From Bacteroidota bacterium (GTDB lineage: Bacteria; Bacteroidota; Bacteroidia; Bacteroidales; Prolixibacteraceae): a stretch of DNA of 42,927 nt. The notes under the pieces were generated by a model. The model was given only the letters and a program-made list of their open reading frames with translations, ran no database searches and was not told the origin of the DNA. Position 1 is the first letter of the stretch. Every line of letters begins with the position of its first letter. Positions 1 through 42,927 of the stretch are shown here, piece by piece. Location: the NCBI GenBank assembly GCA_024278975.1, contig JAJRSD010000088.1, forward strand, positions 1-42,927, given 5' to 3'. Made by a program: the position numbers and the translations under genes.

Positions 1-246
1 CGAGAGACGTAACCCGAAGAGTGTGATGTAGTTGTTTTCGAATTGACCTGACATGCCATTATCTGCATTATTTCTTGAGCCTCTCTTAAAAATAAATATG
101 TGCAATCCTGCCATAATTATCTCTGCCACATCATAGGTCTTTTTTTTTCTGTGGTCTGGTATACTGCTTATTAAATCATCAAAATTAGGATAATGTCTTT
201 TTAAAATGATTATAATACTGATTATAAACATCTTACCATTAAACAT
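1..246 (-). pseudogene. Transposase, N-terminal part, cut by the window edge
   Basis: Reading the minus strand from an ATG at 246 gives 82 codons without a stop to the first base of the window. The product has a segment resembling the N-terminus of Bacteroidota DDE transposases: PDHRKKKTYDVAEIIM at about residues 30-45, then FKRGSRNNADN and an FENNYITLFGLRL stretch. The frame stays open upstream to base 285, so the start is uncertain (246 or 231 are the ATG choices). The rest of the gene lies outside the window, so I cannot tell whether it is intact. I recognise the family only by resemblance of these motifs. No terminal inverted repeat was identified on the visible side. Confidence 0.55.
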
Positions 247-561
247 TTCTAAACGTTGCCTGCATTTTTGTCTCTTCTTGCTCCTCTAAATAAAAATTCA
301 AAAAAAAGTGAGATTTGCCTCAGAATATTTGGTTATTAAATTATATTAATTATGAGACTGAATTTAATCGGCTTTGCCGATTTTTTTGCAGCGCTACTGT
401 ATATTTAGCTGATAATCAGCACAATGCAAAGACAGTCCGACAATTAATAGTATTTACAAAATTAGCACGAAAAATATATTTTACAACTATTTACAACTAT
501 CTAAGTGTCAGAGTAAACAATATTGATTTATATTTTTCGGAATTGCTGGATGCTTTTTCAA
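247..561. other. AT-rich intergenic stretch with one terminator hairpin
   Basis: This stretch lies between the transposase fragment and the end of the LysM gene. A plus-strand open frame (315-596) starts at a TTG, has an atypical composition and overlaps the 3' end of the LysM gene, so I do not call it a gene. The only structure I see is the hairpin at 366-387. Confidence 0.5.
366..387 (+). terminator. Rho-independent terminator-like hairpin without an obvious gene
   Basis: AATCGGC and GCCGATT form a perfect 7-bp stem with a TTT loop, followed by a run of T on the plus strand. No plus-strand gene precedes it. It could belong to an unrecognised short transcript or to the edge of the former insertion sequence. 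Confidence 0.5.
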
Positions 562-2988
562 CTAATTCCCCGCTACTAATTTGGGCTGACCTTTAACACG
601 GGTTCTTTTTACCTCGTAATCGCGGGTATAAGAAATTACAGAAACTCCCTGATTCATGTATCCTCCAAATTCAGAAATCTTTTCGAAATGATAGTTTCCC
701 TGTACTAAATTAATGTACAAATAAGGCAAACAATCTTCAAAATCTTTCCCGAAATAATTTAATGCATTTAAAAAGTAAAATGCTACATCAAAACCTTGTA
801 TTCCAATATTATCAGGTTCAGTTGCAAAATTACTTTTGAATTTTTCTAAAAACCGAATAGTTGCAGGGTTCTCATAATCAGTCCAATATGGTGCAATATA
901 CCGTAATTTCAAATTATGAAAGTGCGCAACATTTATACTATGATAATTCTGAAACCGGCTCGAACCGATTAAAGTAATAGAAAAATCATCAGCCAAATTA
1001 TTGATATTCGAAATTGCCACGCTTAATTCTCCCTCATCGCTCGACGGAATATAAACAACATTTTCTTTACTCTCCGACATAATTCTTCGCAGTCCAAAAG
1101 CACCTTCATTTTTAAAATCGTAAACCGAAAAATTCACTCCATTACGGGAACTTAAAAAGCCCGAATTAAACAACTTCTCCTGGATCATCTCAACCAATTC
1201 ACCCTCAGGAGTTCCTTCGTAAGCAGCAGTACGTACCACAATAAAGTTGCTGTTAAAATACTCCTCAGCGACCATTTCAGCAGTTTTTTTAGAAATGTAT
1301 TCGCGCGATGGAATTACCTGAAAATAATAGGGATTATTTGCGATTATTTGCGATTTCGATGCAAGTGGCGATATAATTGGGATTCTGTTTTCATCAGCAA
1401 TCTGCGCCACCTCTTTTTGCACTCTCTGATACACCGGTCCAATTATTAAATCGGTTTCCAAAAACTCTGGAGACGTGATAAACTGTCGTATTGAATCAAC
1501 ATTTCGTTGAGTATCAAAAACATTCAATTTAATCTTCATTCCCCTGTTTTGCATAGAATCAACGGCCAGTAAAACACCTTCGTAAAACTCAACAAAACTT
1601 TCGCTGTTCCGGTAAAACTGCTTGAATAACTCTTTGGGCTGAACTTGTTCGACCGATGTGTCCCGTACAATTTCAATATCAATTTGAGCCAAAGAATCAA
1701 TCAGCATTGTATCAATAATTTCGCGATTTAAAGTATCGTTTGCTTCCAGATAAAGCGGTAAAAAGAGTGCAACTTCGTATGTTTCATTCGAAAACGAACT
1801 AGACTCATTTTGTGCACACGATTCTGGAATTTCAATCACCAACTCCTCAACTTCGAAAAATGCTTCGACTTGCTGCATTGAATCAGTCTCATTTTCAACT
1901 TCAAACTGTGCAATTTCAGGAGTTAATTTTACAGGAATCAAAATAGTTTCGCCCTCTACCAAATTTCGACTTTCCAGAACAGGGTTATATTTTTTTATTT
2001 CAGGAATTTTCAAATCATACTTTATTGCCAACCCATACAATGTTTCGCCAAGTAAAACTTTATGTTTCAAAAAAGCATTGTCGTTTACCGGTTTCGACTG
2101 GGTTTTTTCAATCTCTTTCTGAACCGGAATTCTAATAACTACTCCCGCCTGAAAACCCTCTGTTATAGCAGGATTTAATTCTATTAATTCCTCCTCCGAA
2201 ACTTTATATTTTCGGGTTGTTCCCCACATTGTTTCACCCGATTCAATTGTGTGTTCAAAATAATCAGTACTAATATGTTTTGTCGAATCTTTAACAACTT
2301 CGATTTCCTCTAATATTTTTTGCGGAATATAAATTATGGAGCCTGCTTTTAGGTTATTAGCACCTGGGTTATTTGCTAAAATATCTTTCTCGGTAACACC
2401 GTATTTTTTCGAAATAGAATATAAAGTCTCACCCGATAAAACAGTGTGCACCAATATCTCACCTTTAACTAAATCTTCACTTTCTATCGTTTCAGGCTGA
2501 ACAGTATCTACTGCAACAGGTTCTTCAATAACCTCCCAAACCGGAATACGAATACTTCTTCCCTTTCTAAATTTCCTGACTTTTGGATTATAGGCATAAA
2601 TTTCTTCTACAGTAACGCCATATTTTTGTGCAATTGAATAGGCAGTCTCCTTGCGCGATGCTATTTTGTAAATTTCGAAACCGGTTGGATCGCCCTTTTT
2701 ATAAATTGGTGTTTGAGAAATATCCGTATCAGCGTGATAAGGAATTTTCAGAATCTCCCCAATATCCAATCCTTCCGATATTTTTGGATTGTGCTTGAGC
2801 AGTATTGAACGGTCTATTTTAAAATCGCGCGAAATGGAGTAAATCGTCTCTCCTGTACGAACCTGATGAAGAACAAACTTCTCACCTTTTATCACAACAA
2901 TCTCGTTTTCTCTTAAATCTTGAGCATTTAAAATAGTAACCGAAAACACTAAAACGAGAAGCAAAAGTACGAACCGAAAAAACTTCAT
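562..2988 (-). CDS. LysM-repeat protein fused to a periplasmic-binding-protein-like domain
   Basis: The 808-residue product is probably exported. It has a hydrophobic signal segment at residues 1-22 ending in ALN-AQ style. Five LysM units follow between about residues 35 and 370, each with the pattern GET-x-Y-(S/G)-x-(A/S)-x-K-Y and closing in a (L/I)-x-IP strand. LysM units bind peptidoglycan N-acetylglucosamine. Residues from about 405 to the end resemble a type 1 periplasmic binding fold (Leu/Ile/Val-receptor type), with VALFLPLY at its start and LIIGPVYQ and IPIISPLAS motifs. The ligand is unknown. It starts divergently from guaA with a 116-nt gap. A TAnnTTTG-type box (TAAATTTG, minus strand, 3021-3014) lies 26 nt upstream. 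Domain calls are firm; function is not. Confidence 0.85.
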   Translation of the reverse strand: MKFFRFVLLLLVLVFSVTILNAQDLRENEIVVIKGEKFVLHQVRTGETIYSISRDFKIDRSILLKHNPKISEGLDIGEILKIPYHADTDISQTPIYKKGDPTGFEIYKIASRKETAYSIAQKYGVTVEEIYAYNPKVRKFRKGRSIRIPVWEVIEEPVAVDTVQPETIESEDLVKGEILVHTVLSGETLYSISKKYGVTEKDILANNPGANNLKAGSIIYIPQKILEEIEVVKDSTKHISTDYFEHTIESGETMWGTTRKYKVSEEELIELNPAITEGFQAGVVIRIPVQKEIEKTQSKPVNDNAFLKHKVLLGETLYGLAIKYDLKIPEIKKYNPVLESRNLVEGETILIPVKLTPEIAQFEVENETDSMQQVEAFFEVEELVIEIPESCAQNESSSFSNETYEVALFLPLYLEANDTLNREIIDTMLIDSLAQIDIEIVRDTSVEQVQPKELFKQFYRNSESFVEFYEGVLLAVDSMQNRGMKIKLNVFDTQRNVDSIRQFITSPEFLETDLIIGPVYQRVQKEVAQIADENRIPIISPLASKSQIIANNPYYFQVIPSREYISKKTAEMVAEEYFNSNFIVVRTAAYEGTPEGELVEMIQEKLFNSGFLSSRNGVNFSVYDFKNEGAFGLRRIMSESKENVVYIPSSDEGELSVAISNINNLADDFSITLIGSSRFQNYHSINVAHFHNLKLRYIAPYWTDYENPATIRFLEKFKSNFATEPDNIGIQGFDVAFYFLNALNYFGKDFEDCLPYLYINLVQGNYHFEKISEFGGYMNQGVSVISYTRDYEVKRTRVKGQPKLVAGN

Positions 2989-3061
2989 TAAGTAATGGAT
3001 TAAAAAATTTGTTCAAATTTAATAATTATTGGTCAACACCTCTTTTTTAATGTCTTATTTT

Positions 3062-3069
3062 TACTTTTG
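3062..3069 (+). promoter_or_regulatory. Candidate -7 box of guaA (TACTTTTG)
   Basis: TACTTTTG matches the Bacteroidota TAnnTTTG -7 consensus, 35 nt before the guaA ATG. No TTG lies at the usual 19-21 nt spacing, so the -33 half is missing or poor. Confidence 0.4.
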
Positions 3070-3104
3070 TTTTTTGAAAAAGAAATCGTCATAAAAATAT
3101 CTTT

Positions 3105-4634
3105 ATGCAGGAAAAAATATTAATTCTTGATTTTGGTTCTCAATACACACAATTAATTGGTCGTAAAATTCGCGAGTTAAATGTTTATTGCGAAATCCAT
3201 CCATACAATAATTACCCCGAAATAGATGAGTCTGTAAAAGGAGTTGTACTTTCAGGAAGTCCGTTTTCGGTACGCGATGCCGATGCACCAAAACCCAACC
3301 TTTCGGCGATAAAAGGTAAAATACCTATTTTGGGAGTTTGTTACGGAGCACAATATTTAGCTCATTTTTATGGAGGGGAAGTTGCTCCGTCGGACACGCG
3401 CGAATATGGCAGGGCACACCTTGGATTTATCGAGAGTGAATGTATTTTGTTTAACAATGTTGCTCTTCATTCGCAGGTTTGGATGTCGCACGGAGATACA
3501 ATTGTTACGCTTCCAAAAAATTATAAGGTAATTGCGTCAACAGAAGATGTTGATTATGCCGCTTATAAAATTGATGATGAAAAAACCTGGGCAATCCAGT
3601 GTCATCCCGAAGTTTACCACACCACTGAAGGCAGGCAGCTTTTAGAAAATTTTGTTTCTGAGATTTGTGGATGTCAGCAAAACTGGACCCCCGATTCGTT
3701 TGTGGAAACCACGGTAAACGAATTAAAACAAAAATTAGGAGACGATAAAGTTGTTCTCGGATTATCGGGTGGAGTTGACTCTTCGGTTGCCGGAGTGCTT
3801 TTAAACAGAGCAATTGGAGAAAATCTCACCTGTATTTTTGTGGATAACGGACTTTTGCGAAAAGATGAATTCGAAGAGGTTTTGAAGTCGTATGAAAACA
3901 TGGGGTTAAATGTTATTGGAGTTGATGCAAAGCAAAAATTCTGGGACGATTTAAAAGGAATTAAAGACCCCGAGCAAAAACGAAAAATTATTGGTCGTAA
4001 TTTTATTGAAGTTTTTGATGTTGAAGCACACAAAATTAAGGACGTAAAATGGCTTGCACAAGGTACAATTTACCCCGATGTTATCGAGTCGATATCGGTT
4101 AACGGACCATCAGCAACAATAAAATCGCATCACAATGTTGGTGGACTTCCCGAAAAGATGAACCTTAAAATAGTTGAGCCACTTCGCCTTCTTTTTAAAG
4201 ACGAAGTTCGCCGGGTAGGTAAGGCAATGAATATAAAACAGGAACTTCTTGGTCGCCACCCGTTTCCCGGACCAGGCTTAGGAATCAGGATTTTGGGCGA
4301 CGTAACACCCGAAAAAGTAAGAATGCTGCAAGAAGCCGATGCAGTTTTTGTTAACGGACTAAAAGACTGGGGATTGTACGACAATGTTTGGCAAGCCGGT
4401 GTAATGTTACTGCCGGTTCAGTCGGTTGGAGTTATGGGAGATGAACGAACCTACGAAAGTACCGTGGCACTGCGTGCAGTTGCATCAACCGATGGAATGA
4501 CCGCTGACTGGGTTCATCTGCCGTACGATTTTCTTGCAAAAATGTCAAACGAAATAATAAATAAGGTTCGCGGAATAAATCGTGTAGTTTACGATATCAG
4601 TTCTAAACCACCTGCAACAATAGAGTGGGAATAG
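3105..4634 (+). CDS. guaA: GMP synthase (glutamine-hydrolysing)
   Basis: GuaA converts XMP to GMP using ATP and glutamine, the last step of guanine nucleotide synthesis, in the cytosol. The 509-residue length is normal. The N-terminal class I glutamine amidotransferase domain has the nucleophile Cys79 in GVCYGAQY and the catalytic His in QCHPEV near residue 168. The ATP-pyrophosphatase domain carries the P-loop LSGGVDSSV near residue 220. The C-terminal dimerisation domain has the typical [16 protein letters not shown] and ends in KPPATIEWE. No key residue is missing. It is divergent from the LysM gene and stands alone as a transcription unit. Other long frames inside it are shadows. Confidence 0.98.
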
Positions 4635-4828
4635 TTGTTAGTATTATATGTTTGTCCATAATATCCGATTTCTTCGTTACGCTTGTCCTGAAAACAAATA
4701 TTTACAAGAGGAAACTTATTGTTATTCAGAACTTCGCAAGCCTCGAACTCGAATATTCTGAATCAAACATTAACTTTATTGAGAAACATAAATAAGTATA
4801 AACAAATTGGTAGTTAATTTAAATTAAT

Positions 4829-6442
4829 ATGCAAAAAATAGAAAAAATAGTTTTTAGTTTGCTTTTGGCAATCCTTTTAATTTTTCCGGCTTCGTTAGTT
4901 AAAGCACAAAATTCGGTTCAGCAAAATCAGTTAAAATTTGGCAGACTTTTACGTTTAGTCGATGGATATTATGTTGACTCGGCAAATGTTGAAAAACTAA
5001 CAGAAAAGGCAATTGTTAGTTTACTTTCGGAACTGGATCCTCACTCAACTTATATTTCGAAAGATGAGGTTGATAAAATGAATGAACCACTAAAAGGGAA
5101 CTTCGAGGGAATTGGAATTTCGTTTAATATTTATAAAGACACATTGCTTGTTACAACTACTATTTCGGGTGGTCCATCTGAAAAAGTCGGACTGCGTGCA
5201 GGCGACAGAATTATTGAAGTTAACGACACGTCGATTGCCGGAACCGGACTAAAAAACAGTGATGTTTTCAGATTGCTTCGTGGTAAAAAAGGAACCCGTG
5301 TTGACCTGACTGTCTTGCGGAAACCGGGTAACAATTTACTTGATTTTACAATCATCCGCGATAAAATTCCAATTTTTAGTTTAGATGCTTCGTATATGAT
5401 TGACAAATATACCGGCTACATTAAACTAAATAAATTTGCAGCAACTTCAACCGATGAATTTCTTGCTGCCATGAAAGAGTTGAAAAATGAAAATATTGAA
5501 AATTTAATCTTGGATTTACGCGGAAATACCGGCGGCTACCTGAAAACAGCTATCCAAATTTCAGATCAATTTTTAAACGATAGAGATTTAGTTGTATTTA
5601 CAAACGGAATTAATGAGCCAAAAAGAGAATATAAAGCTACTTCGAAAGGCTCTTTCAAAACAGGTAATCTTGTGGTTTTAATTGATGAAAATTCGGCATC
5701 GGCAAGCGAAATTGTTTCGGGTGCAATTCAGGATTGGGATCGTGGAGTTATAATCGGTCGTCGTTCTTTTGGCAAAGGTTTGGTTCAAAAGCCATTTATG
5801 TTAACCGATGGCTCGGTGGTAAGACTAACAACTGCACATTATTATACTCCAAGCGGACGGTGTATTCAAAAATCGTATACAGACGGCGTAAAAGAGTATC
5901 GTAAAGATTATTTACACCGTGTGGAAAGTGGCGAAATGTTCAGTGCCGACAGTATCCATTTCGACGAATCGCAGAAATACAGTACACTTGTAAATGGACG
6001 GAGCGTTTTTGGCGGCGGCGGAATTATGCCCGATATTTTTATCCCAATGGACACATCTATTCATTATCAATATGTAAACAGATTGCGTAGAAAAACCATA
6101 ATTTACAACTTTGTGCTCGATTATGTTGATAAAAACAGAGACGATTTAAAGAGTAAATATCCTGAATTTGAGAAGTTTGACAAAGACTTCGAAGTTACTA
6201 CCGAAATGATAAACGACATTGTTGCGCGTGGCGAAAAAGAGGATATAGAAAAAGACGAGGAGAGCCTGGCTTTTGCCGAAGACAATATTAAAAAAGAGAT
6301 AAAAGCAATAATTGCCCGCGATATATTTTCGCGAAACGATTTCTATAAAGTGTATTACAAAGACGATGAAGTTATTCTAAAAGCTCTTGAAGTTCTTGAA
6401 AATCAGAAAGAGTACAATAAATTATTACTTCCTGCGGAGTAA
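4829..6442 (+). CDS. S41 family C-terminal processing peptidase
   Basis: This is a 537-residue carboxy-terminal processing protease of the CtpA/Prc type, acting in the periplasm or at the envelope. Residues 1-26 form a signal peptide (hydrophobic core, then VKAQ). A PDZ domain lies at about 85-170, with GIGISF and LRAGDRI motifs. The S41 catalytic core shows LDLRGNTGGYL, the Ser-rich SASASE at about residues 289-294 and the catalytic-type Lys316 in SFGKG, which form the Ser/Lys dyad of the family. The C-terminal 100 residues are charged and helical. The substrate cannot be told from sequence. It has 194 nt of upstream spacer and is followed after 67 nt by pnuC. Confidence 0.95.
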   Translation: MQKIEKIVFSLLLAILLIFPASLVKAQNSVQQNQLKFGRLLRLVDGYYVDSANVEKLTEKAIVSLLSELDPHSTYISKDEVDKMNEPLKGNFEGIGISFNIYKDTLLVTTTISGGPSEKVGLRAGDRIIEVNDTSIAGTGLKNSDVFRLLRGKKGTRVDLTVLRKPGNNLLDFTIIRDKIPIFSLDASYMIDKYTGYIKLNKFAATSTDEFLAAMKELKNENIENLILDLRGNTGGYLKTAIQISDQFLNDRDLVVFTNGINEPKREYKATSKGSFKTGNLVVLIDENSASASEIVSGAIQDWDRGVIIGRRSFGKGLVQKPFMLTDGSVVRLTTAHYYTPSGRCIQKSYTDGVKEYRKDYLHRVESGEMFSADSIHFDESQKYSTLVNGRSVFGGGGIMPDIFIPMDTSIHYQYVNRLRRKTIIYNFVLDYVDKNRDDLKSKYPEFEKFDKDFEVTTEMINDIVARGEKEDIEKDEESLAFAEDNIKKEIKAIIARDIFSRNDFYKVYYKDDEVILKALEVLENQKEYNKLLLPAE

Positions 6443-6509
6443 AAATAGTGTAATTTGTTCTCTTGACTTTTGTGATTTCAATAGAATTTACACTTATTAA
6501 AAAGTAATT

Positions 6510-7109
6510 ATGCAGAGTTTAATTCTGGATTGGCTTGTTAATAACAAAATTGAGCTACTGGGAGCCATTCTTGGCATAGCGTACGTTTTATTTTCCATCA
6601 AACAAAATATATTAACCTGGCCAACCGGACTTGCCACGTCCATTCTTTATATTATTGTTTTTTTTCAAAGTAAGTTTTATGCCGACATGGGTTTACAGGT
6701 TTATTATGTAGGCATAAGTATTTACGGATGGTATTATTGGCTAAAAGGCAAAAAACCTGAAAGTAGCACAGCCGTTCCGGTAAGAGAAACCAGCAAAAAT
6801 TTGTGGGTTAAATTAATAGCAATCGCAATACTTTTATATTTCGTAATATTAATTATTTTGCTGAATTTTACCGATTCGGATGTTCCGTTTATGGATTCGT
6901 TTACCACCGCACTAAGTATAATTGCTACCTGGATGCTGGCAAAAAAACAGATCGAACATTGGCTGATTTGGATTTTTGTAGATCTATTTTCGGCAGGACT
7001 TTATATTTACAAAGAGCTGTGGCCAACCGTAATTTTATTTGCAGTTTATACCGTTATGGCATATTTAGGTTATATTGAATGGAAAAAAGATTTAAAACCA
7101 CAACAGTGA
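6510..7109 (+). CDS. pnuC: Nicotinamide riboside transporter, PnuC family
   Basis: PnuC is an inner-membrane facilitator that lets vitamin B3 nucleosides in; downstream phosphorylation traps them. The 199-residue protein has about seven hydrophobic segments and the family signature region WPTGLATSILYIIVFF followed by FYADMGLQVYYVGISIYGWYYW at about residues 32-75. Its neighbour is a NadR-type kinase whose start lies inside this gene, which supports NR as substrate rather than thiamine (the PnuT relatives are usually linked to thiamine genes and TPP riboswitches, and I see no such riboswitch). Start ATG at 6510. Confidence 0.93.
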   Translation: MQSLILDWLVNNKIELLGAILGIAYVLFSIKQNILTWPTGLATSILYIIVFFQSKFYADMGLQVYYVGISIYGWYYWLKGKKPESSTAVPVRETSKNLWVKLIAIAILLYFVILIILLNFTDSDVPFMDSFTTALSIIATWMLAKKQIEHWLIWIFVDLFSAGLYIYKELWPTVILFAVYTVMAYLGYIEWKKDLKPQQ

Positions 7110-7630
7110 AAACTACACCAAAAATAATAGTTATTACGGGAGCCGAATCTACCGGAAAAAGCACATTAACCGAAACTTTGGCAAAACATTTTAATGTGCC
7201 TTTTATTACTGAAATTGCTCGTGATTATGTCGAACGTCTAAACAAAAAATACGATTATAACGATGTTGAGGAGATTGCAAAAATACAAGTGGAACAATTA
7301 AATCATCTAAAAAATACTAATCACCCATTTATTTTTGTTGATACATGGCTGGTAATCACTAAAATATGGTTTGAAGTTGTTTTTAATAAAATGCCGGATT
7401 GGTTCGATTTGGAAATTCAAAAAAATAAAATTGACCTGTTTTTAGTTTGTGATACAGATTTACCATGGATTGCCGATTCTGTTCGCGAAAATGGAGGAGA
7501 GCAAAGAGAAATCCTTCAGAATAAATACATTGAAACAATTCGGGAATACAATTACAAATATAAAATTGTTAGAGGGGAAGGTGAGAAACGTATTAAAAAT
7601 GCACTCGGCTATCTTAATAATTTGAAATAA
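7079..7630 (+). CDS. NadR-type ribosylnicotinamide kinase (P-loop ATPase)
   Basis: The 183-residue protein matches the C-terminal kinase domain of NadR, which phosphorylates nicotinamide riboside to NMN. The Walker A motif GAESTGKST lies at about residues 21-29, and the family ITEIARDYVE and FVDTWLVITKIW segments follow. The adenylyltransferase domain of full NadR is absent. The ATG at 7079 overlaps pnuC by 31 nt. An alternative GTG at 7106 overlaps the pnuC TGA as GTGA and would give a start closer to the first beta strand, so true start is unsettled. The overlap means translational coupling of transporter and trapping kinase. Confidence 0.88.
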   Translation: MEKRFKTTTVKTTPKIIVITGAESTGKSTLTETLAKHFNVPFITEIARDYVERLNKKYDYNDVEEIAKIQVEQLNHLKNTNHPFIFVDTWLVITKIWFEVVFNKMPDWFDLEIQKNKIDLFLVCDTDLPWIADSVRENGGEQREILQNKYIETIREYNYKYKIVRGEGEKRIKNALGYLNNLK

Positions 7631-7713
7631 ATTATCAATTACAGAGATACTTTGCCTGTTTCTACTAAATATTTCTGATTTGTAATTAGCTTTACACTAT
7701 TAACAAAACAAAA

Positions 7714-8640
7714 ATGACTACAAAAGATTTCGACAGTAAAATGTCAACCACAATTGAGAAACTTAGTAATCCTGCATCATACCAATCTGTTTGTCACGAA
7801 CATAAAATAGGCAAACCATTGCCATCAATTGCCAAGCTCGAAACAGTAATTAATATGGTTCGCGAAATACTATTTCCGGGTTACTTTGGAAATACTTCGT
7901 TACGAAAAAATACTGTACGACATTACATGGGAGTGTATATTGATGAACTTTATGAACTTTTGAGCGACGAGATATTTGCCGGATTGTGTTTTGAATGTTC
8001 CGGTGATGAGGAGAAAAGTTTGGAAATTCACAAGGAAATAGCCAAACAAAAAACTTTAAGTTTTATAGAGTTTCTTCCAGAAATCCGCCGGCAGCTTGTT
8101 ACCGATGTCGATGCAACTTTTTTAAACGACCCCGCTGCCAAAAGTACCGGAGAAATTATTTTTGCATATCCCGGAATTCGTGCGATAACTAATTACCGGA
8201 TGGCACATAAATTATTGCTTTTGGAGGTACCGTTAATTCCAAGGTTTATATCCGAAATGGCTCACAGCGAAACAGGAATAGATATTCATCCGAGGGCACA
8301 AATTGGTGAGCATTTTACCATCGACCACGGAACAGGTGTTGTAATCGGCTCAACTTGTATTTTAGGAAATAATGTAAAAATATATCAGGGAGTTACTTTG
8401 GGAGCTAAAAGTTTTCCGTTAGACGAAAAAGGAAATCCCATAAAAGGAATTCCACGCCACCCGATTGTTGAAGATGACGTTGTTATATATTCAGGCGCTA
8501 CAATTCTTGGCAGGGTTACAATTGGAGAAGGCTCTGTAATTGGCGGAAATGTTTGGGTTACAAATAATCTGCCCGCCAATTCGCGTGTAATCCAGTCGCA
8601 ACCCAAAGATTCTAATTATACCAACGGAGCAGGTATCTAA
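7714..8640 (+). CDS. cysE: Serine O-acetyltransferase
   Basis: This enzyme makes O-acetylserine from serine and acetyl-CoA for cysteine synthesis in the cytosol. The 308-residue product has an N-terminal helical serine acetyltransferase domain and a C-terminal left-handed beta-helix with hexapeptide turns. The catalytic region is typical: DIHPRAQIGEHFTIDHGTG at about residues 190-208, then GNNVKIYQGVTLGA and GSVIGGNVWVT. It is longer than E. coli CysE at the N-terminus, like the EpsC-type proteins common in Bacteroidota. Only 9 nt separate it from the RNA methyltransferase gene, so the two are probably cotranscribed although functionally unrelated. Confidence 0.94.
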   Translation: MTTKDFDSKMSTTIEKLSNPASYQSVCHEHKIGKPLPSIAKLETVINMVREILFPGYFGNTSLRKNTVRHYMGVYIDELYELLSDEIFAGLCFECSGDEEKSLEIHKEIAKQKTLSFIEFLPEIRRQLVTDVDATFLNDPAAKSTGEIIFAYPGIRAITNYRMAHKLLLLEVPLIPRFISEMAHSETGIDIHPRAQIGEHFTIDHGTGVVIGSTCILGNNVKIYQGVTLGAKSFPLDEKGNPIKGIPRHPIVEDDVVIYSGATILGRVTIGEGSVIGGNVWVTNNLPANSRVIQSQPKDSNYTNGAGI

Positions 8641-8649
8641 CCATTAAAA

Positions 8650-9801
8650 ATGAAAACTTTGAAAAATTACAATCTAATAGCAAAAACTTCTGTCGGTTTA
8701 GAGGAGGTACTTGCCGATGAAATAAAAGCAATTGGCGGTAAAAATATTGAGTTGGGAAACCGTGCTGTTTTTTATGAAGGAGATCTTGAAATAATATATA
8801 AATCGAATTATTTTTTGAGAACCGCATTACGGGTTTTAAAAGAGATCGAATTCTTTCATTTCAAAAATGTAGAGCAGTTTTATTTGAAGTGTAAAAATAT
8901 TGATTGGCTCCGGTATTTTACGGTAGATCAAAGTTTTGTCGTTCATAGTACAGTTATAAACTCGAAAGATTTTACTAACACGATGTTTACTTCGTTACGA
9001 ACAAAAGATGCCATTGCAGATTATTTTAGAGACAAATTGGGGAAACGTCCAAATGTTGACACTGAAAATCCGGAGATTGTAATTAACGTACATGTTCATA
9101 AAGATTCGTGTACTATTTCGATGGATAGTTCGGGCGAGTCGTTACACAAAAGAGGCTACAGAATTCAACAGGGCGATGCACCTTTAAATGAGGTTCTTGC
9201 CGCCGGAATGATTCGACTTGCAGGCTGGAAAGGTGATTCGGATTTTATTGATCCGATGTGTGGTTCGGGGACTCTCCCGTTGGAAGCCGCAATGATTGCA
9301 CATGGAATTCCTGCCGGGAAATTTAGGAAACATTACACATTTGAGAATTGGGACGATTTCGATGAACAACTTTTCGAGAGTATAAAAAAACCGGTAGGGA
9401 AGAAAGATTTCGACTATAAAATATATGCTTCAGATATTAATGGAAGTAATTTATTAAACGCCCAAACAAATGCCAGAAGAGCGTTAGTTTATAATAAAAT
9501 TATTTTTAAAAAATCTGATTTCAGAGACTTGGAAATTCCTGTACAAAATGCAACTATTATAATTAATCCGCCTTATGGAGAGAGAATGAAATTTGAAGAT
9601 TTAGACGGGTTGTATTCGATGATTGGCGAACGCTTAAAACATCACTTTGCCGGAAATTCGGCTTGGATATTATCCTCATCGGTTGAAAGTATGAAATATA
9701 TAGGATTAAAAACTTCGGCAAAAAAAGAATTATTCAACGGTTCGTTAAAATGCAAATTTAACAACTATAAACTCTTTAGCGGAAAAAGAAGAGACATCTG
9801 A
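8650..9801 (+). CDS. THUMP-domain class I SAM-dependent RNA methyltransferase (RlmL N-terminal type)
   Basis: The 383-residue protein has an N-terminal ferredoxin-like/THUMP RNA-binding region at about residues 5-160. A Rossmann methyltransferase domain follows: SAM-binding motif FIDPMCGSGTLPLEAA at about 200-215 and catalytic motif NPPYGERM at about 306-313. NPPY marks N-methylation of a base amino group. In RlmL/RlmN-naming of E. coli the matching half makes m2G2445 of 23S rRNA; the second domain (RlmK) of the E. coli fusion is absent here. That exact target is inferred from family, not visible. Confidence 0.9.
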   Translation: MKTLKNYNLIAKTSVGLEEVLADEIKAIGGKNIELGNRAVFYEGDLEIIYKSNYFLRTALRVLKEIEFFHFKNVEQFYLKCKNIDWLRYFTVDQSFVVHSTVINSKDFTNTMFTSLRTKDAIADYFRDKLGKRPNVDTENPEIVINVHVHKDSCTISMDSSGESLHKRGYRIQQGDAPLNEVLAAGMIRLAGWKGDSDFIDPMCGSGTLPLEAAMIAHGIPAGKFRKHYTFENWDDFDEQLFESIKKPVGKKDFDYKIYASDINGSNLLNAQTNARRALVYNKIIFKKSDFRDLEIPVQNATIIINPPYGERMKFEDLDGLYSMIGERLKHHFAGNSAWILSSSVESMKYIGLKTSAKKELFNGSLKCKFNNYKLFSGKRRDI

Positions 9802-9812
9802 AAACACTAAAA

Positions 9813-9845
9813 GGGAATTAAAACAATCGGCTTGTTTTAGTCCCC
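9813..9845 (-). terminator. Long hairpin between convergent genes, minus-strand terminator
   Basis: GGGA-ATTAAAACAA pairs with TTGTTTTAG-TCCC around a TCGGC loop: about 13 pairs with one A/C mismatch. On the minus strand it is followed by TTTTAGTGTTTT, which fits termination of the leader-peptide gene ending at 9875. Confidence 0.6.
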
Positions 9846-9874
9846 TCGAAATATCTTATAAAAAATAATTTTAT

Positions 9875-10033
9875 CTATTCATCTTCAAGATCGTAAGCAT
9901 CTATCGGTCTCGATTTTGGCTTTTCGGGTTCTGTACCACCACGGACTTTTAACATTTCGTTTTCACTCAGTAACTCGATACCAAAAACTTTAGAATCTCT
10001 TTTTTTACTTTTAGATGCAAATATACTTCTCAT
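9875..10033 (-). CDS. Small double-glycine leader peptide precursor
   Basis: This 52-residue product has a leader-like basic N-terminus (MRSIFASKSKKRDSK), then FGIELLSENEMLKVRGG, which is the pattern of Bacteroidota double-glycine precursor leaders (LS-x-x-E-M-x-x-(V/I)-x-GG). Cleavage after GG would release a 19-residue acidic, Pro-rich peptide beginning TEPEKP and ending DLEDE. The open frame can be extended to 10069, but the ATG at 10033 gives the canonical leader. The tail has no Cys or Ser/Thr-rich core. No C39 peptidase, LanM or radical-SAM gene is nearby. A promoter element shared with the ECF sigma gene lies 48-75 nt upstream. The neighbours suggest a regulatory or signalling peptide rather than a bacteriocin; this is inference. 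Confidence 0.65.
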   Translation of the reverse strand: MRSIFASKSKKRDSKVFGIELLSENEMLKVRGGTEPEKPKSRPIDAYDLEDE

Positions 10034-10080
10034 AATAAATAACTTAATTGTAAAACATAATAAACACACATTCAGTAATA

Positions 10081-10108
10081 TATTCTGAAAAGGTTAAAAA
10101 GGTAACCC
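10081..10108 (-). promoter_or_regulatory. Candidate ECF promoter of the leader-peptide gene
   Basis: On the minus strand GGGTTACCTTTTTA (10108-10095) is followed after 9 nt by GAATA (10085-10081). The same 14-mer, the same 9-nt gap and the same GAATA stand in front of the ECF sigma gene at 15172-15145. GAATA lies 48-52 nt upstream of the peptide ATG. The layout is that of a -35/-10 pair used by an autoregulated ECF factor. Confidence 0.6.
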
Positions 10109-10164
10109 ATGAATAGGAAAAAAAATGAAATTATACTAAATTGCCTATCCAAAATCAACAGTTA

Positions 10165-11949
10165 ATGGCGAAATCTAAAATAGCTATACTACTAATTTTC
10201 ATGACCTTACAAACATTTTATTCTTTTTCGCAAAATCAGAAATTTTATTCAGATAGTATTCGCGCAAGAGAATTATATAGAAAGGCAATTATTTGTGGCA
10301 TTGATGGAATGCACTTACAAGCTTTAGATACCTTTTTATGTTCTCTTGAAATCCGAAAAAAGATTTATGGTAATCCTCATTATAGTCTCGGTGCTGTCTA
10401 TTCCGGAATAGGGATTCAATATCTGGCTTTGGGTCAGAACGAAAAATCTCTTAAATTCTTATCGCTTGCTGAAGAGAATTATCAATTACGTAAAAATTAC
10501 AAAACTGATCCTCGAATCAGATTGTATAGAAATTTCGGCAATGTTTATAGAAGTAAATTAAATTATAAGGAAGCCTTGCGTTATTATCAGGAATCGTTGA
10601 ATATTTATAGTAAAAAAGTCAACTATTCGGAAGAAGAAATTGCAGAAGCAAACTATTATATTGCAGAGATTTATTACTTAACCAACGAATACGACAAATC
10701 CGTTAAACTGATAAATCAGAATATTGATAATGCGTATGCAGAAGCTAAAATTAGATATTTCGAACTTTTGGCATTTATCTATCAAATTAAGGGTAACATT
10801 ATTGAGGCGAGTAAGAATTATCAGAATGCCATCGACTTAACAATAGACTTTTATGGTGACAAAAGTATTAATGTTGCTATTGAATATTTAAACTACACAT
10901 TATTTCTCCTTGTAAATATTGAATACAAAGAAGCCACGAATACTTTGGAGAAAGCTTATGGAATTATAAAAGTTACCCAACCGGTTTTTGGTAATGAATT
11001 GGCAGATTATTATAATCTCAAAGGTCGGTATTTTAGAAACCTGCCTATTAAAAAACAGGATATAAGATCGTTTTCGGAGGAGAAAAAGAGAAATTTGAAC
11101 AAGGCAATTAATTACTATTCAAAAGCATTGTCGGCAATTAAATTCCCGGTTCCATATTCACTCGATGATATAAATAACTCAGCAAATTGGTTGTCGTTGA
11201 TTGACTGTATTAATTACCTCAAAAGAATTGGAGATACTTATAAAGAGATTGCCAAAGTTGAGCAAAATAAAGAGTCTGAAAATTATATAAAATCATTAAC
11301 AGATGCCATCGATTCATATAAAATAGTTGGCGCATTAATTCAAAAAGCCCGAATGGAATTATCGAGCGACGAAAGCAAAATTCAGCTTACGGAACTCGAA
11401 TATTCAACATTTCAGAATTTAATAGAAACGGCATTTGATGTATATACAGTCACAAATAATACCGAATTTATTGAGCTGGCATTTATAAATGCAGAGCGCA
11501 TAAAAAGCAGTTCTGTTTTCGATAAATTATCAAACGAGTCGGCAATAGAAAATAGTTTAATACCCGATAGTTTAATTCAACTTGAAAGGAGATTTAATAA
11601 CACAATTGCCATCTATTCAGAAAAATTATTTCAAGAAAATAACGAAGATATTCCTGACACCTTCTTATTAGGCGAATATAATACACAAATTTTTGAAGCC
11701 TCCAGGAAACGTGAGGAGCTAAACCGGTATTTAGAGTCGGAATTTAGCGACTATTACGAGTTAAAATATGCAGCTTCGTTACTTTCTATCTCTAAAATTC
11801 AACAAAAATTAAAGTATAGCGAAATAATACTGGAATACGTTTTAAACGAAAAAGACTCTCTCACTGCGTTATACACTTTTGTTATTTCGAAAAATAAAAT
11901 GGATTTAATAAAACAAAATGTTGGTATTGATTTTTTGAAATCTATTTAA
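10165..11949 (+). CDS. TPR part of a split TPR-CHAT protease (N-terminal piece)
   Basis: The frame opens at a TTG (10141), but the ATG at 10165 begins a clean signal peptide (MAKSKIAILLIFMTLQTFYSFSQ would be 23 residues; core ILLIFMTLQTF), so I use it. The mature region is a run of tetratricopeptide repeats over about 400 residues, for example NEKSLKFLSLAEENY, NYKEALRYYQESLNIY and NIIEASKNYQNAID, followed by a helical region. It ends at TAA 11947-11949, directly after FLKSI. The downstream CHAT open frame continues in the same frame three bases later, so one nonsense codon cuts a normally continuous protein. Family members carry TPRs and CHAT in one chain. Either a recent pseudogene, readthrough, a sequencing error, or a two-piece protein. 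Confidence 0.8.
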   Translation: MAKSKIAILLIFMTLQTFYSFSQNQKFYSDSIRARELYRKAIICGIDGMHLQALDTFLCSLEIRKKIYGNPHYSLGAVYSGIGIQYLALGQNEKSLKFLSLAEENYQLRKNYKTDPRIRLYRNFGNVYRSKLNYKEALRYYQESLNIYSKKVNYSEEEIAEANYYIAEIYYLTNEYDKSVKLINQNIDNAYAEAKIRYFELLAFIYQIKGNIIEASKNYQNAIDLTIDFYGDKSINVAIEYLNYTLFLLVNIEYKEATNTLEKAYGIIKVTQPVFGNELADYYNLKGRYFRNLPIKKQDIRSFSEEKKRNLNKAINYYSKALSAIKFPVPYSLDDINNSANWLSLIDCINYLKRIGDTYKEIAKVEQNKESENYIKSLTDAIDSYKIVGALIQKARMELSSDESKIQLTELEYSTFQNLIETAFDVYTVTNNTEFIELAFINAERIKSSSVFDKLSNESAIENSLIPDSLIQLERRFNNTIAIYSEKLFQENNEDIPDTFLLGEYNTQIFEASRKREELNRYLESEFSDYYELKYAASLLSISKIQQKLKYSEIILEYVLNEKDSLTALYTFVISKNKMDLIKQNVGIDFLKSI

Positions 11950-11952
11950 ACG

Positions 11953-13032
11953 ATGTTTCATTTTATGTCTGACAGGGAGTACATTCTTACAACAAATGCG
12001 CAATCGAAACAGTTTTGTGTTTCGGCAAACCAACTTTATAAAAATTTGATTTTACCTTTTTACGACGAAATCAAGAATAAAAAACTGACAATCGTTCCCG
12101 ATGGGAAACTGAGTTACATTGCCTTCGACGGACTTTTACAGAATTTACCGGATACTACCAAAACAATACAATTTAACAAGCTCGATTATCTGATAAAAGA
12201 GTTCAGTATAAATTATTCGAACTCATCAAATTTACTTTTTAAGAAAAACAGATCAACAAAAAAGATAATAAACCGTGCAATTGCATTTGCACCTGAATAT
12301 CAATCGGATACTTTCGAAATTGCAAACCAAAAAATTGTATTAATTCCTCTTCCCGGAGCTCAGAAAGAGGTACTCGAAATTTCGAAAACAATAAACACAA
12401 ATGTATTTAAAGGTTCAGAAGCAACCGAATCTAATTTTAGATCGAACATTGAGAATTATGATATTCTGCATCTGGCAATGCATGCGTATATTAACGATTC
12501 GTTACCGGAATTATCGCGGTTGGCTTTTACTTTTGGCACTTCAGAAAATGCTAATTCTGATGGTTGGTTAAATACGTCGGATATTTATAACCTTAATACA
12601 AATGCCAAACTTACGGTGTTAAGTGCGTGTAATACAGGCAGTGGTCAATTAAAAAAAGGGGAAGGAATTATGAGTCTCGCCCGCGGTTTTTTCTATGCAG
12701 GTTGTCCTTCAATAATAATGTCGTTGTGGGAAGTAGAAGACCAATCGGGCACACAAATTATGGGTTCGTTTTACAAAAATTTAAAAAAGGGCAAAACAAA
12801 GGATGAGTCGCTACGACAAGCAAAATTAGAATATTTAGAGGGGGCTAATTCCAGAAGAGCACATCCTCATTATTGGCTGGGATATGTATGTATTGGCGAT
12901 AATTCGCCTCTTTATAAAAGCTACGATTTCTATTTTTTTAGTCTGCTAATTTTATTATTGATCGGAATTTCTATCGACCAAACTTTAAGAATAAAAAAAG
13001 CCCGTAAAAAACGAGCTTCATTAAATGTGTAA
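11953..13032 (+). CDS. CHAT protease domain with C-terminal membrane anchor (C-terminal piece)
   Basis: CHAT is a caspase-like cysteine protease domain related to separase and often joined to TPRs. This 359-residue piece contains the family motif KLTIVPDGKLSYIAFDGLL, the catalytic His177 in LAMHAY and the catalytic Cys226 in LSACNTGSG, followed by EGIMSLARGFFYAGCPS and SLWEVED. Both catalytic residues are present. A transmembrane helix at about residues 322-342 (FYFFSLLILLLIGI) and a basic tail (IKKARKKRA) end the protein. With the upstream signal peptide the TPR and CHAT parts would face the periplasm. Translated alone from the ATG at 11953 it would lack a signal peptide. The gene is convergent with the anti-sigma-like gene (17 nt between stops). 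Confidence 0.8.
   Translation: MFHFMSDREYILTTNAQSKQFCVSANQLYKNLILPFYDEIKNKKLTIVPDGKLSYIAFDGLLQNLPDTTKTIQFNKLDYLIKEFSINYSNSSNLLFKKNRSTKKIINRAIAFAPEYQSDTFEIANQKIVLIPLPGAQKEVLEISKTINTNVFKGSEATESNFRSNIENYDILHLAMHAYINDSLPELSRLAFTFGTSENANSDGWLNTSDIYNLNTNAKLTVLSACNTGSGQLKKGEGIMSLARGFFYAGCPSIIMSLWEVEDQSGTQIMGSFYKNLKKGKTKDESLRQAKLEYLEGANSRRAHPHYWLGYVCIGDNSPLYKSYDFYFFSLLILLLIGISIDQTLRIKKARKKRASLNV
12993..13018 (-). terminator. Minus-strand terminator inside the 3' end of the CHAT gene
   Basis: On the minus strand AAGCTCGT pairs with ACGGGCTT (one G-U pair) around a T-rich loop and is followed by a T run. It would end the sigma/anti-sigma transcript, and it lies within the last codons of the CHAT frame because the two genes converge. 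Confidence 0.55.
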
Positions 13033-13049
13033 ATATTTTTACATATATG

Positions 13050-14555
13050 TTATTCGGGCATAAATTTCAAGCGTCGTAAAACAGCTTTTGCATCTTGTTT
13101 AAAATATCCATTTCTGTTTATAACCGCCAACAACTCTTGTTTCGCCTGTAATTTATTTCCCAGTTTCATATAACAAAGGCTTCTGTACCATTCTGCCTCC
13201 TCCACAAATAAATTATCGGCATGATTTATTACCAGCGTATAATCAGCAATTGCCTCCTCAAAATTATTCAGTTTCTGCAAACTTGCCCCGGCATAAAACT
13301 GAAATACAGGATTATTACTTGTTGCAACCGGAGCCAATTTCTTCATTTCTACAACTCCCGCATAATCGTCTGTCATAAATGCTCCTTGCGCCTTTTGCAG
13401 CAGCGTTATATCGGCAGACACCGAACGTTCTGCCGACCATGTTGGCGACTCGAAAAACTTATCGTAGGTTTTATCCACAGATAAATATCCACTATTAATA
13501 ACACCACCTACTCCAATTAAAAATAGAACAATGGCAACACTGGTTTGTAAGAATTTATAAAACTTACTATTTGAAATTGGAATCAAATTCCGAACCTTAT
13601 TTACCTCAGCCAATTTCTTGGCATCTTTTAATTCAGCTCGTAATTCCCGAATATCGTTTTCTCCTATGATTTCATTTATTTGACGGCGTAATTCAACTTC
13701 AGCCATTAAATCAGAATTTACTTGTAACTCTGCCTTAAACCCGTCAAGAAGAGAATCATTTAATTCTCCATCAATGAAGTTTTCAATATCATTTTCACTT
13801 ACATTCCACGAAGTTTCAGATTTTATTATCTGCAAAATCTGATTCCTCAAACTAATAATTTCTTTTTCCTTAATCGCTTTTTCAAGTTCATTATGTAATT
13901 GAACTTCTTCTTTTAAATTCCGATTATTGGAGAGCTCCTTTTCAAAATTTACGAGTTCTATTTCAGCTAATTCATAATTTAAAAAATCATCAATTTCTTC
14001 AACCGAAAACTGAGGTTCCATAGATTTTGCAACCTGATTTAAAGTTTGCCTAAAACTAAGAATGTCTTTTTCGAGAATCGCTTCTTCGAGTCCCTCAAAC
14101 TCTTCAAAATCAATATCATTTACATCTTCAGACTCACTATTATTTATAGTCTTATTTTGTTCTTTATAAAACTGGTGAGTATTTTCGTTGATGGTTATTT
14201 CGTGTTGATGCACATGCACTTTAGGCATTGAATCGTATAAATTTATTAAATCTTCCGGAGAGAGTTCTTCATCTATTTCTTGGATATCTGAAAATTTGTT
14301 TAGTAATTCAAAGGAGTCGTTTTTCGAATTTGAGGCTTTGCTTTGGGAGGTAACTTTTTTAAGTTTTTCTTTTAGGGATATTACATCATTTTCAGCAATT
14401 GCTGATTGAACTTCCATTCTAAGTTTTACCTCACCCCTGAGTTCAGCGTCCAACTTTAACTCAGTTTCAAACTGAAGTTTTACATGGTTGCTTAACAGCT
14501 CCTGACAGTAATCTTCAATTTGTTCAAAATAATTAACATTAGGTGTCATCTTCAA
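13050..14555 (-). CDS. Membrane protein with repeated anti-sigma-like segments and C-terminal TPRs
   Basis: The 501-residue protein has no signal peptide. Its N-terminal 315 residues contain a repeated unit of about 65 residues: one copy at about 4-65, one split and degenerate at about 87-177, and clear copies at about 180-245 and 247-312. Each runs roughly I-x-x-(F/Y)-x-x-x-EL, F-x-x-E-L, L-x-x-E-V-x-L, (E/N)-x-x-I/A-x-E-(N/K)-(D/E)-(V/I)-I-x-(L/F). This resembles the short N-terminal anti-sigma modules in Bacteroidota. One transmembrane helix sits at about 333-353, and TPR-like helices fill about 385-501, which would face the periplasm. The start overlaps the end of the ECF sigma gene by 17 nt, the usual sigma/anti-sigma coupling. 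Anti-sigma function is inferred from position and repeats. Confidence 0.75.
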   Translation of the reverse strand: MKMTPNVNYFEQIEDYCQELLSNHVKLQFETELKLDAELRGEVKLRMEVQSAIAENDVISLKEKLKKVTSQSKASNSKNDSFELLNKFSDIQEIDEELSPEDLINLYDSMPKVHVHQHEITINENTHQFYKEQNKTINNSESEDVNDIDFEEFEGLEEAILEKDILSFRQTLNQVAKSMEPQFSVEEIDDFLNYELAEIELVNFEKELSNNRNLKEEVQLHNELEKAIKEKEIISLRNQILQIIKSETSWNVSENDIENFIDGELNDSLLDGFKAELQVNSDLMAEVELRRQINEIIGENDIRELRAELKDAKKLAEVNKVRNLIPISNSKFYKFLQTSVAIVLFLIGVGGVINSGYLSVDKTYDKFFESPTWSAERSVSADITLLQKAQGAFMTDDYAGVVEMKKLAPVATSNNPVFQFYAGASLQKLNNFEEAIADYTLVINHADNLFVEEAEWYRSLCYMKLGNKLQAKQELLAVINRNGYFKQDAKAVLRRLKFMPE

Positions 14556-15126
14556 GTATTTTTTTAAATTCTGTATCTTGTTTTATTCGTTTAATTAAAA
14601 TTTCTTTACACTTATACTTTCTTGTTTTAGCATATTTTTCGCTTTTGTATCCCATTATTTTTGCAATTTCTCTAAGCGAGACTTTTTCAAAAAATAGCTG
14701 CATTAATTTCTGACAATCAGTACTCAGGGTTGCAAAATGCTTTTGATACAAACCATATCTTTCGTTTTTATCAACTAACTCTACCAAATTTTCATCGTAT
14801 AAATTTTCCTGAAATGGTAAAGTCTCATTCAACTTTTTCCTTTCAATTCGTCTTTTTTCTAATTGTTTCAACCAAATAAAACGACAGACCGAAAACAGAT
14901 ATCCTGCAAAAGAACTCTTTTGGAAAACTAAATCGTTTTCCTTTAGCTTACGATAAATTACAATAATGGCTTCCTGAAATACGTCGCTGGCATCATCTTC
15001 ATTTCCCTGATTTTTCTTGACGAAATAACTTATTTTGTAATAGAACTGTTTGTATATGTACTGCAGTATTAAATTATCGTGCCTAAGAACGCCCTTCAGA
15101 ATTTGCTCGTCGCTGTAAACTATCAT
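14539..15126 (-). CDS. ECF-type RNA polymerase sigma factor
   Basis: The 195-residue product fits sigma-70 group 4. Region 2 shows ASDVFQEAIIVIYRKL and the core-binding/-10 region FAGYLFSVCRFIWLKQLEKR at about residues 47-90. Region 4 has LSTDCQKLMQLFFEKVSLREIAKIMGYKSEKYAKTRKYKCKE at about 133-175 (helix-turn-helix for the -35 element). It is the first gene of a two-gene minus-strand unit with the anti-sigma-like gene, overlapping it by 17 nt. The promoter element shared with the leader-peptide gene lies just upstream, which suggests autoregulation. Trigger unknown; the nearby CHAT protease is a candidate activator. Confidence 0.92.
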   Translation of the reverse strand: MIVYSDEQILKGVLRHDNLILQYIYKQFYYKISYFVKKNQGNEDDASDVFQEAIIVIYRKLKENDLVFQKSSFAGYLFSVCRFIWLKQLEKRRIERKKLNETLPFQENLYDENLVELVDKNERYGLYQKHFATLSTDCQKLMQLFFEKVSLREIAKIMGYKSEKYAKTRKYKCKEILIKRIKQDTEFKKILEDDT

Positions 15127-15144
15127 CTTCTTATACTATTATAT

Positions 15145-15172
15145 TATTCGGTTTTTACTAAAAAGGTAACCC
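15145..15172 (-). promoter_or_regulatory. Candidate autoregulated ECF promoter of the sigma gene
   Basis: On the minus strand GGGTTACCTTTTTA (15172-15159), 9 nt, then GAATAATAT (15149-15141). The element matches the one at 10108-10081 in sequence and spacing. GAATA begins 23 nt before the sigma ATG. Confidence 0.6.
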
Positions 15173-15330
15173 CTTTGTAAATAATTATTCTAAAATAGAA
15201 TATACTAAAACTTTACTAAAATGAATTAACATGGCTTATAAACAACCAATTACGTGTAAATATAAAAAGTATAATTTTAAAAACGATTAAAAAAGGAGTG
15301 GAATTATTATAAAGTGAATGGGATTGGTAT

Positions 15331-15368
15331 AAAAACAAAAAGGACGGGTTCAGCAACCCATCCTTTTC
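15331..15368 (-). terminator. Terminator hairpin of the small RNA
   Basis: On the minus strand AAAAGGA-T-GGGTT pairs with AACCC-G-TCCTTTT around a GCTG loop, followed by TTTTTGTTTTT. The stem has 12 pairs interrupted by one T-G wobble. The plus strand could also terminate here, but no plus-strand gene precedes it. Confidence 0.75.
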
Positions 15369-15416
15369 TCATTAAACTAACTAACCTAACTAAACCTAAA
15401 CTTATGAAAATAAACG
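15331..15416 (-). ncRNA. Probable small RNA of about 85 nt
   Basis: On the minus strand a consensus Bacteroidota promoter (15452-15422) is followed within about 90 nt by a strong terminator (15368-15331), with no start codon leading to a frame of use. The transcript body contains a G/T repeat-like run, GTTTAGGTTTAGTTAGG followed by TTAGTTAGTTTAATGAG, before the hairpin. The short distance between promoter and terminator is the evidence for an independent RNA. The C-free TTAG-rich body looks single-stranded and could pair with targets. I do not match it to a named RNA family. Ends are estimates: start taken about 6 nt below the -7 box. Confidence 0.55.
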
Positions 15417-15421
15417 TACTG

Positions 15422-15452
15422 CAAAGATAAGAGCAGAATTGATTTTGTGCAA
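15422..15452 (-). promoter_or_regulatory. Consensus Bacteroidota promoter of the small RNA
   Basis: On the minus strand TTG (15452-15450), a 20-nt spacer, then TATCTTTG (15429-15422), a full match to TAnnTTTG with normal spacing. Confidence 0.65.
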
Positions 15453-15541
15453 CTAAAAGTTGTTAAATCATGTTAAAGATATAATTTATTAACATATTTG
15501 TTATTCGAAAAAACGATTCATAATTTTAAGTGTGAAATTAT

Positions 15542-16285
15542 TTATTGCGCAATAAATGTATAATGAATTGTTCCTTTTTGTGCTTTTGGAGCAGTTAAGT
15601 CTGCATTAAAAACAGTTCGTAAAGCGGCTGCCTTAGCATATAAAAAAGTTTGTTCGTCTCTAATTTTTTTATTTTCCCGAGGAGTTGCTCCGACTACTCT
15701 TCCTTGCTGATTTACAATAATATCGACAACTACCTTGCCGCCACCCTGCGACAAATAAACAGGAATTGGTAAACTCAAATGATAACGATTATCTAAATAA
15801 TATACAATATTACTTTCGCCAACATAAATAACATTTTTAATAGAGTCGGGTGCTATTCCCTCAGTTGTTTCAACCGGCATTTTAATATCATTGATATCTA
15901 CAATCTCTTTCGAAAGTTGACTGCTAACATCGGAAGACAACCGTTTTGCATCTTCTATTTCCTTGAGAAATTCATCATCAAAAAACTCCTCTGCCGAAGT
16001 GGTTGTATTTTCAGAAGCTAACTGATTTGACGCAGCATTTGTGCGAATTGAACTTTCCGAATTATCAACCAATTGTTCTTCTGGAAATTCTTGTTCTTGT
16101 TGCTCCACTTTCTCTTCTAATTCAGGCAAAATATCGGGAAACTCAATTAATAGCGATTCTTCTTTTGTATTTCCTTTCATATCAACATCGGCTAACAAAA
16201 AAAACAGAACCACCAGAATATGGAACGTAATAGTTCCCATAATACCGTAAATATTCTGCTTATATAATTTCCCGATTAACCTCAC
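15542..16285 (-). CDS. TonB-like energy transducer
   Basis: The 247-residue protein has one N-terminal transmembrane helix (about residues 13-33, TITFHILVVLFFLLADV), a charged Glu/Gln-rich linker to about residue 150, and a C-terminal TonB-like domain (about 165-247) with GGGKVVVDIIVNQQGRVVGA and a final GTIHYTFIAQ strand. TonB proteins pass proton-motive energy to outer-membrane transporters. Here the linker is acidic rather than Pro-rich, and no ExbB/ExbD genes are adjacent, so its partner is unknown. It is divergent from the Omp85-like gene with 191 nt between them. Confidence 0.8.
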   Translation of the reverse strand: MRLIGKLYKQNIYGIMGTITFHILVVLFFLLADVDMKGNTKEESLLIEFPDILPELEEKVEQQEQEFPEEQLVDNSESSIRTNAASNQLASENTTTSAEEFFDDEFLKEIEDAKRLSSDVSSQLSKEIVDINDIKMPVETTEGIAPDSIKNVIYVGESNIVYYLDNRYHLSLPIPVYLSQGGGKVVVDIIVNQQGRVVGATPRENKKIRDEQTFLYAKAAALRTVFNADLTAPKAQKGTIHYTFIAQ

Positions 16286-16476
16286 GTAGCAAAATTAAAA
16301 AATTAACTGCGAAAAAGTGTTTCTGTTGCAACTTTGAATTCGATTTTCAATTATTATAGATTACCAGTTCATGTGCTTTAACGTAATTTAACAATCTGTT
16401 TTGCGGGAAACCACTGTTAAAAGTATTATTTTTCAAAGCACTATTAAATTTAACGAACAACTCGGGTTGAGGTATT

Positions 16477-18315
16477 ATGAGAATCTCTAAAATAATACAA
16501 ATCATATTTCCCCTTTTACTATTGAATTGTATTGTTATAGCGCAATCTTCAATGCCGGACACTATTATAATTAAAAAAAGCCAACCAAAACAAGAGCAGT
16601 TTTACGACAGTTTAGAATATAAGGCAAGTCAGAAAAAAATTACAAATTTGCTTTATGATTTTCTTATTTCGCCACCCCGGCCGTATGTCGATAAAAAAGC
16701 GTTGGCACTTAATTATTACAGCCAGTTAGAGGGTAAAATTATTTCGGAAATTAAGATTAAGGCTCTCGATGTTTTTGGCCCCAATTTTCAGGATACTACT
16801 AAAACTGCAACAAAATGGATTGAACGAACTGCCAATACAATTCATATAAAATCGAATTTAAAAACTATTCAAAAACTATTGCTTTTTAAAGTTGGCGATA
16901 CTGTTGACCCTGAAATTATTTACGAGAACGAACGCATTATTCGCTCTCTTTCCTATATAAAAGAGGTGCAATTTATACTGGTGCAAGACAGTATTTACCC
17001 GGGGTTGGTAAAAGTTACAGTACTTACAAAAGACCGTTTTTCGTTTGGAGTTACAGGAGATGTGAACGGTACAAGCTCTGCTTCGTTAGAGATATATAAC
17101 CAAAATGTTTTTGGCGTTGGGCACGAAATATCTCTGCGTTTTCTGGGGCATGTTACCAAACAGCCATACCTGGGCCTTGAAACTTATTACAAAATAAAAA
17201 ATATAAGAGGAAAGTTTCTCGATATTTCAATGGGTTATTTAAATACTTACAGAAACGAAGGTTTTTCGTTGCAGGTAAAAAAACCATTTTATATTCCATC
17301 GATTAAATGGGGTTTTGGAGCCGATGCAATTCGGATGTTCCGAACAGATAGAATTTTTGACAGTGACCCCATAAAAACTGAATTGCCAATGGATTTATCG
17401 TTTTATAGCGCATGGGGAGGTCGTAGCTTTCAGATAAAACGAGATGACCATACACCAACTCAGTTGGTTTTATCTGCCGGATTTTATAGCCGGAAATATT
17501 ACCAGCGGCCAATTCCTGAGCCCGATAATAATCAATATTTTTCGAATAGTACATTTTATCTTGCAGGGGTTACATTTACCCAGCGCCGGTATGTTCAAGA
17601 TCAATTAGTTTACAGTTATGGAATTACGGAGGATATTCCCGAGGGGTTTAAAAATGAAATAGTTTATGGTTTCGATGCCAATGAATTTGGAAACAGACAC
17701 TACGCACACTTGTACCTGTCTAACGGAAATTTATTGGTGAACCATAAAGGATATCTCTATTTAGAAGGTGCAGTTGGTGGCTATTTTACAAAGTATGGTT
17801 ACCAACAGGGGCAAATTCAAGGGAATATTAATTTCATTTCGAAACAGATAAATGCAGGCAGAAAACGGTATCGTTTTTTTACACGCCTAAATTATACAAT
17901 TGGAATACGCCGCTTCGAAATCGAGAATTTAACTCTCAACAGTAACCATCATATTAGAGGTTTTAGAAGCAGAGAGGTATTTGGAAAACAACGATTGAGC
18001 TTAAATTTAGAGGCAGTTCATTTTTTACGAAAGGAGTTTTATCGATTTAACATGGCAGTTTTTGGTTTTGCCGATATTGGTGTTATTGGTAGAAATGACC
18101 AATTTATTTTATCTCAAAAATATTACAGTGGTATTGGAGTTGGAGTTCGTATTCATAACGAAAACCTCGTTTTTAAAACCTTTCATTTAAGACTTGCATT
18201 CTACCCATTTCATCCTGGCGACATGAGTTTTGTTGGATTTATTTTAGATGAAGAGTCGAAAAGACGATTTTACAACTTCGAACCAACGGAACCGCTTCCT
18301 TTTAGGTTCGAATAA
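16477..18315 (+). CDS. BamA/TamA-like outer-membrane beta-barrel protein with POTRA
   Basis: The 612-residue protein begins with a signal peptide (about 1-22, IFPLLLLNCIVIAQ). One clear POTRA-like unit lies at about residues 85-185: KIISEIKIKALDVFGP, then LLFKVGDTVDPEIIYENERIIRSLSYIKEVQFIL. The rest is alternating amphipathic strands rich in Tyr/Phe, ending in a barrel-like region, with HHIRGFRSREVFG at about 490 as an Omp85-type conserved loop (R-G-F/Y). Family members insert or move proteins across the outer membrane or are structural surface antigens. It is shorter than BamA and has fewer POTRAs, so it is not the essential BamA. The last residue is not the usual Phe but ...FRFE. Confidence 0.8.
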   Translation: MRISKIIQIIFPLLLLNCIVIAQSSMPDTIIIKKSQPKQEQFYDSLEYKASQKKITNLLYDFLISPPRPYVDKKALALNYYSQLEGKIISEIKIKALDVFGPNFQDTTKTATKWIERTANTIHIKSNLKTIQKLLLFKVGDTVDPEIIYENERIIRSLSYIKEVQFILVQDSIYPGLVKVTVLTKDRFSFGVTGDVNGTSSASLEIYNQNVFGVGHEISLRFLGHVTKQPYLGLETYYKIKNIRGKFLDISMGYLNTYRNEGFSLQVKKPFYIPSIKWGFGADAIRMFRTDRIFDSDPIKTELPMDLSFYSAWGGRSFQIKRDDHTPTQLVLSAGFYSRKYYQRPIPEPDNNQYFSNSTFYLAGVTFTQRRYVQDQLVYSYGITEDIPEGFKNEIVYGFDANEFGNRHYAHLYLSNGNLLVNHKGYLYLEGAVGGYFTKYGYQQGQIQGNINFISKQINAGRKRYRFFTRLNYTIGIRRFEIENLTLNSNHHIRGFRSREVFGKQRLSLNLEAVHFLRKEFYRFNMAVFGFADIGVIGRNDQFILSQKYYSGIGVGVRIHNENLVFKTFHLRLAFYPFHPGDMSFVGFILDEESKRRFYNFEPTEPLPFRFE

Positions 18316-18318
18316 AAA

Positions 18319-18693
18319 TTATATAAACAATTCGTTCAGTGCACCAAAGTAATCTTCGTCCCAGCCATCCGAAATGTTTTCGTAAGCATCGTCCGGAATA
18401 TTGGTATGTAGCAATTCAATACTTGCCCCTTTTTTATGCGAATGAATTTTTATTGTAACAATAGAATCCTCCTCTTCACCAAAAAACCACTGTTGAACAA
18501 TTTTTTTATTCTCTTCAATTTCCAGATTAATTCCGGTAATACTTCCTCCCCAAAGCGAAAACTCAAAACCAACAACTGGCTTCATTTCAACGGTGTCACC
18601 AGTCCAAATCTCTAAGATTCTCTCATTTGTGAGTGCATTAAAAACATCTTCCGGTCCGGCTTTTAGTGTGTAGTAACGTTTTATATTTTTCAT
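18319..18693 (-). CDS. SRPBCC (AHSA1/START-like) domain protein
   Basis: The 124-residue protein is a single SRPBCC ligand-binding fold. It starts with KRYYTLKAGPEDVFNALTNERILEIWTG, which is the typical entry of AHSA1-like proteins, and has VQQWFFGEEEDSIVTIKI and GWDEDYFGAL in the second half. Such proteins bind hydrophobic ligands or act as Hsp90 activators; nothing tells which. Its end lies 3 nt from the convergent barrel gene, leaving no room for a terminator. Confidence 0.85.
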   Translation of the reverse strand: MKNIKRYYTLKAGPEDVFNALTNERILEIWTGDTVEMKPVVGFEFSLWGGSITGINLEIEENKKIVQQWFFGEEEDSIVTIKIHSHKKGASIELLHTNIPDDAYENISDGWDEDYFGALNELFI

Positions 18694-18773
18694 TATAAAG
18701 CTTTTTCAAATGTAAATTAAACTTCCGAAATTATAAAATATCTTCTTAGTTTTACGCGCAATTAAAATATGTA

Positions 18774-19631
18774 ATGAGAAGTTTATCTAAATATACGAAG
18801 CTCGTTAAATTTGAGCACACAATTTTTGCGATACCTTTTGCTCTTATTGGTTTTTTCTTTGCATTAGAACAAAACGGTGCTACAATAAGTTTCAAATTAT
18901 TGGTGTTGGTTTTGCTGTGTATGGTTTTTGCCAGAAATGCAGCAATGGGTTTTAACCGCTATTTAGACCGTAAAATTGATAAACTAAACCCAAGAACTGC
19001 ATCGCGCGAAATACCTGCCGGAGTAATAAATGCAAAGTCGGTTCTGCTGTTTGTAATTATTAATGCTCTTCTGTTTATTGTTACAACCTGGTTTATTAAT
19101 TCGCTCTGTTTTTATCTTTCACCTGTGGCACTCTTTGTAATTCTGTTTTATAGTTATACAAAACGATTTACTCCACTTTGTCATTTTGTGCTGAGTTTAG
19201 GACTTGCAATTGCACCGGTTGGAGCATATTTAGCAGTTGCCGGAAAATTCGACTGGCTACCCATAATTTTAGGATTTGTAGTATTTTTCTGGGTAAGTGG
19301 CTTCGATATTATTTATGCTTTACAAGACGAAGAGTTCGATAAAGAACTAAAACTAAAATCAATACCAACTCTTTTGGGTAAGAAACGTGCGTTAAATTTG
19401 TCAAAACTAATTCATTTTTTGGCTGCCATTTTTATTATTCTGGTTGCGATTATTGCTTCAGCCAACTGGATACATCTTACTGGTTCAGCAATTTTTATAG
19501 GGCTTTTATTCTACCAACACACTTTGGTAAAATATAACGATTTAAGCAAAGTGAATATTGCGTTTTTCACCACAAACGGAATTGCAAGTGTAATTTACGG
19601 ATTGTTTGTAGTTGTAAGTTTATTAGTTTAA
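18774..19631 (+). CDS. UbiA-family polyprenyltransferase (probably menaquinone pathway)
   Basis: The 285-residue inner-membrane protein has eight or nine hydrophobic helices and the two Asp-rich prenyl diphosphate motifs of the family: NRYLDRKIDKLNPRT at about residues 63-77 and DIIYALQDEEFDKE at about 180-193. It transfers a polyprenyl chain to an aromatic acid. Bacteroidota lack ubiquinone, so a menaquinone role (4-hydroxybenzoate-type enzyme of the futalosine route, MqnP-like) is the likely one, but that assignment rests on known biology rather than on this sequence. The stop overlaps the end of the convergent DUF3078 gene by 4 nt. Confidence 0.88.
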   Translation: MRSLSKYTKLVKFEHTIFAIPFALIGFFFALEQNGATISFKLLVLVLLCMVFARNAAMGFNRYLDRKIDKLNPRTASREIPAGVINAKSVLLFVIINALLFIVTTWFINSLCFYLSPVALFVILFYSYTKRFTPLCHFVLSLGLAIAPVGAYLAVAGKFDWLPIILGFVVFFWVSGFDIIYALQDEEFDKELKLKSIPTLLGKKRALNLSKLIHFLAAIFIILVAIIASANWIHLTGSAIFIGLLFYQHTLVKYNDLSKVNIAFFTTNGIASVIYGLFVVVSLLV

Positions 19632-21622
19632 CGAATTCGTTTTGATTTCATAACCTTACGGTTGATTTTATAGGCAAACCCAATTGTCATCAACTCTTTA
19701 ATCTGAAGTTTTGATTCTTCGCCAATTTGAACATCGTTGTCGTCGTAAACCGGAAAAAGAACATCATCGTCGTAAACAAAATGCACCATCAAGCGAATAT
19801 TAAAATAATCATTCAAACGCACAATCAACAGGTTTTCCCAATTAATATCGAATTTACGAAAAGGCTCCACATAGTTTATAAACATTTTATACTTAGTCTG
19901 ATACGAGATATCGTCAGTAATATTTTTTTTGAATCTCAAATCTGCATTTAAACCCGGTTCCCAGAAACTTTTTCGGTTTGGGGCGACTCCAAATTTAGTT
20001 TGATCGATTAGCACAGTATCGCGCACATAAATATTTTTTAATGTAAATGGCGAAAATAACATAGAAAAGTTCTTATTCGGATTATACTCCAACCCCAATT
20101 TAATATAGGTTCTGCTAGGTGCCATAAAAGCCGAAATCGGATCAGGATGATCTTCCGTAGGGTACTTGAAGCCTTTAAAAAACTGAGTTTCAAAATTAAA
20201 TTCAGCACTATAATACCATTGTTTAAAGGCACTTACACTAAATCGTGAAGTAAATTCAAATTTGTCATCATTTTTCTGGGTCTCAGAACCTTTGCCCCCC
20301 GGGTGTATCCATCCATTTCTTATCTCTACCCCATTATCCCATTTAATTTTTCCATCAGCCTGCGAGTAGTTTGCAAATCCCTTTAACACCATTAACATTG
20401 CAATTGAACTTTGCCCTCCTTTTTTCCAATTCTGCAGATATGTTTGAGTAAAACCTAAAGCTCCATTTCCACCTATTCGCCACGGAGTTTCAATCTCATA
20501 ACTTTTACCAACCTTCGTAAATTCGCCAAAGTTTTTTTCAAGAGTTTTAAAATCAAAAACTTTAGTCTCTTTTGGTTTGTATCGCGAAAATGTAACTCCA
20601 TCATCAATTAACATTTGCATACTTCGTTTACCTGTATTTTTAACTAACACACTCAACGAATCGTTTTGCTCATTTTTTAGCCAAACTCGTTCAAATCGTT
20701 CTCGCCCTTTTTGAAAAAATATATTGGTGGAATCTCCCCTCAGGTTTATTATTGAAATCTGTGTTGTATCGATAAAATCGGCGTACTCCGATAATGATTT
20801 TAACACTGCAAAAATAGAATCGTTAACAGCGGTTACAACAGAATCGTTATACAACTTTAGTATCTCATAATTATTTATTTTTACCGAATCGGTTAAATTC
20901 TTCACCCTGTAATTAAAATCCTCATCAAACTCTTGCTTACGAATATTCGAAATAACAGAATTAACATAAACAGAAGTTATCGAATCGTTATACACAATTC
21001 GTTTTTGTTCGATATACCTGCTTCTTATACTGTCCTTTCTTATAAGTTCCTTAAAATCTTCGGGAGAATTTAGTAATGAATCGGGAATTACATCAGGAAT
21101 TTGAAGACTTTCGGGAATCATATAAACCGAATCTACGAAAAGTTGTATCCCTTTCCCTTCAGGAACAAGATTTAATCGTTCGTCCAAATTTGAAATCAAT
21201 TCTGGAGGAACAATAATTTTTTTATTCCTGTAATACTCTTGCAGGTTAACATCAATATTTCTAATATCCCTTTCAACATAAATATTCGGATAATATCCAG
21301 GAACACTCAAACTATCCGAAACATTTTCGGGCAACCGGATTACATATCTCTCTTTATTATAAAAAGTGTTATTTAAGTTTTTTATTATTGAATCCACTGG
21401 CTGATCCTCTATAAAATGGATTAAACCCCGCACATCATTTTTTACAGAGGGTTGGGTAACATACCAATTACTCCCTTCATAAAAATACTTCTTAAGAATA
21501 TGGATTCCTTTCCGAAGAGTCTCATCTTTACTTTCCAATTCAGAAACCTGCGAGAATCCTAATAAATTTATGAATAATCCGGCTAGTATAAGAGTTATAA
21601 ATTTTGCTGTACTTGAAAACAT
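19628..21622 (-). CDS. DUF3078 outer-membrane protein with a long N-terminal extension
   Basis: The C-terminal 300 residues of this 664-residue protein match DUF3078: WRIGGNGALGFTQTYLQNWKKGGQSS, then strands such as YYSAEFNFETQFFKGF and a C-terminal barrel. DUF3078 proteins are outer-membrane barrels of unknown role. The first 24 residues form a signal peptide. Residues 25 to about 340 are not part of the usual domain: they are Asp/Ser/Asn-rich and contain repeated Y-N-D-S and V-N-S/N-D-S patterns (for instance IVYNDSITSVYVNSVI and LYNDSVVTAVNDSI). I do not recognise the extension. Placed between a convergent UbiA gene and rocD (172 nt away), it seems monocistronic. Confidence 0.82.
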   Translation of the reverse strand: MFSSTAKFITLILAGLFINLLGFSQVSELESKDETLRKGIHILKKYFYEGSNWYVTQPSVKNDVRGLIHFIEDQPVDSIIKNLNNTFYNKERYVIRLPENVSDSLSVPGYYPNIYVERDIRNIDVNLQEYYRNKKIIVPPELISNLDERLNLVPEGKGIQLFVDSVYMIPESLQIPDVIPDSLLNSPEDFKELIRKDSIRSRYIEQKRIVYNDSITSVYVNSVISNIRKQEFDEDFNYRVKNLTDSVKINNYEILKLYNDSVVTAVNDSIFAVLKSLSEYADFIDTTQISIINLRGDSTNIFFQKGRERFERVWLKNEQNDSLSVLVKNTGKRSMQMLIDDGVTFSRYKPKETKVFDFKTLEKNFGEFTKVGKSYEIETPWRIGGNGALGFTQTYLQNWKKGGQSSIAMLMVLKGFANYSQADGKIKWDNGVEIRNGWIHPGGKGSETQKNDDKFEFTSRFSVSAFKQWYYSAEFNFETQFFKGFKYPTEDHPDPISAFMAPSRTYIKLGLEYNPNKNFSMLFSPFTLKNIYVRDTVLIDQTKFGVAPNRKSFWEPGLNADLRFKKNITDDISYQTKYKMFINYVEPFRKFDINWENLLIVRLNDYFNIRLMVHFVYDDDVLFPVYDDNDVQIGEESKLQIKELMTIGFAYKINRKVMKSKRIR

Positions 21623-21794
21623 TTATGTAGCTATTTTTACTTTTGTTGAAAACGCAAAATTAGCAATTATGTTATTTATGAATCTATTTTTTTTGATTTA
21701 GATTAAATTATATAAGAAATTGATCCATGTTATTTATGCTCAATTCAGTTATTTTATTTGAGTATTAAATCTCCGTAATTATATGTATTCAAAT

Positions 21795-23018
21795 TTATTT
21801 TTCAAACTCTTTAAAAGTCTTTTTGATTATTTCAATTGCCTCTTCTAATTGTTCTTCTGTAATAATTAAAGGTGGTGTGAACCGGATAATATGGTCGTGA
21901 GTTGGTTTTGCAATTAACCCGTTTTCTTTTAGAGCCAAACAAACGTCCCATGCAGTTTTGCCGTTGGTTGGTTTAATTACAACGGCGTTTAATAATCCTT
22001 TTCCCCGAACCTTTTCAACCATTTCAGAATCAATTGATTTCATCTCTTTACGGAAAATCTCTCCCATCCGATTTGAATTTTCAATCAGTTTTTCGTCTAA
22101 AATAACATCCATTGCAGCCATTGCAACTTTTGCTGCAATTGGGTTTCCACCATAAGTACTTCCATGTTCTCCGGGTTTTATTGTCATCATAATTTCATTG
22201 TCGGCAAGCACGCACGAAACCGGATACATTCCACCCGAAAGAGCTTTCCCGAGAATTAAAATATCAGGACGTACATTTTCGTGGTCGCACGCCAGCATTT
22301 TCCCTGTTCGTGCCAACCCTGTCTGAACTTCGTCGGCAACAAAAAGTACATTGTATTTTTTGCAGAGTGCCGCCGCTTTTTGCAAATATCCGTCTTCAGG
22401 AACATAAACACCCGCCTCTGCCTGAATTGGTTCAACCAAAAATCCGGCAACATTAGGATCTTGCAACTCCTTCTCCAACCTGTTCAAATCGTTGTACGGA
22501 ATATTTATAAACCCAGGAGTGTAGGGTCCGTAATGTGTGTATGCGTCTGGGTCTGACGACATTGAAATTATGGTAATTGTACGCCCGTGGAAATTACCAT
22601 CGCAAACAATAATTTTAGCCTCATTTTTCGGAATACCTTTAACTTTATACGCCCATTTACGAATTAGTTTCAGAGCAGTTTCGTCAGCTTCGGCACCCGA
22701 ATTCATGGGGAGCATTTTGTCGTAACCGAACAGTTTTGTCATGTACTCTTCCCAATCACCCAAAACATCGTTGTAAAAAGCCCGCGATGTTAATGCCAGA
22801 GTATTTGCCTGGTCAGTCAGTGCTTTTGTTATTTTGGGATGACAGTGCCCCTGATTGACGGCAGAATAAGCAGCCAAAAAATCGAAGTATTTTTTACCCT
22901 CAACATCCCATACATAAACTCCCTTGCCTTTTGATAGTACAACTGGAAGCGGGTGGTAGTTGTGTGCGCCAAAGTTATCCTCTTTGGTCATGTAATCATT
23001 GGTCGTTAATTTTGCCAT
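21795..23018 (-). CDS. rocD: Ornithine--oxo-acid aminotransferase
   Basis: RocD interconverts ornithine and glutamate semialdehyde using PLP. The 407-residue chain is a normal class III aminotransferase length. Visible features: NQGHCHPKI near residue 55, [19 protein letters not shown] near 100, [26 protein letters not shown] (PLP-contacting Asp) near 230, and the Schiff-base Lys in [14 protein letters not shown] at about residue 258. It also has the ornithine aminotransferase [12 protein letters not shown] TAnnTTTG box (TAATTTTG, minus strand, 23075-23068) lies 50 nt upstream, so it likely has its own promoter apart from araD. Confidence 0.96.
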
Positions 23019-23148
23019 TTTTTATCAATTTAATTTTACACAGAATTACTACATTCTGCGATAAAATCAAAATTAGGGATTGTGTTAAAAAGCAGTGAGA
23101 ATTGTCAGGTTTTTTTGTTAAAAAACAAATTTTGTTGATGGAAATATA

Positions 23149-23838
23149 TTATTGATTTTGTCCGTAATAAGCATTTTTACCATGTTTTCTATTGAAATGT
23201 TTATCGAGTAAAAACTGGTTGATTGACGCATCTGGATTTAGTTGCAGAGTATTAAAAGCCATTTTTGCAACTTCCTCTAATATTTTCGAATTGTAAACCG
23301 CTTCGTCAGCATCTTTCCCCCATGTAAAAGGTCCGTGGTTATTTACAATTACGCCCGGAATTTCCATCGAATTTAGTTTTTCGAAAGTCTCAATAATTAT
23401 ATTTCCGGTTTCTATTTCGTATGAAGAGTTTACCTCGTTCTCCAAAAGTTTTCGTGTACAAGGAATTGAACCGTAAAAGTAATCGGCGTGTGTTGTGCCA
23501 AGGGCAGGAATACATTTTCCTGCCTGTGCCCAGCTTGTTGCCATTGTTGAATGAGTATGTGCAATTCCACCAATATCTTTAAACGATTTGTAAAGTGTCA
23601 GATGAGTTGGAGTATCGCTTGAAGGTTTAAGTTTTCCTTCAATAATGTTCCCTTCCAAATCGATAACAACCATATCGTCAGCTTTCATATTTTCGTATGA
23701 AACGCCACTTGGTTTTATAATAACCAGTCCTTTTTCGCGGTCGATTGCACTAACATTCCCAAAAGTAAAAATTACCAAATCAAGTTTTACCAAATCGAGA
23801 TTGGCTTGTAATACTTTCTCTTTTAAATCTTCTAACAT
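23149..23838 (-). CDS. araD: L-ribulose-5-phosphate 4-epimerase
   Basis: AraD converts L-ribulose 5-phosphate to D-xylulose 5-phosphate. The 229-residue class II aldolase-like protein has [20 protein letters not shown] near residue 28 and the metal ligands [15 protein letters not shown] (two His) near 95, TTHADYFYG near 115, and a later His in [10 protein letters not shown] near 170. It ends the arabinose unit; 12 nt separate it from the symporter gene upstream. Confidence 0.95.
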
Positions 23839-23850
23839 AATTTACAATTT

Positions 23851-25569
23851 TTACCAGAAATAGATATAAAAAGCAATGGTAAAAGCAAGAATAACTACCG
23901 TATGAAAAACATCCCAACTGTTCCAGCTTGCGCGGGTTGCAGCTTTTTGTTCAGCAGTTGCCGAGCCAAAAGTTAAACCCACTATTTGTTCTGCCGGAGC
24001 AGCTTTAGTAAAACGACTCACAACAATAATTACAAGGATACTAAACAGCAACATTCCACCACTAAAAAAGAGCCAGTTAACATCGTAAACAAGTTGGTAA
24101 AACCAGCTTCTTACACCAGTCTCGGTTGCCCAAAGTTTCACATCGGTGTACCCCTCTGCTTTTGCTAAAGTTGTGTAAAGTACTTTTGAGCCAAGCCGCA
24201 AAACACCGACTATAAAACCGGCAATCATTCCCCACATTCCTCCTTTTGGAGTTGGTTTTGTTGAAAGAATTCCAAGTAGAAAAGCAGCAGCAATCCCGGG
24301 TGCCAGAACAGACTGAACATCTTGCAAATATGTATATAAAACATCTCCGATACTTCTCATAATCGGAATCCAAAGAACACCTAAAACAACAACTACTACC
24401 GTTGCAATCCTGCCAACATGTAGTAGTTTTTTCTCGGTTGCCTGCGGTCTGTATTTTTTATAGAAATCGATTGTAAACAACATGGAAGATGAGTTAAATA
24501 ACGAAGCGAGTGAACTCATTAAAGCAGCAAGAATACCCGAAACAACCAATCCTTTTATTCCGGCTGGCAATAGTTTTGCAACCAAGGTAGGAAAGGCTGC
24601 ATCAGACGATGAAAGTGTAAAAACCTCACCATTTATTACAACCCCTTTTTGTGCCATTGCAAATGCAATCATTCCCGGAATCATAAATAGAAAAACAGGA
24701 GTGAGTTTTAAATAAGCTCCAAAAATAGTTCCACGACGCGACTGTTTTTCATCTTTTCCCGAAAGAACACGCTGCACAATATATTGGTCGGTACACCAAT
24801 ACCAAAACCCGATAACCGCCGACCCGATAAAAACACCAAGCCAGGGGAAATCCTGATCTCGGTTACTTCTAATAAGATTTGTCATTGTATCTCCATATTC
24901 ATTTACCTGAACTGCACTTGTTATTCGCATCATTTCGTCCCAGCCGCCGAGTGCCCGTAGTCCTAAAACAACAATTATCAGCGAGCCTAAAAGTAATATG
25001 GGAGTTTGTAGAACAGATGTATAAAGCACCGATTTCATTCCGCCAATAACAGTGTAAACTGCTGTTAACAGAACCAACCCGACCGCCGAAATCCAGAAAA
25101 AATCGATTCCCCAGATTGATTCAATCCCGAATACCTCTTTAAAAACCAATCCTCCCGCATAAACTGTTACCGCAACTTTTGTGAGAACATAGCTGACAAG
25201 TGAAATTATTGATAAAATTGTTCTCGACTCTTTGTTATATCTCCGCTCAAGAAATTCGGGCATTGTTGTAACCATACTCCGCGAATAGAACGGAACGAAA
25301 ACCCAGCCCAACACCAGAATCATCCATCCCTGAATTTCCCAGTGTGCCATTGCCATTCCGCTTGAAGCACCGGCTCCGGCAAGTCCTATTAGATGTTCGG
25401 AGCCGATATTCGAGGCAAAAATTGATGCTCCTATTGCAATCCATGTTGCATCTCGCCCGGCTAAAAAATAGTCGCCGGAAGTGTTTTGTTTCTGACGGGT
25501 TACCCAAACAATAATTCCAATAAGAACGAGCGCAAAAGCTGCTATAACAATCCAGTCAAGTATTTCCAT
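23851..25569 (-). CDS. Sodium/solute symporter of the SSS family, probably for arabinose
   Basis: The 572-residue inner-membrane protein has about 14 hydrophobic helices and SSS/SGLT family sequences such as SGDYFLAGRDATWIAIGASIFASNIGSEHLIGLAGAGA near residue 31-65 (a family signature), DQYIVQRVLSGKDEKQSRRG near 265 and LMSSLASLFNSSSMLFTIDFY near 360. Its place between araA and araD (6 and 12 nt gaps) makes arabinose the likely cargo, driven by the Na+ gradient that the nqr operon in this window helps to make. Substrate is an inference. Confidence 0.92.
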   Translation of the reverse strand: MEILDWIVIAAFALVLIGIIVWVTRQKQNTSGDYFLAGRDATWIAIGASIFASNIGSEHLIGLAGAGASSGMAMAHWEIQGWMILVLGWVFVPFYSRSMVTTMPEFLERRYNKESRTILSIISLVSYVLTKVAVTVYAGGLVFKEVFGIESIWGIDFFWISAVGLVLLTAVYTVIGGMKSVLYTSVLQTPILLLGSLIIVVLGLRALGGWDEMMRITSAVQVNEYGDTMTNLIRSNRDQDFPWLGVFIGSAVIGFWYWCTDQYIVQRVLSGKDEKQSRRGTIFGAYLKLTPVFLFMIPGMIAFAMAQKGVVINGEVFTLSSSDAAFPTLVAKLLPAGIKGLVVSGILAALMSSLASLFNSSSMLFTIDFYKKYRPQATEKKLLHVGRIATVVVVVLGVLWIPIMRSIGDVLYTYLQDVQSVLAPGIAAAFLLGILSTKPTPKGGMWGMIAGFIVGVLRLGSKVLYTTLAKAEGYTDVKLWATETGVRSWFYQLVYDVNWLFFSGGMLLFSILVIIVVSRFTKAAPAEQIVGLTFGSATAEQKAATRASWNSWDVFHTVVILAFTIAFYIYFW

Positions 25570-25575
25570 AATTTT

Positions 25576-27087
25576 CTATTTTAATCCGTTTGCCAGCATA
25601 TAATAAACATCGTTCCAGCGTAGCTCTTTTTTGAATTCAGGAATTGTTGTTTTTTCGTCGATCAGTAAAAATTCAACATCAGCATATTCTGCAAATGTTT
25701 CCACAAAATCGAGTGTAAGTGCCAGTGTGTATGCCGAGTGGTGAGTGCCTCCTGCATAAATCCATGCTGCGGCTCCGTCTGCCAAATTTGGATTCGTTTT
25801 CCAGAATGCCGAAGCAACCGGTAATTTGGGCATTTTTTCAAGTGGCTCAATTACATCGAGGGTATTTGCAATAATCCTGAAACGATTTCCCATATCTATT
25901 AAAGTTACATTCATTGCAGGTCCGGTGGCACTCTCGAAAACTAAACGTGCAGGTGCATCTTTTCCTCCAATTCCCAAAGGATGAACTTCTAAACGTGGCT
26001 TTTTTGCTGCAATCGAAGGGCAAATTTCCAACATGTGCGCACCGAGAACTGCCTCATTCCCGGGCTCTAAATGATATGTGTAATCCTCCATAAACGAGCT
26101 TCCACCTTCCATTCCTGTTGACATTGTTTTAATTATTCGTAACAAAGCGGCTTGTTTCCAGTCACCCTCGGCACCAAAACCGTAACCTGCTGCCATTAAT
26201 CGTTGCGATGCCAGCCCCGGAAGTTGTGCCAGTCCTGTCAGATTTTCGAAGTTTGTGGTAAATGCTTTAAAATCGCCATTAACCATAAAACGTTTCAGAG
26301 CAATTTCGTAACGTGCCTGTTCGCGTACATTCTTATGAAATTCAGCACCCGGTTTACAGTTGTTGGCAATATCGTAAATAGTTTCGTACTCTTTGTAGAG
26401 TTTATCAACTTCGTCGTCGGTTACTTTGTCGATATAATTTACCAAATCGCCCACGCCAAAAGCATGAATTTGCCATCCGAATTTAATCTGAGCTTCAACT
26501 TTATCGCCTTCGGTTACTGCAACTTCGCGCATATTATCGCCAAAACGTGCAACTTTTAGCCCCTGCGAATCGGCCCAGCCAATTGCTGTACGACACCACG
26601 ATGCAACCTGTTTTTGAACATTCTCATCTTGCCAGTGACCAACAACAACTTTACGATTTTTTCTCATTCTGGCATTTATAAAACCATACTCGCGACCACC
26701 GTGTGCACTTTGATGCAGATTCATATAATCCATATCAATCTCGCTCCAGGGAAGATTTTGGTTGAATTGTGTGTGCAAGTGCATGTAGGGTTTTGTTAAT
26801 GCTTTTAATCCGGCAATCCACATTTTTGCAGGCGAAAATGTATGCATCCAGGTAATTAAACCTACACAGTTTTTATCAGAACTTGCTTGAATGCAAATAT
26901 CCAAAATTTCATCGGGAGTTTTTACCACAGGTTTAAAAACGATTTTTACCGGGAATTTTTGTGAAGCATTAAATCCGTCAACTATCGCTGCCGAATTAAT
27001 ATCAACTTGTTTTAGTGTTTCCGGTCCGTATAAATGTTGGCTTCCGGTTATAAACCACACTTCCATCTGTTCTAAATTGTTGCTCAT
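25576..27087 (-). CDS. araA: L-arabinose isomerase
   Basis: AraA isomerises L-arabinose to L-ribulose. The 503-residue chain is the usual length. Characteristic parts: VWFITGSQHLYGPETLKQV at residues 10-28, GLITWMHTFSPAKMWIAGL near 75, and FGAEGDWKQAALLRIIKTM with the metal-binding Glu region near 310. His is in LEVHPLGIGGKDAPARLVF near 375 and in GGTHHSAYT near 450. It is the first structural gene of the arabinose unit. An operator-like palindrome (27113-27135) lies 26 nt upstream of its ATG. Confidence 0.97.
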   Translation of the reverse strand: MSNNLEQMEVWFITGSQHLYGPETLKQVDINSAAIVDGFNASQKFPVKIVFKPVVKTPDEILDICIQASSDKNCVGLITWMHTFSPAKMWIAGLKALTKPYMHLHTQFNQNLPWSEIDMDYMNLHQSAHGGREYGFINARMRKNRKVVVGHWQDENVQKQVASWCRTAIGWADSQGLKVARFGDNMREVAVTEGDKVEAQIKFGWQIHAFGVGDLVNYIDKVTDDEVDKLYKEYETIYDIANNCKPGAEFHKNVREQARYEIALKRFMVNGDFKAFTTNFENLTGLAQLPGLASQRLMAAGYGFGAEGDWKQAALLRIIKTMSTGMEGGSSFMEDYTYHLEPGNEAVLGAHMLEICPSIAAKKPRLEVHPLGIGGKDAPARLVFESATGPAMNVTLIDMGNRFRIIANTLDVIEPLEKMPKLPVASAFWKTNPNLADGAAAWIYAGGTHHSAYTLALTLDFVETFAEYADVEFLLIDEKTTIPEFKKELRWNDVYYMLANGLK

Positions 27088-27112
27088 CTTTTTTAGTTTT
27101 ATATTATTTATT

Positions 27113-27135
27113 TATAAAGTCATTATTACTTTTAA
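27113..27135. promoter_or_regulatory. Candidate AraR operator in front of araA
   Basis: AAAGTC, 5 nt (ATTAT), TACTTT forms an imperfect palindrome that matches the perfect one at 27848-27870 at 17 of 23 positions, including the whole right arm TACTTTTA. It lies 26 nt upstream of araA, between araA and the regulator gene. Confidence 0.55.
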
Positions 27136-27145
27136 ACTCAGTGAT

Positions 27146-27826
27146 TTATATTTTAACTATTCTATCCAATATTTTTTCACTTTTACTGTTCTGACATTTA
27201 TAGTAAAATGCACCCTTTTTCGACTCTGAATAATTTTTTGTATTCAGTCGTTGTAATGTGTCTAACGATAATATTTTTTTTCTGAAATTTCCCGGATCGA
27301 ACTCTCTTTGAAAAATGGCTTCATACAATTTTCGTAATTGCATTAATGTGAATTTTTCGGGTAGTAACTCTTTTCCAACTATACTGTAACCCGATTTTTG
27401 CTGAAGTTTAATAAGTGCTTTCTCAACCATGTTTGCGTGGTCGAAAATCATTTGTGGTAATTCGGTAATTGGCCACCAGTGAGCGCCGTGCTCTCGAACA
27501 GTTTTTTCGTCGTATTCGTCCATCCTGCTCAGTGCATAATAACCAATACTGATTACCCTTGCTTCTGGGTCGCGATTGGGTTGTGTAAAAGTTTCTATCT
27601 GTTCCAGATAAATATTTTTCAGTCCGGTAGTTTCATTTAGAACCCTTTTTGCTGCTTCTTCCGAAGATTCATTCTTTTGAATAAAACCTCCCATCAGCGA
27701 CCATTTTCCCTGCGAGGGTTCAAATCCACGAGGGTACAACAGAAGACAAAGTTCTTCGTTACGATAGCCAAAAATTGCGCAATCGACTGCTACAAAATGT
27801 TTCGGATGATTACTATATAGTTTCAT
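27146..27826 (-). CDS. araR: Nudix-domain transcriptional regulator (AraR type)
   Basis: The 226-residue protein has an N-terminal Nudix domain (about 1-145) and a C-terminal winged helix (about 155-220, FTLMQLRKLYEAIF then DPGNFRKKIL). In Bacteroidota this architecture is the arabinose repressor AraR. The Nudix box is degenerate: GFIQKNE and R are in register, but the catalytic REUxEE positions read RVLNET, so hydrolysis is probably lost and the domain serves as a sugar-effector pocket. The gene precedes araA on the same strand with 58 nt between. A perfect 9-bp palindrome lies 22 nt upstream of its ATG (27848-27870) and a related one before araA, which supports autoregulation. Confidence 0.85.
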   Translation of the reverse strand: MKLYSNHPKHFVAVDCAIFGYRNEELCLLLYPRGFEPSQGKWSLMGGFIQKNESSEEAAKRVLNETTGLKNIYLEQIETFTQPNRDPEARVISIGYYALSRMDEYDEKTVREHGAHWWPITELPQMIFDHANMVEKALIKLQQKSGYSIVGKELLPEKFTLMQLRKLYEAIFQREFDPGNFRKKILSLDTLQRLNTKNYSESKKGAFYYKCQNSKSEKILDRIVKI

Positions 27827-27847
27827 AATTATTGCAAAAGCAAATAT

Positions 27848-27870
27848 ATAAAAGTATTTATTACTTTTAT
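27848..27870. promoter_or_regulatory. Candidate AraR operator in front of the regulator gene
   Basis: ATAAAAGTA and TACTTTTAT form a perfect 9-bp inverted repeat around a 5-nt spacer (TTTAT), starting 22 nt before the regulator ATG. It is partly repeated in front of araA (27113-27135). Confidence 0.6.
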
Positions 27871-27951
27871 TATTTTGATAAATTATTTTTAATTTTCTGT
27901 CTCAATATAAGCAGCAACTTTTTTATTTTACTTTTTTATATATACTCATTC

Positions 27952-27981
27952 TTGTTTATCCATTTCATTTTCGTACCTTTT
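27952..27981 (+). promoter_or_regulatory. Candidate promoter of hutI
   Basis: TTG (27952-27954), a 19-nt spacer and TACCTTTT (27974-27981). Seven of the eight -7 positions agree with TAnnTTTG apart from the last base. It lies 25 nt before the hutI ATG. Confidence 0.5.
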
Positions 27982-28006
27982 GTTTATCAAAATAAATTGA
28001 TAGCTG

Positions 28007-29260
28007 ATGAAAATTTTACTCGAAAATATAAAGGAACTTGTTCAGGTGGAAGATTCCCCCGTTTTGTTTAAAGCAGGTTCCGAAATGGCAAAAGTTTCTA
28101 CAATAAAAAATGCCTTCCTAATTATTCGCGACGAAGTTATTGAGGAGTTTGGCGAAATGCACCAGTTGAAAGATGTTTATGTAGATGACGATATCATAAT
28201 AGAAATTGACTGCAAAAACCGATTGGTTTATCCCTCGTTTTGCGATTCGCACACTCATTTGGTTTATCCCGATTCGCGCGAAAAAGAGTTTGTGGATAAA
28301 ATAAAAGGTCTATCATACGAAGAGATTGCAAAGCGCGGAGGTGGAATTTTAAATTCAGCAAAACTACTTCACGAAACCTCGGAAGATGAGTTGTACGAAA
28401 GTGCTATGGAACGGGTTCGTGAAATTGTAAAAATGGGAACCGGAGCCGTGGAAATTAAAAGTGGTTACGGTTTAAATACCGAAGACGAATTAAAAATGCT
28501 CCGTGTTATTCGTAAGATTAAAAATACATCTCCAATTTGTGTGCGTTCCAATTTTTTGGGCGCGCATTCAATTCCTCTGGAATATAGAAATGATGTTTCG
28601 AAATATGTTGACATTGTAATTAATGAAATGATTCCTCAGGTTGCTGCCGAAGAATTAACAGAATATATTGATGTATTTTGCGATAAAGGATTTTTCTCGG
28701 TCGAAGATACCGACCGTATTTTATTGGCCGGAATGAAACATGGATTGCGTCCTAAAATTCATGCAAACGAATTGGGACACACCGGTGGAGTTGAAGTTGG
28801 CGTTAAATATAATGCACTCTCAGTTGACCATCTTGAATTTATTGGAGAGAGTGAAATTGCAGCTTTAAAAGATACCGAAACCATGCCAACTGTTTTGCCG
28901 GGTGCTGCATTTTTTCTGAATATGAAACTCTCGCCCGTCAGGAAAATGATTGATGCCGGACTGCCAATTGCACTTGCTTCCGATTTTAATCCGGGTTCGG
29001 CACCCAGCGGAAATATGAGTCTGATTTCGGCATTTGGATGTATAAAATATAATATGCTGCCCGAAGAAGTTATTAATGCAACTACCATAAACACTGCCTA
29101 TGCAATGGGCGTTAGCGATAGTTTGGGAAGCATTGCAAGAGGCAAAATTGCCAATCTTTTTATTACAACCGATATTCCCGGAATCGAATATTTGCCCTAC
29201 TCTTTTGGTTCAAATCTAATTGAAACCGTTATTCTGAATGGCGAAATACAAACTTTCTAA
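28007..29260 (+). CDS. hutI: Imidazolonepropionase
   Basis: HutI hydrolyses imidazolone-5-propionate to N-formimino-L-glutamate in histidine degradation. The 417-residue amidohydrolase fold has the metal-binding CDSHTHLVYPDSREKEF at about residues 80-95. Other family parts are SKSGYG-like VEIKSGYGLNTEDELKMLRVI near 150, FLGAHSIPLEY, KIHANELGHTGG near 255 and ALASDFNPGSAPSGNMSL near 325, the last holding the catalytic Asp. Next gene downstream is the formimidoyltransferase for its product, 412 nt away. HutH and HutU are not in this window. Confidence 0.96.
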   Translation: MKILLENIKELVQVEDSPVLFKAGSEMAKVSTIKNAFLIIRDEVIEEFGEMHQLKDVYVDDDIIIEIDCKNRLVYPSFCDSHTHLVYPDSREKEFVDKIKGLSYEEIAKRGGGILNSAKLLHETSEDELYESAMERVREIVKMGTGAVEIKSGYGLNTEDELKMLRVIRKIKNTSPICVRSNFLGAHSIPLEYRNDVSKYVDIVINEMIPQVAAEELTEYIDVFCDKGFFSVEDTDRILLAGMKHGLRPKIHANELGHTGGVEVGVKYNALSVDHLEFIGESEIAALKDTETMPTVLPGAAFFLNMKLSPVRKMIDAGLPIALASDFNPGSAPSGNMSLISAFGCIKYNMLPEEVINATTINTAYAMGVSDSLGSIARGKIANLFITTDIPGIEYLPYSFGSNLIETVILNGEIQTF

Positions 29261-29380
29261 TCGCTGTCGAAAACTGGTGTTAAATCATGTTTCAAATAGT
29301 TCCGAGTTGCTATGTTTGGATCTGAATTAATATATCATTCTGAGAGTTCACCTAATTTAATTAGGCATAATCCCTTAGAT

Positions 29381-29459
29381 GCTGAAACAAGTTCAGCATG
29401 ACGACTAAACATTATATTTAAAAGTTAGTTAGGAGCGTCTCCCTGAACTTGTTTCAGGG
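29381..29459. repeat. REP-like inverted pair of a 15-bp palindromic core
   Basis: CTGAAACAAGTTCAG at 29382-29396 is the exact reverse complement of CTGAACTTGTTTCAG at 29443-29457. The copies lie inside GCTG..CAGC and CCCTG..CAGGG frames, so each is nearly self-complementary. Such elements are dispersed in Bacteroidota genomes; other copies outside this window are expected but not visible. Confidence 0.6.
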
Positions 29460-29521
29460 TCTAAATGAAAAAATTTGTCATTGGTATGAATGTCGGAATC
29501 TTATTTGTTTTGTGTAAAAAA

Positions 29522-29541
29522 ATTCCGGTCTGCACCGGAAT
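29522..29541 (-). terminator. Perfect hairpin with minus-strand T tract
   Basis: ATTCCGGT, loop CTGC, ACCGGAAT. On the minus strand the stem is followed by TTTTTTT. No minus-strand gene ends here, so its transcript is unknown. Confidence 0.4.
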
Positions 29542-29672
29542 AAAGATAAAAATATGTGATATAACAATATTGTAAAGAGGTTTTATAAACAAAAGAATAG
29601 CTTGTTTCGAATTTATTTCAAAAATTCAGTTTTTTGCATTTCTGCGTCTTTACGATGAAACATTTTAAGTTT

Positions 29673-31370
29673 ATGAAAAAAATAATAGAATGTGTTCCGA
29701 ATTTTTCGGAAGGGAGAGATTTGGCAATAATAAAAGAGATAACTGATGCTATTGAAAGTGTTCCGGAGATAAGTTTGTTGGATGTTGACCCGGGAAATGC
29801 AACAAACCGTACAGTTGTAACTTTTGTTGGTAATCCCGATGATGTAATTGAGGCTGCGTTTTGTGGAATAAAAAAAGCGGCAGAATTAATAGACATGAGC
29901 AAACACTCAGGCGAGCATCCGCGTTTTGGCGCAACCGATGTTTGTCCGTTGGTGCCGGTGGCAAATGTTACAATGGAAGAGGCAGTTGAATATGCCAGAA
30001 AATTAGCGAAACGAGTGGGAGAGGAGTTGGGAATTCCTGTTTTTTGTTACGAATTTGCAGCATTTAATGAGGAACGCAAAAGTTTGGCAACTTGTCGTTC
30101 GGGCGAATACGAAGCGTTGAAAGAACGTATTTCAACCGATAAATGGAAACCCGATTTTGGTGCATCCGCGTGGTCAGATAAAGTTTCAGGTTCGGGAGCG
30201 ACTGCAATTGGCGCACGAAATTTTTTGGTGGCTTATAATGTAAATCTTAATACAACTTCCACACGCCGTGCAAATGCCATTGCTTTCGATGTTCGCGAAG
30301 CAGGGCGTGCAAAGCGCGATGGAAATCCAATAACCGGAAAGATTGTAAAAGATAAAAATGGAGTACCTGTCCGTATTCCCGGAACATTGAAAAAAACACG
30401 TGCAATTGGCTGGTACATCGAAGAGTACGGAATTGCACAAATCTCGATAAATCTTACTGATATTACTGTAACCCCTGTTCATGTTGCTTTCGACGAAGTA
30501 ACTGAAAAAGCAAGGTTGCGTGGAATAAGAACCACCGGCTCAGAGTTGGTTGGGTTAATTCCGCTGCAAGCAATGTTAGATGCCGGGAAGTATTTCCTTC
30601 GCAAACAAAATCGTTCAACAGGAATTTCTGATGAGGAGATTATAAAAATAGCTGTAAAGTCTTTGGGATTAGACGAGTTGACTCCCTTCGACCCAAAAAA
30701 GAAAATTATTGAGTATGTGATTGAAGAGAACGCCGGTAAAAAATTAATCGACCAGACTTTAACTCAGTTTAAAAATGAAACAGCATCGGAATCTCCGGCT
30801 CCTGGCGGAGGTTCGATTTCGGCGTATGTCGGTTCGATGGGAGCTGCTCTCGGAACAATGGTAGCAAACCTATCGGCGCATAAACGCGGCTGGGACGACC
30901 GCTGGGAAGAGTTCTCCGACTGGGCAGAAAAAGGGAAATATTACCACACTGCACTTCTGAATTGTGTTGATGAAGATACCGATGCATTTAACCAAATTAT
31001 GGCAGCATTTGGTTTGCCAAAATCGTCGGAGCAGGAAAAATTGGAGCGTAAAAATGCAATTCAGGCAGCAACTAAAAATGCCATTGAAGTTCCACTAAAA
31101 GTAATGCAACTGGCACACGACTCGCTGGAAGTTATGAAGGCAATGGCAGAAATTGGAAATCCAAACTCTGTCTCCGATGCCGGTGTTGGAGCACTTTGTG
31201 CGCGTACTGCTGTTGAAGGTGCTTACCTAAATGTAAAAATTAATGCAGCAGGTTTCGATGATAAGGAATATTTAACCAAAATACTTGAAACTGCTGATAA
31301 ATTAATCTTTTCAGCAAAAGATAAAGAGACCTCAATTCTTAAAATTGTTTATGAAAAAATTGAAGGTTGA
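29673..31370 (+). CDS. ftcD: Glutamate formimidoyltransferase fused to formimido-THF cyclodeaminase
   Basis: The protein moves the formimino group of N-formiminoglutamate to tetrahydrofolate, then releases ammonia to give methenyl-THF. The frame opens at 29634, but the ATG at 29673 yields the family N-terminus MKKIIECVPNFSEGRD, so I use it (565 residues). The transferase domain spans about residues 1-330: catalytic-type His in HSGEHPRFGATDVCPL near 75, LVAYNVNL near 187. The cyclodeaminase domain spans about 350-565: SPAPGGGSISAYVGSMGAALG near 378 and DTDAFNQIMAAF near 435. Both domains look intact. The order matches the usual bifunctional FTCD. Confidence 0.96.
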   Translation: MKKIIECVPNFSEGRDLAIIKEITDAIESVPEISLLDVDPGNATNRTVVTFVGNPDDVIEAAFCGIKKAAELIDMSKHSGEHPRFGATDVCPLVPVANVTMEEAVEYARKLAKRVGEELGIPVFCYEFAAFNEERKSLATCRSGEYEALKERISTDKWKPDFGASAWSDKVSGSGATAIGARNFLVAYNVNLNTTSTRRANAIAFDVREAGRAKRDGNPITGKIVKDKNGVPVRIPGTLKKTRAIGWYIEEYGIAQISINLTDITVTPVHVAFDEVTEKARLRGIRTTGSELVGLIPLQAMLDAGKYFLRKQNRSTGISDEEIIKIAVKSLGLDELTPFDPKKKIIEYVIEENAGKKLIDQTLTQFKNETASESPAPGGGSISAYVGSMGAALGTMVANLSAHKRGWDDRWEEFSDWAEKGKYYHTALLNCVDEDTDAFNQIMAAFGLPKSSEQEKLERKNAIQAATKNAIEVPLKVMQLAHDSLEVMKAMAEIGNPNSVSDAGVGALCARTAVEGAYLNVKINAAGFDDKEYLTKILETADKLIFSAKDKETSILKIVYEKIEG

Positions 31371-32013
31371 TAATCTTGTAAATTACCGGAAAAAATAATA
31401 TCGAAAAATGGAGGATCAAAAATGAAAGCTCTTATTGTTACTTTACCCGGAAAGAGATTGATACTGGATTGGTTAGAAAAAAGATAGCTGAAACCCCGAT
31501 TGGAACCTTACAAAAACGGAATAATGTTGAGGCCACGGTCTTTCAATTAGGTTATCATTATCCAAATGCCAAGAGCAGGTACAGAGGTTTGGTCAAGCAC
31601 CAAATGTGGGCAAATATCCGTTGTTTATGGGTGAATTTTGTCCGGATATTAAATTATATCCAACAATCTTGTATAAAAACTACTTTTTTCGCCAAATACT
31701 TAACAAAACATATTCCAGATGGGTTTTATTTGGCTTTTAAACTGATTTTAACGGCAACATTGCCAAGTCATAAATCAGTTGTTAGAAATATTGCATTCTG
31801 AGATGGGCGGAAAGCTTAGTTGTCGGAGCAGACTCAATTTTATTATAACTCCAAATTCTGAAGACTACCCACTTAAAAATAATATCAGGGTTTGTTCATT
31901 ACGAGTATTCCTGAATAAGTATTTATCGATATTAAATAAGGCATTGTAAAAACAGTATTGATATAAAATATGGAAATATTATTGAAAAAGAGAATTATTC
32001 CGTTTGATAAAAT
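31371..32013. other. Non-coding stretch around a transposase remnant
   Basis: Apart from the transposase fragment at 31469-31801 I see no gene. The last 210 nt (31802-32013) are AT-rich and show no clear signal. Confidence 0.5.
31469..31801 (+). pseudogene. Transposase C-terminal remnant
   Basis: The frame from about 31469 encodes a piece typical of the C-terminus of Bacteroidota DDE transposases: KRNNVEATVFQLGYHYPNAK then SRYRGLVKHQMWANIRCLWVNFVRI at about residues 16-60. It lacks the catalytic N-terminal part. The first codon is a TTG with no support, and the frame is open further upstream to about 31421. No ends of an insertion sequence were found. It is a decayed fragment, unlike the family of the fragment at the left edge. 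Confidence 0.6.
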
Positions 32014-33300
32014 TTAATTCCGGTTCTCGATAGAGTTTAAAAGCCGATAACCAACCAGCCTGTCGTAATGTCCCGAAAAGCTTTTGTAATAGACAAAAAT
32101 CTGGTAATCGTTTTCGGTTTCCCAAAAGCTGCCCTCTATATTTTTATTATCGGCAACTGTCGAACCTTGTTCAACATAGACGTATTGATAATTATAGTAT
32201 CCCTGTTTTAATAGCAGCGTTAATTCGTACTGACTGGTTTCAAAGTTCCAGGTCATTTCGTTACCTTTATTTGCATTCCAACCGGTGAGAGCACCAAAAA
32301 CATTTACTGAACCACCCAATAAAATCGATTCCAAGGGTAAACTAAAATGGGTAAAAACATAATCACATTCAGTATCGAAATCCTGCACTTCGGGGTCTTG
32401 ACTTTCAATAACATATTTCCCATTCATCTCTTTATACTGAAAGAACTTTTTGTTTGCACGCACTTCATCAGTCATTAAAGTTTTATGATAATACGGTCGG
32501 TGATAGTCGGTTGACAACACATTTTCGCCCGGAATACGATTTGTTCGAATATCGAAATAACGAAACTCGTTACCTGCAACAAAAACATTTTCTCGATTGT
32601 AATCGTAAACCAATCTTCGTTCTCTTACATAAAGTGGCTTCAAATCACGAATTGCATTATCCCACCTATTATTCTGCATTATAACAATTTTAACGTCTTC
32701 TCTTGGGTTTTCGATTACTACATCTTCATGATAAATTGTAAAATCTATCTCCTGATTTTCGCCTTTAAAAGCATCGAGTGTGGCACGGCGGACTGTACCT
32801 TTTATTTCAACTCGGTTTTCAACAACATAAAAACGTTGTGTAATTACTACTTTTTCCTTATCGTTATCTTCGTAAACCACAAGAACATAATTCCCTGAAA
32901 CTTTAAACCTCATATTTTCGTTGGGTAATAAAAGTTGGTAATTCACATAATGGAAAGTTGTATTAAACGACAATGCGTAGTCGTCGAGCGGATTATCAGC
33001 AAATCCATCGATATATTCAGTTTGATCTATAAAACTTTCATCCCAATTTGCATCGCAATGAATAACAGTGTAGTAGTAATTTTTTACCTCTTCAGAAAAA
33101 TCATCAAATTTAAAAATTAGCGGTATTTCCTGATTTAATTCCAAAACCGGGTTCGTCAAGTCAAATCCCTTCCGGTGCATTAATACCGTTTTTATGTTCT
33201 CTCTGTAAACAGCATTTTCATGATAAAAATTATCTTCTTGAGCTGTTGCACAAAAAATCAACAAAAAGGTAAGATTTATTAACAAAAAATATTTTTTCAT
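32014..33300 (-). CDS. Type IX secretion system plug protein (DUF5103)
   Basis: Plug proteins close the lumen of the large outer-membrane translocon of the type IX system used for gliding and adhesin or enzyme export. The 428-residue product has a signal peptide (about 1-20, LLINLTFLLIFCATAQ) and DUF5103 sequences throughout, for example ENIKTVLMHRKGFDLTNPVLELN near residue 35, and YYYTVIHCDANWDES near 75. GSVNVFGALTGWNANKGNEMTWN near 333 resembles the beta-sandwich end. No sprA, porV or other T9SS core gene is adjacent. A PorP/SprF protein is found 6 kb away. Confidence 0.87.
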   Translation of the reverse strand: MKKYFLLINLTFLLIFCATAQEDNFYHENAVYRENIKTVLMHRKGFDLTNPVLELNQEIPLIFKFDDFSEEVKNYYYTVIHCDANWDESFIDQTEYIDGFADNPLDDYALSFNTTFHYVNYQLLLPNENMRFKVSGNYVLVVYEDNDKEKVVITQRFYVVENRVEIKGTVRRATLDAFKGENQEIDFTIYHEDVVIENPREDVKIVIMQNNRWDNAIRDLKPLYVRERRLVYDYNRENVFVAGNEFRYFDIRTNRIPGENVLSTDYHRPYYHKTLMTDEVRANKKFFQYKEMNGKYVIESQDPEVQDFDTECDYVFTHFSLPLESILLGGSVNVFGALTGWNANKGNEMTWNFETSQYELTLLLKQGYYNYQYVYVEQGSTVADNKNIEGSFWETENDYQIFVYYKSFSGHYDRLVGYRLLNSIENRN

Positions 33301-33682
33301 ACATTAATATTATAAGATGACAAGGTAGGTTAAAAAAAATATAAACTTTATATAACACTGCCAATAAACGAACTAATGTTTATTATTATATTATAACTTA
33401 AAAACACATTGCAAAATAAAAAAGTATCTATCAAGTTCAAACAACGGTATTTAACAGAAATAATTGTCGAAAGTAGAATATAAATTTACTTCAAATAATT
33501 TTGTAAATAATTTAAATTCTTATCGAATCAAAAATCAAACATAAACATATTTTTCCATCGCACAACATGGTAACGTATTGATATATTTATATATATAACC
33601 ATTCTGAATAAAAAAAGTTCATTGCGAAAACCAATTAATTATTTACTTTTGCCCACTATAATAAAACTATTCTTGATTAAAT
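33301..33682. other. AT-rich divergent promoter region of the plug gene and nqr
   Basis: This 382-nt stretch separates divergent genes. It contains the consensus nqrA promoter at 33622-33651. I see no gene, and only a poor candidate box (TACCTTGT, minus strand) for the plug gene. Confidence 0.55.
33622..33651 (+). promoter_or_regulatory. Consensus promoter of the nqr operon
   Basis: TTG (33622-33624), a 19-nt spacer, then TACTTTTG (33644-33651). Both boxes and the spacing match the Bacteroidota housekeeping promoter. The nqrA ATG follows 31 nt after the box. Confidence 0.7.
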
Positions 33683-35029
33683 ATGTCAGAAGTTATTAAG
33701 TTAAGGAAAGGGCTAAATATTAAGCTTAAAGGAAGTGCAAACAAGGAATTGGAAACCTTACCTGTTCCCTCAACTGTTGCACTTAAACCTACTGATTTTC
33801 CGGGACTTACTCCAAAATTACTGGTAAAAGCCGATGCAGTTGTAAAAGCCGGCGATGCTATGTTTTACGACAAATATCACCCCGAGGTACTTTTTACTGC
33901 CCCTTACGGCGGAAAAGTTGTTTCGGTAAACCGTGGTGAGCGACGTAAAGTTTTGGAAATAGTTATTGAAACGGATGAGAATGCAGGTTCTGTTGAATTT
34001 ACAAAAGCCGACCCAACTTCGTTGTCGGGAGACGAAATTAAAGAACAACTCTTAAAAAGTGGTTTATGGACGTTTATAAAAAGACGACCGTATGGAGTTA
34101 TTGCGTCGCCGAATGAAAAACCCGGGTCTATTTACATTTCAACATTCGATACTGCACCATTGGCACCCGATTACAGTTTTGTGATTGAAGGCGAAATGGA
34201 CACGTTCCAAACCGGAATTAACGCGTTGGCAAAACTTACCGACGGAAAAGTTAATTTAGGAGTTAATGAAAGTTCTGCTTTTTCTTCGTTGAAAAATGTG
34301 GAGGTAAATTCTTTTGCAGGACCGCATCCGGCAGGAAATGTTGGAATTCAAATCCATCATACTGCGCCACTTAATAAAGGTGATATCGTTTGGACAATTA
34401 ATGCTCAGGATGTACTTTTTATCGGTCGTTTATTCGAAACCGGAAAAGTAGATTTTGCAAAAATATTTGCATTAACTGGCTCCGAAGTTGAAAAACCTAA
34501 GTATTACAAAACTGTTTTGGGTGCACCTGTTGAAACTATTATCGCCGGTAAATTAATATTGGCAGATTACAAACAGCGCATAATTAGCGGTAATGTTTTA
34601 ACCGGAACCAAAGTTAAATCGCAGTGTTATTTGGGTTATTACGATTCGCAGGTTTCAGTAATTCCTGAAGGCGATGATTACGAATTTATGGGTTGGGCAA
34701 CTCCCGGCATCGACAAATTCAGTGCGTCAAAAACATTCTTTTCCAGTCTGTTTCCGAAAAAAGAGTACACTTTAACTGCTAACCTTCATGGTGGCGACCG
34801 TGCTTTTGTTGTGTCGGGACAGTACGAAAAACTGGTTCCAATGGATATTTTGCCTGTTCATTTACTAAAAGCAATTTTGGTAAACGACATCGACAAAATG
34901 GAGCAACTTGGAATTTATGAGATTATTGAAGAAGATTTAGCACTCTGCGAATTTGCCTGTACTTCGAAAATTAAAGTTCAGGATATTTTGCGAACCGGAA
35001 TCAACACAATGATAAAAGAACTTGGATAA
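33683..35029 (+). CDS. nqrA: Na+-translocating NADH:quinone reductase subunit A
   Basis: NqrA is the peripheral cytoplasmic subunit of Na+-NQR, which oxidises NADH and pumps sodium out. The 448-residue length is normal. It begins KLRKGLNIKLKGSANKEL, and shows VVKAGDAMFYDKYHPEVLFTAPYGGKV near 58 (a biotinyl/lipoyl-like beta fold) and SFAGPHPAGNVGIQIHH near 210. First gene of a six-gene operon, 11 nt before nqrB. Confidence 0.97.
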   Translation: MSEVIKLRKGLNIKLKGSANKELETLPVPSTVALKPTDFPGLTPKLLVKADAVVKAGDAMFYDKYHPEVLFTAPYGGKVVSVNRGERRKVLEIVIETDENAGSVEFTKADPTSLSGDEIKEQLLKSGLWTFIKRRPYGVIASPNEKPGSIYISTFDTAPLAPDYSFVIEGEMDTFQTGINALAKLTDGKVNLGVNESSAFSSLKNVEVNSFAGPHPAGNVGIQIHHTAPLNKGDIVWTINAQDVLFIGRLFETGKVDFAKIFALTGSEVEKPKYYKTVLGAPVETIIAGKLILADYKQRIISGNVLTGTKVKSQCYLGYYDSQVSVIPEGDDYEFMGWATPGIDKFSASKTFFSSLFPKKEYTLTANLHGGDRAFVVSGQYEKLVPMDILPVHLLKAILVNDIDKMEQLGIYEIIEEDLALCEFACTSKIKVQDILRTGINTMIKELG

Positions 35030-35040
35030 TTTTTGAATAT

Positions 35041-36222
35041 ATGAATTTCATAAAAAACTTTTTTGTTAAAACAGAACCGCTCGTGCAAAAAGGAGCAAAA
35101 TATCGCTGGATGTTTTCAATGCACGAAGGTTTCTTTAGTTTATTCTTTGTACCAAAGGATACTTCAAAATCGGGAAGTCACATTCACGATTCTATCGATT
35201 TAAAACGTACGATGGGAATTGTTGTTCTCGCCGTTGTACCAGCCATTTTGTTTGGTATGTACAATACGGGACTGCAACATTTTCTTGCCATCGGCGAAGC
35301 TGCCTCAACCGGTTTCTTCGAGATATTTATTTACGGATTGATAAAAGTACTACCGGTAATTGCAGTATCGTATATAGTTGGTTTGGGAATTGAGTTTGTA
35401 TTCGCGCAAATGCGTGGGCACGGGATTCACGAAGGATTTTTAGTCTCCGGTATTTTAATTCCGATGGTAATGCCGATAGGAACTCCGCTTTGGATGATTG
35501 CTTTGGCAACCGCTTTTGCAGTAATTCTTGCTAAAGAGATTTTTGGCGGAACCGGCATGAACATCTGGAATCCGGCATTAATTGCACGTGCATTCCTGTT
35601 TTTTGCTTATCCGGCACAAATGTCTGGCGAATCGGTTTGGGTAGCATTGAAAGAGGGCGATAAACTTGTCGACGGATTCTCGGGAGCAACGCCAATGGCA
35701 AATGCAGCTGCCGGAAATATCAACTTTAGCATATCCGATGCCTTCTTCGGTTTTATTCCCGGCTCGATTGGAGAAACTTCGACACTTGCAATTTTACTTG
35801 GTGCTGTTATACTAATTGTAACCGGAATTGGAAGCTGGAAAATTATGGTTTCTACAATTGCCGGCGGCGTTGTAATGGGACTTATCCTGAATATTTTTGC
35901 AGGAAGTGCCGGACTATCTCCCGAAGTTGCAACATACTTCTCAATGCCATTTTGGCAACATCTGATTATTGGAGGATTTGCATTCGGAGCTATTTTTATG
36001 GCAACCGACCCGGTTTCGGGAGCACAAACCGATAAAGGAAAATGGATTTACGGATTTCTGATTGGTATTCTTGCCATTCTTATTCGTGTTATAAATCCGG
36101 CTTTCCCTGAAGGAATGATGCTGGCTATTTTATTGATGAACACTTTTGCACCGCTAATCGACCATTACGTTGTAAATGCAAACATCAAAAAGAGAATGAA
36201 ACGAGTCAAAATTACTGCTTAA
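35041..36222 (+). CDS. nqrB: Na+-NQR subunit B
   Basis: NqrB is a membrane subunit with about ten helices, holding covalent FMN and riboflavin. The 393-residue chain includes DGFSGATPMANAA, where Thr217 is in place of the covalent FMN site (SGAT motif). It also has GMNIWNPALIARAFLFFAYP near 175 and MATDPVSGAQTDKGKWIYGF near 320. The short cytoplasmic N-terminus and the following helices fit the family. Confidence 0.97.
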   Translation: MNFIKNFFVKTEPLVQKGAKYRWMFSMHEGFFSLFFVPKDTSKSGSHIHDSIDLKRTMGIVVLAVVPAILFGMYNTGLQHFLAIGEAASTGFFEIFIYGLIKVLPVIAVSYIVGLGIEFVFAQMRGHGIHEGFLVSGILIPMVMPIGTPLWMIALATAFAVILAKEIFGGTGMNIWNPALIARAFLFFAYPAQMSGESVWVALKEGDKLVDGFSGATPMANAAAGNINFSISDAFFGFIPGSIGETSTLAILLGAVILIVTGIGSWKIMVSTIAGGVVMGLILNIFAGSAGLSPEVATYFSMPFWQHLIIGGFAFGAIFMATDPVSGAQTDKGKWIYGFLIGILAILIRVINPAFPEGMMLAILLMNTFAPLIDHYVVNANIKKRMKRVKITA

Positions 36223-36239
36223 CTGATAAATTACAAAAG

Positions 36240-36935
36240 ATGAACAGAAACGGTAATACATATACATTTTTATATGCTGCAATAATGGTAGTTATAGTTG
36301 CAGCGGTTCTTGCCTCTGTTTCGATGGCGTTAAAACCAAAGCAGAAAAGGAACTTCGAGATTGAGAAAAAGAAGAATATTTTGGCTTCGGTAAAAATTGA
36401 AAGCAATGCAACCACGGCAGAGAAAATATATTCAGAGAAAATACTGACCGAATACGTTGTAAACGTAAAAGGCGATCAGGTTGACGGTGATGCTTTTAAT
36501 ACCAACCTTAAAAAGGAACATGCAAAAGCAGCCGACGAAATGTTACTTCCCATATTTGAGTTTAATACCGACGAAGGAATTAAATATGTTCTTCCCGTGC
36601 GTGGCTCGGGACTTTGGGGACCAATCTGGGGATTTATTTCGTTAAACGACGACATGAATACAATTTATGGTGCCAACTTCGACCACGAAGGAGAAACTCC
36701 CGGACTGGGTGCAGAGATTTCGACAGTAGCTTTTGAATCGGAATTTGTTGGGAAAAAATTATTCGACAACACAGGAAAATTAGTTTCGATATTAGTTGCA
36801 AAAGTTGGACAAGTTGCTCCCGAAGAGCACCGGGTTGATGGTATTTCGGGAGGAACAATTACAAGTAAAGGTTTGGAGAAAATGCTTCTCGATGACTTTA
36901 CAAAATATCAGGAATTCTTAAAAAAGAAAAAATAA
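36240..36935 (+). CDS. nqrC: Na+-NQR subunit C
   Basis: NqrC carries a second covalent FMN on its periplasmic domain. The 231-residue protein has one N-terminal helix (about 10-30, LYAAIMVVIVAAVLASVSMAL). The flavin site reads DGISGGTITS, with Thr206 after SGG; the common form is SGAT, so Ala to Gly is a small departure. GSGLWGPIWGFISL near 122 and GETPGLGAEI near 150 are typical. It is translationally coupled with nqrD (TAATG, one base shared). Confidence 0.96.
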   Translation: MNRNGNTYTFLYAAIMVVIVAAVLASVSMALKPKQKRNFEIEKKKNILASVKIESNATTAEKIYSEKILTEYVVNVKGDQVDGDAFNTNLKKEHAKAADEMLLPIFEFNTDEGIKYVLPVRGSGLWGPIWGFISLNDDMNTIYGANFDHEGETPGLGAEISTVAFESEFVGKKLFDNTGKLVSILVAKVGQVAPEEHRVDGISGGTITSKGLEKMLLDDFTKYQEFLKKKK

Positions 36936-37579
36936 TGAGCGAACCAATGTTTTCTAAAAAGAATCTAAAACTGCTGTCGGACCCGATTAATAACAGTAAT
37001 CCGATTACTGTTCAGGTATTGGGAATTTGCTCGGCACTTGCAGTTACAGCACAATTAAAACCATCTATTGTAATGGCACTTTCGGTAACTGCCGTTTTGG
37101 CTTTATCGAACGTAGTTGTTTCGCTGTTAAGAAATACTATTCCAAACCGTATTCGAATAATTGTGCAACTTGTAATAATTGCTACACTTGTAATTTTGGT
37201 TGACGAACTTTTAAAAGCGTTTGTTTTTGATGTTAGTCGTCAGCTTTCGGTTTTTGTTGGACTGATAATTACCAACTGTATTATAATGGGGCGGCTTGAA
37301 GCATTTGCTCTGGGTAATCGTCCATGGCAATCGTTTCTCGACGGAGTTGGAAATGCAGCCGGTTATGGGGTAATACTTATTATTATTGGGGTTATCCGCG
37401 AACTATTTGGGTCGGGTAGTTTACTTGGCTTCAAAATAATTCCTGAAAGCTGGTATATTGCCAACGGCGGATTTTACGAGAACAACGGGTTGATGGTACT
37501 TTCGCCAATGGCACTAATTGTTGTTGGAGTTATTATTTGGGTACAACGTCATCGCAACCGCACATTAATCGAAAACTAA
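36935..37579 (+). CDS. nqrD: Na+-NQR subunit D
   Basis: NqrD is a six-helix membrane subunit that forms, with NqrE, an inverted pair binding an Fe site between them. The 214-residue protein includes NPITVQVLGICSALAVTAQLKPS at about residues 21-43, with the Cys conserved for iron binding, and a second Cys in FVGLIITNCIIMGRLEAFALG near 105. All features look intact. Confidence 0.96.
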   Translation: MSEPMFSKKNLKLLSDPINNSNPITVQVLGICSALAVTAQLKPSIVMALSVTAVLALSNVVVSLLRNTIPNRIRIIVQLVIIATLVILVDELLKAFVFDVSRQLSVFVGLIITNCIIMGRLEAFALGNRPWQSFLDGVGNAAGYGVILIIIGVIRELFGSGSLLGFKIIPESWYIANGGFYENNGLMVLSPMALIVVGVIIWVQRHRNRTLIEN

Positions 37580-37603
37580 TTCTAACACAAAAACAGAATA
37601 GAA

Positions 37604-38221
37604 ATGGAAAATCTGATTAATATATTTATTAAGTCAATATTTATCGAGAACATGGTTTTTGCGTACTTCTTCGGAATGTGCTCATATCTGGCTGTGTCGA
37701 AAAAAGTTAGCACTGCAATGGGTTTAGGAATTGCTGTAATTTTTGTTTTGGTAATTACAGTTCCTGTCAACTACTTATTAGAGAATTATGTTTTAAACGA
37801 AGGTGCGTTGGTTTGGTTAGGCGAAGGTTTTGCGGAAGTTGATTTGAGCTTTCTACGCTTTATCATGTTTATCGCAATTATTGCTTCGATGGTACAACTG
37901 GTAGAAATGATAGTAGAAAAATTTGCTCCCGATTTATATAATCAACTGGGAATTTTCCTTCCGTTAATTGCTGTTAACTGTGCAATTTTAGGAGGCTCAC
38001 TTTTCCTTCAACAAAAAGATTTTAACCATGTTGGCGAAGCCACTGTTTACGGGCTTGGCTCGGGAGTTGGTTGGTTACTCGCCATTGTTGGAATTGCAGC
38101 TATTAGAGAAAAAATTGAATATTCAAACATACCTGCACCATTACGCGGACTGGGAATCACGTTTATAGTAACCGGTTTAATGGGCTTGGCATTTATGGGT
38201 TTCATGGGAATTAAACTATAA
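37604..38221 (+). CDS. nqrE: Na+-NQR subunit E
   Basis: NqrE is the second six-helix subunit. The 205-residue chain shows [22 protein letters not shown] near residue 12, with the conserved Cys in GMCSYL, and a second Cys in [16 protein letters not shown] near 125, the usual Fe ligand positions. Spacing to nqrD is 24 nt and to nqrF 13 nt. Confidence 0.96.
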
Positions 38222-38234
38222 AAGATACGAATCA

Positions 38235-39497
38235 ATGATATTGTTATCAACACAAATAACCGTTATAATTACCAGCGTGGTGGTATTCCTTGGAATAACC
38301 CTTTTGTTGGTTGGTATTTTACTTTATGCCAAGAAAAAACTGATGCCTTCGGGAATAGTAAAAGTTAGCATAAACGAGGGCGATGTTGAAATGGAAACCG
38401 AACCCGGTGAAACACTTTTAACAACGCTCGGAAATAACAAAGTTCTACTACCCTCTGCTTGTGGTGGTGGTGGTACTTGCGGAATGTGTCGCTGTCAGGT
38501 TGAAGCTGGAGGCGGTTCGATACTACCAACCGAAACAGGTTTCTTTACCCGTAAAGAGCAAAACAACAACTGGCGGCTTGCATGTCAGGTGAAAGTTAAA
38601 GAGGATATGCAGATTGCCATTCCTCAAGAAGTTATGGGTGTTAAGAAATGGGAATGTACAGTGGTTTCCAACGAAAACCAGGCAACATTTATCAAAGAAT
38701 TTGTTGTTCGATTGCCGGAAGGTGAAATACTCGATTTCAAATCTGGTGGGTACATTCAAATTGATGTTCCTAAAATTGAAGTTAATTTTAAGGATATGGA
38801 TATTGAAAAGGAGTATCGCGAAGATTGGGAGAAATTTGGAATGTTCGATTTGGTTATGAAAAACCCGGAACCTACCTACCGCGCTTATTCAATGGCAAAT
38901 CATCCTGCCGAAGGAAATATTGTAATGCTGAATATCCGTATTGCAACTCCACCATTCGACAGAGTTAGCGGAGGATTTAAAAAGGTTAATCCGGGTATTT
39001 GCTCATCATATATCTTTAATCTCAAACCCGGTGATAAAGTAACAGTTTCGGGTCCTTACGGAGAGTTCTTTTTGAAGGATAACGACAACGAAATGATGTT
39101 TGTGGGTGGTGGAGCGGGAATGGCTCCCATGCGTTCGCATCTTTTCCATCTTTTCCATACATTAAAAGAGTCGAAGAAAAATATCACTTTCTGGTACGGT
39201 GCGCGCTCGTGGAAAGAGGTTTTCTACTACGAACAATTCCGCGATATCGAGAAAAAATTCCCTAATTTTAAATTTCATTTAGCACTTTCGGAACCGGAAC
39301 CGGAAGACAACTGGGAAGGACCGGTTGGATTTATTCATCAGGTTATTTACGATAATTATCTGCGTAATCACGAAGAGCCTGAAGAAATTGACTACTACAT
39401 GTGTGGACCACCTATGATGAACGATGCCGTTCAGAAAATGTTATACGACCTCGGCGTGCCGGACGAAAATGTAATGTTTGACGACTTTGGAAGCTAA
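38235..39497 (+). CDS. nqrF: Na+-NQR subunit F (NADH dehydrogenase subunit)
   Basis: NqrF takes electrons from NADH through FAD and a 2Fe-2S centre. The 420-residue protein has an N-terminal helix (about 8-30) and a ferredoxin domain with CGGGGTCGMCRCQV at about residues 76-89 and a fourth Cys in LACQV near 120. The FAD motif RAYSMANHP lies near 217-225, and the NADH-binding part has FVGGGAGMAPMRSH near 290 and YMCGPPMM near 390. It is the last gene, followed by a terminator at 39536. Confidence 0.97.
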   Translation: MILLSTQITVIITSVVVFLGITLLLVGILLYAKKKLMPSGIVKVSINEGDVEMETEPGETLLTTLGNNKVLLPSACGGGGTCGMCRCQVEAGGGSILPTETGFFTRKEQNNNWRLACQVKVKEDMQIAIPQEVMGVKKWECTVVSNENQATFIKEFVVRLPEGEILDFKSGGYIQIDVPKIEVNFKDMDIEKEYREDWEKFGMFDLVMKNPEPTYRAYSMANHPAEGNIVMLNIRIATPPFDRVSGGFKKVNPGICSSYIFNLKPGDKVTVSGPYGEFFLKDNDNEMMFVGGGAGMAPMRSHLFHLFHTLKESKKNITFWYGARSWKEVFYYEQFRDIEKKFPNFKFHLALSEPEPEDNWEGPVGFIHQVIYDNYLRNHEEPEEIDYYMCGPPMMNDAVQKMLYDLGVPDENVMFDDFGS

Positions 39498-39535
39498 TTA
39501 GTACTGATAGAATAGTACAAGAAAAGATAGTATTG

Positions 39536-39573
39536 AAACCACTTTTTATCGTTTGATAGAAGGTGGTTTTTTT
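39536..39573 (+). terminator. Terminator of the nqr operon
   Basis: AAACCACTTTTTATC and GATAGAAGGTGGTTT form a long stem around a GTTT loop, followed by a T run. It ends 76 nt after the nqrF stop. Confidence 0.75.
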
Positions 39574-39734
39574 ATTGGGAGATGCGCATTCCAAACAGTA
39601 TTTTTAATGGCTGTATAATAGCAATACCACATTGAATTTATTCTTTTGCATAATCTTATCGCAAACCATTTTTGAAAAAAACTTTATTCAAAAGTAAAAA
39701 CTATGGCACTTTTAGTTCAAAGTGTTTTATTTGA

Positions 39735-39770
39735 AAGCTGAGACTGAGACTGGAACTGAGACTGAAAACT
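39735..39770. repeat. Short imperfect hexamer repeat
   Basis: The sequence repeats GAGACT and GGAACT units (CTGAGACTGAGACTGGAACT and so on) just before the end of the porP-like gene. Such short tracts occur between genes in many Bacteroidota; role unknown. Confidence 0.5.
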
Positions 39771-39772
39771 AA

Positions 39773-40783
39773 CTACTCCACTCCAAATTCTTCCCGATAC
39801 TGATTGTAAAAAGGCAGGATCTGTTTTTTATCAACTTTTTTAAGAAAAAAGGATAGTGATATTTCGCTTGTTCCTCCTGAACTACCACCTAAGCCCGAAA
39901 CGGTATAATCGTAACTATACATAAATTGCCAGTTCTTTTTCATAAAACCTATTAGAAAAATTACAGCATCGTATCGTAATCCAAAGTTTTGTCGAAACCA
40001 GACCCCGGAAGTAAGTCCGCGTTTTGTAGCAAATAAACCATAATTTATTTGCTGAAAACTTCCTTGTTGCTGAACTATTAATTGAGGCGAAATATCAAAT
40101 TTCTTGCGATAATGCCCATAAAGATAAACCGGTAAACGTGCACCAAAATGAGCAGTATATTTTCTTGGAAGTTTCGAAACATTTTCTTGTCCACTGTAAT
40201 ATGATTGTTGAGGCTCGGTTAAATGATGAACTGCACCACCAAAAAACAGACGCTTACTATACACTAAAACTCCAGTCGAAAAATCGACAAAAGAGTAATT
40301 CGGGTCTGTTAAATACTGAAGTTCCTGCGAAGTTCCATGATCTCCATAGTCTGGGTCAAGATTATCGCTAAAAACTAATTTACCAGCCTGCAACGAGTTT
40401 TGGTTATACCCGGCTTGCAAACCACCACGGAGTTTATAGTTTTCGCTTAATTGAATATCTACTGAGTAGGACAAATTTATTTGCAACGAATTTAAAAGAT
40501 GATTTCCCTGAGCATCGTTTAATACATTCAACCCAATTCCTCCTCGTATTTTTTTTACAGGAATGTCGAATGCAGCACTGTAAGTAGTAAACGCATTTTC
40601 GAAACTGTGCCACTGGTTACGGTATTGCAATGTGGCTCGGGGAACGCCGGCAGAACCGGAGAATGCGGGATTCAAATATAGTGGATTTGCATAAAATTGA
40701 GAGAAAGAAACATCTTGCCCCGAGGCAAAACCTCCCCAAAGCATAATCCATAGTAAAATGATATTTCGGTTTTTTTTAGTCAC
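39773..40783 (-). CDS. PorP/SprF family type IX secretion membrane protein
   Basis: The 336-residue protein begins with a signal peptide (about 1-22, LLWIMLWGGFASGQ) and the family opening QDVSFSQFYANPLYLNPAFSGS, then an outer-membrane barrel. These proteins help T9SS adhesins to attach at the surface; they often sit beside a gliding adhesin gene, which is not present here. The C-terminal strands (GTSEISLSFFLKK) look complete. Whether it is the core PorP or a paralogue is not settled by sequence. Confidence 0.9.
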   Translation of the reverse strand: MTKKNRNIILLWIMLWGGFASGQDVSFSQFYANPLYLNPAFSGSAGVPRATLQYRNQWHSFENAFTTYSAAFDIPVKKIRGGIGLNVLNDAQGNHLLNSLQINLSYSVDIQLSENYKLRGGLQAGYNQNSLQAGKLVFSDNLDPDYGDHGTSQELQYLTDPNYSFVDFSTGVLVYSKRLFFGGAVHHLTEPQQSYYSGQENVSKLPRKYTAHFGARLPVYLYGHYRKKFDISPQLIVQQQGSFQQINYGLFATKRGLTSGVWFRQNFGLRYDAVIFLIGFMKKNWQFMYSYDYTVSGLGGSSGGTSEISLSFFLKKVDKKQILPFYNQYREEFGVE

Positions 40784-40846
40784 TCTGTTTTATCCGCAAA
40801 AGAAGTGGCTAAAGATAGTTTAAAATCAGAAATGAAAGGAGAACTC

Positions 40847-40876
40847 AAAAAAAAAGGCTGCAATAAATTACAACCT
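40847..40876 (-). terminator. Terminator of the small repeat-protein gene
   Basis: On the minus strand AGGTTGTAA pairs with TTGCAGCCT (two G-U pairs) around a TTTA loop and is followed by nine T. It lies 33 nt after the gene ending at 40909. Confidence 0.65.
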
Positions 40877-40908
40877 CTTTAAAATCTAAATAAAACTAAT
40901 CGCGTTTC

Positions 40909-41238
40909 TTAATTCCAAATATTATTATCAGTCATCCATGGTTCAAACACCAATGATTGCTCTGTTTCTGTTTCATATTTTGCTTCAAATTCCCAAACAT
41001 TATCGTTTGTCATCCAGTTCTCCAATTCTAAAAATTCGTCAGTGGTTTTTTCCAATGTCAAATTATTTTTAACTTCCCAAAGATTGTCATTTATCATCCA
41101 ATCTTCTAACTCTAAAGTTGCTTCAATGTTTTCATGTTTTGAGGCATGTGATTCTGTTCCTTTCGCATTTACATTTCCTACTAATAATATTAAAGAGAAA
41201 AGTGTGATCGCTGCTAATTGGCTAATTCTTGTATTCAT
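40909..41238 (-). CDS. Small secreted protein with three Trp-Met-Asn repeats
   Basis: The 109-residue product has a signal peptide (about 1-25, LAAITLFSLILLVGNVNAKG). It then carries three copies of a unit with (E)-x-W-M-(I/T)-(N/D)-(D/N)-N-(L/V/I)-W: LEDWMINDNLWE, LENWMTNDNVWE and FEPWMTDNNIWN at spacings of about 28 and 26 residues. The last ends the protein after WN. The link between copies is Glu/Thr/Lys-rich. I do not know the family; small exported proteins with such repeats occur in Bacteroidota. A terminator follows on the same strand, and the gene is alone between PorP-like and ispE genes. Confidence 0.65.
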   Translation of the reverse strand: MNTRISQLAAITLFSLILLVGNVNAKGTESHASKHENIEATLELEDWMINDNLWEVKNNLTLEKTTDEFLELENWMTNDNVWEFEAKYETETEQSLVFEPWMTDNNIWN

Positions 41239-41413
41239 GTTTTCTGTTTTTATTTGTTTTCTTTAATTGTTTCTAATAATCTGCTTTGTGCAGTATTTCT
41301 ATTTTTTGTTTTCAGTATAATAGACTGTTTACGTGTGCAAAGGTTACACGCTTTTTTGTTAAAAAGTACGAAAAGTTTGTTAATGAAATACGGGGGTCGG
41401 TAAACGTCCTAAA

Positions 41414-42217
41414 CTATCGGTAAGAATAAATACCTTTTGGTATTAATTTTTTGGAATCTACCGGTAAATGGCGAAAAATACCAAAAACTGCCGAGCCGCT
41501 TCCTGACATTGAAGCGTACAAAGCACCCATTTTGTAGAGTATTTGTTTTAGGTTTTCAATCTCAGGATATTTTTGGAAAACACTTTTTTCGAAGTCGTTT
41601 TTAATGAATTTCTGCCACTCTTCGATGGGTAAGCTTTCAATATCTTTTAAGTTGAATGTTGGTTTTTGGGGAATTATATTTTTATACGCATCGGGAGTGC
41701 TTACTGAAATATTTGGTTTAACAATTAATATTTCATATTCCGACAAATCAAGATTTATTGGTTGAAACCGATTGCCAATTCCGGCTGCAAAAACAGGTCT
41801 ATTTTCAATAAAAAACGGGCAGTCGGCACCAATTTGTGCAGCGTAGTTTTTTAATATTGTTGAAGTTATTTTGAGGTTAAAATAGTTGTTCAGCATTTTT
41901 AGTGTAAAAGCTGCATCGGAAGAACCACCACCCAAACCTGCGCCAAACGGAATAATTTTATGAAGGTGCAATTTTACCGGCGGAAGTTTAAAATCTTTTT
42001 GAAAGAGTTTATATGCTTTAACAACCAGGTTGTTTTTCGGATCCCCATCAATTTTTAACCCCGATGACGAAAACCGAAACTCATCCGATTCAACCAATTC
42101 TAACGCATCGGTAAGTTTTACCGGATAAAAAATAGTTTCCAGATTGTGGTATCCATCGTCTCTTTTTGAAACCACGTTTAAGCCAATATTTATTTTTGCA
42201 TTAGGAAATGAAATCAT
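41414..42217 (-). CDS. ispE: 4-diphosphocytidyl-2-C-methyl-D-erythritol kinase
   Basis: IspE phosphorylates CDP-methylerythritol in the MEP route to isoprenoids. The 267-residue GHMP kinase has the opening PNAKINIGLNVVSKRDDGYHNLET, the ATP motif FGAGLGGGSSDAAF at about residues 90-103, and the C-terminal MSGSGSAVFG near 237. All key parts are present. It precedes the decayed zeta-like gene on the same strand. Confidence 0.95.
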   Translation of the reverse strand: MISFPNAKINIGLNVVSKRDDGYHNLETIFYPVKLTDALELVESDEFRFSSSGLKIDGDPKNNLVVKAYKLFQKDFKLPPVKLHLHKIIPFGAGLGGGSSDAAFTLKMLNNYFNLKITSTILKNYAAQIGADCPFFIENRPVFAAGIGNRFQPINLDLSEYEILIVKPNISVSTPDAYKNIIPQKPTFNLKDIESLPIEEWQKFIKNDFEKSVFQKYPEIENLKQILYKMGALYASMSGSGSAVFGIFRHLPVDSKKLIPKGIYSYR

Positions 42218-42238
42218 AAAATAAAATTAATTAGATGC

Positions 42239-42506
42239 TTAAATGTTACCCTTATCCTCTTTAATCAATATATAAATATCAGGGAAGCGTCTCTCGAAAT
42301 AGTCTGGCAATTTATTTGTCATTAGCTCAATAATTCCATCTTCAATTTGCAAATTTATCTCTAAACTCACTCTCTGGCAATGAATTATATTTATCAAGAT
42401 AAAGTTTATCATAATCAAAAGAAGTAATATTTTCGGGTAAAAAAGATGTGGCAAAAGTAGATTTTCCGGCACCATTACAACCAGCAATTATAATTAATTT
42501 AGGCAT
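42239..42506 (-). pseudogene. Zeta-toxin-like P-loop kinase, internally deleted
   Basis: From the ATG at 42506 the minus strand encodes PKLIIIAGCNGAGKSTFATSF, a Walker A start typical of zeta-type kinases of about 190-200 residues. This frame stops at 42342 after 54 residues. The next bases, in another frame, encode LQIEDGIIELMTNKLPDYFERRFPDIY, which resembles the C-terminal end of the same family. About 100 residues of the middle are missing at the junction near 42345, with a frame change. The remaining frame (82 residues from 42487) is an artefact of this joint. It cannot make a working kinase. Confidence 0.6.
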
Positions 42507-42666
42507 TAGATTTTATTGCAGTAATTAATCTTAGACTTAATGAGCTGTTTTTCTTCCTTTCCTCAAATATTTTCTCCCTCAGAATTACATTTTTTTTAAG
42601 GATTTTTTTTGCCCTTTTCATTTGTTGTGTTACTGTAACACCCGTAATTATAATATTCTTACACAT
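42499..42666 (-). CDS. Small basic ORF overlapping the zeta-like remnant
   Basis: A 55-residue frame (MCKNIIITGVTVTQQMKRAK...) ends in a TAA at 42499-42501 that overlaps the ATG of the zeta-like gene (ATGCCTAA, 8 nt). It is Lys/Arg-rich and helical in its centre. This order and overlap are those of an antitoxin or partner gene, but I recognise no family. Its partner is broken, so it may be decaying too. Confidence 0.4.
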   Translation of the reverse strand: MCKNIIITGVTVTQQMKRAKKILKKNVILREKIFEERKKNSSLSLRLITAIKSNA

Positions 42667-42879
42667 TTTGCAAAATTACAATTTTTTGATTATAAAATCA
42701 ATTTGTGATTTTTTCTAACCAAATATGTTTTCATTTCAGTAATTCCTCATCATTAAATTAAAGGAATAAAAAAAGAGAAAACTTCTAATTAGAGTCTGCT
42801 GATTTTCTAAAGTGCTAATTGCGTTGAATATTTCAGTGAGCTTGAAAAATATTTTGAAATAAAATCGTTTTTCAACTTT

Positions 42880-42927
42880 ATGACCCAACTTTTGATTAAA
42901 GCAAAAAAAGCGGTGGAAAAATATTTA
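42880..42927 (+). CDS. Possible start of a gene running off the right edge
   Basis: An ATG at 42880 opens 16 codons (MTQLLIKAKKAVEKYL) to the end of the window. The segment is too short to assign. There is no clear promoter upstream. Confidence 0.25.
   Translation, partial: MTQLLIKAKKAVEKYL

What the first reader, a model, noticed from the sequence alone, without database searches (positions are those of the whole stretch)
9875..15172. A CHAT protease, ECF sigma/anti-sigma pair and leader peptide form one candidate signalling module
Four genes share one locus: an exported TPR-CHAT cysteine protease, a membrane protein with repeated anti-sigma-like segments and a periplasmic TPR end, an ECF sigma factor, and a double-glycine peptide gene. 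Predicted topology puts both TPR parts and the protease on the same side of the membrane. In type III-E CRISPR systems a TPR-CHAT protease cleaves Csx30 and frees an ECF-like sigma factor. Here the same gene types occur without Cas genes. I infer that the CHAT protease may cut the anti-sigma-like protein and so release the sigma factor, with the peptide as output or signal.
Basis: partly seen in the sequence, partly recalled or inferred. Interest (0 to 1): 0.8.

Follow-up and report, generated by a model that had tools for sequence, protein, structure and literature searches.

The report
Protease–sigma-factor switch controlling leader peptides
In a group of Bacteroidota bacteria, four neighbouring genes (a membrane-anchored caspase-like protease, a membrane anti-sigma-like protein, a sigma factor and small double-glycine peptides) look like one inherited signalling circuit in which the sigma factor switches on itself and the peptides; how the protease triggers it is still a guess.

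Summary
The four genes are real and form one conserved module. In 37 genomes of the genus, 30 have both the 501-aa family and a CHAT domain, one the first only, none CHAT only, six neither. Relatives carry one intact TPR-CHAT gene; in the window it is split by an in-frame TAA. The regulatory link is in the DNA: an ECF-type promoter, GGGTTACCTTTT-N11-GAAT, precedes the sigma gene and the peptide gene. It has 3 exact copies in the 4.65-Mb genome and 72 in the genus (30 sigma, 29 peptide, 13 elsewhere). The peptides are the surprise: tandem copies behind one promoter have different leaders (45% identity) but nearly identical cores (94%), kept by purifying selection (pS 0.42, pN 0.013). The predicted TPR-CHAT fold resembles Csx29, separase and the anti-sigma factor DdvA. 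Most likely: a periplasmic, membrane-tethered TPR-CHAT protease inactivates the anti-sigma protein; the freed sigma factor makes more of itself and double-glycine peptides. Sigma-to-peptide control is well supported by sequence; protease-to-anti-sigma is inference; peptide feedback is open.

The parts
9875..10033 (-). Double-glycine peptide gene, 52 aa: leader ...LSENEMLKVRGG, 19-residue core TEPEKPKSRPIDAYDLEDE
   Evidence: Ten homologues besides itself, 75-86% identical, RGG invariant; divergent GG-peptide ORF next to CHAT in 24 of 25 genus loci
10082..10108 (-). ECF-type promoter of the peptide gene: GGGTTACCTTTT-N11-GAAT
   Evidence: oriented towards the peptide, not towards CHAT
10165..11949 (+). 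5' half of the TPR-CHAT gene: signal-peptide-like start and TPR domain, ends at in-frame TAA
   Evidence: PF13424; complete relatives have one uninterrupted ORF, G035 excepted
11950..13032 (+). 3' half of the TPR-CHAT gene, same frame: CHAT protease domain (His and Cys present), C-terminal TM and basic tail
   Evidence: PF12770 189.3 bits; His and Cys conserved in 49 of 49 relatives reaching those columns; TM 324-348 of this part
13050..14555 (-). Membrane anti-sigma-like protein, 501 aa (ATG 14549 gives 499): three helical bundles, TM, periplasmic TPR
14539..15126 (-). ECF sigma factor, 195 aa; its end overlaps the start of the anti-sigma-like gene
   Evidence: TIGR02937 over its cut-off; mean pairwise identity 87% over 25 loci
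15146..15172 (-). ECF-type promoter of the sigma/anti-sigma operon

Best explanation
A trans-envelope signalling module. The 501-aa protein holds the ECF sigma factor in the cytoplasm with its repeated N-terminal helical segments and carries a TPR domain into the periplasm through one TM helix. The TPR-CHAT cysteine protease is exported and tethered to the same membrane by its C-terminal TM, so it faces that TPR domain. On a signal sensed by its fast-evolving TPR superhelix, CHAT cuts the anti-sigma-like protein on the periplasmic side (candidate place: the conserved juxtamembrane stretch YDxYFExPxWSPERS), general proteases such as RseP finish the job, and the sigma factor is freed. It then transcribes its own operon and the divergent double-glycine peptide gene(s) from GGGTTACCTTTT-N11-GAAT promoters; the peptides are exported by an unlinked C39 transporter. 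Well supported by sequence: the module, the topology, the promoter shared by sigma and peptide. Inferred: that this sigma factor uses that promoter (the usual autoregulation argument), sigma binding, the cut, export. In this strain the TPR-CHAT gene is interrupted, so its circuit may be stuck, or the interruption may be an assembly error.
Against: No cleavage, binding or expression data. CHAT is not under the promoter and, in the genus, is convergent with the sigma operon. In L083 and L085 CHAT keeps the peptide and the 501-aa gene but no sigma gene was found in the 15.5 kb fetched. In other families of the order 7 of 40 genomes have CHAT without the 501-aa family and 2 the reverse. In a sample of 40 CHAT loci across the class only 4 have both sigma and anti-sigma-like neighbours. 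Six family genomes have the 501-aa family but no exact promoter. The window's own anti-sigma-like protein has no anti-sigma family match. The window's own protease gene is broken. The AlphaFold model of the 501-aa protein is mediocre (pLDDT 67.5).
Confidence: 0.5

Rival explanations
1. The peptide and the protease are the cognate pair: CHAT processes, destroys or is blocked by the peptide, and the anti-sigma protein is released by other proteases. The sigma factor merely supplies peptide.
For: A divergent peptide gene lies beside CHAT in 24 of 25 genus and 11 of 11 other family loci, also in L083 and L085 where no sigma gene was found; cores carry basic residues (KSR, RDK) of a kind that caspase-like proteases can cut (inference).
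Against: CHAT and the 501-aa family also co-occur (no CHAT-only genome among 61 in genus and family); in other families of the order only 2 of 7 CHAT loci have such a divergent peptide ORF.
Confidence: 0.2
2. TPR-CHAT is a sensor partner that acts by binding, not cutting, as the CHAT-like part of the one-piece anti-sigma factor DdvA may do.
For: DdvA (8rw5, 8rot) is called a transmembrane anti-sigma factor in its PDB titles and aligns over model residues 43-915, TPR and CHAT both.
Confidence: 0.15
3. The peptide is an antibacterial (microcin-like) product and the module is an attack or envelope-stress regulon.
For: Double-glycine leaders are typical of bacteriocins as well as of signals (recalled); several gene copies raise dosage.
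Against: In the window no other ORF of 50 aa or more lies between RlmL and TPR-CHAT, so no immunity or modification gene is next to the peptide; elsewhere I did not search for such genes. Most cores are short, acidic and hydrophilic; identical cores from different leaders fit a specific ligand at least as well.
Confidence: 0.15

Closest known systems
Myxococcus xanthus DdvS/DdvA (ECF sigma and transmembrane anti-sigma factor; PDB 8rw5, 8rot)
   Different: There the two functions are in one chain; here anti-sigma-like protein and TPR-CHAT are two membrane proteins with a divergent peptide gene. DdvS controls a CBASS/type III-B CRISPR island (PMC12288465, passage); I recognised no such target among the promoter sites read, but the downstream genes were not domain-searched. 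The structure paper (Sci Adv adp1053) was not held; only its title was seen
Type III-E CRISPR Craspase: TPR-CHAT Csx29, Csx30, CASP-sigma (PMC10028731, passages)
   Different: Craspase is RNA-guided; here the protease is predicted exported and membrane-anchored, the inhibitor spans the membrane, and no Cas gene was found among the genes scanned
ECF group 54 (PMC8999054, passages)
   Same: CHAT, subtilase or carboxypeptidase genes beside an ECF sigma gene; proteolytic control proposed
   Different: Listed as acting without an anti-sigma factor; example from Geodermatophilus. Group membership of the window's sigma was not tested
RseA/DegS/RseP-type regulated proteolysis (recalled; also cited in a passage of PMC10028731)
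   Same: Periplasmic trigger, membrane anti-sigma, ECF sigma autoregulation
   Different: A caspase-like CHAT would replace DegS as first protease; a peptide regulon replaces the stress regulon
Double-glycine peptide / C39 transporter systems (microcins, ComC-type pheromones; recalled)
   Same: Leader ending in GG; C39 peptidase transporters present
   Different: No transporter linked in the window's genome; several precursors with different leaders give the same core; apparently controlled by an ECF sigma

Membership tests
ECF sigma / membrane anti-sigma pair | ECF sigma domains | tested here: met
   TIGR02937 49.6 bits, cut-off 42.9
ECF sigma / membrane anti-sigma pair | Anti-sigma domain on the cytoplasmic side of one TM helix, gene adjoining sigma | tested here: inconclusive
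   Topology and overlapping genes met; the domain only by sub-threshold matches, 8 of 10 short relatives in the N-terminal part; no anti-sigma family match for the window's own protein
ECF sigma / membrane anti-sigma pair | Autoregulated two-block promoter | tested here: met
   Sequence level only: promoter before sigma at 30 of 72 genus hits; transcription not tested
ECF sigma / membrane anti-sigma pair | Anti-sigma protein binds and inhibits the sigma factor | not testable with these tools
   Needs co-expression or pull-down
CHAT proteases (PF12770) | CHAT domain with His/Cys dyad | tested here: met
   189.3 bits; dyad 49 of 49 relatives
CHAT proteases (PF12770) | Intact gene in the window | tested here: not met
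   In-frame TAA 11947-11949; one ORF in complete relatives except G035
Type III-E Craspase | Association with a Cas7-11 (gRAMP) gene | tested here: not met
   None among the 10 locus and neighbour proteins scanned with Pfam and NCBIfam; PADLOC: no Cas match for the locus proteins. The rest of the window was not scanned for Cas
Type III-E Craspase | Cytoplasmic TPR-CHAT | tested here: not met
   C-terminal hydrophobic segment in 37 of 37 and N-terminal one in 27 of 37 full-length relatives (hydropathy)
Type III-E Craspase | TPR-CHAT fold of Csx29 | tested here: met
DdvA-type anti-sigma factor | Anti-sigma, TM and TPR-CHAT-like part in one polypeptide | tested here: not met
   Two separate ORFs in the window and in the relatives where both were mapped
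DdvA-type anti-sigma factor | Fold of the TPR/caspase-like part | tested here: met
ECF54 | CHAT gene beside an ECF sigma without anti-sigma factor | tested here: inconclusive
   CHAT is near, but an anti-sigma-like gene adjoins sigma; whether it is a true anti-sigma factor is open, and ECF group assignment was not tested
Double-glycine exported peptide | GG-ending leader and short core | tested here: met
   no Pfam or NCBIfam family matches the window's peptide
Double-glycine exported peptide | C39 transporter | tested here: met
   In 36 of 37 genus genomes, two in the window's genome, on other contigs; it also occurs in genomes without the promoter
Double-glycine exported peptide | Secretion of the core | not testable with these tools
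   Needs mass spectrometry of supernatant

The most novel reading that the evidence does not exclude
A peptide-pheromone circuit run by an ECF sigma factor: the double-glycine cores are the ligand of the periplasmic TPR-CHAT protease (or of the anti-sigma TPR domain), so that secreted peptide makes CHAT cut the anti-sigma protein and the freed sigma factor makes more peptide, a positive, species-specific autoinduction loop. It explains why three precursors with different leaders encode the same core, why the cores change together in each lineage, and why the peptide gene stays beside CHAT.
Probability: 0.25. Interest if true: 0.92.

Novelty: new variant of a known kind. Interest (0 to 1): 0.76.

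Why it matters
CHAT proteases are known from separase-like and CRISPR settings, where they cut a defined partner; a membrane-anchored, exported form wired to an anti-sigma factor would extend caspase-like proteolysis to ordinary trans-envelope signalling in Bacteroidota. One paper found class I anti-sigma domains beside only 6% of Bacteroidetes ECF factors (PMC7406223, passage), so a repeated, diverged anti-sigma-like membrane family would help fill that gap. The promoter word makes the regulon readable in any genome, and the identical-core peptides make a secreted-signal hypothesis directly testable with one synthetic peptide.

Tried and rejected
Receptor by co-evolution: distances of peptide cores against regions of TPR-CHAT, the 501-aa protein and sigma, controlled for RlmL and (except for sigma itself) sigma, over 25 of 36 loci (those with complete genes): partial r 0.40-0.54 for each of five regions (none of 2000 permutations as high), 0.11 (p 0.21) for sigma. 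All regions score alike, so no receptor is named.

Peptide as mimic of a partner's segment: best local match of cores to the 501-aa protein, TPR-CHAT, sigma and RlmL against shuffled cores: mean z -0.40, -0.35, 0.23, -0.53; rejected.

TPR carboxylate clamp for the acidic core ends: Foldseek lists clamp TPRs bound to EEVD peptides for the 501-aa model, but ordinary TPRs score as well and I saw no canonical clamp residues by eye; dropped.

Defence system: no PADLOC match except a weak one to GajB (13.9 bits, E 0.0038). Known RNA: three Rfam matches in the loci of the short-transcript sites, all under their gathering scores; one (PhrS, 23.4 bits against 37, E 0.09) covers the site in L151. The second look at the 501-aa model lists only TPR-type chains in its 50 rows and tests residues 377-499 alone; no anti-sigma fold is listed, which excludes nothing. 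Solved structures by sequence: none for sigma; for the 501-aa profile mainly TPR proteins, plus MacB at E 0.015; for the intact relative two designed TPR proteins; for the TPR-CHAT profile TPR proteins in the 60 rows shown of 265 (repeated at a stricter threshold); for the window's CHAT half nothing under E 0.07.

Chance neighbourhood: rejected. Recent duplication or gene conversion as sole cause of identical cores: 26 pairs identical over the compared core (up to 16 residues), none without synonymous differences; short conversion tracts are not excluded. The permutation ignores relatedness, and L065 and L067 are near-copies. A RiPP-mining paper on Bacteroidales (PMC10352776, passages) has no occurrence of 'sigma' or 'double-glycine'.
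Full report
WHAT IS THERE. The window is one contig of a 4.65-Mb genome. Named relatives of its 501-aa protein are Draconibacterium, Maribellus and Mariniphaga, and a TPR-CHAT relative is named Prolixibacteraceae, so it is probably of that family. From left to right: a 52-aa double-glycine peptide gene (9875-10033, -), a TPR-CHAT gene on the other strand (10165-13032) interrupted in frame by TAA 11947-11949, a 501-aa membrane protein (13050-14555, -) and an ECF sigma factor (14539-15126, -) whose end overlaps the start of the 501-aa gene. Domains: PF12770 CHAT 189.3 bits, TPR_12 80.8 bits, sigma70-ECF 49.6 bits over a cut-off of 42.9. It is the only CHAT found in the genome.

CONSERVATION. The 501-aa family was found in 66 of 101 genomes, the window's own included, and CHAT in 68 of the same 101. 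In the genus (37 genomes) 30 have both, one only the first (G016, at a contig end), none only CHAT, six neither. In other genera of the family (24): 17, 2, 0, 5. In other families of the order (40): 14, 2, 7, 17. Of the 30 genus genomes with both, 29 have them on one contig, at most 951 nt apart; in G020 they lie on different contigs. The order RlmL - peptide - TPR-CHAT - 501-aa - sigma recurs in the genus loci that are complete enough to show it. Complete relatives have TPR-CHAT as a single ORF, mostly 940-990 aa, except G035, where it is split too. Across the class I looked at 40 CHAT loci, one each from 40 of the 51 genomes with a match: 4 have both sigma and anti-sigma-like neighbours (L254, L267, L268, L272), and all 4 CHATs have a C-terminal TM, against 8 of 40 overall (hydropathy scan; Fisher p 0.0008). 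Three more (L250, L260, L274) have a sigma-like ORF only and two (L247, L264) a weak anti-like ORF only.

TOPOLOGY. Of full-length TPR-CHATs in genus and family (at least 850 aa, n = 37), 37 have a C-terminal hydrophobic segment, 36 a basic tail, 27 an N-terminal hydrophobic segment at the threshold used, 1 a middle one. Of 45 long members of the 501-aa family, 43 have one TM, two none at that threshold, and in 41 the N side is more basic. So protease and both TPR parts should face the periplasm and the helical segments the cytoplasm. His and Cys of the CHAT dyad are present in 49 of 49 sequences that reach those columns (a fiftieth is a fragment). AlphaFold gives a good TPR-CHAT model for an intact relative (L035; pLDDT 82.9) and a mediocre one for the 501-aa protein (67.5): helices grouped at 7-70, 183-245 and 252-320, TM 328-352, TPR from about 378. 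Ten short relatives with one such group (L095 from the same family, the others from further away) were scanned: 9 match the NCBI anti-sigma model NF052375 (E 6e-6 to 0.06), 8 of these in the N-terminal part (that of L099 lies elsewhere), and 3 match zf-HC2, all under the curated cut-offs. This is suggestive, not proof.

THE PROMOTER. A 14-base word occurs twice in the window, before sigma and before the peptide (0 of 100 shuffles reach two, one mismatch allowed). Alignment of relatives shows a two-block promoter, GGGTTACCTTTT-N11-GAAT, mostly 38-42 nt before the sigma start and about 75 nt before most peptide starts. Of 72 upstream words in loci L042-L101, 66 have GAAT exactly 11 nt on. Genome-wide there are 3 exact sites in the window's genome (16 with up to two mismatches, against 7 for the reversed pattern, so inexact sites are mostly background). 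The genus search gave 72 exact hits in 32 of 37 genomes, all with N11 although N10-12 was allowed, and one hit of the reversed control. A recount against mapped genes puts 29 before sigma, 26 on the CHAT/peptide side and 17 elsewhere. Reading those 17 shows one more sigma start and three more peptides, on contigs apart from the mapped locus, so 30, 29 and 13. In the family 66 of 120 genomes have it, with three control hits. Over 61 genus and family genomes: promoter with 501-aa family 44, family only 6, promoter only 1 (G015, 70% complete), neither 10. In the window and the genus loci read, the promoter reads towards the peptide, not towards CHAT. Of 20 off-locus sites fetched from other genera, four precede double-glycine peptides (L191, L194, L197, L204) and two (L192, L195) stand upstream of genes that look like the 501-aa family by eye; the other 14 have no target I could name.

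THE PEPTIDES. A divergent double-glycine ORF lies within 1 kb of the CHAT start in 24 of 25 genus loci (the exception, L057, has a peptide match by another search), 11 of 11 loci of other genera and 2 of 7 in other families (loci with at least 300 nt upstream; 43 of 50 CHAT loci used); the same scan at the CHAT 3' end finds 0 of 43. The background is 5 such ORFs in 564 kb. Among 36 promoter-linked peptide loci 15 have three precursors. Within a locus cores are 94% identical and leaders 45% (45 pairs, core higher in 44); between loci 41% and 44% (630 pairs). In 43 of those pairs (two dropped for under 80% core identity) the cores differ at 42% of synonymous sites and 1.3% of nonsynonymous sites; the last 12 leader codons at 54% and 27%. 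In 14 three-copy loci the F/Y position agrees within the locus in 14 of 14 (permuted mean 5.4, largest 12; relatedness ignored). The core is thus the selected unit and changes as a set in each lineage, as expected for a ligand with a matching receptor. In L079 the two cores are alike again but quite unlike those of the genus.

MECHANISM. Shown by sequence: module, predicted topology, promoter shared by sigma and peptide, selected core. Inferred: that this sigma factor reads that promoter, sigma held by the N-terminal bundles, CHAT cutting the periplasmic side (the stretch YDxYFExPxWSPERS just outside the TM is strongly conserved), completion by RseP (one M50 protease in the genome), export by a C39 transporter (36 of 37 genus genomes). 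Sequence conservation fits a sensor-output layout: mean identity is 87% for sigma, 65% for the CHAT domain, 38-46% for the TPR part and 68% for RlmL as a housekeeping yardstick (25 loci). The window's own circuit has a broken protease gene, real or by error.

VERDICT. Control of the peptide by the sigma factor is now well supported at sequence level; the cut is not tested. The most novel reading is a pheromone loop (probability 0.25).

Noticed in passing
Genome C98:26773-26799 (-), locus L147 position 6800; also L148, L149, L151, L155: The third exact promoter site of the window's genome reads into a short conserved stretch (about 100 nt, with a terminator-like end), apparently convergent to the 3' end of an argS-like gene (by-eye reading): a candidate small RNA of this sigma factor.
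   Followed up: partly
L150, L156, L157, L158, L159, L161: At six genus sites the same promoter precedes a gene for an unknown family of about 122 aa (AKLIHQTYASYLPTAFPAHYYGMPNGKI...); two members tested had no Pfam match over its cut-off.
   Followed up: partly
L072 (G035): 4349-5908 and 5892-6941; 501-aa homologue 6978-8327: A second genus genome with a split TPR-CHAT gene; its 501-aa homologue lacks about residues 290-343, just before and at the TM.
   Followed up: no
L079: 638-742 and 807-908: Two double-glycine ORFs upstream of CHAT with similar cores QVGTVLAPGGTILQ and QYGTVIAPGGTILQ, unlike the acidic cores of the genus.
   Followed up: no
Genomes G086, G076, G176, G214, G254, G260: Twelve to 20 CHAT matches in one genome, against at most two in the genus genomes searched.
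   Followed up: no
window 15542-16285 (-): Gene upstream of sigma, kept at that place in many genus loci; only a weak TonB C-terminal match (E 0.21).
   Followed up: no
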